From a virus: DNA of 43,642 bases. The DNA is taken from IMG/VR virus record IMGVR_UViG_3300046517_000786, positions 1-43,642 of that record; one strand, written 5' to 3'. A program made the translations under genes and the position numbers. The notes beneath the pieces are model-generated. The model saw nothing but the letters and a program-made list of their open reading frames with translations. It did no database searches and was not told the DNA's origin. Of the stretch, positions 1 through 43,642 are shown piece by piece (positions within the stretch are counted from its first letter, which is position 1; each line of letters starts with the position of its first letter).

Positions 1-122
1 ACAAAACTAAGAAAATACCGTCCTTGATTTTTAAGGAAAATAATATCAATCCAAGCATAGATACAAAATATTAACAAAGCCGCCATCGGACTCATCAACA
101 AGTATGCTAGAAATCGTTTCAT
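1..122 (-). CDS. Partial copy of the two-TM membrane protein at 43446-43637
   Basis: This is the 5' part of the same gene encoded in full at 43446-43637, cut by the linearisation point. Its ATG (complement of 120-122) overlaps the TGA of the gene ending at 119 as ATGA. This shows that the leftward operon runs across the contig ends without a break. It should not be counted as a separate gene. Confidence 0.85.
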   Translation of the reverse strand, partial: MKRFLAYLLMSPMAALLIFCIYAWIDIIFLKNQGRYFLSF

Positions 123-127
123 GATCT
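1..127. repeat. Terminal direct repeat, left copy (127 bp)
   Basis: Bases 1-127 are identical to 43516-43642. The length of 127 matches a common maximum assembly k-mer, so this is most simply the overlap left when a circular assembly graph was linearised. It shows that the sequence is circular or circularly permuted. It does not prove a biological terminal repeat. Confidence 0.95.
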
Positions 128-361
128 ACTCTCAATAAAACATACCCCGTTCTCATCCTTCAGGCTCATCGAGTAACCCTTCTTAATCGCTTCCGGTCCG
201 GTCACCGTCACTTGATTTGAGGCAATCTCTTTAATGATGACCTCACGAGGAAAATACCTCACACATAATCCGGGCACTCCATCCACTTCTCTAAGTACCT
301 TAATTAAGTTAGTTTCTGCCAGCTTGCCCACCGCTTGTCTGGTTGAGAGATTGATGTTCAT
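119..361 (-). CDS. Small protein of unknown function (80 aa)
   Basis: An 80-residue protein in the leftward early operon. The first ~25 residues (from MNINLSTRQAVGKL) could be a short helical or HTH-like segment, followed by a beta-rich stretch. I do not recognise the family. It follows the gene at 365-574 by 3 bases and its TGA overlaps the ATG of the next gene as ATGA, so it is translationally coupled to a membrane protein. Real gene by context; function unknown. Confidence 0.65.
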   Translation of the reverse strand: MNINLSTRQAVGKLAETNLIKVLREVDGVPGLCVRYFPREVIIKEIASNQVTVTGPEAIKKGYSMSLKDENGVCFIESRS

Positions 362-364
362 AAA

Positions 365-574
365 TCAGTCCATTTTCTCGTAAAACTCACTCGTGCATTC
401 TTCTTTGAATTCATAAAAACTATCGTGGTCATACCATTTACCATCAAATTGCACGGCATGAGGTGTATTAGCTGGAACTTCAGAATCACAAAGCCCGTCA
501 TATTCTTGAATCTTCCATTTCATTAAATCCGATACTTCTCTGATTTGGATGTCTTGTTTCATATTATTCATCAT
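365..574 (-). CDS. Small acidic protein of unknown function (69 aa)
   Basis: A 69-residue, acidic and aromatic-rich protein. Its start overlaps the end of the upstream gene by 11 bases. Several Met codons lie near the N-terminus (574, 571, 562) and no clear ribosome-binding site decides between them. The central segment around VQFDGKWYDHDSFYEF looks like a compact beta/alpha fold, but I recognise no family. It lies in the leftward early operon among other small orphan genes. Confidence 0.6.
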   Translation of the reverse strand: MMNNMKQDIQIREVSDLMKWKIQEYDGLCDSEVPANTPHAVQFDGKWYDHDSFYEFKEECTSEFYEKMD

Positions 575-770
575 TCATGCAATGGCATTGTTTATAAAAG
601 CAGTGGATATTATGTCTCTCTAGCTCTCGTCCGCATTCTTCGCAAAACCCTTCTCTAATCTGATCTATAAATTCTGTGCGGTAGTATGGATCTAATGACA
701 GAAGATGCTCTCTTGCTTTAGACACCATAGATTTATCAATCTCAAATTTAGGCAAGGTTCCTTGTTTCAT
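564..770 (-). CDS. Small putative zinc-binding protein (68 aa)
   Basis: A 68-residue protein with a Cys cluster in its C-terminal half. It reads CEECGRE at about residues 43-49, then C-x5-C-x-C near the end. This spacing suggests a small zinc knuckle. The N-terminal half is a charged helix. It follows the gene at 772-996 by one base. A nucleic-acid or protein-binding role is plausible from the metal site, but no family is recognised. Confidence 0.6.
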   Translation of the reverse strand: MKQGTLPKFEIDKSMVSKAREHLLSLDPYYRTEFIDQIREGFCEECGRELERHNIHCFYKQCHCMNDE

Positions 771-771
771 T

Positions 772-996
772 TTAGTTATCCTTGGTTAAAAGATTTAAAG
801 GAACCTTGCGCCTTATCATATAAGTTTTTTTTAATATCCTTAATGACCAGCAATCTCCCTTATACTCACCAGCTTCTTTTATTAAAGCATCAGCTTCTTC
901 CTCGGAGCTGCAATATCCCTCCGGAGAATATCCACTTGCTGCGCTAGATTGGTTTTCAAAACTATCAGTCCAAAGCTTTTCAATTACCCAGATCAT
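772..996 (-). CDS. Small protein of unknown function (74 aa)
   Basis: A 74-residue protein whose middle reads GYCSSEEEADALIKEA, an acidic helix, followed by a basic C-terminus. It lies 2 bases downstream of the SSB-like gene and is probably in the same transcript. No motif allows a functional call. Its place next to the SSB-like gene suggests an early role, but that is inference from position alone. Confidence 0.6.
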   Translation of the reverse strand: MIWVIEKLWTDSFENQSSAASGYSPEGYCSSEEEADALIKEAGEYKGDCWSLRILKKTYMIRRKVPLNLLTKDN

Positions 997-998
997 AA

Positions 999-1742
999 TT
1001 AAAATATTAGATCATCTTCAGCTATTTCAGATTTAACTTCCTTATTCACGACAAGATTCTCCCGGGTCGCTTGGATGAAGAACGACGTAGCCACAGTCCT
1101 CACTGCCTCAGATCCGTCAAGGACGCCCTGATGACGAGCAGCAACCTTTCCAGCTTCAACCAAACATACCTCATACAAGTCGGCCATTTGAGAGATACGT
1201 TCATGAGGAAGGAGTTTTCCTGTTACATTAGCAGATTTAGCCGCATTACTCATTGCGGAGCTGCTTATCTCAATTCTTCTTTCTAATTCCGCCTTAGCTG
1301 CAGGAACAGGCTCAAACATTCCCTTAGGGGTATAAACCTTGGCCCCTCCCATATCCACAACCTCAGTTCCCATAACCCAGCTCACCTCTGCTTTATCTCC
1401 CACTTCCACAATAAGCTCTTCAGGATGCTCTTTACCGTCTTTCCCCACATAACCCTTAGATTTGCCTACCTTGACACCGATCAGACCGCCTCTAGCCCCT
1501 GAGACGCATTTAATGGCCAATGGCTTGAAGAATGATGAGGAGTTGATTGCATCGCGATTCCATAAGGTTATCGTAACGGTTTCTCCTACCGAAGTCTTAA
1601 ACTTCCCAGTTTGCACAGTTGAATCGCCCTTTTGACCCCTGACCGTCCTTTGGGGCCACATTGACACAATCTCACCAGTAAGTTCTGGGACTGGTTCATT
1701 CTCAACTCTCTGCACATTCATTATCTGTATTTTTAGGTTCAT
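999..1742 (-). CDS. Single-stranded DNA-binding (SSB-like) OB-fold protein
   Basis: A 247-residue protein. Residues ~20-65 read like the first strands of an OB fold: 'GEIVSMWPQRTVRGQKGD', then a Gln-containing loop and a strand ending TVTITLWN. This pattern is common in phage and bacterial OB-fold DNA-binding proteins. The middle is helical and Ala/Lys-rich. The protein ends in the acidic tip EDDLIF (residues 242-247), closely resembling the DDDIPF tip with which bacterial SSB recruits partner proteins. Inferred role: coats single-stranded DNA during replication or recombination, together with the helicase and RusA-like resolvase encoded elsewhere. It heads a run of leftward early genes. The fold assignment is by eye. 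Confidence 0.6.
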   Translation of the reverse strand: MNLKIQIMNVQRVENEPVPELTGEIVSMWPQRTVRGQKGDSTVQTGKFKTSVGETVTITLWNRDAINSSSFFKPLAIKCVSGARGGLIGVKVGKSKGYVGKDGKEHPEELIVEVGDKAEVSWVMGTEVVDMGGAKVYTPKGMFEPVPAAKAELERRIEISSSAMSNAAKSANVTGKLLPHERISQMADLYEVCLVEAGKVAARHQGVLDGSEAVRTVATSFFIQATRENLVVNKEVKSEIAEDDLIF

Positions 1743-1762
1743 ATATTTCTAATTTTTCTAAT

Positions 1763-2071
1763 TTATTCTTTCATTCCAAAGTCAGAAGGCACCGGCCCAG
1801 GTTTTAATACTTCTTCAAAAGCATCTTTTGCAGCCCTATTGATAATCCTTTCAGCATATCGATCAAAACGCTTGTCCATGGTAGCTAGAGACTCACATTG
1901 CAGGAACTTCCCATCTAATTCTCGAAAGAAGCAAAGGAGTCTAATCTCACCCGAAGGAATCAACTCTCTAGATTCTCCACCTTCTTGGAATTCAAATAGC
2001 ACCGTTCCTTCTACGCTCCACTCCGCAAGGTTTTGATCTCGTACTACACATTTAAAATTGGCTCTGTTCAT
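1763..2071 (-). CDS. Conserved-looking protein of unknown function (102 aa)
   Basis: A 102-residue protein with an N-terminal beta-rich half (residues ~5-55) and a C-terminal basic helix, ending PGPVPSDFGMKE. It lies 20 bases upstream of the SSB-like gene in the leftward operon. No catalytic or metal-binding motif is visible. The proximity suggests a DNA-metabolism accessory role, but this is inference. Confidence 0.6.
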   Translation of the reverse strand: MNRANFKCVVRDQNLAEWSVEGTVLFEFQEGGESRELIPSGEIRLLCFFRELDGKFLQCESLATMDKRFDRYAERIINRAAKDAFEEVLKPGPVPSDFGMKE

Positions 2072-2074
2072 AAA

Positions 2075-2269
2075 TTAATCATTCCCTTCTACTTCAACGA
2101 TGTCTTTCATGATTTCATAGTTACCATCCTCATCCGTGCCTCCGATTAGCATGTATGCCGTTTGATGATCTTCTGACTTCATGTATCGGTTTCCTACGTC
2201 ATCTTTCCAAAGTGTATTGGAATCTAATTTGATTCCGTCGAATTCAATAATGTCTTTTTTATTTGTCAT
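2075..2269 (-). CDS. Small acidic protein of unknown function (64 aa)
   Basis: A 64-residue acidic protein (MTNKKDIIEFDGIK at the N-terminus). Its ATG sits in an ACACAATGAC context that is nearly repeated before the ATG at 9551, and neither has a Shine-Dalgarno sequence. It lies 3 bases before the next gene of the operon. The function cannot be inferred from sequence. Confidence 0.6.
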   Translation of the reverse strand: MTNKKDIIEFDGIKLDSNTLWKDDVGNRYMKSEDHQTAYMLIGGTDEDGNYEIMKDIVEVEGND

Positions 2270-2314
2270 TGTGTTTGTGGGTTTCAGAGGTGAATTTGAT
2301 TAACTGTGCTTGAG

Positions 2315-2341
2315 CTTATACAATGTAAGACAAGACGTCAA
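2315..2341 (-). promoter_or_regulatory. Possible leftward sigma-70-type promoter
   Basis: On the minus strand TTGACG (2336-2341) is followed by TATAAG (2315-2320) with a 15-base spacer, which is shorter than optimal. It overlaps the stop codon of the 51-residue gene and would drive the gene at 2075-2269 and those after it. The boxes are good; the short spacer lowers confidence. Confidence 0.35.
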
Positions 2342-2493
2342 GCCTTTTGTGAAATCTTTTTCAACTTTCTTTTCGCAGCAAAATTACGTCGCGTAGCTCG
2401 TGCGCCTTTTTCTCTCCATGCCTGGCGTTGCGCTTCTGTAGTAATTTTCTTAAGTGCGGCGTATCCCTTTCTGCCCATTTGAGAAGATGTCAT
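2338..2493 (-). CDS. KGG-like small basic protein (51 aa)
   Basis: A 51-residue Lys/Arg-rich protein with the pattern GRKG...KKITTEAQRQAW..KG....NF.AKRKL. It is the first gene of the leftward block, behind the TTGACG promoter at 2502-2530. It aligns by eye with the C-terminal part of the 78-residue protein at 7505-7741 (GKKGG...KKTTLTERQAW..KG....NF.AKKL), so the phage carries two members of the family. Similar GKKGG/LTxE/KG patterns occur in small basic bacterial KGG-type proteins. The role is unknown; nucleic-acid binding is plausible from charge. Confidence 0.6.
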   Translation of the reverse strand: MTSSQMGRKGYAALKKITTEAQRQAWREKGARATRRNFAAKRKLKKISQKA

Positions 2494-2501
2494 AGTTAAA
2501 T

Positions 2502-2530
2502 AAGTTAGACGATCGAGGGCTAGACGTCAA
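2502..2530 (-). promoter_or_regulatory. Leftward early promoter
   Basis: On the minus strand TTGACG (2525-2530) and TAACTT (2502-2507) are separated by exactly 17 bases. The ATG of the first leftward gene (2493) is nine bases beyond the -10 box. This is the most upstream candidate for the leftward early operon and lies back-to-back with the rightward candidate at 2548-2574. Confidence 0.5.
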
Positions 2531-2547
2531 GGGTTAAAAATAAAGTG

Positions 2548-2574
2548 TTGACGTAATTTAGAATTTCGTATATT
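2548..2574 (+). promoter_or_regulatory. Rightward early promoter candidate (replication operon)
   Basis: TTGACG (2548-2553) and TATATT (2569-2574) with a 15-base spacer, reading toward the replication genes. Transcripts starting near 2581 would contain the strong RNA structure at 2635-2729 before the first ATG at 2745. The boxes are good but the spacer is short. Confidence 0.4.
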
Positions 2575-2634
2575 CCATCAAGTGTCGGCGGAAAACCGAT
2601 GCGAGTAGCGTAAATGAACTTCATAATCTTAACT

Positions 2635-2729
2635 TTTAATTGTATCTCGGAGTCGTCGCAAGACGGCCTGCAAAGTCTGGTTGTCATTGGCCAAACTCGC
2701 ACAGGTTTCCCCTCCGGGATACAATTAAA
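2635..2729 (+). promoter_or_regulatory. Structured leader RNA with 18-bp closing stem
   Basis: 2635-2652 pairs with 2712-2729 over 18 contiguous base pairs, 17 Watson-Crick and one G-U. Inside are a hairpin CGTC-GCAA-GACG (2654-2665) with a GNRA tetraloop and a second arm. That arm pairs CCTG (2667-2670) with CAGG (2702-2705), continues as AGTCTGG/CCAAACT (2674-2680/2691-2697, one mismatch), and ends in a 10-base loop. The result is a three-way-junction-like RNA ending 15 bases before the ATG at 2745, which lacks a Shine-Dalgarno sequence. CAATTAAA occurs in the 3' arm (2722-2729) and again just inside the gene (2752-2759), so the 5' arm could pair with either copy. It could be a regulatory leader, a small RNA or a replication-origin element; I cannot match it to a known class. 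Confidence 0.6.
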
Positions 2730-2744
2730 TTTTAGATAATTACC

Positions 2745-3080
2745 ATGACGCAATTAAATTTGTTCGACTCGAAACGTGCAGATGATCGTAAGCAGCGCAA
2801 CATGAAAGCGGTACTTGATAATGAAAATGAAAAGTGGAAAGAAGAGGCTTTAATTATTATTAAAATGACAGCACTTACTTTTAAGGAATTTACATTTGAT
2901 GATGTTAGAAGATTGCTAAGAGCAAATAAAAAAGAAGAGCCCCACCATCCAAATGTCTATGGGTCATTAATGAGATTAGCCGCCATAAAAGGCTGGATTA
3001 AGAAGACCGACCGTGTCCGCCCTAGTTCCATGGTTCAAGCTCATTCCAGGAATTTAACTATTTGGGAGTCTAAACTTTAA
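2745..3080 (+). CDS. Winged-helix-like phage protein next to replication genes
   Basis: A 111-residue protein opening the rightward replication block. The C-terminal half has a pattern I recognise from phage replication regions: FTFDDVRRLL, then PHHPNVYGSLMRLA, a GWIKKT turn and a tail ending in VWES-like residues (TIWES). That pattern suggests a small winged-helix DNA-binding domain. No ribosome-binding site precedes the ATG, and the structured leader ends 15 bases upstream, so translation may be controlled there. It is followed after 3 bases by the replication organiser. Inferred role: accessory replication or regulatory protein. Confidence 0.65.
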   Translation: MTQLNLFDSKRADDRKQRNMKAVLDNENEKWKEEALIIIKMTALTFKEFTFDDVRRLLRANKKEEPHHPNVYGSLMRLAAIKGWIKKTDRVRPSSMVQAHSRNLTIWESKL

Positions 3081-3083
3081 TTT

Positions 3084-3923
3084 ATGTACGGAAAACACTT
3101 TCATTCGATGTATACGGGATCAATGGTTGGGTCGGGGGCATTAGTTTTCGCTGTTTGGGGATATGTTATCTCAAACGGCCATTATGAAACAGAAACCATC
3201 GAGTTAAACCCGAAGCTTTTAGCCTTCATCCTGGGCGAAACCGAAGAAACCATTCAGCATGGAATTGATTTTCTAGCCTCCCCCGACCCCAAGTCTAGGA
3301 CAAAGGAACATGACGGCAGAAGATTGATACGACAAGGGGAGTTTCTCTATTTCATCCCAAACCTGAAGAAGTACCGGGACACTTTCGATGAAGAGCAAAG
3401 GAGGACCTACATGAAGGAATACATGAAGGAATATCGTAAACAGCGTAAAACTAACGTAAACACGTGTAAACAAATGTTAACACAAGGAGAAGGAGAAGGA
3501 TACGGAGAAGGAAAAGAAGCAGAGGAGCCTGTCGGCTCTCCTGTCCATGAGTTACCAAGGGGAGCTGAATTAGCGTTGAATGGTGCAAAGAAGCGTTTCA
3601 AGCCGGCTCATCCGTTAAAGCACGAATTGATGAAGTTGTGGGATGTTGAGTACCCCATGTCTCATAATGGCAACTGCTATCACTACACGCCGAAAGATGA
3701 CGTAGCTATTGAAACCCTACTTTCAAAGCATTCCCCGGTTGAAATCATGGAGCAAGCACGGCGCGGCTGGAATTCTAAAGCGGATTTTATTTATCAGAAA
3801 GCTTCAACATTTCCCGGTATCAATCAATTTTGGAATGAAATAGGTAATGATTCAAGATCTGGGAAACCTAAGGGGTCAGTTTTGAAACGATATTTACCAG
3901 AAAGTGAGCTTCCAAAATTATGA
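3084..3923 (+). CDS. Phage replication organiser / initiator-like protein
   Basis: A 279-residue protein. The N-terminus (MYGKHFHSMYTGSM...) followed by a helical segment, then DFLASPDPKSRT and DGRRLIRQGEFLYFIPN (residues ~62-93), is the typical layout of phage winged-helix replication proteins that load a DnaB-type helicase. After residue 100 comes a charged linker with a tandem MKEYMKEYR, then a Gly/Glu low-complexity stretch (GEGEGYGEGKEAEE, ~135-148). The C-terminal ~100 residues form a separate helical domain, perhaps for helicase contact. Its stop overlaps the helicase start as ATGA, which supports joint action. Assignment is from pattern recognition plus context. Confidence 0.7.
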   Translation: MYGKHFHSMYTGSMVGSGALVFAVWGYVISNGHYETETIELNPKLLAFILGETEETIQHGIDFLASPDPKSRTKEHDGRRLIRQGEFLYFIPNLKKYRDTFDEEQRRTYMKEYMKEYRKQRKTNVNTCKQMLTQGEGEGYGEGKEAEEPVGSPVHELPRGAELALNGAKKRFKPAHPLKHELMKLWDVEYPMSHNGNCYHYTPKDDVAIETLLSKHSPVEIMEQARRGWNSKADFIYQKASTFPGINQFWNEIGNDSRSGKPKGSVLKRYLPESELPKL

Positions 3924-5254
3924 GTTTAGAGAAATTTGAAGCATCTATGCGAGAGATTGATGCGATACCTGATTGCATCAATGCCGAAAAGCTAGTCATT
4001 TCCAGCCTTCTTTGTGACAAGTACGGAGAGACTTTTGACTTTTGTTCAAAGCTAAAGCCGTTCCATTTCTTGCTTAGGTCTCACGCGATTATTTTTGAGA
4101 CCATCTTAAAGCTTAGAGGAGAATCAAAGGGAACGGATCTTGTTGTAGTTTCAAACGAGCTTCAAACATCAGGAAAAATCCTGGATGTTGGGGGACATGG
4201 AGAGCTTTCAAAGCTATTCTCATCGTCAGGGTTCGCGAGTCATACTCAAGACCACATTGATTTAATCATCGAAAAGTATCGTTTGAGAAAGATCATTGAA
4301 ATCTGCGAATCAATCAAAAGCAAGGCGTCAAACTCATCAACATCAAGTGAATGTCTTTCAGGTTTGGAACATGATGTTTTTGATTTACAAGACAATGACA
4401 ATTCAAACGAGAATCAATTACAGAGTGCTTGTGATGAACTGGACAAGCTGATTGAAATACGAAGAAAGGGAGAACAAATCACAGGATTGATTACAGGGGT
4501 TAGACCTTTTGATGAAATTTTCTTTGGTTTCCAGCCTTCTCAATACTACGTCCTTGGAGGAATGCCCTCCTCTGGTAAAACCGCAATGGCAGATCAAATC
4601 TGCGGGCAACTTTTAATGAGAGATAAAGCGGTTCTCTATATTTCTTTAGAATCAAATAAAGAGAGAGTCATTGGAAAGCTTGCGTGCAAGTTGGCAGAAG
4701 TTTCTTATTTGAGTTTCATCCGCAATCATTTGTCTAAGGATGAGCTTGAAGAGGTGCAAAAGTTTAGCGCGATTCTTAGGAAGAAGAATTTAATTCTTAT
4801 CCGTCCTTTTGATATTTCCCCCATGGAGATTCGCCCTCTCATTCGTAAGTATAAAAGGAAAGAAAATATCCAATTAGTGATTCTTGATTACTTGCAAAAG
4901 ATTTCCATTCCTTCGGGGTGGGATGAAAGGCGAACGGTTTCAAGAGCATCAACGGAAATTCAAAGGGCTTGCGTCGATACAGGAGTCCCGTCCCTTATTT
5001 TATGCCAACTCAATCGAGAAGTTGGAGAGGGCTCACGACCTTCGATGAGGAATTTAAAGGAGTCTTCTCAAATCGAGCAAGATGCGGACAATGTTGCGTT
5101 GATATGGGGGGAAGTCAATAAGCGCGACCTTCCTTCTACAGACAGATTTTGGCCGTGTACTCTTTCGGTGGATAAAAACAAAGACGGAGCTTCAGGGTTA
5201 GACGTGGATATGGATTTTGAACTAAGAAAAATGATCTTTCACAAAAGGAAATAA
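3920..5254 (+). CDS. DnaB-type replicative DNA helicase
   Basis: A 444-residue protein with both DnaB domains. The N-terminal helical domain (residues ~18-130) begins with the 'AEKLVISSLLCD' type of motif, and a RecA-like ATPase domain starts near 185. Walker A is GGMPSSGKT (213-221) and Walker B is QLVILDYLQKI (about 318-328). Downstream come the expected 'LCQLNREV' and 'SSQIEQDADNV' segments and a basic C-terminus. Length is normal for phage DnaB-like helicases. Role: ring-shaped 5'-3' helicase at the phage replication fork. Coupling by ATGA to the organiser gene fits a loader/helicase pair. No phage DNA polymerase or primase is visible, so host enzymes are presumably recruited. Confidence 0.92.
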   Translation: MSLEKFEASMREIDAIPDCINAEKLVISSLLCDKYGETFDFCSKLKPFHFLLRSHAIIFETILKLRGESKGTDLVVVSNELQTSGKILDVGGHGELSKLFSSSGFASHTQDHIDLIIEKYRLRKIIEICESIKSKASNSSTSSECLSGLEHDVFDLQDNDNSNENQLQSACDELDKLIEIRRKGEQITGLITGVRPFDEIFFGFQPSQYYVLGGMPSSGKTAMADQICGQLLMRDKAVLYISLESNKERVIGKLACKLAEVSYLSFIRNHLSKDELEEVQKFSAILRKKNLILIRPFDISPMEIRPLIRKYKRKENIQLVILDYLQKISIPSGWDERRTVSRASTEIQRACVDTGVPSLILCQLNREVGEGSRPSMRNLKESSQIEQDADNVALIWGEVNKRDLPSTDRFWPCTLSVDKNKDGASGLDVDMDFELRKMIFHKRK

Positions 5255-5258
5255 AAAT

Positions 5259-5687
5259 ATGAATAAATTCGAACCTAAAACGTTTTCTGAAATGTTTAAA
5301 GAATACTCGGAAAGAAGGATGGAAAAGATGAGGAATCCAGTCTGGGGAGAGTGGACTTTTGATTATAAAACAGGATGTCTTTGCTTTCGCATTGATGGAA
5401 CGGATGATGATTATCATATTTGCCTGTCTAAGATAAATCAAAGCTCTCAAATCTTAGATTGGATTTTCCAATTAAATGCAAAGACTTGGGCGACGCCTCA
5501 AATCATGAAAGACCTTTTAGAAGCAATGGAGTTTCTTTTGAATCCTCAAGCGAATTATTGCTCCTTTGGAATCAATAAACCTTGTGATGCTAAAACAGTT
5601 ATTCCTCAAAAGCCAGAAGGATTAGAGCAGATTCATCCTGTTCGGATTTACAATAATGGTGAGGAAGTTGAAAATGAGGGGCGATAA
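5259..5687 (+). CDS. Protein of unknown function in replication operon (142 aa)
   Basis: A 142-residue protein 4 bases after the helicase. The core around ILDWIFQLNAKTWATPQIMKDLLEA (residues ~68-92) looks like a conserved helical segment seen in hypothetical proteins of other phages. A Cys occurs in NYCSFGI (~105) and the C-terminus is acidic. No enzyme motif is visible. It is probably co-transcribed with the helicase, but its role is unknown. Confidence 0.65.
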   Translation: MNKFEPKTFSEMFKEYSERRMEKMRNPVWGEWTFDYKTGCLCFRIDGTDDDYHICLSKINQSSQILDWIFQLNAKTWATPQIMKDLLEAMEFLLNPQANYCSFGINKPCDAKTVIPQKPEGLEQIHPVRIYNNGEEVENEGR

Positions 5688-5714
5688 GCTCCAGTGCCTT
5701 TACTATTTCAATCC

Positions 5715-6008
5715 ATGAAAAATCCATTTGTTAAAAAGGGAGACGCAAAGACGTCTGATGTTGCTGGTTATAGACTTCTCAAAGCAACAGATTCTAACGC
5801 CCATAGAGAAAACATGAGAATAGCCAACCTCCTTAAATCTGCAAATGAAAGGCATGGCGAAAGGGTTTGGTTTCGCGTTAAACTCTCAAGCAAGCACTAT
5901 TCCAACTACATGGAATTCGGGAAAGAATTCTTTCTTGAAGACAAGGAAGGCGTAATAGTGAAGGAATTCGTTTCAAGGGTGAAAGAGCTTATCAAACTCG
6001 AAAAATGA
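5715..6008 (+). CDS. Small basic protein of unknown function (97 aa)
   Basis: A 97-residue basic protein from ATG 5715 (MKNPFVKKGDAKTSD). An upstream in-frame GTG at 5694 would add 7 residues and has a purine-rich GAGGGG about 13 bases before it, so the start is uncertain. It is predicted alpha/beta with a basic middle (HGERVWFRVKLSSKHY). Its stop overlaps the next ATG as ATGA. No family is recognised. Confidence 0.55.
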   Translation: MKNPFVKKGDAKTSDVAGYRLLKATDSNAHRENMRIANLLKSANERHGERVWFRVKLSSKHYSNYMEFGKEFFLEDKEGVIVKEFVSRVKELIKLEK

Positions 6009-6175
6009 ATAAAACCTGTGACCATAACTCCCAGGGAGGATGCCAAGGAGAAGTCCATAGTTTTGCCTTCTTCTGGCCAGACGACATCCTTTTGACATTA
6101 TGTCAATTTCATATAGAAAAGGTGAGGGAGAAGAGGAAGCATCTAAAGACTAGGTCCAAGAGTCGTTTAAAATAG
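6005..6175 (+). CDS. Small putative zinc-binding protein (56 aa)
   Basis: A 56-residue protein that starts in an ATGA overlap with the previous gene. Metal-ligand candidates are C5, H7, C13, C33 and H36 (CDHN...GGC...LCQFH), followed by a strongly basic C-terminal helix rich in Lys/Arg. This layout suggests a treble-clef or zinc-knuckle mini-protein that could bind nucleic acid. The function is not otherwise known. Confidence 0.5.
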   Translation: MNKTCDHNSQGGCQGEVHSFAFFWPDDILLTLCQFHIEKVREKRKHLKTRSKSRLK

Positions 6176-6254
6176 GTCAAATTCCTATCCACGTTGACTT
6201 ATAGGCCACTTTTATGATCAAGACCACCCTAACTACACCTTTGAACCAAAAACT

Positions 6255-6476
6255 ATGAATATACCTGTTTGCAAACTTAAATTCACAAGATATGGAGTTA
6301 AGATCTCCTATCATTTAACCTTTAAGAAGCTTAAAAAATCTTCAAAGATTTGCGTTATCAAGGCAGCTTTAGAGAGAATTTCGGTGATTATGGATAAGAA
6401 ATGGGATTTTGATTGCAAGAACCCTAAGGTCGCCATTGTTTATGTATCAAAAAGACATTTCAAGAAGCTCAACTAG
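6255..6476 (+). CDS. Small basic protein of unknown function (73 aa)
   Basis: A 73-residue Lys-rich protein (MNIPVCKLKFTRYG at the N-terminus), predicted beta then alpha. A 79-base gap precedes it and no clear ribosome-binding site is seen. The neighbouring region reads on the same strand with the same purine-rich codon bias. The function is unknown. Confidence 0.5.
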   Translation: MNIPVCKLKFTRYGVKISYHLTFKKLKKSSKICVIKAALERISVIMDKKWDFDCKNPKVAIVYVSKRHFKKLN

Positions 6477-6492
6477 GCAAATATTTCCTACT

Positions 6493-6687
6493 ATGGATAA
6501 TCAACCACATTTTTCGGTTTTGCAAAAACTACTAAGCCCTCCGTGGTCAGACTTTGCTAAGAATCCAACTTTTCGGTTTATTTGGAAGCCTGAAGGGTGG
6601 ATTGGATTTACGCATGGCTTATTGACCGTTTCGGATTGGTTGATTGAATATCGCGGTAAAATCTCTGAAACCATGTTGAATCAATGA
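6493..6687 (+). CDS. Small protein of unknown function (64 aa)
   Basis: A 64-residue protein from ATG 6493 (MDNQPHFSVLQKLL). It is rich in Trp and Phe (PPWSDFAKNPTFRFIW), with a C-terminal amphipathic helix. I preferred this start to an upstream in-frame ATG because the upstream part overlaps the previous gene and looks out of frame. Its stop overlaps the next ATG as ATGA. No family is recognised. Confidence 0.5.
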   Translation: MDNQPHFSVLQKLLSPPWSDFAKNPTFRFIWKPEGWIGFTHGLLTVSDWLIEYRGKISETMLNQ

Positions 6688-6938
6688 AAACTAAAACAAA
6701 TCATTTCTTTGAAGAGTTTTTACCGCCTTTTGAGATTCATCAAAGCTTTAATCCTTCGGCCCCGGTCATCATGCGAAGATACTACGTTGCATGCCAAAGC
6801 GGATTTTGTCTCGCGGATAACCTTGAAAAATCTCATGCTAAATTCATGTGCGCCTTACTCAACAAAGCCGCATCATCTCAAGCTTTACCGGAAGAAGAGG
6901 TGCAAGCGATAATCGAGAGAGTGAGGGGGAAAATTTGA
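6684..6938 (+). CDS. Small protein of unknown function (84 aa)
   Basis: An 84-residue protein, coupled to its neighbours by overlaps at both ends. The middle has RRYYVACQSGFCLADN, with two Cys that could form a redox or metal site, then a C-terminal helix (PEEEVQAIIERVRGK). No domain is recognised. It is part of the rightward early operon. Confidence 0.55.
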   Translation: MKTKTNHFFEEFLPPFEIHQSFNPSAPVIMRRYYVACQSGFCLADNLEKSHAKFMCALLNKAASSQALPEEEVQAIIERVRGKI

Positions 6939-7054
6939 AAGATACTCCATTCCAATTTTATAGTTTCATGGGGTTATTTATTATAACTGCCACGCTTCTT
7001 ATTTTATTAATTGGTCACATGATATGGACTTATTGGATCAAACCTAAATTATGA
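6935..7054 (+). CDS. Single-pass membrane mini-protein (39 aa, TTG start)
   Basis: A 39-residue protein with one hydrophobic segment (residues ~12-30: GLFIITATLLILLIG). The best start is TTG 6935, which overlaps the preceding TGA and has an excellent Shine-Dalgarno sequence (GAGGGGG, spacing ~5). An in-frame ATG at 6968 would give a 28-residue form. Its stop overlaps the next ATG as ATGA. It could be an early membrane-active peptide; no family is assigned. Confidence 0.5.
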   Translation: MKDTPFQFYSFMGLFIITATLLILLIGHMIWTYWIKPKL

Positions 7055-7338
7055 AACGTTCTCCCATCCGCAAGATTTCCAAGAAGCAATCAGCTCGGCT
7101 TCGGAAGTACATGAAGATCCGGAAAGAATATCTTGAGCAATTTCCGTATTGTGAAGTGTGCCGAAAGCATGAATTGGCTATTAGATTTGCATGCGATATT
7201 CATCACAAAATGGGGACTCTCGGCGAATTATATTTTGATGTGAAATACTTCCTAGCCGTTTGCAGGACTCACCACTCATTTTTACACGCAAATGTTACAT
7301 GGGCGAAAGAGAACGGATTTACTTTAGATCGATATTAA
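7051..7338 (+). CDS. HNH-type zinc-containing nuclease-like protein (95 aa)
   Basis: A 95-residue protein with a basic N-terminus, then C34-x2-C37, DIHH (49-52) and C71-x2-H74/H75 with H79. This is the arrangement of short phage HNH domains ('CEVC ... DIHH ... AVCR.HH'). It is coupled by ATGA to the gene before it. Expected activity is metal-dependent DNA cleavage or nicking, possibly in recombination. The classical final Asn is replaced by a His-rich ending, so activity is not assured. Confidence 0.7.
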   Translation: MKRSPIRKISKKQSARLRKYMKIRKEYLEQFPYCEVCRKHELAIRFACDIHHKMGTLGELYFDVKYFLAVCRTHHSFLHANVTWAKENGFTLDRY

Positions 7339-7527
7339 ATGAAGCTTATCACCATCGATCAGGTTTACCGAGAATTAGGAAGAGAGATTGCTTTTATTAA
7401 GATTGATCTTGTGAATGTAAGGTTAGAGCCAGCCAATACTGAGCGAGATGAAAGACTAGAAAAGCTTGAGAGACGGTTGAGACTCAAGCTTCATTTAAAA
7501 CTCATCATAGAGGATCATTTGCTTTAA
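7339..7527 (+). CDS. Small coiled-coil protein of unknown function (62 aa)
   Basis: A 62-residue, highly charged helical protein (ERDERLEKLERRLRLKLHL, residues ~35-53) that could form a coiled coil. It is the last gene of the rightward early block. Its last 23 bases overlap the 3' end of the convergent gene at 7505-7741, so no space is left for a conventional terminator between the two convoys. Confidence 0.5.
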   Translation: MKLITIDQVYRELGREIAFIKIDLVNVRLEPANTERDERLEKLERRLRLKLHLKLIIEDHLL

Positions 7528-7741
7528 GTTTCTTTGCTTTAAAGTTTTCCATTCGTTTTTGTTGTCCTTTAAGTCCCCAAGCTTGTCTTTCTGTCAATGT
7601 GGTTTTCTTGGCTCTCATGAGTCCACCTTTCTTGCCTAACTGAGTTCCAACATCATCGAGATATATGGGTTGACCGCAAGGGCAGAGTAAGGGCTTCCAG
7701 CAACGATTACAGCATAGAGGGGTTTTTGTGTGGGTTTTCAT
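7505..7741 (-). CDS. Small zinc-finger protein with KGG-like tail (78 aa)
   Basis: A 78-residue protein. The N-terminal zinc site has Cys at 10, 11, 14, 20 and 22 (CCNRCWKPLLCPCG), followed by a basic GKKGG...TTLTERQAW..KG region. The C-terminal region is paralogous to the 51-residue protein at 2338-2493. It is the last gene of the leftward block and overlaps the convergent gene's 3' end by 23 bases. Its ATG overlaps the previous stop. Nucleic-acid binding is plausible from the zinc site and charge. Confidence 0.6.
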   Translation of the reverse strand: MKTHTKTPLCCNRCWKPLLCPCGQPIYLDDVGTQLGKKGGLMRAKKTTLTERQAWGLKGQQKRMENFKAKKLKANDPL

Positions 7742-8007
7742 AAGTCTAATTTCTTTAAAACGGCAAGAACTTCAGAGAAGGTTCGGTCTCGTGAATCATT
7801 CCAATCCGAAGAACTATTGATATTTAGAAATGCATTTATCTTTTTATAAACATCCCAAAAAGATTCTGGATAAACCTTTCTTTGCCATCCTAGCAAACAC
7901 CATTTGACGGCTGATTTTGAATCAATTTCAACACAATGATTTTGAGAGTCGGCAGCCATGAATCCTTTTGTCCATGAATCAGCGGTGATTAGTTCATGTA
8001 TTTTCAT
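7738..8007 (-). CDS. DUF6197-like phage protein (89 aa)
   Basis: An 89-residue protein. The segment SAVKWCLLGW (residues ~32-41), the internal WND (~69) and the C-terminal RTFSEVLAVLKK (~74-85) reproduce the pattern of the phage family I know as DUF6197 ('CALGAL ... WND...RT..EVL.LL'). Function of the family is unknown. It is coupled to both neighbours by ATGA overlaps. Confidence 0.6.
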   Translation of the reverse strand: MKIHELITADSWTKGFMAADSQNHCVEIDSKSAVKWCLLGWQRKVYPESFWDVYKKINAFLNINSSSDWNDSRDRTFSEVLAVLKKLDL

Positions 8008-8237
8008 GATTCGAACATCTTATTTGTTAAATAATCTATTTTCTTAACTCGTTCTTTTTGTTGAGCATCTTTCAGGTCTTGTTGTTCATTGTATTCTTCA
8101 AGTCTTCCTAAAGCCCAGGCTCTTACCAGAACTTTTGTCCATCGTTTTGCTCCAAGATTAGATTCTAAATTTACAAAAGATTTTCCCTTATAAAGGATTT
8201 GATTTTCTTTAGTTGTAAAAGGATTAGGTGTTTTCAT
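8004..8237 (-). CDS. Small protein, possible member of a local paralogous set (77 aa)
   Basis: A 77-residue protein. Its first ~50 residues (NPF..ENQILYKGKSFVNL, then AWALGRLEEYNEQ) resemble the proteins at 8428-8625 and 8701-8883, each with an N-terminal NP.../E-N-E strand pair followed by a helix ending GR/GK-x-x-x-x-NE/QE. It therefore looks like a diverged third copy. A charged C-terminal helix follows. The function is unknown. Confidence 0.5.
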   Translation of the reverse strand: MKTPNPFTTKENQILYKGKSFVNLESNLGAKRWTKVLVRAWALGRLEEYNEQQDLKDAQQKERVKKIDYLTNKMFES

Positions 8238-8242
8238 ATTTA

Positions 8243-8431
8243 TTAAGGGTGATATTCATCCATTTCTAGGGTTTCCCATGCAATCATATGCGCATCAAGG
8301 CTGTCCGCTTGAATTACGCCGGTTCTTATGGTTCCGTCTGGGCACTCAATTTCACAAAGGAATTCATGCCAATTATGTTTAAACGTTTGTTCTTTTGAGG
8401 TTAGGTTTACAGTTAAAGTGAGTTTTTTCAT
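8243..8431 (-). CDS. Small protein of unknown function (62 aa)
   Basis: A 62-residue protein, beta-rich (MKKLTLTVNLTSKEQTF; CEIECPDGTIRTGVIQ), with a short C-terminal helix. It lies within the leftward block between members of the local paralogous set and starts in an ATGA overlap. I recognise no family. Confidence 0.5.
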   Translation of the reverse strand: MKKLTLTVNLTSKEQTFKHNWHEFLCEIECPDGTIRTGVIQADSLDAHMIAWETLEMDEYHP

Positions 8432-8625
8432 ATTCCAAATTTATCCATCATAGCTTGAGCGTTGCGGTTGGTTTCCTGCCATTGATCGTATTTTCCCATT
8501 TCATAAGCTTCATTGAGATGCCACACCATTTCATTCGCTTGGGCACGAGTGGTGCAAATGAAGAGGCGTGTTTTATGGATCATGACGTATTCGTTTTCCC
8601 TCCAGAATACTTTTTTCTTTTTCAT
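8428..8625 (-). CDS. Small protein of a local paralogous set (65 aa)
   Basis: A 65-residue protein. The segment ICTTRAQANEMVWHLNEAYE followed by GKYDQWQET aligns by eye with the 60-residue protein at 8701-8883 (IACPSETQAKNWADRLNEAF, GRIYQMNET). Predicted fold: two or three strands and a helix. It begins in an ATGA overlap with the 24-residue membrane peptide. The function is unknown. Confidence 0.55.
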   Translation of the reverse strand: MKKKKVFWRENEYVMIHKTRLFICTTRAQANEMVWHLNEAYEMGKYDQWQETNRNAQAMMDKFGI

Positions 8626-8696
8626 ATTAAATACACAATCAAGCTCCCAATAAGGGCAAAGGTTAATAGGGCAACATCGATAAGGAAGGTATTCAT
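8622..8696 (-). CDS. 24-residue membrane peptide
   Basis: A 24-residue peptide that is almost entirely hydrophobic (core FLIDVALLTFALIGSLIVYL). Its ATG lies four bases after the upstream stop and its TGA overlaps the downstream ATG, filling the only gap between the genes at 8428 and 8701. This tight fit, repeated elsewhere in the genome, is the main support. There is no strong ribosome-binding site. Confidence 0.4.
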   Translation of the reverse strand: MNTFLIDVALLTFALIGSLIVYLI

Positions 8697-8700
8697 GGGA

Positions 8701-8883
8701 TTAAGCTTCTTTAAGTTGTTTAACTGTTTCATTCATTTGATATATTCGACCCTCGTTAAAAGCTTCATTCAATCTATCTGCCCAGTTCTTAGCTTGTGTT
8801 TCAGACGGGCAAGCGATTGAAAAGAATTCATCATTGGTGAATTGATATATTTTATCGCCTAATGGGATATAAGGATTTTTCAT
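8701..8883 (-). CDS. Small protein of a local paralogous set (60 aa)
   Basis: A 60-residue protein. The N-terminus reads MKNPYIPLGDKIYQFTNDE, then the ETQAKNWADRLNEAFNEGR helix region shared with 8428-8625. It belongs to a small tandemly amplified set in this block. No catalytic motif is seen and the function is unknown. Confidence 0.55.
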   Translation of the reverse strand: MKNPYIPLGDKIYQFTNDEFFSIACPSETQAKNWADRLNEAFNEGRIYQMNETVKQLKEA

Positions 8884-8888
8884 ATTAT

Positions 8889-9317
8889 TTATTCGATTGT
8901 AGGTGAAAGGATTTGGTATCCGCCCCAGTCTTGATGAAGATCAAGGGGGAGTTTCTTATCAGAGTCAATCTTCAGGGCGTATCCACGAGCATCACCATTA
9001 ACAAAGAAGCCCTCAGGAATTGAGCCTAGGATTTTTCCAAGTTTATCAGTGATAGCTTTGGAGAAAGCTTCCCATGCGTTTTCATCCGAGTGGAAGTCGA
9101 ATCGATATTGAAAGGATTTTTCGTTAAGCAAATAAGCTTCACCGTTACAGTGAGCAGTTGCGCCGTCATGCGCTACTTTCTCAAGCTTGAATAGTTCAAG
9201 GCTGGCTTTCTTTCCGTTCATGGTGCCGCCACATAGCTTCACGAGTTGCTCGCAAAGGTTATAATGTTTCTCTAGGTTATGCTTTCGGGTGTCTTTTTTA
9301 TTGAGTTTGGTTGTCAT
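8889..9317 (-). CDS. Protein of unknown function (142 aa)
   Basis: A 142-residue mixed alpha/beta protein with two or three Cys and aromatic-rich segments (FQYRFDFHSDENAWEAF, ~residues 69-85). It starts at an ATG in a CGACAATGAC context without a Shine-Dalgarno sequence. It is one of the longest genes in the leftward block. No family is recognised. Confidence 0.6.
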   Translation of the reverse strand: MTTKLNKKDTRKHNLEKHYNLCEQLVKLCGGTMNGKKASLELFKLEKVAHDGATAHCNGEAYLLNEKSFQYRFDFHSDENAWEAFSKAITDKLGKILGSIPEGFFVNGDARGYALKIDSDKKLPLDLHQDWGGYQILSPTIE

Positions 9318-9383
9318 TGTCGTTTCTTTCGTTAGGTTGTTATTGATTGTTTAGTGATCTAAGGTATTTACGGTATTTAATGA

Positions 9384-9551
9384 TTAGATACTCAAGAGTT
9401 TAGAGAGTTCCAGTTGAACTAAAGCTTTAGCTTGATACACAGTTAAACCAAGGGTAGCGGCAAAGGAGGCGCCGCGGGTTGAGTTTAAGAGGTACAGTTG
9501 GTTTTGGAGTTCTTCCGCTTGTTTCATTATGAGAGTTTGATAGGTTGTCAT
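9384..9551 (-). CDS. Small helical protein, first gene of the leftward block (55 aa)
   Basis: A 55-residue helical protein (MKQAEELQNQLYLLNSTRG, then GLTVYQAKALVQLELSKLL) with a possible HTH-like turn at residues ~30-50. It begins 50 bases downstream of the promoter at 9602-9630 and shares the ACACAATGAC start context with the gene at 2075-2269. It could be a small regulator, but that is inferred only from its position as first gene. Confidence 0.5.
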   Translation of the reverse strand: MTTYQTLIMKQAEELQNQLYLLNSTRGASFAATLGLTVYQAKALVQLELSKLLSI

Positions 9552-9601
9552 TGTGTTTTGGTTTCTAGTGTGTGGTTAAGTTGTTTTCTTTATCTGTTAT
9601 C

Positions 9602-9630
9602 AATCTACTACAGCTTCTAGTTAGCGTCAA
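9602..9630 (-). promoter_or_regulatory. Leftward promoter for block 9551-7505
   Basis: On the minus strand TTGACG (9625-9630) and TAGATT (9602-9607) are separated by 17 bases. The -35 box is the same TTGACG used at 2525-2530 and 2548-2553. Expected start is near 9595, about 44 bases before the first ATG. Confidence 0.5.
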
Positions 9631-9724
9631 CTAAAGATTAAGATTAAATAACAAGTATAAGGAAAGCTAATGCAGACCATTATCCAGCATTAGATTAGCA
9701 AATGATTCACGGGGCAACGAGGGA

Positions 9725-9753
9725 TTGACTACCCTAAAATCCAGTGGTAAGGT
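9725..9753 (+). promoter_or_regulatory. Possible rightward promoter at the start of the late block
   Basis: TTGACT (9725-9730) and TAAGGT (9748-9753) with a 17-base spacer, ending six bases before the GTG at 9760. The -10 match is weak and its TAAGG could instead be the ribosome-binding site of the gene. If used as a promoter, the mRNA would be essentially leaderless. Confidence 0.3.
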
Positions 9754-9759
9754 ATCGGC

Positions 9760-10281
9760 GTGAAGTATCAGAAGAGTCCTAAACCTTCTCAGCCCTGGTC
9801 TGAAATCGAAGTCAAACTAGATGCAAATGATAGTCAGGCAACCGAAGGTATTACAGAGGTAAAACCCCCAACTATCAATCATCCAATCAGCGAAGCCAAT
9901 AGTGAATACAAAGGAGGAAGACCTAAGGAGGTAACCAAGGAGCAAGAAACAAGGATCTATGAGCTATCAGTACAAGGGTTAACCCAACAGGAAATAGCAA
10001 AGGTAGAGAATTTGAGTCAGAATACGATTAGTGGGGTATGTGAGAGGATGGCTAGTGATTACGATATTGTTTCCTTTAAAAAAGGATATGCAAAAATGCT
10101 CTCTACAGCAGGTGTTTTAGCCACTAGAAAGCTCATACAGAAGCTTGATTCACCTGAGGCAGACAGAGCTAACATTGGCAGCCTGGCAGTCATAGCTGGC
10201 ATCATGACTGATAAGACAATATCCTTAGATGCTGAGGAGCCTGTTAAGACGGTGGATTGGTCTGATCTGTTGGGGGCTTAA
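9760..10281 (+). CDS. HTH protein, candidate small terminase subunit
   Basis: A 173-residue protein from GTG 9760. Residues 1-50 are polar and probably disordered. GGRPKEVTKEQETRIYELS and LTQQEIAKVENLSQNTIS (~52-91) form a clear helix-turn-helix. The C-terminal part reads LATRKLIQKLD...IGSLAVIAGIMTDK (~120-152), a pattern seen in phage small-terminase-like HTH proteins. It opens the rightward late block and borders a structured non-coding region, which fits recognition of packaging DNA. The large subunit is ~4 kb away, which is unusual. The alternative is a transcriptional regulator of the divergent region. Confidence 0.55.
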   Translation: MKYQKSPKPSQPWSEIEVKLDANDSQATEGITEVKPPTINHPISEANSEYKGGRPKEVTKEQETRIYELSVQGLTQQEIAKVENLSQNTISGVCERMASDYDIVSFKKGYAKMLSTAGVLATRKLIQKLDSPEADRANIGSLAVIAGIMTDKTISLDAEEPVKTVDWSDLLGA

Positions 10282-10330
10282 TAGCCTAGTTGCGCAATCG
10301 ATAGCTAGCTGTCATTAAACCTTTTTGGTT

Positions 10331-10360
10331 CAGTCTCAATAAGGAATAATCCTATTGACT
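10331..10360 (+). repeat. 15-bp direct repeat, copy 1, with hairpin
   Basis: CAGTCTCAATAAGGA at 10331-10345. AGT, CAATA and GGA pair with TCC, TATTG and ACT (10350-10360) around an ATAA loop, giving 11 base pairs with two small bulges. The same 15-mer recurs at 10431-10445. Confidence 0.7.
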
Positions 10361-10419
10361 AACTAATCCTCCCAAAAATCCTAGGTTTGCTCACCGTAGA
10401 AAGCGCATAAACTGTGCAA

Positions 10420-10449
10420 ACGATCATTGTCAGTCTCAATAAGGATCGT
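10420..10449 (+). repeat. 15-bp direct repeat, copy 2, with hairpin
   Basis: CAGTCTCAATAAGGA at 10431-10445, starting 100 bases after copy 1. Here ACGATC (10420-10425) pairs with GATCGT (10444-10449) and ATTG (10426-10429) with CAAT (10437-10440). The repeat is again partly in a stem, but the pairing partner differs from copy 1. Confidence 0.65.
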
Positions 10450-10659
10450 ATTTCAATTCCCCCTTACCATTTCCTGTTTCCCCATTACCCATTTTACCTT
10501 TACCCACACCCACTCATGGAGGCATAGAGTAGGAAGGCAAGGGGAATAGAGGGGTGAACTGTTAAGGATTACTTATGAGTTCAAGATGGGAGGAGGGGTG
10601 GGGACCCGTGCCTATCCCCCCGATACGGTCGACTAATAGTAATATTAAGTAACATATTC

Positions 10660-10688
10660 TTGAGAATCCATATAAGAGCCTATACAAT
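10660..10688 (+). promoter_or_regulatory. Rightward promoter upstream of HNH gene
   Basis: TTGAGA (10660-10665) and TACAAT (10683-10688), each 5/6 to the sigma-70 consensus, with an ideal 17-base spacer. The -10 box ends six bases before the ATG at 10695, so the predicted start point coincides with the start codon (leaderless mRNA). Confidence 0.5.
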
Positions 10689-10694
10689 CTGATC

Positions 10695-11213
10695 ATGATA
10701 ATTGAACAATGGAAACCTGTTGTTGGATACGAAGGTCTTTATGAGGTTAGCGATTTGGGGAGGGTTAGGTCGATTCACTTTCAAGGGATAAGTAGGATTA
10801 GGATGTTGAGTATGAACCAGAAGAAGAACGGTTATCTGATTACTGAGCTATCTAAAGGGAAAAAGCAGAAAAGGATCTATGTGCATAAGTTGGTTACCCA
10901 AGCCTTTCTTGGAGAGCGTCCATTAGGTATGGAAGTTAACCATAAGGACGGGAATAAGCTTAATGCCGCATTGAGTAATCTGGAGTATGTAACTCAGGCT
11001 GAGAATAGGGATCACGCGCTTAGGACTGGATTGTTTAAGCCTCTATACGGAGAGGATGCTTACGGAGCTAAGCTTACGAATGATAAGGTTCGGAGGATGA
11101 AGAAATTTAGAGCAATGGGCATGAGAATTGTTTTGATTTCTAAACTATTTCGCCTTCCTTACTACCATGTGTCTCTAATCCTTAATGGGAAGATTTGGAA
11201 TAGGATAAATTAG
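10695..11213 (+). CDS. NUMOD4-HNH homing-type endonuclease
   Basis: A 172-residue protein. The N-terminal NUMOD4 motif is EQWKPVVGYEGLYEVSDLGR (residues 4-23). An HNH core follows: VHKLV (63-67), VNHKDGNKLN (81-90), NLEYVT (95-100) and AENRDHA (102-108). The C-terminal ~50 residues (LTNDKVRRMKKF...) form a NUMOD1-like DNA-binding helical tail. It is a free-standing site-specific nicking or cleaving enzyme, typical of selfish insertions in phage genomes, although some phages need an HNH protein next to terminase for packaging cleavage. It sits directly downstream of the putative packaging region with its own promoter. Confidence 0.88.
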   Translation: MIIEQWKPVVGYEGLYEVSDLGRVRSIHFQGISRIRMLSMNQKKNGYLITELSKGKKQKRIYVHKLVTQAFLGERPLGMEVNHKDGNKLNAALSNLEYVTQAENRDHALRTGLFKPLYGEDAYGAKLTNDKVRRMKKFRAMGMRIVLISKLFRLPYYHVSLILNGKIWNRIN

Positions 11214-11305
11214 AATATTATCCCTGGTTCCTGCCTGAGATCACTTGTGCGCCTTAGGAGTATTTGGTGATTGCGTGGTGATTGGGAGATGTGGTAGAGG
11301 GGTTT

Positions 11306-11491
11306 ATGGAAGAGTGGACACCGTTTAAGGACAGGGAAGAGAGAGATCGTATTTTGAAAGATGAGCCTTTGAAGTTTGCGGCGATGGTGGAGTCTTATGG
11401 TTGGGAGCCTCATCTTGAAAAAGATAAGGATAGAATTAAAGAGTATAAGAAATCTAAGGAGTGGTTGGATTTTATTAAGGATAGAAAGTAA
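11306..11491 (+). CDS. Small acidic helical protein (61 aa)
   Basis: A 61-residue charged protein (MEEWTPFKDREERDRIL...). ATG 11306 is preceded by GAGGGG, a good ribosome-binding site. An upstream in-frame TTG at 11282 would add 8 residues. The segment FAAMVESYGWEPHLEKDK looks like a helix-turn. The function is unknown; it is the first of four small genes before the glycosyltransferase region. Confidence 0.5.
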   Translation: MEEWTPFKDREERDRILKDEPLKFAAMVESYGWEPHLEKDKDRIKEYKKSKEWLDFIKDRK

Positions 11492-11494
11492 TTT

Positions 11495-11632
11495 ATGGGA
11501 AAACTATTTACTGGGAAGAACGAGGCTCCGAAGAAGCCTGCGAGCTGGGCGATTCAAGATTCTGATAAGAGTGATCAGGATGAAGAGAAGGAGTCTGATA
11601 CGGAGAGAGCTAAGGAAATTAAAGAGGAATAA
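11495..11632 (+). CDS. Small charged, probably disordered protein (45 aa)
   Basis: A 45-residue protein beginning MGKLFTGKNEAPKKPASW, then a Ser/Asp/Glu/Lys-rich tail. It is spaced 3 bases after the previous stop and 1 base before the next ATG. Composition suggests an unstructured peptide. No family is recognised. Confidence 0.45.
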   Translation: MGKLFTGKNEAPKKPASWAIQDSDKSDQDEEKESDTERAKEIKEE

Positions 11633-11633
11633 T

Positions 11634-11768
11634 ATGCCGTTTCGTTCCAAGGCTCAGAAAGGTTATTTGGCCATTCACGAGCCTAAGATATTTGAGAGAT
11701 GGATCCATAAGTATGGTGGGAAAATAGTTCCTAGTAAGAAACATAAGAAGGCTTTGAAGAAGAAGTGA
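11634..11768 (+). CDS. Small basic protein with FRSKAQ motif (44 aa)
   Basis: A 44-residue basic protein. The start MPFRSKAQKGYLAIHEPKIF resembles very short proteins found in many phage genomes ('FRSKAQ.RYL....P..A..W'). A Lys-rich tail follows (KKHKKALKKK). The function in those phages is unknown. It is packed tightly between neighbours. Confidence 0.5.
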   Translation: MPFRSKAQKGYLAIHEPKIFERWIHKYGGKIVPSKKHKKALKKK

Positions 11769-11813
11769 GTTTGATTGCGTTACTCGCCCTTGTCATGCTA
11801 ATCGTCATTAGTA

Positions 11814-11987
11814 ATGACCGAGCGAGATTCTAAGCTGGCTAAGAAGGTTCTCTACCAAATTGAGGAAGGATTCATCGTCGTTAAGTCAGAGTGTCCCACC
11901 TGTCACAAGTTCCAACTCAATAGCTACCCTCCAGGCCAGAAGACCCTCGTCTGCACTAAATGCTGGAACGCCTATCCTGTGCCATGA
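11814..11987 (+). CDS. Small zinc-ribbon protein (57 aa)
   Basis: A 57-residue protein with a zinc ribbon of the C-x2-C ... C-x2-C type: CPTCHKF near residues 29-35 and CTKCWN near 48-53. The N-terminus is a charged helix. The layout resembles Com-like or general zinc-ribbon mini-proteins of phages, which can bind nucleic acid or act as translational regulators. The specific role is unknown. Confidence 0.55.
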   Translation: MTERDSKLAKKVLYQIEEGFIVVKSECPTCHKFQLNSYPPGQKTLVCTKCWNAYPVP

Positions 11988-12002
11988 CCTTATACAATCT
12001 CA

Positions 12003-12032
12003 TTGACACATTAGCGGATCTAATGATATAGA
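12003..12032 (+). promoter_or_regulatory. Rightward promoter
   Basis: Perfect -35 box TTGACA (12003-12008), an 18-base spacer and TATAGA (12027-12032). The GTG start of the next gene is at 12040, so the transcript would be leaderless or nearly so. A copy of TATACAATCT lies just upstream, also found at 10681-10690. Confidence 0.5.
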
Positions 12033-12039
12033 GCGTGCC

Positions 12040-12315
12040 GTGCCACGTTCGATCAATAGACCCAAGATCTTCACTGTAGTGCGTAATATATGGCTCACAG
12101 ATGAGATGTTTAAGGAGTCACTTTTCCATTCCTATGTAGCAGGAATACCTTGGGGAGAATATTTAAGAAAATCTGTAGAACTTTATAATGAAAAATCCAA
12201 CACCGAACCAGAGACTAAAGAAACTAAAGAGAGAGCTGAAAAGTTTGATGACTTCTATCGACAAAAAACTAAAAGGCAGGTCATTAAAGTAAAGAATTTA
12301 GAGAACAACAAATAG
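12040..12315 (+). CDS. Protein of unknown function (91 aa)
   Basis: A 91-residue protein from GTG 12040, with an N-terminal region PRSINRPKIFTVVRNIWLTD and a highly charged C-terminal helix (KERAEKFDDFYRQKTKRQ). No Shine-Dalgarno sequence precedes it, but a promoter ends seven bases upstream. It could be a small DNA- or RNA-binding protein, but no family is recognised. Confidence 0.5.
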   Translation: MPRSINRPKIFTVVRNIWLTDEMFKESLFHSYVAGIPWGEYLRKSVELYNEKSNTEPETKETKERAEKFDDFYRQKTKRQVIKVKNLENNK

Positions 12316-12323
12316 GAGAAACT

Positions 12324-12383
12324 ATGCCCCGGAAAAAACAAAAAGCAAAACCTCGTGGTCCTTTCATTAAAGGTAAGAAGTAA
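12324..12383 (+). CDS. 19-residue very basic peptide
   Basis: A 19-residue peptide (MPRKKQKAKPRGPFIKGKK) with a good ribosome-binding site (GGAG, spacing 5). It is followed directly by the terminator at 12391. The GPFIKGKK and GPYKK endings echo the next gene's RGPYKKSD, so the two may be related. Its extreme charge suggests nucleic-acid binding. It is small, so the call is tentative. Confidence 0.4.
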   Translation: MPRKKQKAKPRGPFIKGKK

Positions 12384-12390
12384 TTAAAGA

Positions 12391-12423
12391 AGAGGGCGGT
12401 TCCCGAAGAGCCGCTCTCTTTTT
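12391..12423 (+). terminator. Rho-independent terminator
   Basis: A 9-bp stem AGAGGGCGG/CCGCTCTCT (12391-12399 with 12411-12419, one G-U) around an 11-base loop, followed by a run of T (12419-12423). The next ATG is only four bases after the T run, so the following gene needs read-through or a promoter inside this region. Confidence 0.8.
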
Positions 12424-12426
12424 CTT

Positions 12427-12639
12427 ATGAAGAAGAAGAAGCAAAGTGAGCATGGTAAGAAGGCGAGACGAAGAACGGATAAGCGTGGTCCTTATAAGAA
12501 GAGTGATAGCATTACATTAGACGGCCAAACTCTCTACCGAGGACTTAATGGTAAGTTTAAGCTCAATGAGAATGTGGACGTCAGTGACGGAGTTTTTTAT
12601 GTCAATCGTTTGGGATGGGTTCCAAAGAAATTAAAATGA
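12427..12639 (+). CDS. Small basic protein of unknown function (70 aa)
   Basis: A 70-residue protein. The N-terminal third is strongly basic (KKKKQSEHGKKARRRTDKRG), followed by a small beta-rich domain (ITLDGQTLYRGLNGKFKLN, DVSDGVFYVNRLGW). It starts right behind the terminator and its TGA overlaps the ATG of the glycosyltransferase as ATGA, so the two are probably translated together. No family is recognised. Confidence 0.5.
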   Translation: MKKKKQSEHGKKARRRTDKRGPYKKSDSITLDGQTLYRGLNGKFKLNENVDVSDGVFYVNRLGWVPKKLK

Positions 12640-13940
12640 TATTGCCAAATCAAATCGTGGTCATTGACGGAGCGACTCAAGGTTTAGAGGGTACCACTCG
12701 CCACGTAATCAATTATCTAAATAAGAAGCACATCCAACCTCATCTGATCTCCATCTTCCATCAAGCAAAGATGATGCCTGAGACTGAGTTCTATGAAGCT
12801 TTAAAGAATATCAAACCTGATTTGATTATCTTCATCGGAGTTCTCGCATGGAAGTACGCAGACACATTAAAAGCCTGTGACGGAATTAAAGTAAATCTAT
12901 GGTTTGATGATCCAGTGATGAGGATAGAAGGAATGGGATTCACTGAAGCAGTCAAGTCCTGCTCCCGTCTCTCAGACTTTGAGTTTTATGTATGGGACAA
13001 TTATTGGGCTGATGAGTGTATGATCAAGTTTGGAATGAACGCCAAGATCATGCACCTAGCTGAGGACGGAGATGAGTACTTCGAATGTGATACTCAGTTA
13101 AGTGATGAATGTGTCTTCATTGGAGGTCTTCACTCAATGGGAGAGATTCAGAAACGCAGACAATGGGTCAATAAAGTTGCTCAGAAGATCATAGATTCCT
13201 CCATGAACTATGTTTCGAATTTCAAAGGAGAGATCCCTTCATGGGATGTTGTTGAATCTGAAGCTAAGAGTGGATTGAGTGCGGGAGATCTCAGACTCTT
13301 TCAAGATATTGAGAAACTAGATCCTGGAGAAGTATTACAAATGAGATGGTGCATCTGGGCGCATAGTAAAAATGAAGTAAGAATCAGAGCATTAAGAGAA
13401 GTGTTAAAAGCTAGTCCGTTAATGATCTTCACTGATATGAGACAGAAAGGACATGCAAACGAAGGAGAGCTTCGTTACTTCATTGGAGACTTTTCGAAAC
13501 GATTGAAAGTAGTCGATACCTCGGGAGCTAAAACCATGGCTCACCTCTATCATTACGGAGCTTTACACATCGGAGCTACAGATCCTCAATCTGTGAAAGA
13601 AGGGATACCATACAGAAACTTTCAAACCATGGCATCAGGTCGTCCTCTACTCACAGATATTAAACCTGGTTGGTCAGAAGCTTTGAAGGCAACTCCTTAT
13701 TATGCTTATGGATTACCGGATGAGATTGAAGAGAAAGTCTCAGAGATTCTTAGAGATAAGAAGGGAATGAAGGATATGGGGCATTCTTCAAGGATGACTT
13801 TTGAGCTTCATCATACATGGGATCACAGGCTTGCATCTATTATTTTCAGAGAATCTCCATCATTTAGAGGGTTAAAACCAACTCAGTTGGCTGATATTTC
13901 CGCCCTTACTTTCTATAATAAAAACTTATGCTCAAAATGA
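12636..13940 (+). CDS. CgeB-like glycosyltransferase
   Basis: A 434-residue protein. ATG 12636 is chosen because it overlaps the previous stop; an in-frame ATG at 12615 is possible. The N-terminal Rossmann-like half (VVIDGATQGLEGTTRHVINY; PDLIIFIG) includes FDDP (90-93). The C-terminal half has GIPYRNFQTMASGRPLLTD (~323-341), the 'FE/NFQ..A.G...LTD' nucleotide-sugar-binding motif. It ends in a helix with HTWDHRLASII. This is the layout of CgeB/DUF3880-type glycosyltransferases. Substrate and target are unknown: virion proteins, DNA or the host surface are possible. Its place just before the terminase and capsid genes favours a late, virion-linked role. Confidence 0.72.
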   Translation: MILPNQIVVIDGATQGLEGTTRHVINYLNKKHIQPHLISIFHQAKMMPETEFYEALKNIKPDLIIFIGVLAWKYADTLKACDGIKVNLWFDDPVMRIEGMGFTEAVKSCSRLSDFEFYVWDNYWADECMIKFGMNAKIMHLAEDGDEYFECDTQLSDECVFIGGLHSMGEIQKRRQWVNKVAQKIIDSSMNYVSNFKGEIPSWDVVESEAKSGLSAGDLRLFQDIEKLDPGEVLQMRWCIWAHSKNEVRIRALREVLKASPLMIFTDMRQKGHANEGELRYFIGDFSKRLKVVDTSGAKTMAHLYHYGALHIGATDPQSVKEGIPYRNFQTMASGRPLLTDIKPGWSEALKATPYYAYGLPDEIEEKVSEILRDKKGMKDMGHSSRMTFELHHTWDHRLASIIFRESPSFRGLKPTQLADISALTFYNKNLCSK

Positions 13941-14227
13941 TGCGCAGAATGGTTCTCGTTGATCTGGGCAATCAGATCAATCATCTAGGATCGACTTTAA
14001 TCGAGACGGCAGACAAATATAAAAGAGTTCCAAACACCGGAACTATTATATCTATTGGTCCAAAATGTCGTCAGATTAAGAGAGAGGATCTTGGTCGTGA
14101 GTGTCTAGTCCCTGTAATTTGTTATGATGACCGCCTCTCTCCCCTTGCGTCAGAGTTAGTAGGATTAAAGAAACATTGGCATGCCATGGTACTTGAAGAT
14201 GATGTGGAGTTAATGATCTACACTTAA
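13928..14227 (+). CDS. GroES-like co-chaperonin (candidate)
   Basis: A 99-residue protein. The order of elements fits GroES: an initial strand (RRMVLVDLGN), a mobile loop-like segment with IETADKYKRVPNTG, the 'G-T-I-I-S-I-GP' strand (residues ~37-44), a VPVICYDDR strand and a terminal VLEDDVELMIY matching GroES '..I..E.DI.A.'. The length is right for GroES (~97). It would cap host GroEL and help fold the capsid protein, as T4 gp31 does. It overlaps the glycosyltransferase gene by 13 bases and precedes the large terminase by 1 base. Similarity is by eye. Confidence 0.5.
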   Translation: MLKMMRRMVLVDLGNQINHLGSTLIETADKYKRVPNTGTIISIGPKCRQIKREDLGRECLVPVICYDDRLSPLASELVGLKKHWHAMVLEDDVELMIYT

Positions 14228-14228
14228 T

Positions 14229-15734
14229 GTGCACGTCCCTCTTTCATACATTAAGAGTCTCTCTCCCGATGACAGGAAGAAAGTTCAGTCTGCGTTTGAG
14301 ATCTATCCGTTAGCATTTTTCGGGACCACTGTTAAGTATCCGAAGCTAGCCGCTCATATTAAGCGGTGGATGACAGAGATGCCTAAGGTTACCGTCCTAT
14401 CCGGATGGAAACGTACTGGAAAAACCAGCCTAGGAAGTTACATCATGTGTTGCTGGATGGAGGGAGAGATTAATAAGATGTGGCCCGGGGCGCGAGCCAT
14501 GGGGATTGATTTTAATCGTACTTGGCATACAAAAACCATGGCTGATCGCATAGGTCTTATTGGAGGAAGATCCTTAAACCATGTAGAGGATGTTCTATTA
14601 AAAATCTATAGAGATATGCTTCCTCCCAGTAAGATTAAACACTGGTTCACGCACACACGTCCTTCCATCTCAACGATTGGAAAGTTCTGCTCTAAATGTG
14701 TTGTGAGAACTTACGAGCAGAGTTTGGAGGTTTGGAAGTCGGGTGCATACGACATGATTCATTTGGATGAGGAACCACCGTTTGAAATATTAAAAGAATG
14801 TTTAGACAGAACAAGGACTACCAATGGAAGAATTATTATTACCGTTGCTTTGGATGATGCTGATCTTAGTTATTTGCCTGAATTATGTAGTAACCCAATG
14901 AAGGTTATCGGAACAGACTCATTCATGCACCTAAAATTAGGAATCGAGGATGTACCAACTGAAATCTATCCTTTAGAAGAGAAGGAGCAAACGTTAAGGA
15001 TGTATTCAGGCACCCCTTTCGAACCGGCTGTACGATATGGAGAGTTTGCCTATGTTTCGGGGAGATGGTGGCCTGACTTTGATATCAACGTCCACGTCAT
15101 TAAAGAGTTCCCCATTCCTAAGAATTGGAAAAGATTCAGATTCATTGATGCGGGGATGGCGGCTCCTTGCGCTTGTTTGTGGATAGCTCTAAGCCCTAAT
15201 AATGTGATGTTTGTTTATCGGGAGTATTACAAAAAAGGAACTCTGATCTCGGAGCGTTGCAAGGACATAATCGAGATGAGTGGGAACCAGCGTCAGAAGG
15301 ATGGATACATCTATATCGAGCAGGAGATTAACGAGAAGTACGAGATGACCCAGCTGGATCACGCTGAGTTCAGTCAGAATCCACAAAGAGAAGGAGGAGT
15401 AGATTTTGAATACGTTAAAGAAGGATTATCTGTGATGCCATGGTCAACCCTTGGACAGGAGGCTCGAAGGGATAAAACTAGAAAATGGCTACATGTAAAT
15501 AAAACAGAAAAACACTTTATTACTCATGAATCAGGTGCTCCAAGGCTTTATATTATGGATTCTTGTGCAAATTTGATCTGGGAGGCACAGAAAAAGACAT
15601 TTAAGAAGACTTTTAATGAAAGAAGTTCAACTTTGGAGATCAAAATCCAAAATAAAGACGATCATGCGATGGATTGCTTGGAAGCAGCTTGTTGTGAAAT
15701 GATGTGGGCAATTGATGATCGAGTTATAGTTTAA
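14229..15734 (+). CDS. terL: Large terminase subunit
   Basis: A 501-residue protein from GTG 14229. In the ATPase domain, Walker A is GWKRTGKTS (59-67), Walker B with catalytic Glu is YDMIHLDEE (174-182), and the coupling motif is near IIITVA (202-207). The C-terminal nuclease domain begins around residue 300 with FIDAGMAAP (acidic residue ~306) and ends with DDHAMDCLEAACCEM (~476-490), a typical late acidic motif. It pumps DNA into the prohead and cuts the concatemer. Length is normal. It lies directly before the portal, but ~4 kb from the small-terminase candidate. Confidence 0.92.
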   Translation: MHVPLSYIKSLSPDDRKKVQSAFEIYPLAFFGTTVKYPKLAAHIKRWMTEMPKVTVLSGWKRTGKTSLGSYIMCCWMEGEINKMWPGARAMGIDFNRTWHTKTMADRIGLIGGRSLNHVEDVLLKIYRDMLPPSKIKHWFTHTRPSISTIGKFCSKCVVRTYEQSLEVWKSGAYDMIHLDEEPPFEILKECLDRTRTTNGRIIITVALDDADLSYLPELCSNPMKVIGTDSFMHLKLGIEDVPTEIYPLEEKEQTLRMYSGTPFEPAVRYGEFAYVSGRWWPDFDINVHVIKEFPIPKNWKRFRFIDAGMAAPCACLWIALSPNNVMFVYREYYKKGTLISERCKDIIEMSGNQRQKDGYIYIEQEINEKYEMTQLDHAEFSQNPQREGGVDFEYVKEGLSVMPWSTLGQEARRDKTRKWLHVNKTEKHFITHESGAPRLYIMDSCANLIWEAQKKTFKKTFNERSSTLEIKIQNKDDHAMDCLEAACCEMMWAIDDRVIV

Positions 15735-15736
15735 CA

Positions 15737-15765
15737 TTGCACATATTCACAATCTTTAGTAATAG
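15737..15765 (+). promoter_or_regulatory. Weak promoter candidate before portal gene
   Basis: TTGCAC (15737-15742), a 17-base spacer, and TAATAG (15760-15765), ending six bases before the portal ATG. The matches are weak, but the geometry repeats that seen before 9760, 10695 and 12040. It contains TCACAATCTTT, which recurs at 18226-18236. Confidence 0.25.
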
Positions 15766-15771
15766 CCTCCC

Positions 15772-17925
15772 ATGGTCCCAGATGCTCCGATCAACACTCT
15801 CTTTCTAAATGATGAGGATCGGAAGCCAATAGAACCCTCACCAGTTGCAGAGAAAGTTAAAGCTAAGGGGCAACCTAACTTAGCTATCTATGATGATAAT
15901 GGACCTAATGAAGTTGTAGCGGGTACGTTAAGAATGGCGGGAGAGTTTTATAGAGCTTTTCAAGTTAACTGGTTAAATCAAAAGCAAAACGTATGGGATC
16001 CAGCGGATGAGATGTATTGGATGAGCCTTCGGGATCACCGATTATCTGAATTAACACGAGCTAAGGTATCTGCGTCTGTATTCCATCGTGTGTGCCGTCG
16101 CCTCGCAGACGGAGCATTCCTAGCATCTTTCACTGAAGAACAACCAGTCAAGTTCCAGCCTGATATAGGAATTTTCGAAACCTCAGAGAATAAGAAACGT
16201 AAAGCTACCGTGGCTGAGGCGTTGAATCGATGGGGTAAATATTGCGCAAGGAAGACTGAGTTTGAGCGCAAGGCAAGATATTCCTACCACTCTCTTTTCA
16301 AATATGCCGATCATATCGCTTATGTGCCTTATGATTATGAAGTTGAGAAGAAAAAGAGATGGATTAACAAGAATCCTAATGAGCAGATTACGGGCTTAAC
16401 GGGTGAAATTGGATATAAGCACATCGATACGGGCGAGATTTCAAATACGCCTCACCCTATGGAGGCTGAAGAAGAAGAGTACGATTATGTTTGTCATGAT
16501 GAAGTAGGATTTCATCCAATTAAGATCGACCAATGCTGGATGGATAACAGAATTCCAGATCTAGATCGTCAAACCTGCTTCCTTTACCGCTCCGACATGA
16601 CCCGAGGAGAGATTGTTAACAAGTGTTTAACGGGGCAGTTCACCAATTTTGAGAAGATTACCGAGATTCAGAAGTTCAATCCGTATTCCACAGCGAATCA
16701 GGAAGAGCTGCAGAGGGTGGAGAATGCCGGTAAAGGTCTAACAGACTCTTATATGTCAGAAATGTATGAACATTGGCAAGCTTGGATCCTTTTACCAAAG
16801 ATTAAGACCAAAATTGGCAAGAATGGGAAGGTAATCAGCTTAAAATGGGATCAAAACGCTCCTTCTCGTCGTTATCTCATGGAATGTATCGGAGATATTC
16901 AAAGTAACAGCGCGGTTGTCGTAAGATTCCAGGAATCTCCTTATTGGTCTAATGGAATTCCGTTTATTGCCGCTCATTCGCACGAAGATGATTCAGGGTT
17001 TTATCACAGAGGGCTAGCCAACCTCTTGTACGATAATTATATCCAAGAAACAGTGGCTAAAGGTCAGTTAATGGACAACCGGACCTTGCAGAACATGCGT
17101 CCCATCTCCCGCATGATCGGAAGAGTCAAAAACAAAGACATGAAGATGGGCTATGACAAGGTTTTTGATGTAACTAGCCAGGATGCCATTCGTCAGCTTG
17201 ATGTCCCTGATATTACCCATAGTATAATGCCAAGTTTACAGTACATCTCTGATGATTCAGAGAAAGTAAGTCAAACTCCACCGTTTGCTATGGGAGAAGC
17301 TTTGGGAGGACGTACTTCAGCTACTGAGTTCTCTACCATCCGGGATCAATCAAGTGCTCCAGCTTTAAACGATATTAAGCAGATCAATATGCAGCTTTAC
17401 GGAGCGTATATGAAGAAAGTTCAAGAGTACGCCCCTCAATTCTTGGATAAAGATATTGCGGTAGAGGTTGCAGGACCAGAAGGAGAGAAAGCTACATTCA
17501 TGGTAACCGCAGATGAGTTCAACGCACCTATGATGCTCGAAGAGGTTAGCGTGCAAGAGTTTGAGAATAAAGCAACTGTCAGACAGATATTGCTCAATCT
17601 TACGCAAGTCGTTTTCTCTCCAGCACTTGCACCATTTACAAATCCAGTCGCTTTCTTAACTCGAGTGTATAAAGCATTCTCCTCTGTGTTTCCTAATCCT
17701 GAAGAGATCCTGAATAAAGATCAGAATGTTCAGAAATTGATGCAAGATTATCTCGCTCAAGCTGCTGCGGATGCTCCTCAGGCTGGACAAGGACAGTTGC
17801 AGGGGATTCAACCCGGCGGTCTGGGTGAAGGTGCGCGTCCTAATCCGATAGGAGCTTCCATGTTAGCCGGCCCTCTTGAAGCTCGTCCTACTGCTGGAGT
17901 AGGTGGTCAAGGACGTGGGATATGA
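15772..17925 (+). CDS. Portal protein (P22-like size class)
   Basis: A 717-residue protein between the large terminase and the scaffold, the usual portal position. The length is close to P22 gp1 (~725). It has a helical N-terminal region with Trp-rich segments (NQKQNVWDPADEMYWMSLRD), a central wing/stem region, PFAMGEALGGRTSATEFSTI (~505-524) typical of large podovirus portals, and a Gly/Pro/Gln-rich, probably disordered C-terminus from ~660. It forms the dodecameric DNA channel at one capsid vertex. Its TGA overlaps the next ATG. Confidence 0.82.
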   Translation: MVPDAPINTLFLNDEDRKPIEPSPVAEKVKAKGQPNLAIYDDNGPNEVVAGTLRMAGEFYRAFQVNWLNQKQNVWDPADEMYWMSLRDHRLSELTRAKVSASVFHRVCRRLADGAFLASFTEEQPVKFQPDIGIFETSENKKRKATVAEALNRWGKYCARKTEFERKARYSYHSLFKYADHIAYVPYDYEVEKKKRWINKNPNEQITGLTGEIGYKHIDTGEISNTPHPMEAEEEEYDYVCHDEVGFHPIKIDQCWMDNRIPDLDRQTCFLYRSDMTRGEIVNKCLTGQFTNFEKITEIQKFNPYSTANQEELQRVENAGKGLTDSYMSEMYEHWQAWILLPKIKTKIGKNGKVISLKWDQNAPSRRYLMECIGDIQSNSAVVVRFQESPYWSNGIPFIAAHSHEDDSGFYHRGLANLLYDNYIQETVAKGQLMDNRTLQNMRPISRMIGRVKNKDMKMGYDKVFDVTSQDAIRQLDVPDITHSIMPSLQYISDDSEKVSQTPPFAMGEALGGRTSATEFSTIRDQSSAPALNDIKQINMQLYGAYMKKVQEYAPQFLDKDIAVEVAGPEGEKATFMVTADEFNAPMMLEEVSVQEFENKATVRQILLNLTQVVFSPALAPFTNPVAFLTRVYKAFSSVFPNPEEILNKDQNVQKLMQDYLAQAAADAPQAGQGQLQGIQPGGLGEGARPNPIGASMLAGPLEARPTAGVGGQGRGI

Positions 17926-18194
17926 TCCAGATTCCTTTAGGTAACGAGTTCATCGAAACCGAATCGATAACTAAGTTTGAATTAGAAGCTCTCGCGGGAT
18001 CTCAGGAAGCTAGATTCCTAATTGTCCTATTAAAAGAACAGGCTGATAAGTCAGTTTTACGTCTACGAGAACACATTGAAGATGGAGATTTAAATTCCGC
18101 TATCGCAGAACAAGCTACTGCAAAAACTTTCGAACAGTTATCTGTTATGTTGGAAATCGGGATACATACAGCCCTTAAGTCTGGCGAAGTCTAA
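17922..18194 (+). CDS. Small helical protein after portal (90 aa)
   Basis: A 90-residue helical protein (SQEARFLIVLLKEQADKSVL, then AIAEQATAKTFEQLSVMLE). It starts in an ATGA overlap with the portal gene, so it is translationally coupled. Position between portal and scaffold suggests an assembly role. No family is recognised. Confidence 0.55.
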   Translation: MIQIPLGNEFIETESITKFELEALAGSQEARFLIVLLKEQADKSVLRLREHIEDGDLNSAIAEQATAKTFEQLSVMLEIGIHTALKSGEV

Positions 18195-18213
18195 GTTAGT
18201 AGTTATTTAACTT

Positions 18214-18237
18214 GATTGTGAATAATCACAATCTTTT
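18214..18237 (+). terminator. AT-rich hairpin followed by T run
   Basis: GATTGTGA (18214-18221) and TCACAATC (18226-18233) form a perfect 8-bp stem with an ATAA loop, followed by TTTT. It could be a weak intrinsic terminator after the portal pair, or a palindromic operator, since only three of the pairs are G-C. The 3' arm is part of the TCACAATCTTT word shared with 15747-15757. Confidence 0.45.
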
Positions 18238-18348
18238 GTTGCATGTTGCAAATAAGTTAAGTATTTGTCGCGCAAGTGAGAAAAGTGAACGTCAACAAAT
18301 TGCGTCCGATCGATAACAAGATCCAACACGCACTAACAAAAGGATTAT

Positions 18349-19098
18349 ATGTCTGAAGCCCAACTCGCTGAACAAGCGACCGGCACTGAATCAGCAGAGG
18401 TGATAACAAGCCCGGCTGAACAACCCGTAGAAAAAATAGATTATCAAAAGAGATACAGTGATAGCTCAGCAGAAGCCAAGAGACTTCATGAAGAGAATAT
18501 CGCTGTTAAAGCAAAAGCGGAAGCATTGGAAAAACAGTTAGCTACAAAGAGTGAACCTAAAGCCCAAGAGTTCCAATTCCCTTCCAAATCAGAGTACGTA
18601 AGAAACCTCGTTGAAAACCATGATAAGACAGAGAAAGAAGCAGCGTGGGAGTACGACAAGGATCTTTATAACTTCAATACTACGAGAAACTTGATTGCCC
18701 AAAATCAAGCTTTATCAAATGCGATACGATTCAAAGATCAACAGAATGAGCGAGGACTGGTCGAACTCAATCCTTCTGCAAAGGAAGCCATGGAATTCTG
18801 CAAGCAATTCCCTGAGTTTGATGCGCTCCCTTTATCTGAGAAAATTCAACGCTATAATACGCTCAAACCTTTGCTGGTCCCTAAAGGGAACGGCAGGGAT
18901 CTTAGTTCCGTCAAAGCAGGTGCAAGTGCAGGAGTGGGTAGTGGATCAGGGAGAGGTGAAGGTGTCGATAACTCCCAAAACGATGCAGACGCACGAGCGG
19001 CTGGGTTCCCCAGTCACGAAGCAATGATGGCAACATCTAGAGCAAAAACAGCAGAAGAATTCGCAGCAGTAAAAAAGAAGTACAATTTAAAGTTTTAA
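18349..19098 (+). CDS. Scaffolding-type assembly protein
   Basis: A 249-residue protein upstream of the capsid genes. Residues 1-35 are acidic and disordered. KIDYQKRYSDSSAEAKRLHEENIAVKAKAE (~30-60) is a coiled coil, and the middle is helical. A Gly/Ser-rich hinge (SAGVGSGSGRGEGVDNS, ~192-208) precedes a C-terminal helix ending KKKYNLKF. A long helical acidic protein just before the coat gene is the typical scaffold layout. It is preceded by AAAAGGATT as ribosome-binding site. It guides prohead assembly and is then lost. Confidence 0.7.
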   Translation: MSEAQLAEQATGTESAEVITSPAEQPVEKIDYQKRYSDSSAEAKRLHEENIAVKAKAEALEKQLATKSEPKAQEFQFPSKSEYVRNLVENHDKTEKEAAWEYDKDLYNFNTTRNLIAQNQALSNAIRFKDQQNERGLVELNPSAKEAMEFCKQFPEFDALPLSEKIQRYNTLKPLLVPKGNGRDLSSVKAGASAGVGSGSGRGEGVDNSQNDADARAAGFPSHEAMMATSRAKTAEEFAAVKKKYNLKF

Positions 19099-19102
19099 TT
19101 AT

Positions 19103-19588
19103 ATGGCTAATTTTAAGAAGACTAAAGTAGAAGCGCAGATCGACAGTCCAGTATTGGAAGTTCAAAGCTTTGAGGTTCCCCCTCAGAACAAATACTTGGA
19201 TGCGGAACTAACGATGGAAGAGTATCTAGCCAAGAACGTTATTCCCAAATACAAAGAACAATATGTCGCAATGCCTGATCGGGAAACTGTTCGGGAAGAT
19301 CATCGTGGATGGACACCTTTATTCTGGAATCGAAAGACGAATGAGCTGAAAGAGACAACCATTGAAGAGGCAACCAAGAAAGGCAGCAAAGTCTTGGCAT
19401 GGCAACCCATAGGACTCCATCGCGCTCAGCAAGCTAACTGGCAGAAAAAGCAGGAGCGTGCAAATCGATTTCAGAGCATGGAAGGAACGAAGACTCAAGC
19501 GGATGACTTTAACAATCAACTTTCCTCGATTGGAATGGGGATGATTAAAGCCAAACCATTGAGTGGAGCCGATTTATCAGAAGATTAA
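19103..19588 (+). CDS. Head-region protein of unknown function (161 aa)
   Basis: A 161-residue protein 4 bases after the scaffold. DREDVREDHRGW-like segment and a Lys/Gln-rich central helix (ANWQKKQERANRFQSMEG) are visible, and both ends look disordered. No domain is recognised. Its position suggests a minor head or assembly protein. Confidence 0.6.
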   Translation: MANFKKTKVEAQIDSPVLEVQSFEVPPQNKYLDAELTMEEYLAKNVIPKYKEQYVAMPDRETVREDHRGWTPLFWNRKTNELKETTIEEATKKGSKVLAWQPIGLHRAQQANWQKKQERANRFQSMEGTKTQADDFNNQLSSIGMGMIKAKPLSGADLSED

Positions 19589-19593
19589 CAACG

Positions 19594-19633
19594 CCCTAAG
19601 TATGGTTCCGCAGATGCGGGATTGGTTTTAGGG
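19594..19633 (+). promoter_or_regulatory. Intergenic hairpin before decoration protein
   Basis: CCCTAA (19594-19599) pairs with TTAGGG (19628-19633). Inside, GGTTCCGC (19604-19611) pairs with GCGGGATT (19616-19623) around an AGAT loop, with several G-U pairs. No T run follows, so it is not a standard terminator. It could stabilise or process the mRNA of the two abundant head proteins downstream. Confidence 0.5.
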
Positions 19634-19655
19634 TACAACAAAAGAAGGAATACAA

Positions 19656-20147
19656 ATGGCAATACAAGCCCTAAAACCTGCCCGCCTCATTGTAACTAAG
19701 AATGGTGGAGCTGGAGAATCAGACAAGCTGGATATTAACACAGCAGAGGTGTTCATTCCCGGCGATTTACTTGTAAAAGTAAATAACAAGCTAACGCGAT
19801 GTGGAGCAGATCCAGTCGCAATCTCGTACATTGCGAGCTGCACAGAAACCCAAGCCGTCCCAGGAGATACTCGGGTTGTTGTTCAGAGGATTCAAACTGG
19901 CGAAAGCTATGTGATGAATGCTTATAGCGGAACAGCATCACTCGCTGTGATCGCGGATTCTGCATTGGATGCAAAATCTGATTACGGAGTTGCTCTGGTA
20001 ACCGTAAGCGGATCAACCGCTTGGGTGCTGGACATTGATGACACCACAAACATTAAAGTGCGTTTGCTGAGTCGTATTGATGCAGCAACCGATACTTATC
20101 CTCAATGTGTAGTTGAGTTTCTACCAACTGCATTAACCTTCGCTTAA
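19656..20147 (+). CDS. Head decoration / stabilising protein (candidate)
   Basis: A 163-residue beta-rich protein with AGAAGGA as ribosome-binding site. The central part (VFIPGDLLVKVNNKLTRCG; AVPGDTRVVVQRIQTGESYVMN) reads like a small beta-barrel that decorates the capsid. The immediately upstream position relative to the major capsid gene is where head decoration proteins are usually encoded. The intergenic hairpin at 19594 may boost its expression. The family is assigned only by layout. Confidence 0.55.
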   Translation: MAIQALKPARLIVTKNGGAGESDKLDINTAEVFIPGDLLVKVNNKLTRCGADPVAISYIASCTETQAVPGDTRVVVQRIQTGESYVMNAYSGTASLAVIADSALDAKSDYGVALVTVSGSTAWVLDIDDTTNIKVRLLSRIDAATDTYPQCVVEFLPTALTFA

Positions 20148-20167
20148 CAATTAAATACTAAAAATAT

Positions 20168-21115
20168 ATGTCTACAGTAATTACAAGTAGCATGTTGAGT
20201 GCGGTTGATGCTCGGTTGCGCTCAATGTTCTTCGAAACCAATGCAACGATCCCGATGATCGCAAAGCAGATCCTGCTCCAAAAGACCACGGATCGTGCTT
20301 ACGAAATTGTTAACCGTGTCGTGGGACAAGGTGAAGCGACGGAAGTTGCTGAAAACGGTGCTTATCCTCAGAAGGAAATCAAGCAAGACATTGCAATCAC
20401 AATCCAACCCAAGAAGTTCGGATTCATTACTGACGTATCCCGTGAGTTGATTGAAGATAACCTCTTCACCTCGATTCAGGATAGCGTTGCTAAAGGAATG
20501 CGCAACTCGATGGATCAAACTCATGAACGACGAGGACTTAACCTTCTCAACAACGGGTTCACAACTCAGTTGGCTGAAGATGGCTTGAGCCTTTTCAACA
20601 CTGTTCATGTTCTGGTTAATGGTGGAACTCAATCAAACCGTGCTTCAGTAGCTACGGCACTTGATATTGATTCACTATGGACTGGTCGAAACACCATGAA
20701 GACTACCAAGGGTAATTCTGGTTTGTTCGATAACATCTATGATGCAAAATTCATTGTGGTTCCTCAAGCTCTTGAGCGTCGTGCAAACGAATTGATTAAG
20801 AGCGAATGGGTTCCTCAATCCATGGAAAACCAAGCTAACGTTATTGGTTCACTAACAAATATGACGGTTCTCACGAGCCCTCTATTGACCTCTGACACAG
20901 CATGGTTCTTGGTTGCTAACCCTTCCGAAGTTCTGTCCTTCGCATTGGTAAATTACCAACGCAAAATGATGAACATTACTTCGCTCTTCAATGTTACTGG
21001 TTCTGTTGAACTGGGTAACGCTGTTGATAAAGATGTGTTTAGCTGGAAAACCAGTGAACGTTTCGAAGTTGCAACTCCGACATGGTTCGGGGTGTATGGA
21101 AACGCTGGAGCCTAA
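20168..21115 (+). CDS. Major capsid protein (HK97 fold)
   Basis: A 315-residue protein. Order of elements: N-terminal arm (1-60), QGEATEVAENGAYPQKEIKQ (E-loop region, ~68-87), a helical P-domain spine with DNLFTSIQDSVAKGMRNSM (~105-123) and HERRGLNLLNNGF, then the conserved stretches LFNTVHVLVNGGTQSN (~143-158), FIVVPQALERRANEL (~198-212) and VLTSPLLTSDTAWFLVA (~237-253). The last of these is typical of Mu gpT/HK97-like coat proteins. The length suits a small T=7-type head. A strong terminator follows directly, as expected for a very highly expressed gene. Confidence 0.85.
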   Translation: MSTVITSSMLSAVDARLRSMFFETNATIPMIAKQILLQKTTDRAYEIVNRVVGQGEATEVAENGAYPQKEIKQDIAITIQPKKFGFITDVSRELIEDNLFTSIQDSVAKGMRNSMDQTHERRGLNLLNNGFTTQLAEDGLSLFNTVHVLVNGGTQSNRASVATALDIDSLWTGRNTMKTTKGNSGLFDNIYDAKFIVVPQALERRANELIKSEWVPQSMENQANVIGSLTNMTVLTSPLLTSDTAWFLVANPSEVLSFALVNYQRKMMNITSLFNVTGSVELGNAVDKDVFSWKTSERFEVATPTWFGVYGNAGA

Positions 21116-21124
21116 TTAAAAATT

Positions 21125-21161
21125 GGGGGGCGGCAGGTAAACGCTGTCGCTCCCCTTATTT
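21125..21161 (+). terminator. Strong Rho-independent terminator after capsid gene
   Basis: A 12-bp stem: GGGGGGCGGCAG (21125-21136) with CTGTCGCTCCCC (21144-21155), two G-U pairs, a 7-base loop and TTATTT. It is the most stable hairpin I see in the late block. It would limit transcription of the downstream fibre, lysis and tail genes relative to the capsid gene. Confidence 0.85.
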
Positions 21162-21172
21162 GGAGGATAACT

Positions 21173-21598
21173 ATGAAAAAGATCTTAATTTCTGCTTTAG
21201 TTTTAGCATTTGTTTCTCTGTCTTTTGCGGATGTGAAGAAGATTTCACGCGCAGGAAACAGCACCATGATTGCGCAAGGCGGTACAAATACCACCAGTGC
21301 ATTGCCAGTGGTTGTTTCGGGAGATAGCAATACGAATGAGTATAGTCTCGTATCATTGACAGCAACAGTGTCTGGTACTGATACAGCATATACGAATACA
21401 TTTGGAGTATCTTATGTTGCAACTCCTCTAGTATTTGTTGGAAGAACCAGTGGAGTATTGCCATCAGGAAACGGAGTTGTAACGATTACCGTAACGACTT
21501 CGAATCTTATTGCTTCAGGTCTCGCCTCTGGTGGAGTTGGAACGAATAACATTCCCATTCTTATCTACGGATACAAGAATACAGGTACGTTTCCTTAA
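21173..21598 (+). CDS. Signal-peptide-bearing lectin-like virion protein (141 aa)
   Basis: A 141-residue protein with a textbook Sec signal peptide: KK, a hydrophobic core (ILISALVLAFVSLS), then FA|D at ~19-21. The mature part is Thr/Asn/Gly-rich. The last ~65 residues (NTFGVSYVATPLVFVGRT... ILIYGYKNTG) resemble H-type-lectin or fibre-tip beta sandwiches. Ribosome-binding site GGAGG. First gene after the capsid terminator and first of a run of exported proteins. It could be a surface-displayed adhesin, a virion fibre needing export, or a host-interaction protein. Confidence 0.6.
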   Translation: MKKILISALVLAFVSLSFADVKKISRAGNSTMIAQGGTNTTSALPVVVSGDSNTNEYSLVSLTATVSGTDTAYTNTFGVSYVATPLVFVGRTSGVLPSGNGVVTITVTTSNLIASGLASGGVGTNNIPILIYGYKNTGTFP

Positions 21599-21619
21599 CA
21601 TTTAAAAAAGGAGGATCGA

Positions 21620-22087
21620 ATGAAGATCCGATATGCTTTTGTAGCTTCTTTAATGATAGCTACAGTATGGGCTGCGGCACAGCAGGTGCAGAGCGGCGGA
21701 TTGATTAGGCTGTTGGGTCCTACGACCTTAACGTCTAGCTATGTTGCGACCACGAACATTGATCTTCAGAGTTACGATTCCTGTACCTTAATCATTACAG
21801 TTCCAACTTCTCAGGCAGCGGCTAATGGCAAGGTAAAACCGCAATGGTCTTCAGATGGAACAACCTTCTATGATGAGCCGGTTCTATCAGCCGGGACTAC
21901 TTCTGGTGGGGAGACTCCGTTTACGATCAGCTCCAGGGTGTATGCGATTGATATGTCTAATCCTACAAATACATTTGTGGATAGGACTCGTAGATTATCT
22001 CGTTATTTCCGTTGCTCTATTTCAAGCACGAACGTAACGACAGGAACACTTCAAATTGATGTAAAACCTGAAAATAACCAGAATTAA
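21620..22087 (+). CDS. Signal-peptide-bearing beta-sandwich protein (155 aa)
   Basis: A 155-residue protein. The signal peptide is MKIRYAFVASLMIATVWAAA with probable cleavage around 19-21 (AAA|QQ). The mature domain has NIDLQSYDSCTLIITVPTS and KVKPQWSSDGTTFYDEP (~50-100), the signature of jelly-roll or discoidin-like domains seen on phage head fibres and adhesins. Strong ribosome-binding site AAGGAGG. It is in the exported cluster after the capsid gene. Confidence 0.6.
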   Translation: MKIRYAFVASLMIATVWAAAQQVQSGGLIRLLGPTTLTSSYVATTNIDLQSYDSCTLIITVPTSQAAANGKVKPQWSSDGTTFYDEPVLSAGTTSGGETPFTISSRVYAIDMSNPTNTFVDRTRRLSRYFRCSISSTNVTTGTLQIDVKPENNQN

Positions 22088-22091
22088 CCAA

Positions 22092-23366
22092 ATGGATAAT
22101 CAAGGCATTCGGTTTAATCGGATAGGTATTGTATTAGGGGCATTAGCCTTGATGATTGCCATAAGCTATCAAGGGTTATCAGAGTCTGGAGGAGGAGGTT
22201 CGACTGCTTTCGTTAACCCTCCAGCGGGATCTAATAACTCCACGAATCAGAGCTTTTCTGGGTCTGTCACGGTATCCAATCTTTTTATTGGTACTGGTAA
22301 CGGTCAGATTATTTCAACGAATTCAGCTGGAACCAATCAATTTGGAACCACCAAATTCTTTCCGGGAGGTCCAAGTGGTGATTATGTTTATTTCACGGAT
22401 CCATTAGGAAATCCCATAGGAATCATTCAGACCAACTCTTTTCAAGGATTCAGATTGGGTTCTACTAATAATGGGCCAATGCTTTCATTTAGAAGTAGTA
22501 CCGGCCTGATTATGCTTTCCAATGCAAATTTCCAAGTCAATGGGAATGCTGCTATTGATGGGAATTCAACTTTTGGAGATGCAGCTTCTGATTCAGTTAC
22601 ATTTAATGCTGGAACAGCTACCACGGTTGGGGGTCTTAATTACAATACTAGCACCATGTTTATCACGAATGGTGGTGTTTCTTTTGGTACTAATCTAATT
22701 GCCACAACTGAAGCTGTTAGGATTCAAGGAGCGGGTGTAAGCGGTGTTGCTTTAACTGTGGTGCAAAGTCCGGGAGGCGGAGCGGTTGGAATGCAAGTGT
22801 GGAAAACTGCAAATGGAACCACTGTAATGCAGGTTTCTTCGAATGGGAATTTATTGGTAGGAAATGGAGCATTATCTGCCACAGGATATAATGGATTGAA
22901 TTCAGGTGGAACCGTTTCCTTCATTAACAATACGGCTTCGACTGGTTCATCCACCGATGTAGGAGGTGGGACTGGAACTAGTGCCAAGACAACAATTTCA
23001 GCAAGTGGAGCTAAACTTGGAAGTTTTAGTACAAATGTAATTCAATTAAACGCAGTCAATTTCCAAGCTACAACGAATAGTTCAACAGTTGGTCCTAATT
23101 TGATGGCAACCGTTAATCTGATCCCTGGATCGATTGGAACAAATTCTTTTTATAGCACAAACTTTCCTGTAACTGGATCTATTACAAACGGAGCCTATAT
23201 GAAGATTGTTCCTGGAGGAGGTGCTCTCGATCAATACTTGCTAGTGGATGTGAGTTGTAAAACTAACGGAACAATCACTCTTTATATCAATAACAGAGAT
23301 CCAAACATTGCTCATACCCCAAGCAATGGAACTTATGGAGTATTTGGTGTAATGCCTTCTTTATAA
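22092..23366 (+). CDS. Membrane-anchored tail-fibre-like protein (424 aa)
   Basis: A 424-residue protein. An N-terminal hydrophobic segment (residues ~10-29, GIVLGALALMIAISYQGLSE) is followed by a Gly/Ser linker. A long Asn/Gly/Thr-rich beta-repeat region contains fibre-type motifs such as NANFQVNGNAAIDGNSTFGD (~139-158) and DSVTFNAGTA. The C-terminal ~75 residues form a compact domain (VSCKTNGTITLYINNRDP). The repeat style is that of trimeric tail fibres. The leader LG..LM.A.SY...S..GGGGST is shared with the protein at 23778. A fibre with a membrane leader is unusual. Confidence 0.6.
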   Translation: MDNQGIRFNRIGIVLGALALMIAISYQGLSESGGGGSTAFVNPPAGSNNSTNQSFSGSVTVSNLFIGTGNGQIISTNSAGTNQFGTTKFFPGGPSGDYVYFTDPLGNPIGIIQTNSFQGFRLGSTNNGPMLSFRSSTGLIMLSNANFQVNGNAAIDGNSTFGDAASDSVTFNAGTATTVGGLNYNTSTMFITNGGVSFGTNLIATTEAVRIQGAGVSGVALTVVQSPGGGAVGMQVWKTANGTTVMQVSSNGNLLVGNGALSATGYNGLNSGGTVSFINNTASTGSSTDVGGGTGTSAKTTISASGAKLGSFSTNVIQLNAVNFQATTNSSTVGPNLMATVNLIPGSIGTNSFYSTNFPVTGSITNGAYMKIVPGGGALDQYLLVDVSCKTNGTITLYINNRDPNIAHTPSNGTYGVFGVMPSL

Positions 23367-23367
23367 T

Positions 23368-23781
23368 ATGAAAATACTATCTGCTCTTATTTTAGTTTTA
23401 TCCTTAAATCTAAATTTAGAGGCTGCCACTATTACCAGAATCTTTGTTGAAAGCTTCCCTGGAGGCTATCATCTTGAGGTTTATGGCCGTCTCAAAGATG
23501 TTTCTCAATGTGAGAAGATTGACATTAAGACTCAGGCTGAGTTGGATAAAATCACAGGTATTGCTTCCTCTCCAGAGTTTAGTTTAGGAAAGGCTCCGAT
23601 TCGTTTTAAAATCTGGTTTGCTGATGCTTCTAACCCAGACAAGGTCGAAGGATCGATCTCACAAGTGGACTTCGATCTTGTGACATCTGACGTGTTTACA
23701 CCCAAAAGCTTTCAGTCTCCGACTCTTAAAGCTTCAACGGATGCTGTGAAGGATATTAAAGATTTAATCGCTACCAAATGA
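23368..23781 (+). CDS. Signal-peptide-bearing protein of unknown function (137 aa)
   Basis: A 137-residue protein with signal peptide MKILSALILVLSLNLNLEAA and cleavage likely after EA (~19). The mature part has a beta-rich core (TRIFVESFPGGYHLEVYGRL) and an acidic helix. The end is a Lys/Asp helix. Its TGA overlaps the next ATG. No family is recognised. By context it belongs with the exported group and may partner with the neighbouring anchored proteins. Confidence 0.55.
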   Translation: MKILSALILVLSLNLNLEAATITRIFVESFPGGYHLEVYGRLKDVSQCEKIDIKTQAELDKITGIASSPEFSLGKAPIRFKIWFADASNPDKVEGSISQVDFDLVTSDVFTPKSFQSPTLKASTDAVKDIKDLIATK

Positions 23782-24620
23782 AATGGAAAGTTACTCTTGG
23801 AATAATCGGTCTGATGGTGGCTCTAAGCTATCATGTCTATTCTCAGGCTGGTGCTGGTGGTTCTACAGGATATAGTCCAAGCATAGCAGGTAGTGGTGGA
23901 GGAGGAAGTGGCGGTGGGAGCGGCCCGGCAGTTCAAGGTCCAACCAACACTTTTGCATGGTTTAAATCGGATACCGGTTTAACGCTTGGAACATCAACAA
24001 ACCTGGTTGAAGGGTGGGCTGACCAATCTGGACATACTAATGATGTTTTATATTTTTCAGGAACCAAGATGCAGCAAATATCTAACGTCCTGAATGGTTA
24101 TCCTGCAATAAGGGGGGTGGCTACAGATTCTGGCTTGGTTAATACAAATGGAGTTGTAGCGGGAACATCTTGGACAATTATTTACGTTGCAACCTGTGGA
24201 TCTGCTCAAACTCAATATGAAGTGGCTTTTGCAATTCGTGATCCAGGTAATGCAAGATGGGCATTGCAAATGGGGAACGATCCTCTTGATGGACTTGGAT
24301 GGGTGGGAGCTGGAGCTGGAACCGATCTTGGACCCAAGGCTTTATTGACCAATCAAGCCTATACCCGGTCTTACGTAAAGTCTTCAACCGCATGGAATGT
24401 TTATCAGAACGGTTCACAGATTGTTACGAATATAGCTGATACATCTGGTCCGGTTACTTCGGTATCAGAATTCGGAATTGGAGCAGAATATGATGGGATA
24501 GTGGCTAGTCGCTCTCTCATTGGAGACGTATTTGAAGTCATAATTTATCGGACAGCCCTTTCAGATGCTAACAGACAAGAAGTCGAAACCTACCTAAAAA
24601 ACAGATACCAACACTACTAA
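23778..24620 (+). CDS. Membrane-anchored LamG / concanavalin A-like protein (280 aa)
   Basis: A 280-residue protein. TM or uncleaved signal segment at ~4-20, Gly/Ser linker (residues ~24-50), then a LamG-like beta-sandwich beginning FAWFKSDTGLTL (59-70), with VEGWADQSGHTNDV, GYPAIRGV and a C-terminal FEVIIYRTALSDANRQEVE typical of this carbohydrate-binding fold. The ending helix (VETYLKNRY) is also typical. The leader matches that of 22092-23366. It is probably a glycan-binding module displayed on the cell surface or virion. Confidence 0.68.
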   Translation: MKWKVTLGIIGLMVALSYHVYSQAGAGGSTGYSPSIAGSGGGGSGGGSGPAVQGPTNTFAWFKSDTGLTLGTSTNLVEGWADQSGHTNDVLYFSGTKMQQISNVLNGYPAIRGVATDSGLVNTNGVVAGTSWTIIYVATCGSAQTQYEVAFAIRDPGNARWALQMGNDPLDGLGWVGAGAGTDLGPKALLTNQAYTRSYVKSSTAWNVYQNGSQIVTNIADTSGPVTSVSEFGIGAEYDGIVASRSLIGDVFEVIIYRTALSDANRQEVETYLKNRYQHY

Positions 24621-24621
24621 T

Positions 24622-24795
24622 ATGACATTTACATTTAACATCGTCGGGAACGGACAAATGAGCCAAGGGGCAGTCAATGGACCTCAAGATATTGCAGATA
24701 TGTTTGTGAAACTGGTGGAATTGGCCAAGAAAACCAATGAACCTCAGCAATATATCTCCACAAGCTTTAGCATGAGTATCACAGTCCTTCCTTAA
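24622..24795 (+). CDS. Small protein of unknown function (57 aa)
   Basis: A 57-residue protein (MTFTFNIVGNGQMSQG at the N-terminus), with two strands flanking a helix (DIADMFVKLVELAKK). It starts one base after the LamG gene and its TAA overlaps the next ATG (TAATG). No family is recognised. It lies between the exported cluster and the lysis region. Confidence 0.5.
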   Translation: MTFTFNIVGNGQMSQGAVNGPQDIADMFVKLVELAKKTNEPQQYISTSFSMSITVLP

Positions 24796-25073
24796 TGAAT
24801 GATACCCATCAGATTTTGATGCAAGTGACGGAGATGAAGGGGATGTTGGAGAACCATATCCAAGTCACCAAAATCCAGATAGAAGAACAAGGTAAACTAA
24901 TAAAATCACACTCTGAAGAGATATGGGGGACAGGAGACTCTAATCCTGGCATAAAGGTTAAAGTTAAGGAATTAACAGACTCTGAAAAAGAAAAGAAAGT
25001 ATTAAGGACCGTATTTGCCAGCACTATTATAGGATTGGTTGGAGAACGTGTTTATCACCTTTTTGCTAAATAA
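24795..25073 (+). CDS. Coiled-coil protein with C-terminal TM (XhlA-like, 92 aa)
   Basis: A 92-residue protein. The N-terminal two-thirds are an amphipathic coiled coil (MLENHIQVTKIQIEEQGKLI), with GDSNPGIKVKVKELTDSEKE in the middle and a hydrophobic C-terminal segment (VFASTIIGLVGERVYHLF, ~72-90). This layout is that of XhlA-type lysis-accessory proteins, which bind the inner membrane and assist the holin. It is placed directly before the holin-like gene. Confidence 0.55.
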   Translation: MNDTHQILMQVTEMKGMLENHIQVTKIQIEEQGKLIKSHSEEIWGTGDSNPGIKVKVKELTDSEKEKKVLRTVFASTIIGLVGERVYHLFAK

Positions 25074-25077
25074 AATT

Positions 25078-25317
25078 ATGGATAAATTCTTAAAAGTAAT
25101 ATTGTTACCTATTGTTCGTCACAGTTTAAATGCTGTGTGTGTATGGCTCATTGGACGAGGATTAACAGATCAAGCTGGAGCCGCCCAGATTCAAGGGTTA
25201 ACCGAAACTATCACAGGCATCCTTCTAGTAGCTTCAAATCTGGCGTGGTCCATGATTGAGAAGAACACCATCCATAAACAACTTTCAGACCAATCATCCG
25301 GAATCCCACCTAAATAG
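25078..25317 (+). CDS. Holin-like membrane protein (79 aa)
   Basis: A 79-residue protein from ATG 25078. A longer in-frame start at 25039 overlaps the previous gene and is less likely. It has two hydrophobic segments (~4-27 and ~42-60), the second ending ASNLAWSMIEK, which resembles the 'G...L.WS...K' ending of small two-TM phage holins. The short charged tail is cytoplasmic. It would form the membrane lesion that times lysis. Neighbours are the XhlA-like, lipoprotein and barrel-domain genes. Confidence 0.6.
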   Translation: MDKFLKVILLPIVRHSLNAVCVWLIGRGLTDQAGAAQIQGLTETITGILLVASNLAWSMIEKNTIHKQLSDQSSGIPPK

Positions 25318-25321
25318 TCTT

Positions 25322-25744
25322 ATGAAGACAATACTAAAACTCCCGTTAATTGGTCTGATTTTTCTTGCAGGCTGTGCGAACCTCATCAGTTCCTACGATC
25401 AAAACAGCTATTATAACGCTCAAAATCTGAAGATTGAGTCCTTGGCTCTTGTAGATGCTTCTAATACGCCAGCAACGTTCCATGCGGAACAAATCACTGT
25501 TTTACAGGATAAACTGTCTTTTGCTTATGCCTATGAGCAGGGAAAGGGTAAAAGTAACGCTGTATCATGTAAGCAATGGGATATTTTAATAAACCCAAAA
25601 GGAAGCCTTCTAGGATCTTATCTGGAATCATGGAAGAATGGAGCAGAATACTCTCCAGACTATATCCAAGAGAAACGGATTCAGATTAGCGATGGTTTCG
25701 ATGAGATAATTCGGTTGGAAGGCGCCAAAGCGGACCGTCATTAG
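25322..25744 (+). CDS. Lipoprotein in lysis region (140 aa)
   Basis: A 140-residue protein from ATG 25322. The leader MKTILKLPLIGLIFLAGC has a lipobox (LAGC, Cys 18), so the mature protein is lipid-anchored, probably in the outer membrane. The mature part is alpha/beta and acidic. Position after the holin suggests an outer-membrane spanin-like role, but at ~120 mature residues it is longer than usual o-spanins and lacks their Pro-rich composition. Confidence 0.6.
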   Translation: MKTILKLPLIGLIFLAGCANLISSYDQNSYYNAQNLKIESLALVDASNTPATFHAEQITVLQDKLSFAYAYEQGKGKSNAVSCKQWDILINPKGSLLGSYLESWKNGAEYSPDYIQEKRIQISDGFDEIIRLEGAKADRH

Positions 25745-25755
25745 AACTTAAATTT

Positions 25756-26082
25756 ATGTCATTACTAGACGATCTTAAAAATGGAGCCTTAGAGGCAGCT
25801 AAGAATGTTCGAGACACCTTGATTGAGGAAGCATCCAAGGATGCCATTCAATTCGTTGAGATGGCCTTCCCATCGATTCAAAGGTACATCGTCCTCAGAT
25901 TGTCTGGGAAGATCACTGAGGATGAGTTTGAGAGCCTTTTAAAGGGTCTTTTGGCCCTAGCTGAGATGAAAGCTTTAACGGTTGCAGGACTGGGAGAGAT
26001 CGAGATTGATAAGACTCGTAACTTTATCCTTAAAACAGTCACTTCCATTGCAATTGGGGCTGTAAGTAAAATAGGTATTTAA
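25756..26082 (+). CDS. Small helical phage protein of unknown function (108 aa)
   Basis: A 108-residue, mainly helical protein. The middle ISGKITEDEFESLLKGLLALAEMKALT-like segment (residues ~50-78) and the following AGLGEIEIDKTRN match a pattern I know from short proteins encoded near phage lysis genes. A weakly hydrophobic C-terminus follows. The function is unknown; a peripheral membrane role is possible. Confidence 0.55.
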   Translation: MSLLDDLKNGALEAAKNVRDTLIEEASKDAIQFVEMAFPSIQRYIVLRLSGKITEDEFESLLKGLLALAEMKALTVAGLGEIEIDKTRNFILKTVTSIAIGAVSKIGI

Positions 26083-26241
26083 ATGGAACATGACCCCTTT
26101 ATTGATAAACCAAAGTGGATTGAGGTTCTCTTCTCAATCCCATTAGTTTTTCTAATACTAGTTTGGGGGATTATTAGATTTCCTTTAGAGGTACTGGGGT
26201 TTATTAAGGATATTGGGGGTTATTTACTTAAGAGAAAATGA
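26083..26241 (+). CDS. Single-pass membrane protein (52 aa)
   Basis: A 52-residue protein starting directly after the previous stop. It has one hydrophobic segment (~14-31, EVLFSIPLVFLILVWGI), followed by basic residues at the C-terminus (LLKRK). Its TGA overlaps the next ATG. It could be a pinholin, antiholin or i-spanin-like partner in the lysis region, with no specific motif to decide. Confidence 0.5.
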   Translation: MEHDPFIDKPKWIEVLFSIPLVFLILVWGIIRFPLEVLGFIKDIGGYLLKRK

Positions 26242-26678
26242 AGGAAATGAAAAAAGTTCTTGCAACTCACATGGAACCTCAGCCCTTGGCAATCGGTCCG
26301 TGGATGGGGTCTTTCTTTCCTGGTGTAGCTCTTCCTTCAACTAAAGCTTTAAGAAAGTGGGTTATTGTGCGTTATGGAGATCTTTTTACGTGCGCCATGG
26401 TGGCAGATGTTGGCCCGTGGTGTTGCGATGATGATGCCTACGTCTTTGGAGAAGAGAAATCCAGAGCTGAGACGCATAAAGGACGGTATTGTCCTCTTAG
26501 AGAAGGATCTTTAGCTCTAGCAAGCGTTCCTGATGGCAATGGAGGGATATTGGGAGTGACTGTCTGCAATGGTGCAGGCATTGATTTGTTTCCAGCTACT
26601 GCGAAAGCTTTAGGGATACCTGAAGGAGAGAATGTCATGGTAGAATGGAAGTTTATCGAGCCTCCTTTTAATATATGA
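26238..26678 (+). CDS. RlpA/expansin-like double-psi beta-barrel protein, candidate endolysin
   Basis: A 146-residue protein. The C-terminal half has the double-psi barrel signature: MVADVGPWCCDDD (~54-66) and NGAGIDLFPATAKALGI (111-127), with closing strand VMVEWKF (133-139). The D-x-G-P and G-I-D-L motifs match RlpA-like lytic transglycosylases and related barrel enzymes. The 'D' of GIDL is the usual catalytic position. No signal peptide is seen. Within a holin-containing region and with no other endolysin recognised, it is the best candidate for the muralytic enzyme. It is coupled by ATGA at both ends. M1, M4 or M12 could be the start. Confidence 0.55.
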   Translation: MKEMKKVLATHMEPQPLAIGPWMGSFFPGVALPSTKALRKWVIVRYGDLFTCAMVADVGPWCCDDDAYVFGEEKSRAETHKGRYCPLREGSLALASVPDGNGGILGVTVCNGAGIDLFPATAKALGIPEGENVMVEWKFIEPPFNI

Positions 26679-26764
26679 TTATCGCCATTGCTCTTATGTT
26701 GGGATTATTAACATGCGCCCTCTGGGTTGGCATCATGATTGGATATTTGAAATCAAAGAAATGA
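26675..26764 (+). CDS. 29-residue membrane peptide
   Basis: A 29-residue peptide, hydrophobic over residues 2-23 (IIAIALMLGLLTCALWVGI), with a basic end (KSKK). It overlaps the previous stop and the next start as ATGA, forming a four-gene chain. Support is the tight double overlap and a clean TM with positive-inside tail. Confidence 0.45.
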   Translation: MIIAIALMLGLLTCALWVGIMIGYLKSKK

Positions 26765-26949
26765 TCTTATTTTTTACATCATTAATCGTGGCTGTAGGGT
26801 ATGTATTATTTGCTGTTGAGAGCCAAAATTTAATCGATTCTCGATTCTTAGCTTCTTTAAATAAAGATAAATGTTTACAGCATCATCCAATCCACGATCC
26901 TTGTTGCATCCATTGTGTAGATATTAAACTTAAGAAAAAACGTGAATGA
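26761..26949 (+). CDS. Membrane protein with Cys/His cluster (62 aa)
   Basis: A 62-residue protein from ATG 26761, preferred because it overlaps the previous stop. An N-terminal TM segment (~2-19, ILFFTSLIVAVGYVLFAV) is followed by a C-terminal cluster C-x-x-HH-x-x-H-x-x-CC-x-x-C (residues ~39-52), which could bind metal. The tail is basic. The function is unknown. Confidence 0.45.
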   Translation: MILFFTSLIVAVGYVLFAVESQNLIDSRFLASLNKDKCLQHHPIHDPCCIHCVDIKLKKKRE

Positions 26950-27122
26950 TAAGGAAACAGAAAGAGTTGGATGTAGAAGGCATCAACCATTTTTTGAAGA
27001 AGACTGCACCCTCTGCATACAGGCTGACCTACACTTTGGACGACAGCAGAGATCTGCAAGTGGCAAGAAAGTTACTCAAGAATCTGATGAAAGCGAAGAA
27101 TTACCATAAAGGAACTGTATGA
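26946..27122 (+). CDS. Small basic helical protein (58 aa)
   Basis: A 58-residue protein overlapping both neighbours as ATGA. It is basic with predicted helices (GINHFLKKTAPSAYRL; DLQVARKLLKNLMKAK). A competing overlapping frame from GTG 26942 would give a Cys/His-containing 55-residue peptide; the ATG frame is preferred for its double overlap. It directly precedes the connector gene. Confidence 0.45.
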   Translation: MIRKQKELDVEGINHFLKKTAPSAYRLTYTLDDSRDLQVARKLLKNLMKAKNYHKGTV

Positions 27123-28279
27123 TGGATTATTTGGCGATTAAGAATGATTTATATCGCATGATTGGAACCAAGACTGGGACCACTCGGGGGGATCTGATTG
27201 CTGCTGTGGCATCTGCTATTCGTCGCGCACAGGAGGTGTTCGTAAACTATGGGAATTGGGCGTTTCTAGAACAACAGACCGATACAGTTTACATTCCTTT
27301 AGCTCCTCCTTACACAACCGGCACAATTACAGTGACTCAGGATTCAAAGACTGTTACTGGATCTGGGACTACCTTTACCAAGGACATGGAAGGGTCGTTT
27401 ATTCAGTTAACGAATCAAGGGTGGTATGAGATTAGAACATTTACTTCATCTACTGTTATTGTGTTGGCAGTTCCTTATCAGGGTACAAGTGCTGCTGCTC
27501 AAACTTTTGTAATCATTAAACGTTTCTACCCTCTCCCATTAAACTTCATTCGTCCCGTTGCTCTGGATGCGAAGCTGTTTAATCCCGGAACTACATCAGA
27601 AAGCGCACTCGTTTATCATGCGGATGCGAGTTTTAACGATGTCATCTCTCAAGGTGCCCCTCTCTGGTTTGGGATAGTCGGAAACATGCGTAGGCAGGAT
27701 TATTTTAATGTTGGAACTGTTAACGTATCAACGACAGCTAATGTCTCTTCGTGGACAATTTCATCTGGTACTTTACCAACTGATATTGTTGATCGAGAGA
27801 TCCGAATCAGAGGAGAGACTAATTCATATTATATTGATGCGAGGACAGCTTCAACATCTTGTACGACCTATGATCCTTATGTGAATCCTGCTGATGCTGG
27901 TAGCTCTGTGGCGAATGCGGTGTACGCCATCACACCTAAAGAGACGAAGCTTGTCGGGTTCTCTCCATGTGCAAATGATCGATATGTAGCGGCTATTCCT
28001 TACATTAAAGGTATCCCAGATATGATTGCGGATTCAGACGTCTCTCCGATTGTTCTAGCAGGGTATGAGGATGCTTTCCTTGCTACATGTCGATACTTGA
28101 TTGCGCTAGATGGAAGGACTGCACTGCGCGGAGATATGGTTGCTAATTTAACCAGAGCTTATCAGGAAGCAATCGGTGGTGCGTGGTTGAATGAACAAGT
28201 AGCTGAGAACATGAAACAACAGGATACCGGCAGACGCCCAGACAGAACTCAAATGGGTCCAAGCTGGATCTCTAGGTAA
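27119..28279 (+). CDS. Head-tail connector / tail adaptor-like structural protein (386 aa)
   Basis: A 386-residue protein. The helical N-terminus (IKNDLYRMIG...AVASAIRRAQEVF) is the usual start of podovirus adaptor proteins. A beta domain follows, with GTITVTQDSKTVTGSGTTF (~68-86) and YEIRTFTSSTVIVL (~103-116), a motif common in phage connector and fibre proteins that carry 'VTGSGT.F...M.G..I'. The C-terminal helical part precedes a Pro-rich tail (PDRTQMGPSW). It probably attaches the tail hub to the portal. Its last base is the first of the next gene. Confidence 0.6.
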   Translation: MMDYLAIKNDLYRMIGTKTGTTRGDLIAAVASAIRRAQEVFVNYGNWAFLEQQTDTVYIPLAPPYTTGTITVTQDSKTVTGSGTTFTKDMEGSFIQLTNQGWYEIRTFTSSTVIVLAVPYQGTSAAAQTFVIIKRFYPLPLNFIRPVALDAKLFNPGTTSESALVYHADASFNDVISQGAPLWFGIVGNMRRQDYFNVGTVNVSTTANVSSWTISSGTLPTDIVDREIRIRGETNSYYIDARTASTSCTTYDPYVNPADAGSSVANAVYAITPKETKLVGFSPCANDRYVAAIPYIKGIPDMIADSDVSPIVLAGYEDAFLATCRYLIALDGRTALRGDMVANLTRAYQEAIGGAWLNEQVAENMKQQDTGRRPDRTQMGPSWISR

Positions 28280-29637
28280 TGGCAAAAATTGTCATAAATG
28301 TCTTCAAGGGAATTAATACCACTACCTCCTCTCTTATCACAGATAAGGGAGAGATGGAGTTCAATCAGAACGTCCATCCTCGTCCATTCAAGAATCTAGC
28401 GAAGAGAAAAGGAGTTGAGCCGGTGAGTTCAAGCCCAGATCCAATCATGGGGATCTTTGATATTGAGCTAGATGGGATCATCATTCCAATCTTTCAGGCA
28501 GGAGGGACTCTTACATTCTTCCCCGATCTAGCATCGGCAACGATGAATGATCCTGATCCTTATCCATTTGCAGATCCTTTAGATTCAGCTGGAGGCAACG
28601 TCTTTACCTTATTCCCTCTTGAGAAGACCATGAGGGCTATAAATGAGAGATTGGCTAGGCATAATTTGCCTACATTTATCTTTCCTAATAGAATGTTTAA
28701 TGCTGGAGGTTTTATTGGAGGATCAGGAGAAGCTCCAGCTACTCAGCTTAAAGGCACATATTATGTTGGGGCTGTAGGAAATATAACTATGCCTGTGAAT
28801 GGTTTTTATGGATATGATCTAGGACAATGGGATGCTCATTTCTCGGTTCCGGCTGGGACTCGAGGAGCAGAGCTTGTTAATGATATTAGAACAGCAGTCG
28901 ATCTAGCGACTTTCTCTTATATCCGAAACATCTCATCCATGCAGGGAGCGACAGATATTCTTTATTATGATACAGCCGTCCCATCAATAGTGCCTCCAGC
29001 AGCAACTCCAGCTACTTATAAACAACGCTTAGCTCAATGCAGGACTGCGATACGACTATTTGAATGGGTTAATGTGGATGCGGATTGGGCTACAATTATC
29101 ACACCAAATAGTCATAGGCGATATTGGATTGAGCCGTGGGGCGTTGAGGCTAATGCTAGAGCATGTATCGTAACCAATTATCCATTAGCTCCTGATGGTA
29201 ATACAAGAAAAGCACTTGAGATTGCATGTGCTTTTCAATCTGATACTCCTGCTGCAGATGCAGGATTTGGATTTGCAGGTGGAGATGCAGATGCAGATCA
29301 TTTTATTTATACTACAAATAGAGCAACCCTTTCGTCTCCTAACATTGTTAAATATCCAGCTGTTCAAATTAAGCTATTATTTACTCAGTTCCTTCATGCT
29401 AATTCTGCGAATGAAATTTATTTTCCTCCATCTCAATTTGGAAGTCCTGCAATTAACACCTATGTTTTACTTTCAAATGGAACCAATTTCTACACCCTAA
29501 CGCAGGCCCAAGTTCAGGCAGATGTATCTGGAATTGTGGCTCTTCTGGATCCAAGTGCGCCAGTTAATTCTGTGGGATGGTTTGCAAACGCGCAATTCAT
29601 GGCAGCTAAACTCGGACCTTTTACCTACAATGTCTAA
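28279..29637 (+). CDS. Nozzle-like structural protein, copy A (452 aa)
   Basis: A 452-residue protein. The N-terminus VFKGINTTTSSLITDKGEM...QNV...LAKRKGVEP (residues ~8-50) has the look of podovirus nozzle/tail-hub starts ('F.GI....S.L....E..D..NV.......KR.GV'). MGIFDIELDG (~58-67) follows. The middle and C-terminus are a different, Ala/Pro/Asn-rich domain with no recognised fold. The N-terminal module is repeated in the next gene. It is probably part of the tail hub. Confidence 0.5.
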   Translation: MAKIVINVFKGINTTTSSLITDKGEMEFNQNVHPRPFKNLAKRKGVEPVSSSPDPIMGIFDIELDGIIIPIFQAGGTLTFFPDLASATMNDPDPYPFADPLDSAGGNVFTLFPLEKTMRAINERLARHNLPTFIFPNRMFNAGGFIGGSGEAPATQLKGTYYVGAVGNITMPVNGFYGYDLGQWDAHFSVPAGTRGAELVNDIRTAVDLATFSYIRNISSMQGATDILYYDTAVPSIVPPAATPATYKQRLAQCRTAIRLFEWVNVDADWATIITPNSHRRYWIEPWGVEANARACIVTNYPLAPDGNTRKALEIACAFQSDTPAADAGFGFAGGDADADHFIYTTNRATLSSPNIVKYPAVQIKLLFTQFLHANSANEIYFPPSQFGSPAINTYVLLSNGTNFYTLTQAQVQADVSGIVALLDPSAPVNSVGWFANAQFMAAKLGPFTYNV

Positions 29638-30280
29638 GACAATTCTACATGACTTTAGCGCGAAGCCCGATCAGGGGAACCTGAAGAGGCAGGCTGGAGA
29701 GTATGCATTCATGCAGAATGTGAGAGGTTGGGGTCAACGCGGGAAGAAACGTCAAGGGGTGCAAACGAGAGCAACCTTGGAATTCGGAGTCATGGGTATC
29801 TTTGACATCAAAGTAGATGGAGACCCTCTCAGTCCTGATAAGATTCTCGTTTATGATAATAACGGATCCATCATCCTCTATGACTGGTCTGAACTCATCA
29901 GCATCTTTGATTTCTTATTTGATACAGGATCAGAGCTAGACCTTCAAAGTCCTGACTTAAACTGGTGGAAAGTAGCCGTAGACGTTAGTGGAGCTATCAC
30001 AGTGACGGGGATAGCGGCGCCAGGGACTACGATCTCCTCAGACCTATTTGTAGCTCAGAACGCTCTCTTTGGGTTTAAGTTCTCTACAACGATCTCAAGG
30101 CTCTACATTCAAGCAGGAACGATTAAGACTGGGATATTTGGACCGTCAACTCCTGTGACTTCATACACAACAGCTCAGAGTTTTGAAACTGGTTTCGGTC
30201 CTGTCTTTCAAGATGGTAATTTAGATAATTTTCGGTTATCAGTGGACAACACCGGATCGCTCAACAGTACCCAAGTATGA
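29630..30280 (+). CDS. Nozzle-like structural protein, copy B (216 aa)
   Basis: A 216-residue protein from ATG 29630, overlapping the previous gene by 8 bases. Residues ~20-62 (GEYAFMQNVRGWGQRGKKRQ and GVMGIFDIKVDG) match the module at the start of the preceding gene, indicating a partial tandem duplication. After residue ~90 comes a different beta domain. It ends in an ATGA overlap with the next gene. It may be a short hub subunit that works with the 742-residue protein at 30852. Confidence 0.5.
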   Translation: MSKTILHDFSAKPDQGNLKRQAGEYAFMQNVRGWGQRGKKRQGVQTRATLEFGVMGIFDIKVDGDPLSPDKILVYDNNGSIILYDWSELISIFDFLFDTGSELDLQSPDLNWWKVAVDVSGAITVTGIAAPGTTISSDLFVAQNALFGFKFSTTISRLYIQAGTIKTGIFGPSTPVTSYTTAQSFETGFGPVFQDGNLDNFRLSVDNTGSLNSTQV

Positions 30281-30843
30281 AAAAACTCTTAGCCCTAGCA
30301 TTAGTAATGTGTTGTGTAATTTTCGTAGCCGCGATTGGTGATGTGTTTAAAGCGGTCATGGTAGATATATCCGGAAACGTGGTTACCACCCCACTTACCT
30401 TCAGCAACCAAGTAAATATGACGGTTGCTCCCACAAACATTGGGAATCTTGTCAGGTACGTTGATCTCACCAATTCCTCAGCCTCATTCATCACTTCTGG
30501 TAAAGTTGCAATCGCTAACGGTGGAACGGGAACCAACATCACATTCTTAAACGGTAGCTATACTAATAAACTTCAATTCGTTACTTCAAATCTCGTCGTT
30601 ATAGCTCCAATCCCTCTGATTAGCGGAGGACTGGGAACTAATGTCACAGCTTTAGTTGGATCATGGACGAATAGCGTGAACTTCAGGGCAAATGGTACAA
30701 ATGATGCAAATGCTTATTCGGTGAAAGGCGTTCTTGGATTCACAGCTATCGTGACCAACTGGCCTCTAACCGTCACTGGAGGAATCTTCAGTAATCGACT
30801 TTATTATAGTAACGGGATCTTAACAAACATGACTATACCCTAG
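30277..30843 (+). CDS. Signal-peptide-bearing Gly/Thr/Asn-rich protein (188 aa)
   Basis: A 188-residue protein with signal peptide MKKLLALALVMCCVIFVAA and likely cleavage near residue 19. The mature part is beta-rich with fibre-like NGGTGTN and SGGLGTN repeats (about residues 82-88 and 110-116). It resembles the exported proteins at 21173-24620 although it lies 6 kb away between two nozzle-type genes. Its TAG stop is part of the ribosome-binding site of the next gene. Confidence 0.55.
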   Translation: MKKLLALALVMCCVIFVAAIGDVFKAVMVDISGNVVTTPLTFSNQVNMTVAPTNIGNLVRYVDLTNSSASFITSGKVAIANGGTGTNITFLNGSYTNKLQFVTSNLVVIAPIPLISGGLGTNVTALVGSWTNSVNFRANGTNDANAYSVKGVLGFTAIVTNWPLTVTGGIFSNRLYYSNGILTNMTIP

Positions 30844-30854
30844 GAGCTACCATA
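30842..30854 (+). promoter_or_regulatory. Ribosome-binding site before an in-frame ATA start
   Basis: AGGAG (30842-30846), overlapping the TAG stop of the previous gene, is followed by a 5-base spacer and ATA (30852-30854), the first codon of the long downstream reading frame. This frame opens after a TAA at 30810 and contains no ATG, GTG or TTG before 31314. Confidence 0.6.
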
Positions 30855-33080
30855 CCTACCCCAATTTTACTGTCACTCAGCCCCAACTACAAGCCCACCT
30901 ATGCAGCTCATAGGGAGTGGGGGGCTGGAGTTTTTGGGAACGGAGAGAGTTTCCCGCGTTGCTTTGGGAATAACATCGCTTCATCCGCAGATGTTTACCG
31001 TCTAGGAATCATTCCATGTTTTAATTTAACAGCTCCATTTAACGGAGCTGGGACAAGCACCGCAGGGACTTATGGTATTTGCATTGTTTACCGTTCAACA
31101 TTCTTTGATGACGGACTCTCTGGAGATAACATCCAGGGAAATAGATCAAACATTGTAGATGTTACTCTGGGATCTGGAGATGACGTTCTTTTAACCAAGG
31201 TTTCCACAACAGACACGAAAGTTGATAACATTGATATTTATGTCGCTCAAAAGATTGATTCTACCTATGGGACATTTTATAGGGTCGTACTGGGATGCGG
31301 TAATGATAATAGTGTGGTTGAATTCAACATCATCATGGCTAACGGGTTTCCGACCTGCACCACGACGAATGAAGGAACAGCACAAGCAGACTCTTTCATC
31401 TTAAATACTGATAACGACTTCCCTACAGCCCAGCCTATTTTGTTGGAGATTAACGGTCGCTTGTTAAGTGCGGGAGGGATTGTCAAACGAGTGACGGGTA
31501 CATTCACGAATGGATCATCCACGGTTACCACATCTGAAACCATTTATGATGGAATAGAGTTTTGGAACATTAAAAGGGATTCAGATACTACGGGAGGATT
31601 TAATGGGAGAGGAACCTACCTTTGTCGATACGTAGACCCTAATACAGTGACTTTGGTTAATGCTGACGGTACTGCGGATACCTACGATGGAGTGACCGGG
31701 AGTGAGACCGGATCGATCTGGACTGAACCTAACAGGAAGGTATCGAATCTCCTAAACCCTCACAGCTTCCCATTTGACAACATTAACAATGATTATCCTA
31801 GTGCAGTACTAGCGGCTGGGAAGGTGCCTAATACCAATCGAGTTCTTATCATGGGAGCTAATTGGGTGATTGCGGAGGATTATGACCGATTTCCTTTGGA
31901 TGACGGGTTGAACTTCGTTTCCACTGAGTTTGGGTGTGGATCTCATTTTTCCATTGTCCCCGCTCATGGACGTCTTTACTGGTTAGATTTCAGTAAAGGC
32001 AAGAGAGAGATAGTGATGAGTGATGGGAGCACAGTGATGCCGATTTCAACTCAAAAGATTAAAAGCGTTCTAAACCGGGTCACCTTAGACACCAACTCTG
32101 AATGTTGGAGGATCAGTTTTATCCATGGAGCCTACTACCGGAATGAAGATACAATCAGATGGGCAATTTACTTGGATGGAAATACAGTACCGAATTATAT
32201 CCTAGAATTAGACTTAAATTCTGGGGATTTAAGGAGTGATCCGGAGTATTACCCTCTCCGTTATTTGGACGTCTTCACTTATGGACAGATTCGAGGACGA
32301 GTTTACATTGGTCAGTTTGGTTATAGCGGGGGTATTGCTCGTCTTGGCTTGGATAATGTTGATAATCGGTACTATGACTGGGTAGCCTCTGGAGATATGC
32401 AGGGGGATCTAGATGCAGCAGGACAAACTACAACCGTACTCACAGCCTCAGGAGCAGCATTTGACACAGCTGGAGACGGTCTTAAAGGGATTCAAGTCCT
32501 AGTCTGGCAGGAGTCCACGGATGGCACAGAAGCGACTTTAATTAAGAATCCTACTTTCTACGAATGCAGAATTTCAGATAACACTGCTACCACGTTTACC
32601 GTTAACTACGTTGAGACAATGGATTTAGTTGGGAATGTTTCTTTAGTTGATACAGCTCTACCAGCAGCTCCTAGTGGACTTGGATGGAAGTTTGCCATTG
32701 GAGTGATTCAAGGGATTATTGGACCTAAATGGTTTACCTCTGGAGATGCTCGTACTCCTCTAACGTTTAGAGAGCTAGCAGTGAATCATGGAAAGCAGAA
32801 CGTTGCAGCTGATTCTAATCCGATTATGTTCTTTGGGCTTGAAGAGTTTGATCCTGTTCCTAGCGATGTTCAGTTCCTTGATGCCACTCCACAAGGAGAG
32901 CAAGTGGCAGATCCTACTTTATCTGGATCGACTAGAGCTTTACCTCAAACAAATGTCTGCACGGTTTTAGGATTTATCCTTGTGGATAATAATGTGAATA
33001 CAGACACGTTTGCGATGAATGTGGAAACGATCACGATTGATCTGAACGATCAAAGTATCGCTGATAACGTAATTCGCTAG
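30852..33080 (+). CDS. Large tail hub / nozzle-like protein with ATA start (742 aa)
   Basis: A 742-residue protein read from ATA 30852. A GTG start at 31314 would give 588 residues but leave 462 bases of clearly coding sequence untranslated. The first part (HREWGAGVFGNGE; GICIVYRSTFFDDGLSGDN) and a fibronectin-like stretch precede a beta-propeller-like region with GANWVIAEDYDRFPLDD, AHGRLYWLDFSKGKREI and STVMPIST. These resemble the P22 gp10 and T7 gp12 types of hub/nozzle proteins. It most likely forms the hexameric tail nozzle. The unusual start suggests reduced translation or a sequence error at the ATG. Confidence 0.6.
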   Translation: MPTPILLSLSPNYKPTYAAHREWGAGVFGNGESFPRCFGNNIASSADVYRLGIIPCFNLTAPFNGAGTSTAGTYGICIVYRSTFFDDGLSGDNIQGNRSNIVDVTLGSGDDVLLTKVSTTDTKVDNIDIYVAQKIDSTYGTFYRVVLGCGNDNSVVEFNIIMANGFPTCTTTNEGTAQADSFILNTDNDFPTAQPILLEINGRLLSAGGIVKRVTGTFTNGSSTVTTSETIYDGIEFWNIKRDSDTTGGFNGRGTYLCRYVDPNTVTLVNADGTADTYDGVTGSETGSIWTEPNRKVSNLLNPHSFPFDNINNDYPSAVLAAGKVPNTNRVLIMGANWVIAEDYDRFPLDDGLNFVSTEFGCGSHFSIVPAHGRLYWLDFSKGKREIVMSDGSTVMPISTQKIKSVLNRVTLDTNSECWRISFIHGAYYRNEDTIRWAIYLDGNTVPNYILELDLNSGDLRSDPEYYPLRYLDVFTYGQIRGRVYIGQFGYSGGIARLGLDNVDNRYYDWVASGDMQGDLDAAGQTTTVLTASGAAFDTAGDGLKGIQVLVWQESTDGTEATLIKNPTFYECRISDNTATTFTVNYVETMDLVGNVSLVDTALPAAPSGLGWKFAIGVIQGIIGPKWFTSGDARTPLTFRELAVNHGKQNVAADSNPIMFFGLEEFDPVPSDVQFLDATPQGEQVADPTLSGSTRALPQTNVCTVLGFILVDNNVNTDTFAMNVETITIDLNDQSIADNVIR

Positions 33081-33082
33081 CT

Positions 33083-33706
33083 ATGAAAACATGCACATAT
33101 TGTAAGTCTGAAAAACAAGAATCAGATTTTAAATTAATAAAGGTAAAGAATGGCAAGACATGGATGAATTCCAGATGCGCAGAATGCATGACAATAATTG
33201 GAAGAAAATATGCTGGAAGATATGTTCAGAAAAGAAAGGATTATTATCTTAAATGCATGGCTGAAAATCCTGAAAAAGAGAGAGCTAGGGGAAAAGCTTG
33301 GAGAGATAAAAATAGAGAAAGGCTCAATGCACAGGGCCTGAAATGGATTAGAGCTAACCCTTTGAAAAGGCTGGATCATCAGTTAAAAAGTATCCACGGA
33401 ATAACCTTGGATGAATACAATAAAAAGAAAGAGGAGCAGAAAGATTTGTGTGCATCATGTGGGAAGCCTGAAGTTGCTAAAATCTGGAAAAATCAGAAGC
33501 TTGGAATTAAAAGACTTTCTGTAGATCATTGCCATACAACGGGTAAAATAAGGGATCTTTTATGCCAGCAATGCAATATGGCTCTTGGAGCATTAAGGGA
33601 AGATCCAATTATTATTCGAAAACTTGCCGACTACATCGAACGCCACAAAAAACCCATCTATAAATTTGAGCCTAAATACCCAATTTACGATTTAGGGACC
33701 CTTTAA
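33083..33706 (+). CDS. Endonuclease VII-like HNH protein with N-terminal zinc finger (207 aa)
   Basis: A 207-residue protein. The N-terminal zinc site is C4-x2-C7 and C32-x2-C35. A basic helical linker (40-115) leads to an endonuclease VII-type domain: LCASCG (122-127), SVDHCHTTGKIRDLLCQQCN (146-165), then a helix (IIIRKLADYIE). DHCH and the four Cys are intact. Such enzymes cleave branched DNA or act as homing nucleases. Its place between two structural genes suggests an inserted, possibly selfish gene. Confidence 0.85.
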   Translation: MKTCTYCKSEKQESDFKLIKVKNGKTWMNSRCAECMTIIGRKYAGRYVQKRKDYYLKCMAENPEKERARGKAWRDKNRERLNAQGLKWIRANPLKRLDHQLKSIHGITLDEYNKKKEEQKDLCASCGKPEVAKIWKNQKLGIKRLSVDHCHTTGKIRDLLCQQCNMALGALREDPIIIRKLADYIERHKKPIYKFEPKYPIYDLGTL

Positions 33707-33707
33707 C

Positions 33708-33980
33708 ATGCCCATAGAACGCTTTAACGTAAACACTTCTACCAGATTCCAGGGATTACAATCTCTGGCTCCTGACGAATTGAGAGAGTTTACAGATGAA
33801 GCGGTACGCAGATTAACCATAAATCAGCAGGATATTATCACCGCTCTAACCAATCAGGTTGTTGTAGATAAAAGTTTACTTCCTTTAATGGTATCGGGAT
33901 CATCTCAAGCTTCGACTACTTCAGTTGCGACGACTGAAGATGTTAATTCAGCAGAAATCGAATCTATACTCTGGTTATAA
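33708..33980 (+). CDS. Small structural-region protein (90 aa)
   Basis: A 90-residue protein, helical in the first half (PDELREFTDEAVRRLTINQQ), then a Ser/Thr-rich end. It begins one base after the endonuclease VII-like gene. No family is recognised. It is packed among virion genes, so a minor tail or fibre-base role is possible. Confidence 0.5.
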   Translation: MPIERFNVNTSTRFQGLQSLAPDELREFTDEAVRRLTINQQDIITALTNQVVVDKSLLPLMVSGSSQASTTSVATTEDVNSAEIESILWL

Positions 33981-33982
33981 CT

Positions 33983-34327
33983 ATGGCTCTACCCCCTAAA
34001 ATAGGAGTATCGATGGCAGCAGGGAATGCTAGTGATGCTGATATTTATACGATGCCTGCTTCTAATGAAGGTTTTATCTCCAACGTTACAGCTTATAATA
34101 ACTCAGCCGGCCCTCTGGATTTAACGATTACTTTAAAAAGACAAGATGGGTTGCAATGGGTGCAAGTGGTATCTCTCGCTATAGCGGCGGGAGCAACTGT
34201 ATCATTCTCAGGAGGAGCAACTAATCGCATAACCCCACTAGTCATGTTAGCAGGTGAGATTATACAAGCTAAAGGAAGTGGGGCTGGGTTAGAAGTAACT
34301 GTTTCTGGATTGCGTAATTCAATTTAA
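33983..34327 (+). CDS. Small beta-sandwich structural protein (114 aa)
   Basis: A 114-residue protein with alternating strands: EGFISNVTAYNNSAGPLDLT, VVSLAIAAGATVSF and GAGLEVTVSGL. The pattern resembles short phage beta-sandwich proteins of head fibres or tail knobs ('N....DL.I.L........'). No signal peptide. It lies just before the ejection-protein candidates. Confidence 0.5.
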   Translation: MALPPKIGVSMAAGNASDADIYTMPASNEGFISNVTAYNNSAGPLDLTITLKRQDGLQWVQVVSLAIAAGATVSFSGGATNRITPLVMLAGEIIQAKGSGAGLEVTVSGLRNSI

Positions 34328-34360
34328 TAGAAGATAAGAAATTTAACAAAGGAAAATCCC

Positions 34361-35158
34361 ATGGCAGGCTATGACGTAATACCAGACCTCAGTTCACAGG
34401 GCATTTATGTCTACGGCTCTCCTCAATGGAAAGCTGCACAAGAGAGTGCTGCTGCTAATAACCCTTTTAACATGATGATGTCTTCAGCTCAGAGTGGTGG
34501 AGCTGGGAATTTGTCACAGATCCCTTCTCCTGACATGGGATCTTTCTCTTATAATTCTGCGTCTCAGAACTATCCTACCTATATGCGGTCAATGGGAGAG
34601 AACCAAGCACAGCAAGCATTTCAACATAATGTGAATGCAGGGATTCGAATGGGTTCTTCTGCTCAAGGATTTGCTAGGGCTGAGGATGCAAGGAATCAAG
34701 CGCGCCTTGGATACCAATCTCAAGCAGGACAGCAAGAACTAGGAATTCAACAAGCTCTAGCTTTGGAACAGCAGCGTAGGAATGATGAGCAGTTGAAGAA
34801 GTATGGTCTAGATATTAGTCAACGAGGACAGAATCTGGATTATATGTCCAACTTGATGCGAATGATGTCTGGAGGAGGAGGCGGTGGAGGGATGAAGATG
34901 GGTGGAACAAGCTCTGGGCACACCACGTTCACTCCCGGAGTATCTTTATTAGATACACAGAATAGAGACTTTGCTGGAATGAATCAGGGTGGAAATGATT
35001 ATAGCGGGTATCACAACTTTGGAAGTTCTCAGCCCGCTTATCAGCCTCCTGTTTATGGTTATTCTTCTGGAGGAGGAGGATCTTCTAATCAATTCTATAG
35101 TGGCATGGGCGGTAATCAAGTTCAGGAATCTGGTGGACGAGTTTCTACCTATTATTAA
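34361..35158 (+). CDS. Gln/Gly-rich internal virion (ejection) protein candidate (265 aa)
   Basis: A 265-residue protein rich in Gln, Ser, Gly and Met. A helical middle (ARNQARLGYQSQAGQQELGI; QALALEQQRRNDEQLKKYGL, residues ~108-150) is flanked by disordered Gly-rich segments (a run of six Gly near 171). Such composition and position near the end of the late block are typical of podovirus internal or ejection proteins (T7 gp14, P22 gp7 types). A ribosome-binding site AAGGAAAA precedes the ATG. Confidence 0.5.
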   Translation: MAGYDVIPDLSSQGIYVYGSPQWKAAQESAAANNPFNMMMSSAQSGGAGNLSQIPSPDMGSFSYNSASQNYPTYMRSMGENQAQQAFQHNVNAGIRMGSSAQGFARAEDARNQARLGYQSQAGQQELGIQQALALEQQRRNDEQLKKYGLDISQRGQNLDYMSNLMRMMSGGGGGGGMKMGGTSSGHTTFTPGVSLLDTQNRDFAGMNQGGNDYSGYHNFGSSQPAYQPPVYGYSSGGGGSSNQFYSGMGGNQVQESGGRVSTYY

Positions 35159-35161
35159 AAT

Positions 35162-36613
35162 ATGAGTATATACGCTGCGGCATTAGATCAGATGGCTAAC
35201 GATCCTAATCGGTTCAACAATCAGATGGCTAGTGATGCGCAAATGGGAGCACAGGATATGGCGATGAGCGCGCCACAGGAATCCAATCCTTATCCTCCCG
35301 GTACTCCAATCATGTACCATTCCACAGTACAACCCGGATACGAACCGGAACAGCCAAGGAATATCGGACCGATGAGTGATTATGGATATAACAGTCAAGT
35401 CGCTCGTGCGCCTCTTGAAACCCCTCAAGAGATGTTCATGCGAGAGAGCCAGAAGGCTGGAGGCTCATTTCATACCGCAGGAGAAGCTCAAAACGCTATT
35501 GTGAGAGTAACCCGTGATTATGCTAATCAGAACGGAATTGATATTCGAAGCCCTGAAGGTGCCAAATGGTATCAGAATGAATTGGAACACGGGTATCAAT
35601 ATGCTCAGAAATACGTCTCTGATCCAAAGGCTGAAAAAGATTATATAAGGGAGGATCAAAATGGAGATTATTTTGATATTAGAAATGGAAAGGTTGTTTA
35701 TTCTCCAAAGCGAGCCCAACAATCGGGACAGAGCGGACAGCCTGATGTAGCGAATACTGGTAATCCTCCATTCGCGTCTCCTAATCCATCTTCTAATGAT
35801 TTTGGACAAATTCCTCCTCCAATGCCTAGCCCCGCTCCGACTAAGCCTAAAAGCTTGGCCGAACAAACATTGGAAATTTCAGGCCCTGGCAGTCGAGCCG
35901 GCAAAGCGGCTATGAAACAAATTGAACAAGACAGAGTTCATGCTGAGAAAGCTAGGAGATCACAGAATACCATATCTGTTAACGATAGGAATTCTTTTAG
36001 AAAAGTTGCCAAAGATAGTGAGGCTGAAATGGCAACCCAAGGAAGCTCTCTGGGTCTTGCGGCTGTTGCAAAAACGAAGGGTGAACGAGCTTTGCAGCTT
36101 TTATCCAATGAAACCAATACTCCCGAAGAATTGGGTCTTATTGAAGAAGATATCGCTGCTATTATCAAAGGAGGTGTGCCTACGGATTTGGGTCAGAAAA
36201 CAGCAGAATATAAAAATATTTATCGATCCTTTGCTAAATTAAAGGAGCAAATAACAGGAGAGCCTGAAGCTGTTAATACGGAAGGAATAAGGAATAGGCT
36301 TAAAGGAGTATTGTCTGAAATGAATGCTCTAAGTAATCGAATTATTGAGAATCATTACAAGATTAAGGGATTAGAGATTAAGGATGTTTTAGATCGTAAT
36401 CCTGAGCTAAAAGATCAGTGGGGCGATCTTATTAAAGCGAGAGCTGAGCAGATGGCTTATGTCCCTGGAAGTAAGAAAGAAACTTCAGCTCCTAAAACTG
36501 GCTCCTCAAATGTTATTCCTACAGTAACGACTAAAGCTGATTTTGATGCCCTTCCTTCAGGAGTGAATGCTCCTTACATTGGTAAAAATGGGAAGCTACA
36601 CCATAAACCGTAA
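35162..36613 (+). CDS. Internal virion / ejection protein candidate (483 aa)
   Basis: A 483-residue protein. A Gln/Pro/Met-rich N-terminus (to ~100), a globular segment (FHTAGEAQNAIVRVTRDYAN...), a Pro/Ser-rich linker (~185-235), then a long helical C-terminal half. It ends VTTKADFDALPSGVNAPYIG..GK.HHKP, an ending ('T.ADF.ALPSG..Y......K') found on several phage ejection-type proteins. It is one of three large late proteins in a row. Confidence 0.5.
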   Translation: MSIYAAALDQMANDPNRFNNQMASDAQMGAQDMAMSAPQESNPYPPGTPIMYHSTVQPGYEPEQPRNIGPMSDYGYNSQVARAPLETPQEMFMRESQKAGGSFHTAGEAQNAIVRVTRDYANQNGIDIRSPEGAKWYQNELEHGYQYAQKYVSDPKAEKDYIREDQNGDYFDIRNGKVVYSPKRAQQSGQSGQPDVANTGNPPFASPNPSSNDFGQIPPPMPSPAPTKPKSLAEQTLEISGPGSRAGKAAMKQIEQDRVHAEKARRSQNTISVNDRNSFRKVAKDSEAEMATQGSSLGLAAVAKTKGERALQLLSNETNTPEELGLIEEDIAAIIKGGVPTDLGQKTAEYKNIYRSFAKLKEQITGEPEAVNTEGIRNRLKGVLSEMNALSNRIIENHYKIKGLEIKDVLDRNPELKDQWGDLIKARAEQMAYVPGSKKETSAPKTGSSNVIPTVTTKADFDALPSGVNAPYIGKNGKLHHKP

Positions 36614-36615
36614 AT

Positions 36616-38583
36616 ATGGCCACTGATGAATTTGGCGGGATAGAGGCTGAAGATCCTCAGCAAACCACTGATGAATTTGGTGGAGTAGAATATCAAACTC
36701 CTCAATACTCCCCTCCCACTCCTGAGAACGTCCCTCTAAAGTATCAAGAAAGAACCGGTACTGGAGAGACGATGACTAGGGCTGAGGCAGCCAAGCTTGC
36801 TAAGTACCGTGCTATTTACAGAGAGTCTCAAGTTCCTGAGGATGTATTAGCAGCTAGGGGTGAGAATGAGGCTAGAATGCCTCTAAATGAGGAGTCTTGG
36901 AGAAGTCATCTCCCTCTCCACGGATATAATGAGGCTCAAGATCAAGGCTTTAAAACAGGGATGGATCTTGGAGAAGCTACGCTTGGAAAGAATATTGCCG
37001 GCAAAACTTTGGGTGGAGCCGTTGGTCTTCCATTTGCTCTCGCTAGAGGGATTTTAACCACTCTAAACCCTATCGGTAAAATCACTCCAGACATTGCTCA
37101 ATTAGTTCAAGCTGTTGGAGAAAGGCAGGGGGCTTTAGCGCAAGCAAAGACCATGGACGAATTTCATAAGTTAGATACTTCTGGAGAAACTCTGACCGGA
37201 GAACGTCCAGTAGAAGCTAATGTCAAGTTTGGTAATGCTAATACTGGCTCTCAATCCTTGGACACCGTTTTAAATGTAGGGAGCGAGCTTGCAGACATGG
37301 CACAAAAGGATCCAGTTGGAGCCGGGCTTCTTCTGACTTCAGTCAAACCAACCTTTGAACAATGGAAGGGGCAACAAGCTCTGCGAGAAGTTAAGAAGGT
37401 TAATCAAGCTAAAGCCGAAGCAGCTAAACTTGCTCCTAGAGTCTATGGAGATACCGGCGGGATTGATCGTCTTCAAAAGATGGTTGCTAATACTGATGCT
37501 GAAATTCTTCGAGCCAATCCTGATATTGGTGTGAAAACAGATATGCCCGAGAGCGTTGAATATCACCAAGCTTTATTGAATACAGAAGAAGCTATTGCGG
37601 CTGAAAAGGCTGCTCTAGCAGATACTGGTGCTGTGGGTGGGACAACTCCAAATGAAGTGTTTAATTTCGGTAAGAATTTAGATAATCCAGAGATGGTTAG
37701 AAAGAATGTTAGGGCTGATCTTAAGAGGGATATTCCTGATTTGGATGTATCATTTGACCCGGCTGAAGTTGAAACAATGATTGATAAAATCATCACTAGC
37801 TATAAAAAGCCTTTAACGTTCAAAGAGCTTCATGCTTCCGGTAAAACCATTAATAGGACCACGAGTAAAACCTTTAATCCTCTCGACCCTCGATCTGGAA
37901 AACCTCCGACTGAACTGGAAGGAAAGGTTAATGAAGTTATTCGAGATCGTGTATCCAAAAAGATAAGTGAGAAACTTAATGATTTCGATCCTGTCAGAGG
38001 TGGTGCTTTGAATAAAAAGCACAGCGATATTATCACTCTACGAAAGATGTACGAAAAGAAGATGGGACCGACTGCAACCAGAGCCAAAGCTTATCTTGAA
38101 CAGGCTGGGATAAAAGGAGAGACAGAGCTTGGAGCTTTGAGATCCATTGCCGCAGCTATTCATGGTAATCCTGTGTGGGCAACCGCTGAAGGATTGTTAG
38201 CTCTTAAGAATCTCAAAAAATCCTTTGGTAAAGACATTAACTCTTTAAATTCCTTGGTTAAACAAAGAATCGATCTTTTAAAAGGAAGGGCTGCTCCAAT
38301 CAAGCAACCTACAATTCAGGAATGGATGCAAACTCCAGAAGGTGCTGCAAAGCTTTCCCAGAGACTAGCTGAGAATAAAGCTGCTGATCTTGCCGAACTG
38401 CAAAAGCAACAAAGATCTCAATCCAAACAGGCTAAATATCAAATGGAAGTTGAGAGACGAAAGAATCAATTAGCTGATCTGGAAGCTAAGAGAGCGGCAG
38501 ACCAAGCTAAGATTGAACTTGAGAGCATGAGACAGGGTCCACCTACACCACCTCCGTTTTATCAATCTGTGCTACCGGATTAG
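36616..38583 (+). CDS. Large helical ejection-type protein (655 aa)
   Basis: A 655-residue protein starting 2 bases after the previous gene. The N-terminus has two copies of a TDEFGG(I/V)E motif (residues ~3-9 and ~17-23), then long helices. There is a moderately hydrophobic Gly/Ala-rich region (NIAGKTLGGAVGLPFALARG, ~118-137), which could contact membrane. A charged coiled coil (~575-640) precedes the Pro-rich end. It is the last gene of the late block; size, composition and position fit a podovirus ejection protein such as P22 gp16/gp20 or T7 gp16. Its last 41 bases overlap the convergent HNH gene. Confidence 0.5.
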   Translation: MATDEFGGIEAEDPQQTTDEFGGVEYQTPQYSPPTPENVPLKYQERTGTGETMTRAEAAKLAKYRAIYRESQVPEDVLAARGENEARMPLNEESWRSHLPLHGYNEAQDQGFKTGMDLGEATLGKNIAGKTLGGAVGLPFALARGILTTLNPIGKITPDIAQLVQAVGERQGALAQAKTMDEFHKLDTSGETLTGERPVEANVKFGNANTGSQSLDTVLNVGSELADMAQKDPVGAGLLLTSVKPTFEQWKGQQALREVKKVNQAKAEAAKLAPRVYGDTGGIDRLQKMVANTDAEILRANPDIGVKTDMPESVEYHQALLNTEEAIAAEKAALADTGAVGGTTPNEVFNFGKNLDNPEMVRKNVRADLKRDIPDLDVSFDPAEVETMIDKIITSYKKPLTFKELHASGKTINRTTSKTFNPLDPRSGKPPTELEGKVNEVIRDRVSKKISEKLNDFDPVRGGALNKKHSDIITLRKMYEKKMGPTATRAKAYLEQAGIKGETELGALRSIAAAIHGNPVWATAEGLLALKNLKKSFGKDINSLNSLVKQRIDLLKGRAAPIKQPTIQEWMQTPEGAAKLSQRLAENKAADLAELQKQQRSQSKQAKYQMEVERRKNQLADLEAKRAADQAKIELESMRQGPPTPPPFYQSVLPD

Positions 38584-39058
38584 CCTCTCTCCTGATGTCG
38601 GAACATACAGGAGGAATTAAATCCATGTTCCTCCCCCACTTTCTACCCCATCCGTTGAATTTCGATCTAAGTCGAATTCTAATTTGAATGGGGGAAAGAA
38701 ATGTTTTTCCTTTTTGGGTTGATTTAAGCTTTCCAGCTTGTACTCGCATCTTGCAAGTAATCCATCTGATATTAGCATTTGACGCCAACCAGTGAAGATA
38801 TTGATGGCAATTATTGCAAAGAGGAATTAGATCTTTTTTTGGTCCCTCATTCCCGCCTACTCGAACATAGGATTTATGATGCCAGACATCCATAAAATCC
38901 CTGCAAAATGAACATTTATTTGCCTTTTGACCCCAACAGACCTTAGCTTCTAACTTTTTCTCTTTCCACTCGCTTGATCCCAGATATTCTTTATAGGAAG
39001 AAAATCCAGAATTGTTTAATCTTTCATGGAACAGTTCAGCGCGCCTGTTTCTATCCAT
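38543..39058 (-). CDS. HNH-type endonuclease-like protein (171 aa)
   Basis: A 171-residue protein. After a helical N-terminus (YKEYLGSSEWKEKKLEAKVC), C49-x2-C52 (KCSFC), VWHHKSY and DLIPLCNNCHQYLH (~77-90) give the HNH/zinc arrangement. A basic C-terminal region may bind DNA. It lies at the far end of the leftward block and its 3' end overlaps the late block's last gene by 41 bases, so its last ~13 codons are antisense to the ejection-protein tail. Likely a DNA-nicking or recombination enzyme. Confidence 0.68.
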   Translation of the reverse strand: MDRNRRAELFHERLNNSGFSSYKEYLGSSEWKEKKLEAKVCWGQKANKCSFCRDFMDVWHHKSYVRVGGNEGPKKDLIPLCNNCHQYLHWLASNANIRWITCKMRVQAGKLKSTQKGKTFLSPIQIRIRLRSKFNGWGRKWGRNMDLIPPVCSDIRREANPVAQIDKTEVV

Positions 39059-39061
39059 AAA

Positions 39062-39127
39062 TCATTTTTCAAAGATAACTTTGTACATAATCACAATAAC
39101 CAACATGCCGGTGATGATTGTTACCAT
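39062..39127 (-). CDS. 21-residue membrane peptide
   Basis: A 21-residue hydrophobic peptide (MVTIITGMLVIVIMYKVIFE core), between the ParB-like and HNH genes. Its stop is 3 bases before the next ATG. Support is only its fit in the gap and similarity in type to other tiny membrane peptides in this genome. Confidence 0.3.
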   Translation of the reverse strand: MVTIITGMLVIVIMYKVIFEK

Positions 39128-39163
39128 ATACTCAACTTATACAAGTTCATCAGGATAGTCAAA

Positions 39164-40033
39164 TCAGATCTTTAGGTATTCACGCCCCGCTCTGACGATG
39201 GCGGTACGGATGTCGGGAGCGTAGTCTAGGGGTTTAAAAGGTCTTGGGGGTGTACCATAGAGCGTATAGACACAAGCCCATTTCTGATCGTTTGTAGCGT
39301 GAATATGGGCCTCTAAACCACGTTTAAGAAGCTGGTGATGGAAAATCATGATATGGTCAAGACTGTCAAACACCATGGGAACTTTGATTTCAACTGGTAA
39401 AGGATCATCTGGTAGTCGAATTCCATCCTCTATCTCGGAATTGAAGCCTTTTAGCAGGTATGGTTTTTTATCGAAGTTAACGGGCTTTTTCTCTCTCACC
39501 CTGTTATAGGCTGCATCTAGTTTTACACTTCCGTTTAAGATTCTGTTAAATAGACTTCTATCTTTCTTTCTTACGATAGCAGCTCTTTCTACAGTTGTTT
39601 TACCTATTCCAAAGATGTTAGCAATTTTGAAGGAGGTTCTACGTTTGGGGTCATTGCCATATCTCTTCTCGCCGGGGGGTTTAAAATCATATGGTGATTG
39701 CTTCATGCATTCATGCAATAAAGCAGCAGCACAAGCCTTCTGAGAGGTCGTTAAATGCCTTCTCTCAAGATTCTGAGCTGCCACGTATTCAATGGCGTCG
39801 CTATAGGACCCCTTAAACTCCTCATATTTGAACGTTAAACCCGCTTTAAGGCATGCTTTGTACCGGTGGTTCCCATCGAGCAGTTTCCCCTCAAAGACCA
39901 TTCCTGGTTGATTCTGGCCATTCCTAGCTATGTTCTCGCAGAACTCATCAAATGCGAATGGATTCATTGCAGGCATACAGAGTGCCAGCTTATGCGGTTC
40001 AAACGATAGTTGGGGTGATTGTAGAGCAACCAT
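39164..40033 (-). CDS. ParB/Srx-fold domain protein (289 aa)
   Basis: A 289-residue protein. The N-terminal ParB-like domain contains LLDGNHRYKAC (51-61), the phosphate-binding motif of the ParB/sulfiredoxin fold. Helical AIEYVAAQNLERRHLTTSQKA (~80-100) and an HTH-like segment (FKIANIFGIGKTTVERAAIV, ~135-155) follow. The C-terminal ~100 residues form an unrelated alpha/beta domain. Related phage proteins act as DNA-binding regulators, nucleases or nucleotide-using enzymes. No ParA partner is seen, so partitioning is unlikely. Confidence 0.7.
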   Translation of the reverse strand: MVALQSPQLSFEPHKLALCMPAMNPFAFDEFCENIARNGQNQPGMVFEGKLLDGNHRYKACLKAGLTFKYEEFKGSYSDAIEYVAAQNLERRHLTTSQKACAAALLHECMKQSPYDFKPPGEKRYGNDPKRRTSFKIANIFGIGKTTVERAAIVRKKDRSLFNRILNGSVKLDAAYNRVREKKPVNFDKKPYLLKGFNSEIEDGIRLPDDPLPVEIKVPMVFDSLDHIMIFHHQLLKRGLEAHIHATNDQKWACVYTLYGTPPRPFKPLDYAPDIRTAIVRAGREYLKI

Positions 40034-40037
40034 AGAA

Positions 40038-40286
40038 TTACCTTAAAAATCCTGCTTTAGCATAAAACGCTTTCACCAGCTTAATATCCTTCGTTGTCAT
40101 CTTAGCCAAGTGTATCGCTTTCCCCCTAGAGACTGCTTTCTTGATCTGTTCAATCAATTCATCTCGGTGTTGACGACTCTTCATCTTTGAAGCTTTATCC
40201 TTACAGGCAGGACAAAATTTACCGTTATATGCACGTTTCAGATACATTTCATTGCAGAGTAGGCAGATGGCTTGGACTGGTTTCAT
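40038..40286 (-). CDS. Small zinc-finger protein (82 aa)
   Basis: An 82-residue protein from ATG 40286 (MKPVQAICLLCNEMYLKRAY), with C8-x2-C11 and C25-x2-C28 (KFCPACKDK), a zinc ribbon, followed by basic helices (KSRQHRDELIEQIKKAVSRG). A longer frame back to 40361 exists, but it overlaps the membrane peptide below, which has the better ribosome-binding site. It lies 4 bases before the ParB-like gene. Probable nucleic-acid binder. Confidence 0.6.
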   Translation of the reverse strand: MKPVQAICLLCNEMYLKRAYNGKFCPACKDKASKMKSRQHRDELIEQIKKAVSRGKAIHLAKMTTKDIKLVKAFYAKAGFLR

Positions 40287-40291
40287 CGCGC

Positions 40292-40387
40292 TCACATCCA
40301 CCCTCTCAGTAGAGTTGCTCCCGCCATACAGAGAAGAGTTAAAAGTCCTAATGCCAGCCATGCTATTGTTGATATAGGTATATTCAT
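40292..40387 (-). CDS. 31-residue membrane peptide
   Basis: A 31-residue peptide with one hydrophobic stretch (IAWLALGLLTLLCMAGATLL). ATG 40387 lies directly after the upstream stop and has a strong ribosome-binding site (AGGAAGG, spacing 9), which supports translation. It ends 5 bases before the zinc-finger start. The function is unknown. Confidence 0.5.
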   Translation of the reverse strand: MNIPISTIAWLALGLLTLLCMAGATLLRGWM

Positions 40388-40388
40388 A

Positions 40389-40754
40389 TTAAAGTGCCTT
40401 CCTAATGCAGTATTCATCATAGGAAACATCAGCCCAGCTAGGTTTGAGGGTCATTCTGTCAGGACTATAGTTAACCTCATCATCCAGCCAGTATTTAAAT
40501 TCTCCCGATTTCTTGCTCCATCCATTCTCATCAAACCACACTTCCTTGTAAGTAAAAGGCTTGGTTCTCACCCAGTATTTACCAGTGAAATTAGGTTTTG
40601 AGCCTAACGTCTTCCATTTAACATTCCCTTTGCCTCCCCTAATTTCTCTTCTAAGAAAGAAGAACGGTTTATCACTTAAAATCTCATAGCCCATCATGAG
40701 CACACCGAAGGGAACGCATATCCAACAAAATAAGTCGTATAATAAGGTTTTCAT
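40389..40754 (-). CDS. Membrane-associated protein of unknown function (121 aa)
   Basis: A 121-residue protein with an N-terminal hydrophobic segment (LLYDLFCWICVPFGVLMMGY, ~3-22), then a basic, aromatic-rich soluble domain with many Trp/Lys/Tyr (KYWVRTKPFTYKEVWFDENG). Its ATG overlaps the previous TGA. No family is recognised; it may be a membrane-anchored host-interaction protein. Confidence 0.55.
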   Translation of the reverse strand: MKTLLYDLFCWICVPFGVLMMGYEILSDKPFFFLRREIRGGKGNVKWKTLGSKPNFTGKYWVRTKPFTYKEVWFDENGWSKKSGEFKYWLDDEVNYSPDRMTLKPSWADVSYDEYCIRKAL

Positions 40755-41071
40755 TTAGATTTAACGTTATCGCTGTAAAAGGTGATGTCCTGAGTGGTCA
40801 GTCTATTCGGAAACTCTTTCTCTAACATCTTCCATTCTTTATCTGTGACTTTAATTAAGGTTACGTTGTTTCCCATGACTAAGATTTTCTTTTGTTTCAA
40901 TGTGGTGAATACTTTGGATGTAACCGTCAAAGCTTGAGGAGGGTGTGTGATGTCGGTTTGCACCGGGTTCTTTCCATATTTAATAAGCATCATGACGGAA
41001 ACGACCCCCATCAATGAAATGATCCATATTAAGGTTAAGAGCCATTTAGTTCCGCGATCGGATGTGTTCAT
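40751..41071 (-). CDS. Membrane protein of unknown function (106 aa)
   Basis: A 106-residue protein with TM helix ~10-30 (LLTLIWIISLMGVVSVMMLI) and a C-terminal soluble domain of strands and a helix. It is coupled by ATGA at both ends to other membrane-segment genes, so three consecutive membrane genes are translated as a unit. The function is unknown. Confidence 0.55.
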   Translation of the reverse strand: MNTSDRGTKWLLTLIWIISLMGVVSVMMLIKYGKNPVQTDITHPPQALTVTSKVFTTLKQKKILVMGNNVTLIKVTDKEWKMLEKEFPNRLTTQDITFYSDNVKSK

Positions 41072-41238
41072 TTTAATATGGTGATGATATTAGTTCCATA
41101 TACGGACTTATTTATTACTCCGTTATCCACGGAATGATCCATTGCAGGATGCGTCTCTCGGTAAGCAATGACTCCAATAAATAGGAATACAATTCCTCCA
41201 ATAATCATTGCTTGTAATACTTTATATCGGTCGTTCAT
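41068..41238 (-). CDS. Single-pass membrane protein (56 aa)
   Basis: A 56-residue protein with TM helix ~9-25 (QAMIIGGIVFLFIGVIAY) and a polar C-terminal half (HPAMDHSVDNGVINKS). Its TGA overlaps the next ATG as ATGA. It heads the three-gene membrane chain to 40389. Confidence 0.5.
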   Translation of the reverse strand: MNDRYKVLQAMIIGGIVFLFIGVIAYRETHPAMDHSVDNGVINKSVYGTNIITILK

Positions 41239-41268
41239 TGTATTCTTTCTATGGATAGGTTAAGGTAA

Positions 41269-41742
41269 TTAAGACGTACCAATTCTTGCCCTGCATTTGC
41301 GAAGCGGCGTCATTAAAGTTTCTTCTATTGTCCATCCCAATTTATAAAGGCGAGCATGAATGGTGGTTGTATTAAAATTTAATTCTTCAGCCCATTGAGC
41401 CGAAGTTTTTATTATGCCTTTAAATTCAATCCTGAAATTATTCCTTCTATTGTTTTGCTGTTCTTTTTGGGTAACCCATCGACAATTTGAAGGGCTATAT
41501 TCTTTATTAGAATCAATTCTATCAAGGAAATGATTTTCCGGACATAAACCCATATCTTTTAAGAAATTTTCATAACTGTTTTTCCATCTTTCGCATACCT
41601 TAATCCCGCGGCCGCCGTATAAATTATATCTATTATTATTTGGATTATGACATCTAGATTTCATCGCTATCCATCGAATATATTCCCTAGCTTCTTTGCC
41701 TCCGGTTTTTCTTCCAATTGTTCCTCCATGTGTTTTACTCAT
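41269..41742 (-). CDS. HNH/AP2-type homing endonuclease-like protein (157 aa)
   Basis: A 157-residue protein. The segment SRCHNPNNNRYNLYGGRGI (29-47), then CERWKNSYENFLKDMG, DRIDSNKEYSPSNCRWVT (74-91) and EQQNNRR (94-100) is the well-known phage 'YGGRGI ... DRID...GY...NCRW' family related to AP2/HNH homing proteins. The C-terminal part (IKTSAQWAEELNFNTTTIHA) is an HTH-like DNA-binding segment. It overlaps the resolvase gene by 8 bases. Probably a selfish or DNA-modifying insertion. Confidence 0.78.
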   Translation of the reverse strand: MSKTHGGTIGRKTGGKEAREYIRWIAMKSRCHNPNNNRYNLYGGRGIKVCERWKNSYENFLKDMGLCPENHFLDRIDSNKEYSPSNCRWVTQKEQQNNRRNNFRIEFKGIIKTSAQWAEELNFNTTTIHARLYKLGWTIEETLMTPLRKCRARIGTS

Positions 41743-42094
41743 TTGGGTATATTAGAGTTATAATTACAAATTCTTCCCGGCTTTTAAATTGTTCAACTTC
41801 AATCTCAATATCTTGGTTCCTGTCATCTCTAATAAGTCCTTCGTATCGGAGTCCGTCGGTGTGGTACTTGAGGAATACATTGTCTGGATCACAGAGGCGG
41901 CTACGGAAGACGTGATAGATGATTTTAACGCGGCCTGAATTGACTTCTTTAACTTCGTCCTTCCCCAATGATTCATTGCCAAGATTGCATTCAGGCTTGG
42001 GACTCTCCCCCTCACTCTCAACTCGATCTTTATTGGCTCTGAGGAAGGCTTCGCTGGCGTTTGGAAATCGTCGGGAGAGTTCATTTTTAGTCAT
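41735..42094 (-). CDS. RusA-like Holliday-junction resolvase
   Basis: A 119-residue protein from ATG 42094, which overlaps the previous TGA; a GTG at 42121 would add 9 residues. The C-terminal half has RLCDPDNVFLKYHTDGLRYE (about residues 63-82) and GLIRDDRNQDI, matching the RusA 'DxDN...K...D.L....I..DD' active-site pattern with its Asp residues intact. The N-terminal MTKNELSRRFPNASEAFL is a common start of this phage subfamily. It resolves branched DNA during recombination and packaging. A second, overlapping frame also looks RusA-like (see 41764-42084). Confidence 0.72.
   Translation of the reverse strand: MTKNELSRRFPNASEAFLRANKDRVESEGESPKPECNLGNESLGKDEVKEVNSGRVKIIYHVFRSRLCDPDNVFLKYHTDGLRYEGLIRDDRNQDIEIEVEQFKSREEFVIITLIYPNE
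41764..42084 (-). other. Overlapping frame with RusA-like N-terminal sequence
   Basis: A 106-codon frame inside the resolvase gene, in another phase. Its residues ~18-50 (IELRVRGRVPSLNAILAMNH, WGRTKLKKSIQAA) look like the usual RusA N-terminus, while its later part is low-complexity Ser/Thr as expected for an off-frame reading. It may be a relic of an ancestral full-length resolvase broken by a frameshift near 41945, or true dual coding. It is not counted as a separate gene. Confidence 0.35.
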
Positions 42095-42276
42095 TTTGCT
42101 TTTCCATGATTTTTCATCCACCAGACGATGGCTTCAAGTTCTTCAACTTCAAATGCACAATCTAAAGTGATTCTTGTGTCAGTAGGATGCCAGCACATGT
42201 AATGTCCAAGATCATACAATCCTCCTTCTTTTGTTATCTCATCTCCAAGGATCTCTCGCGCTTTTTGTTCATTCAT
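42091..42276 (-). CDS. Small conserved phage protein (61 aa)
   Basis: A 61-residue protein: MNEQKAREILGDEITKEGGL, GHYMCWHPTDTRITLDCAF and LEAIVWWMKNHGKAK. The pattern 'LG..I...G.L..L..Y..W.P.D..ITLDG.F...ELEAI.WWM' is one I know from small orphan proteins in many phages and prophages. The function is unknown. Its TGA overlaps the RusA-like ATG. Confidence 0.65.
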   Translation of the reverse strand: MNEQKAREILGDEITKEGGLYDLGHYMCWHPTDTRITLDCAFEVEELEAIVWWMKNHGKAK

Positions 42277-42308
42277 GGGAATAAATTATTCTTTGGGATC
42301 TATCGCGG

Positions 42309-42680
42309 CTAAACCGGAGGTTGTGGTTTTGATGTGAGCTGGTCGTAGTTGGCGATGGTGGCAAGTGCAGCTATGTCATGCTCATTTGAGCCGTGATAAA
42401 TACACATCCTAGCTGCTTCCACCACCTTCTGAGCCGCCTCAAGTCTCTCTTTGCATTTGAAGAGTTCAGCCTTCAGCGCGGTGACACTTGAATTTGCTAA
42501 TTCACAATGCGAAGTCCCCTCATCGGCATTAACGACATAAGGACATTGAATTTTGGATGTGATTTCTTTGCACAAACGATTTTCAATCATCTCCGGTGAT
42601 GCGCTCCAAGGTTCATTTAAATCCTTAAATGCTTTCCTAACCGCCTTCCTTAAATCCCAAGTTTCTTCTTTCATATTCAT
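42309..42680 (-). CDS. Coiled-coil protein of unknown function (123 aa)
   Basis: A 123-residue protein. ATG 42680 is chosen because it overlaps the previous TGA; an in-frame ATG at 42740 would lie inside the upstream gene. It has a helical N-terminus, a Cys-containing middle (IQCPYVVNADEGTSHCE) and a coiled coil (ALKAELFKCKERLEAAQKVV). The end is Pro-rich. No family is recognised. Confidence 0.55.
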   Translation of the reverse strand: MNMKEETWDLRKAVRKAFKDLNEPWSASPEMIENRLCKEITSKIQCPYVVNADEGTSHCELANSSVTALKAELFKCKERLEAAQKVVEAARMCIYHGSNEHDIAALATIANYDQLTSKPQPPV

Positions 42681-43366
42681 TGAGGTTGATTGAGGGAAAG
42701 CCCTTGGCCCTTGTGAAATTTGATCATAACCGGCACGCATGCAAATCTCCCTTGGTATTGCGCTGAATCAGCTTCTGTTTTAGAATTATAAAGCCATGAT
42801 CCAATGCTTTTCTCTCCATATACATTCACCCACATTTTTATTGAGTGCTCTTGTGGGGGAAGGGGTTTGAGTCTGTATTTGGCGTCTTCTTTGAAATAGA
42901 TCCTTGAACTAGATAACGAGTAAGCAGCAACACATAATGGATACCATTGTCCTTCATCAAACATCTCAATCTCCACTCCTTCAGCCCATAATTTAGCCGC
43001 TTCTTTCCATCCAAATGTCTCACATGATGAGGAAGGTTCGGTTGCGGGTTTAGCGGAATGATTCTTAAAACACGTATTACTCAAATCTTCCATCTTCGCT
43101 TCCATATTTGGATAATCTTTCATCTTCCCCGCCTTCGCTTCTTTCTCTTCATGTGCACATGAGGGCTTGTTGAAGAGGTCAAGTGCTTCTCCATGAGAAT
43201 AGCCTTCGCAGTATTTACCATCCCGAGACCACGCCATCGGAATCAATCCAATAGTTCCTTTAATGCAGTATTTCCCTGAAGTAATTGCAATAATAAGAAC
43301 AGCTCTTCCATCCCTAGTAACGCCTTCCATATCCTTCTCAAGCTGCTGTAGGTCGAGTGGTTTCAT
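42677..43366 (-). CDS. Protein of unknown function (229 aa)
   Basis: A 229-residue protein from ATG 43366 (MKPLDLQQLEKDMEGVTRDG). It has a small N-terminal beta domain (RAVLIIAITSGKYCIKGT...IPMAWSRDGKYCEG) that resembles short phage modules of the 'D...G..V.....GKY...G' kind. A charged linker (~75-110) and a C-terminal domain (WAEGVEIEMFDEGQWYPLC; MWVNVYGEK) that looks like a repeat of the same kind of fold follow. The function is unknown. Confidence 0.58.
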   Translation of the reverse strand: MKPLDLQQLEKDMEGVTRDGRAVLIIAITSGKYCIKGTIGLIPMAWSRDGKYCEGYSHGEALDLFNKPSCAHEEKEAKAGKMKDYPNMEAKMEDLSNTCFKNHSAKPATEPSSSCETFGWKEAAKLWAEGVEIEMFDEGQWYPLCVAAYSLSSSRIYFKEDAKYRLKPLPPQEHSIKMWVNVYGEKSIGSWLYNSKTEADSAQYQGRFACVPVMIKFHKGQGLSLNQPQ

Positions 43367-43368
43367 AG

Positions 43369-43449
43369 TTATGACATGCAAATAATAATAATATTGATGA
43401 TAATTGCAGCTATGGAAAAACAATTTCCTATGATTTCAGGCGTTTTCAT
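43369..43449 (-). CDS. 26-residue membrane peptide
   Basis: A 26-residue peptide with hydrophobic, Ile-rich residues ~9-25. Its ATG overlaps the TGA of the preceding membrane protein (ATGA) and its stop lies 2 bases before the next ATG. It fills the only gap in this stretch. No strong ribosome-binding site; the peptide is supported by coupling only. Confidence 0.4.
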   Translation of the reverse strand: MKTPEIIGNCFSIAAIIINIIIICMS

Positions 43450-43637
43450 TTCTTCTCCTTCGATAACAGGTGAATTCCGCAAATGAAGGGGATGAAGATA
43501 AGGACAAAAGATATAACAAAACTAAGAAAATACCGTCCTTGATTTTTAAGGAAAATAATATCAATCCAAGCATAGATACAAAATATTAACAAAGCCGCCA
43601 TCGGACTCATCAACAAGTATGCTAGAAATCGTTTCAT
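43446..43637 (-). CDS. Two-TM membrane protein (63 aa)
   Basis: A 63-residue protein with two hydrophobic segments (~4-25, FLAYLLMSPMAALLIFCIYA, and ~36-56, YFLSFVISFVLIFIPFICGI) and a charged loop between them. It ends in KEKK. This small two-TM layout is holin-like, but its early-operon position argues against a lysis role. Superinfection exclusion or host-membrane modification are alternatives. Its start lies in the duplicated terminus, and its ATG overlaps the stop of the gene at 119-361 across the contig junction. Confidence 0.6.
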   Translation of the reverse strand: MKRFLAYLLMSPMAALLIFCIYAWIDIIFLKNQGRYFLSFVISFVLIFIPFICGIHLLSKEKK

Positions 43638-43642
43638 GATCT
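43516..43642. repeat. Terminal direct repeat, right copy (127 bp)
   Basis: Identical to 1-127. It contains the start of the gene at 43446-43637. Together with the left copy it indicates that the genome was assembled as a circle of 43,515 unique bases. Confidence 0.95.

Follow-up and report, generated by a model that had tools for sequence, protein, structure and literature searches.

A solitary 18-bp inverted repeat closes a candidate structured leader ahead of the replication operon of an environmental tailed phage

Introduction

A phage that takes over its host can naturally be controlled at the structured leader of its replication operon. The put RNA of phage HK022 acts through RNA polymerase by suppressing pausing and termination, and RNase III processing sites occur in the early mRNAs of phages, as in the T7-like group. 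Few structured replication-operon leaders have so far been described outside model phages, and still fewer in hosts that make little use of Shine-Dalgarno (SD) motifs.

The 95-nt element analysed here (2635-2729) resembles several described systems in part. With T7-like RNase III sites it shares a long duplex (here 18 bp) with an irregular top ahead of early genes, but it lies in a 5' leader instead of between genes, and its cleavage would be putative. Its closing stem and two arms are comparable to several three-way-junction RNAs among the structured leaders and riboswitches of Rfam, but it has no Rfam match at the gathering score. The put RNA of HK022 is ~70 nt long and consists of two adjacent stem-loops near early promoters (PMC9378689). 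The likeness here is a compact structured RNA, in this case predicted, close to where an early transcript of a phage begins; however, put has its two stem-loops side by side without an outer closing stem, whereas here a long stem closes a branched top, which is not the put arrangement (PMC9378689).

Results

Genome and setting

The window referred to throughout is the whole stretch of 43,642 bases that makes up virus record IMGVR_UViG_3300046517_000786. Its two ends overlap exactly over 127 bases (1-127 and 43516-43642), and the genome is therefore most likely complete, with either a closed circle or terminal repeats. It most likely belongs to a tailed phage, as the window has matches to capsid, portal and terminase; the phage is environmental and nearly without sequenced relatives. 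Leftward genes and a rightward replication operon both start from a divergent intergenic region at ~2494-2744. The operon begins with three genes:

2745-3080, + strand: first operon gene, a 111-aa winged-helix-like protein (weak PHROG matches)
3084-3923, + strand: a 279-aa protein, with a replication function suggested by position only
3920-5254, + strand: a DnaB-like replicative helicase (phrog_19, 2.8e-64)

The helicase also matches TIGR00665 at 4e-64, which is under the curated cut-off of that model, and its presence bears out the placement of the element in a replication-operon leader by the initial annotation. Phage proteins 29-41% identical to the 111-aa protein were found, and its AlphaFold model (pLDDT 81) gave weak PDB fold matches only, while profile and sequence searches detected no relative of the 279-aa protein. 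Elsewhere the window holds a NUMOD4-HNH homing-type endonuclease gene (10695-11213), a strong hairpin that resembles a terminator, with a T-run behind it, immediately upstream of the gene at 12427 (12387-12423), and a near-perfect hairpin with a 17-pair run within the opening codons of the gene for the major capsid protein (20192-20228).

Closing stem and fold

The predicted fold of the element comprises a closing stem and two arms:

2635-2652, + strand: 5' arm of the closing stem P1 (fold, inverted-repeat search, stem rarity)
2712-2729, + strand: 3' arm of P1 (fold, inverted-repeat search, stem rarity)
2654-2665, + strand: P2, a CGUC-GCAA-GACG hairpin with a GNRA-type loop (fold; interior alone not significant)
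2666-2706, + strand: P3, an arm interrupted by internal loops, whose upper stem includes three G-U pairs (fold; interior alone not significant)

The main features that had been noticed from the letters held up: the 18 contiguous pairs of P1 are unbroken (17 Watson-Crick pairs and one U-G, 2647/2717), they enclose a GNRA-capped hairpin and a second arm, and exactly 15 nt separate the end of the element from the ATG at 2745. The comparison with shuffled controls that had been proposed as a check gave a minimum free energy of -40.8 kcal/mol against -21.2 ± 2.9 kcal/mol (z -6.68), with none of 200 shuffles as stable. Neither temperatures from 15 to 55°C nor a change to two other sets of RNA parameters altered the fold, except for the terminal pair of P1 and a single pair at the P3 tip. 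P1 is also the sole stem in the genome with at least 15 bp, at most one G-U pair and at least 20 nt enclosed, and a 17-18 bp stem of this kind appeared in one of 200 shuffled genomes (0.5%).

The interior alone (59 nt, 2653-2711) gave a z of -1.58, with 19 of 200 shuffles equally stable, and the opposite strand of the whole element reached -38.9 kcal/mol (z -5.8). Since the interior is ordinary and both strands fold, the significance resides in the inverted repeat P1 alone. The long inverted repeat is thus real, and a three-way-junction RNA is a reasonable model of how its transcript might fold. The G-U pairs, one in P1 and three in upper P3, become A-C mismatches on the - strand. As P1 stays unbroken on the + strand through its U-G pair and acquires an A-C mismatch on the other, the + strand is slightly favoured for an RNA, which is a mild hint and no proof.

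Leader and start region

Two further features lie upstream of the element:

2548-2573, + strand: promoter-like TTGACGT...TATAT with 15-17 nt spacing, reading TTGACGTAATTTAGAATTTCGTATAT (consensus match, putative)
2582-2602, + strand: small hairpin where the transcript is predicted to begin (-8.2 kcal/mol, z -1.95; weak alone)

Promoter-like matches were not rarer across the genome than chance would have it (six found, 7.2 expected), and a stricter scan did not list the one at 2548-2573; for these reasons the promoter is treated as putative. Three of the five genomic copies of TTGACGT fall within 2335-2554, two of them pointing leftward and one rightward. A transcript is predicted to start near 2580, which would give a leader of ~165 nt. 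With the element folded, the stretch ahead of the ATG at 2745 is mostly unpaired (AU-rich 2738-2747). This ATG does lack an SD sequence, as had been pointed out, but it is nothing special in this respect: 51 of the 64 genes scored have no SD motif, and only 13 have so much as a weak one. Where SD use is low, unstructured leaders are an established alternative (PMC3155529, PMC5397173).

The initial annotation had further proposed that the 5' arm could switch to pairing with CAATTAAA inside the coding start. That copy exists, at 2751-2758 and not at 2752-2759, but the alternative pairing is 12.8 kcal/mol worse, and the partner is transcribed only once the closing stem is complete. An alternative-pairing switch requires a second structure of similar energy by which the start is masked or freed, and none was found for this pairing, the only one that the test covered. 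The suggestion of a small RNA fared no better, as P1 has no trailing T-run and a terminator scan listed nothing at this place. An intrinsic terminator has a G+C-rich stem with a T-run directly behind it, whereas this stem has an AU-rich base and TTTTAG after it.

Search for relatives

No Rfam 15 family reached its gathering score, in line with the earlier impression that the element belongs to no nameable RNA class, and relaxed thresholds returned only a chance hairpin match (E 1.5). Exact patterns of stem and core gave no hits in viral contigs, or chance matches within unrelated sequence. A covariance model (R1), which was built from one sequence and so finds only fairly similar RNAs, retrieved the window itself and nothing else from 181 sources and 50 whole records. 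The search for close relatives by helicase, terminase and the 279-aa protein returned one record, 99.9% identical, which does not include the stretch with the element. The wider helicase set had identities of at most 31% and the best of the capsid set reached 58%, on a 6.6-kb contig; no helicase match was found in the records of the capsid relatives, in a search run without a positive control. The leaders of distant relatives of the winged-helix first gene were not unusually folded, and none had such an element. A host search via the capsid gave one 28% match in a Cellvibrionales MAG and was uninformative.

The long stems surveyed in other phage loci proved to be terminators, repeats and unrelated elements, with no homologue among them; unrelated stems of at least 18 bp occurred about once per 240 kb. 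In another phage, locus L100 offers an analogue, an unrelated 20-bp stem without a T-run (4100-4171); a single base separates its end from an ATG (4173), and a DnaB gene follows ~0.8 kb downstream. Elements of 74 nt that have a 15-bp stem recur upstream of a phage helicase in L034 (2645-2718), L037, L042, L047, L051 and L053, with others in L050; in the copy from L034 there are inner hairpins and a GGTTCGAATCCC stretch that resembles a tRNA T-arm. None of the searches found a relative of the element in the window.

Discussion

Tentatively, and as the first choice among the readings weighed, I favour the view that the rightward replication operon may have in this element a structured 5' leader that is specific to the lineage, acts in cis and controls mRNA stability, processing or translation. 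Support comes from the stability and rarity of P1, from its place behind the promoter-like sequence and ahead of the operon's first gene, from an open frame across the element that is not gene-like (see below), and from the U-G pair that keeps P1 unbroken on the + strand. The mostly unpaired start region combined with low SD use also speaks for a leader, and the lack of a T-run, which argues against a classical terminator, was counted on the same side. Counted against it are the lack of any relative of the element in the searches, the non-significant interior and the folding of both strands, as well as distant first-gene relatives that have no such leader and a promoter that is a consensus match only.

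If the element is such a leader, transcription would begin at the putative promoter near 2548 and the leader RNA would fold into the 18-bp stem with its branched top, leaving the AU-rich and mostly unpaired 2738-2747 to the ribosomes of an SD-poor host. The element would then most likely set the life and the output of the replication mRNA, either because decay from the 5' end is blocked or because the long duplex is bound or cut by RNase III or a phage protein. Neither a ligand nor strand switching is part of the route proposed here.

Second to the leader comes an element acting at the DNA level, which I consider unlikely but well ahead of the remaining readings: a part of the origin or a neighbour of it, or an operator, for instance for the winged-helix product, and its role during initiation would be played as DNA or else by a hairpin in single-stranded form. 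That the two strands fold almost equally fits this, as does an 11-nt direct repeat:

2722-2732, + strand: first copy of CAATTAAATTT, at the end of P1 and beyond (repeat search)
2751-2761, + strand: second copy, in the coding start (repeat search)

After detrending, the cumulative GC skew is lowest at 2480 and highest at 38,200, and gene orientation switches at the same places. The leftward genes at 7.5-9.5 kb (window 7505-9551) have a third-codon-position skew of -0.20, compared to +0.21 and +0.06 for the remaining leftward genes, which hints at an influence of replication or at a recent inversion. Because of this opposite skew, the switch near 2.5 kb does not follow from gene orientation alone, and an origin near 2.5 kb is plausible. 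The earlier suggestion that the element forms part of an origin agrees with the skew minimum; however, a direct-repeat search of 2270-3930 found no iteron array, as an iteron-type origin would have. Moreover, a simple operator would not be expected to have a spacer of 59 nt, the skew arms are very unequal (36 kb and 8 kb), and skew does not resolve 100 nt and so cannot place the element within an origin.

Translational coupling would involve a frame that the initial annotation did not mention:

2614-2739, + strand: 41-aa open frame spanning the whole element, with its stop 5 nt before the next ATG (frame scan)

Ribosomes would read this frame, unfold the element, stop and re-initiate at the ATG at 2745, with the structure metering the process. 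The extent of the frame and the place of its stop are what such coupling would need, but its codon score (-0.19) is below that of every genuine in-frame stretch sampled and of most off-frame ones, and no SD motif is present at 2614. Another frame is likewise open through most of the element, so chance explains the openness. The frame is probably fortuitous and coupling improbable.

About as improbable is a chance inverted repeat without function. The ordinary interior and the frequency of comparable unrelated stems in other phage loci would allow for it, but few shuffled genomes reach such a stem, and this one is located in a short leader that is non-coding and belongs to a key operon. It is very improbable that a small palindromic mobile element (REP or MITE) left this remnant: 18-bp terminal inverted repeats do flank 59 nt, but such a remnant should come in multiple copies or with a target-site duplication, and the phage genome holds one copy only, between flanks (TTAACT and TTTTAG) without a duplication, with no further copy found by exact pattern in viral contigs or by DNA search of phage and plasmid records. 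Least probable of all is a processive antitermination RNA early in the operon transcript, of the kind seen in put with its ~70 nt and two stem-loops near early promoters (PMC9378689). The compact multi-hairpin leader shortly after a promoter-like sequence would suit it, but the element forms a single closed three-way structure where put has two neighbouring stem-loops, and it has no second copy in the genome, hence none ahead of the leftward genes.

There is also a slim prospect that the element represents a new class of phage replication-leader RNA, in which a three-way junction with a GNRA cap, at the origin or next to it, would couple transcription of the operon to origin firing or to processive transcription. 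The element is a sound and statistically supported, unassigned candidate; should it act as RNA, a lineage that has hardly any sequenced relatives would possess in it a compact regulatory element.
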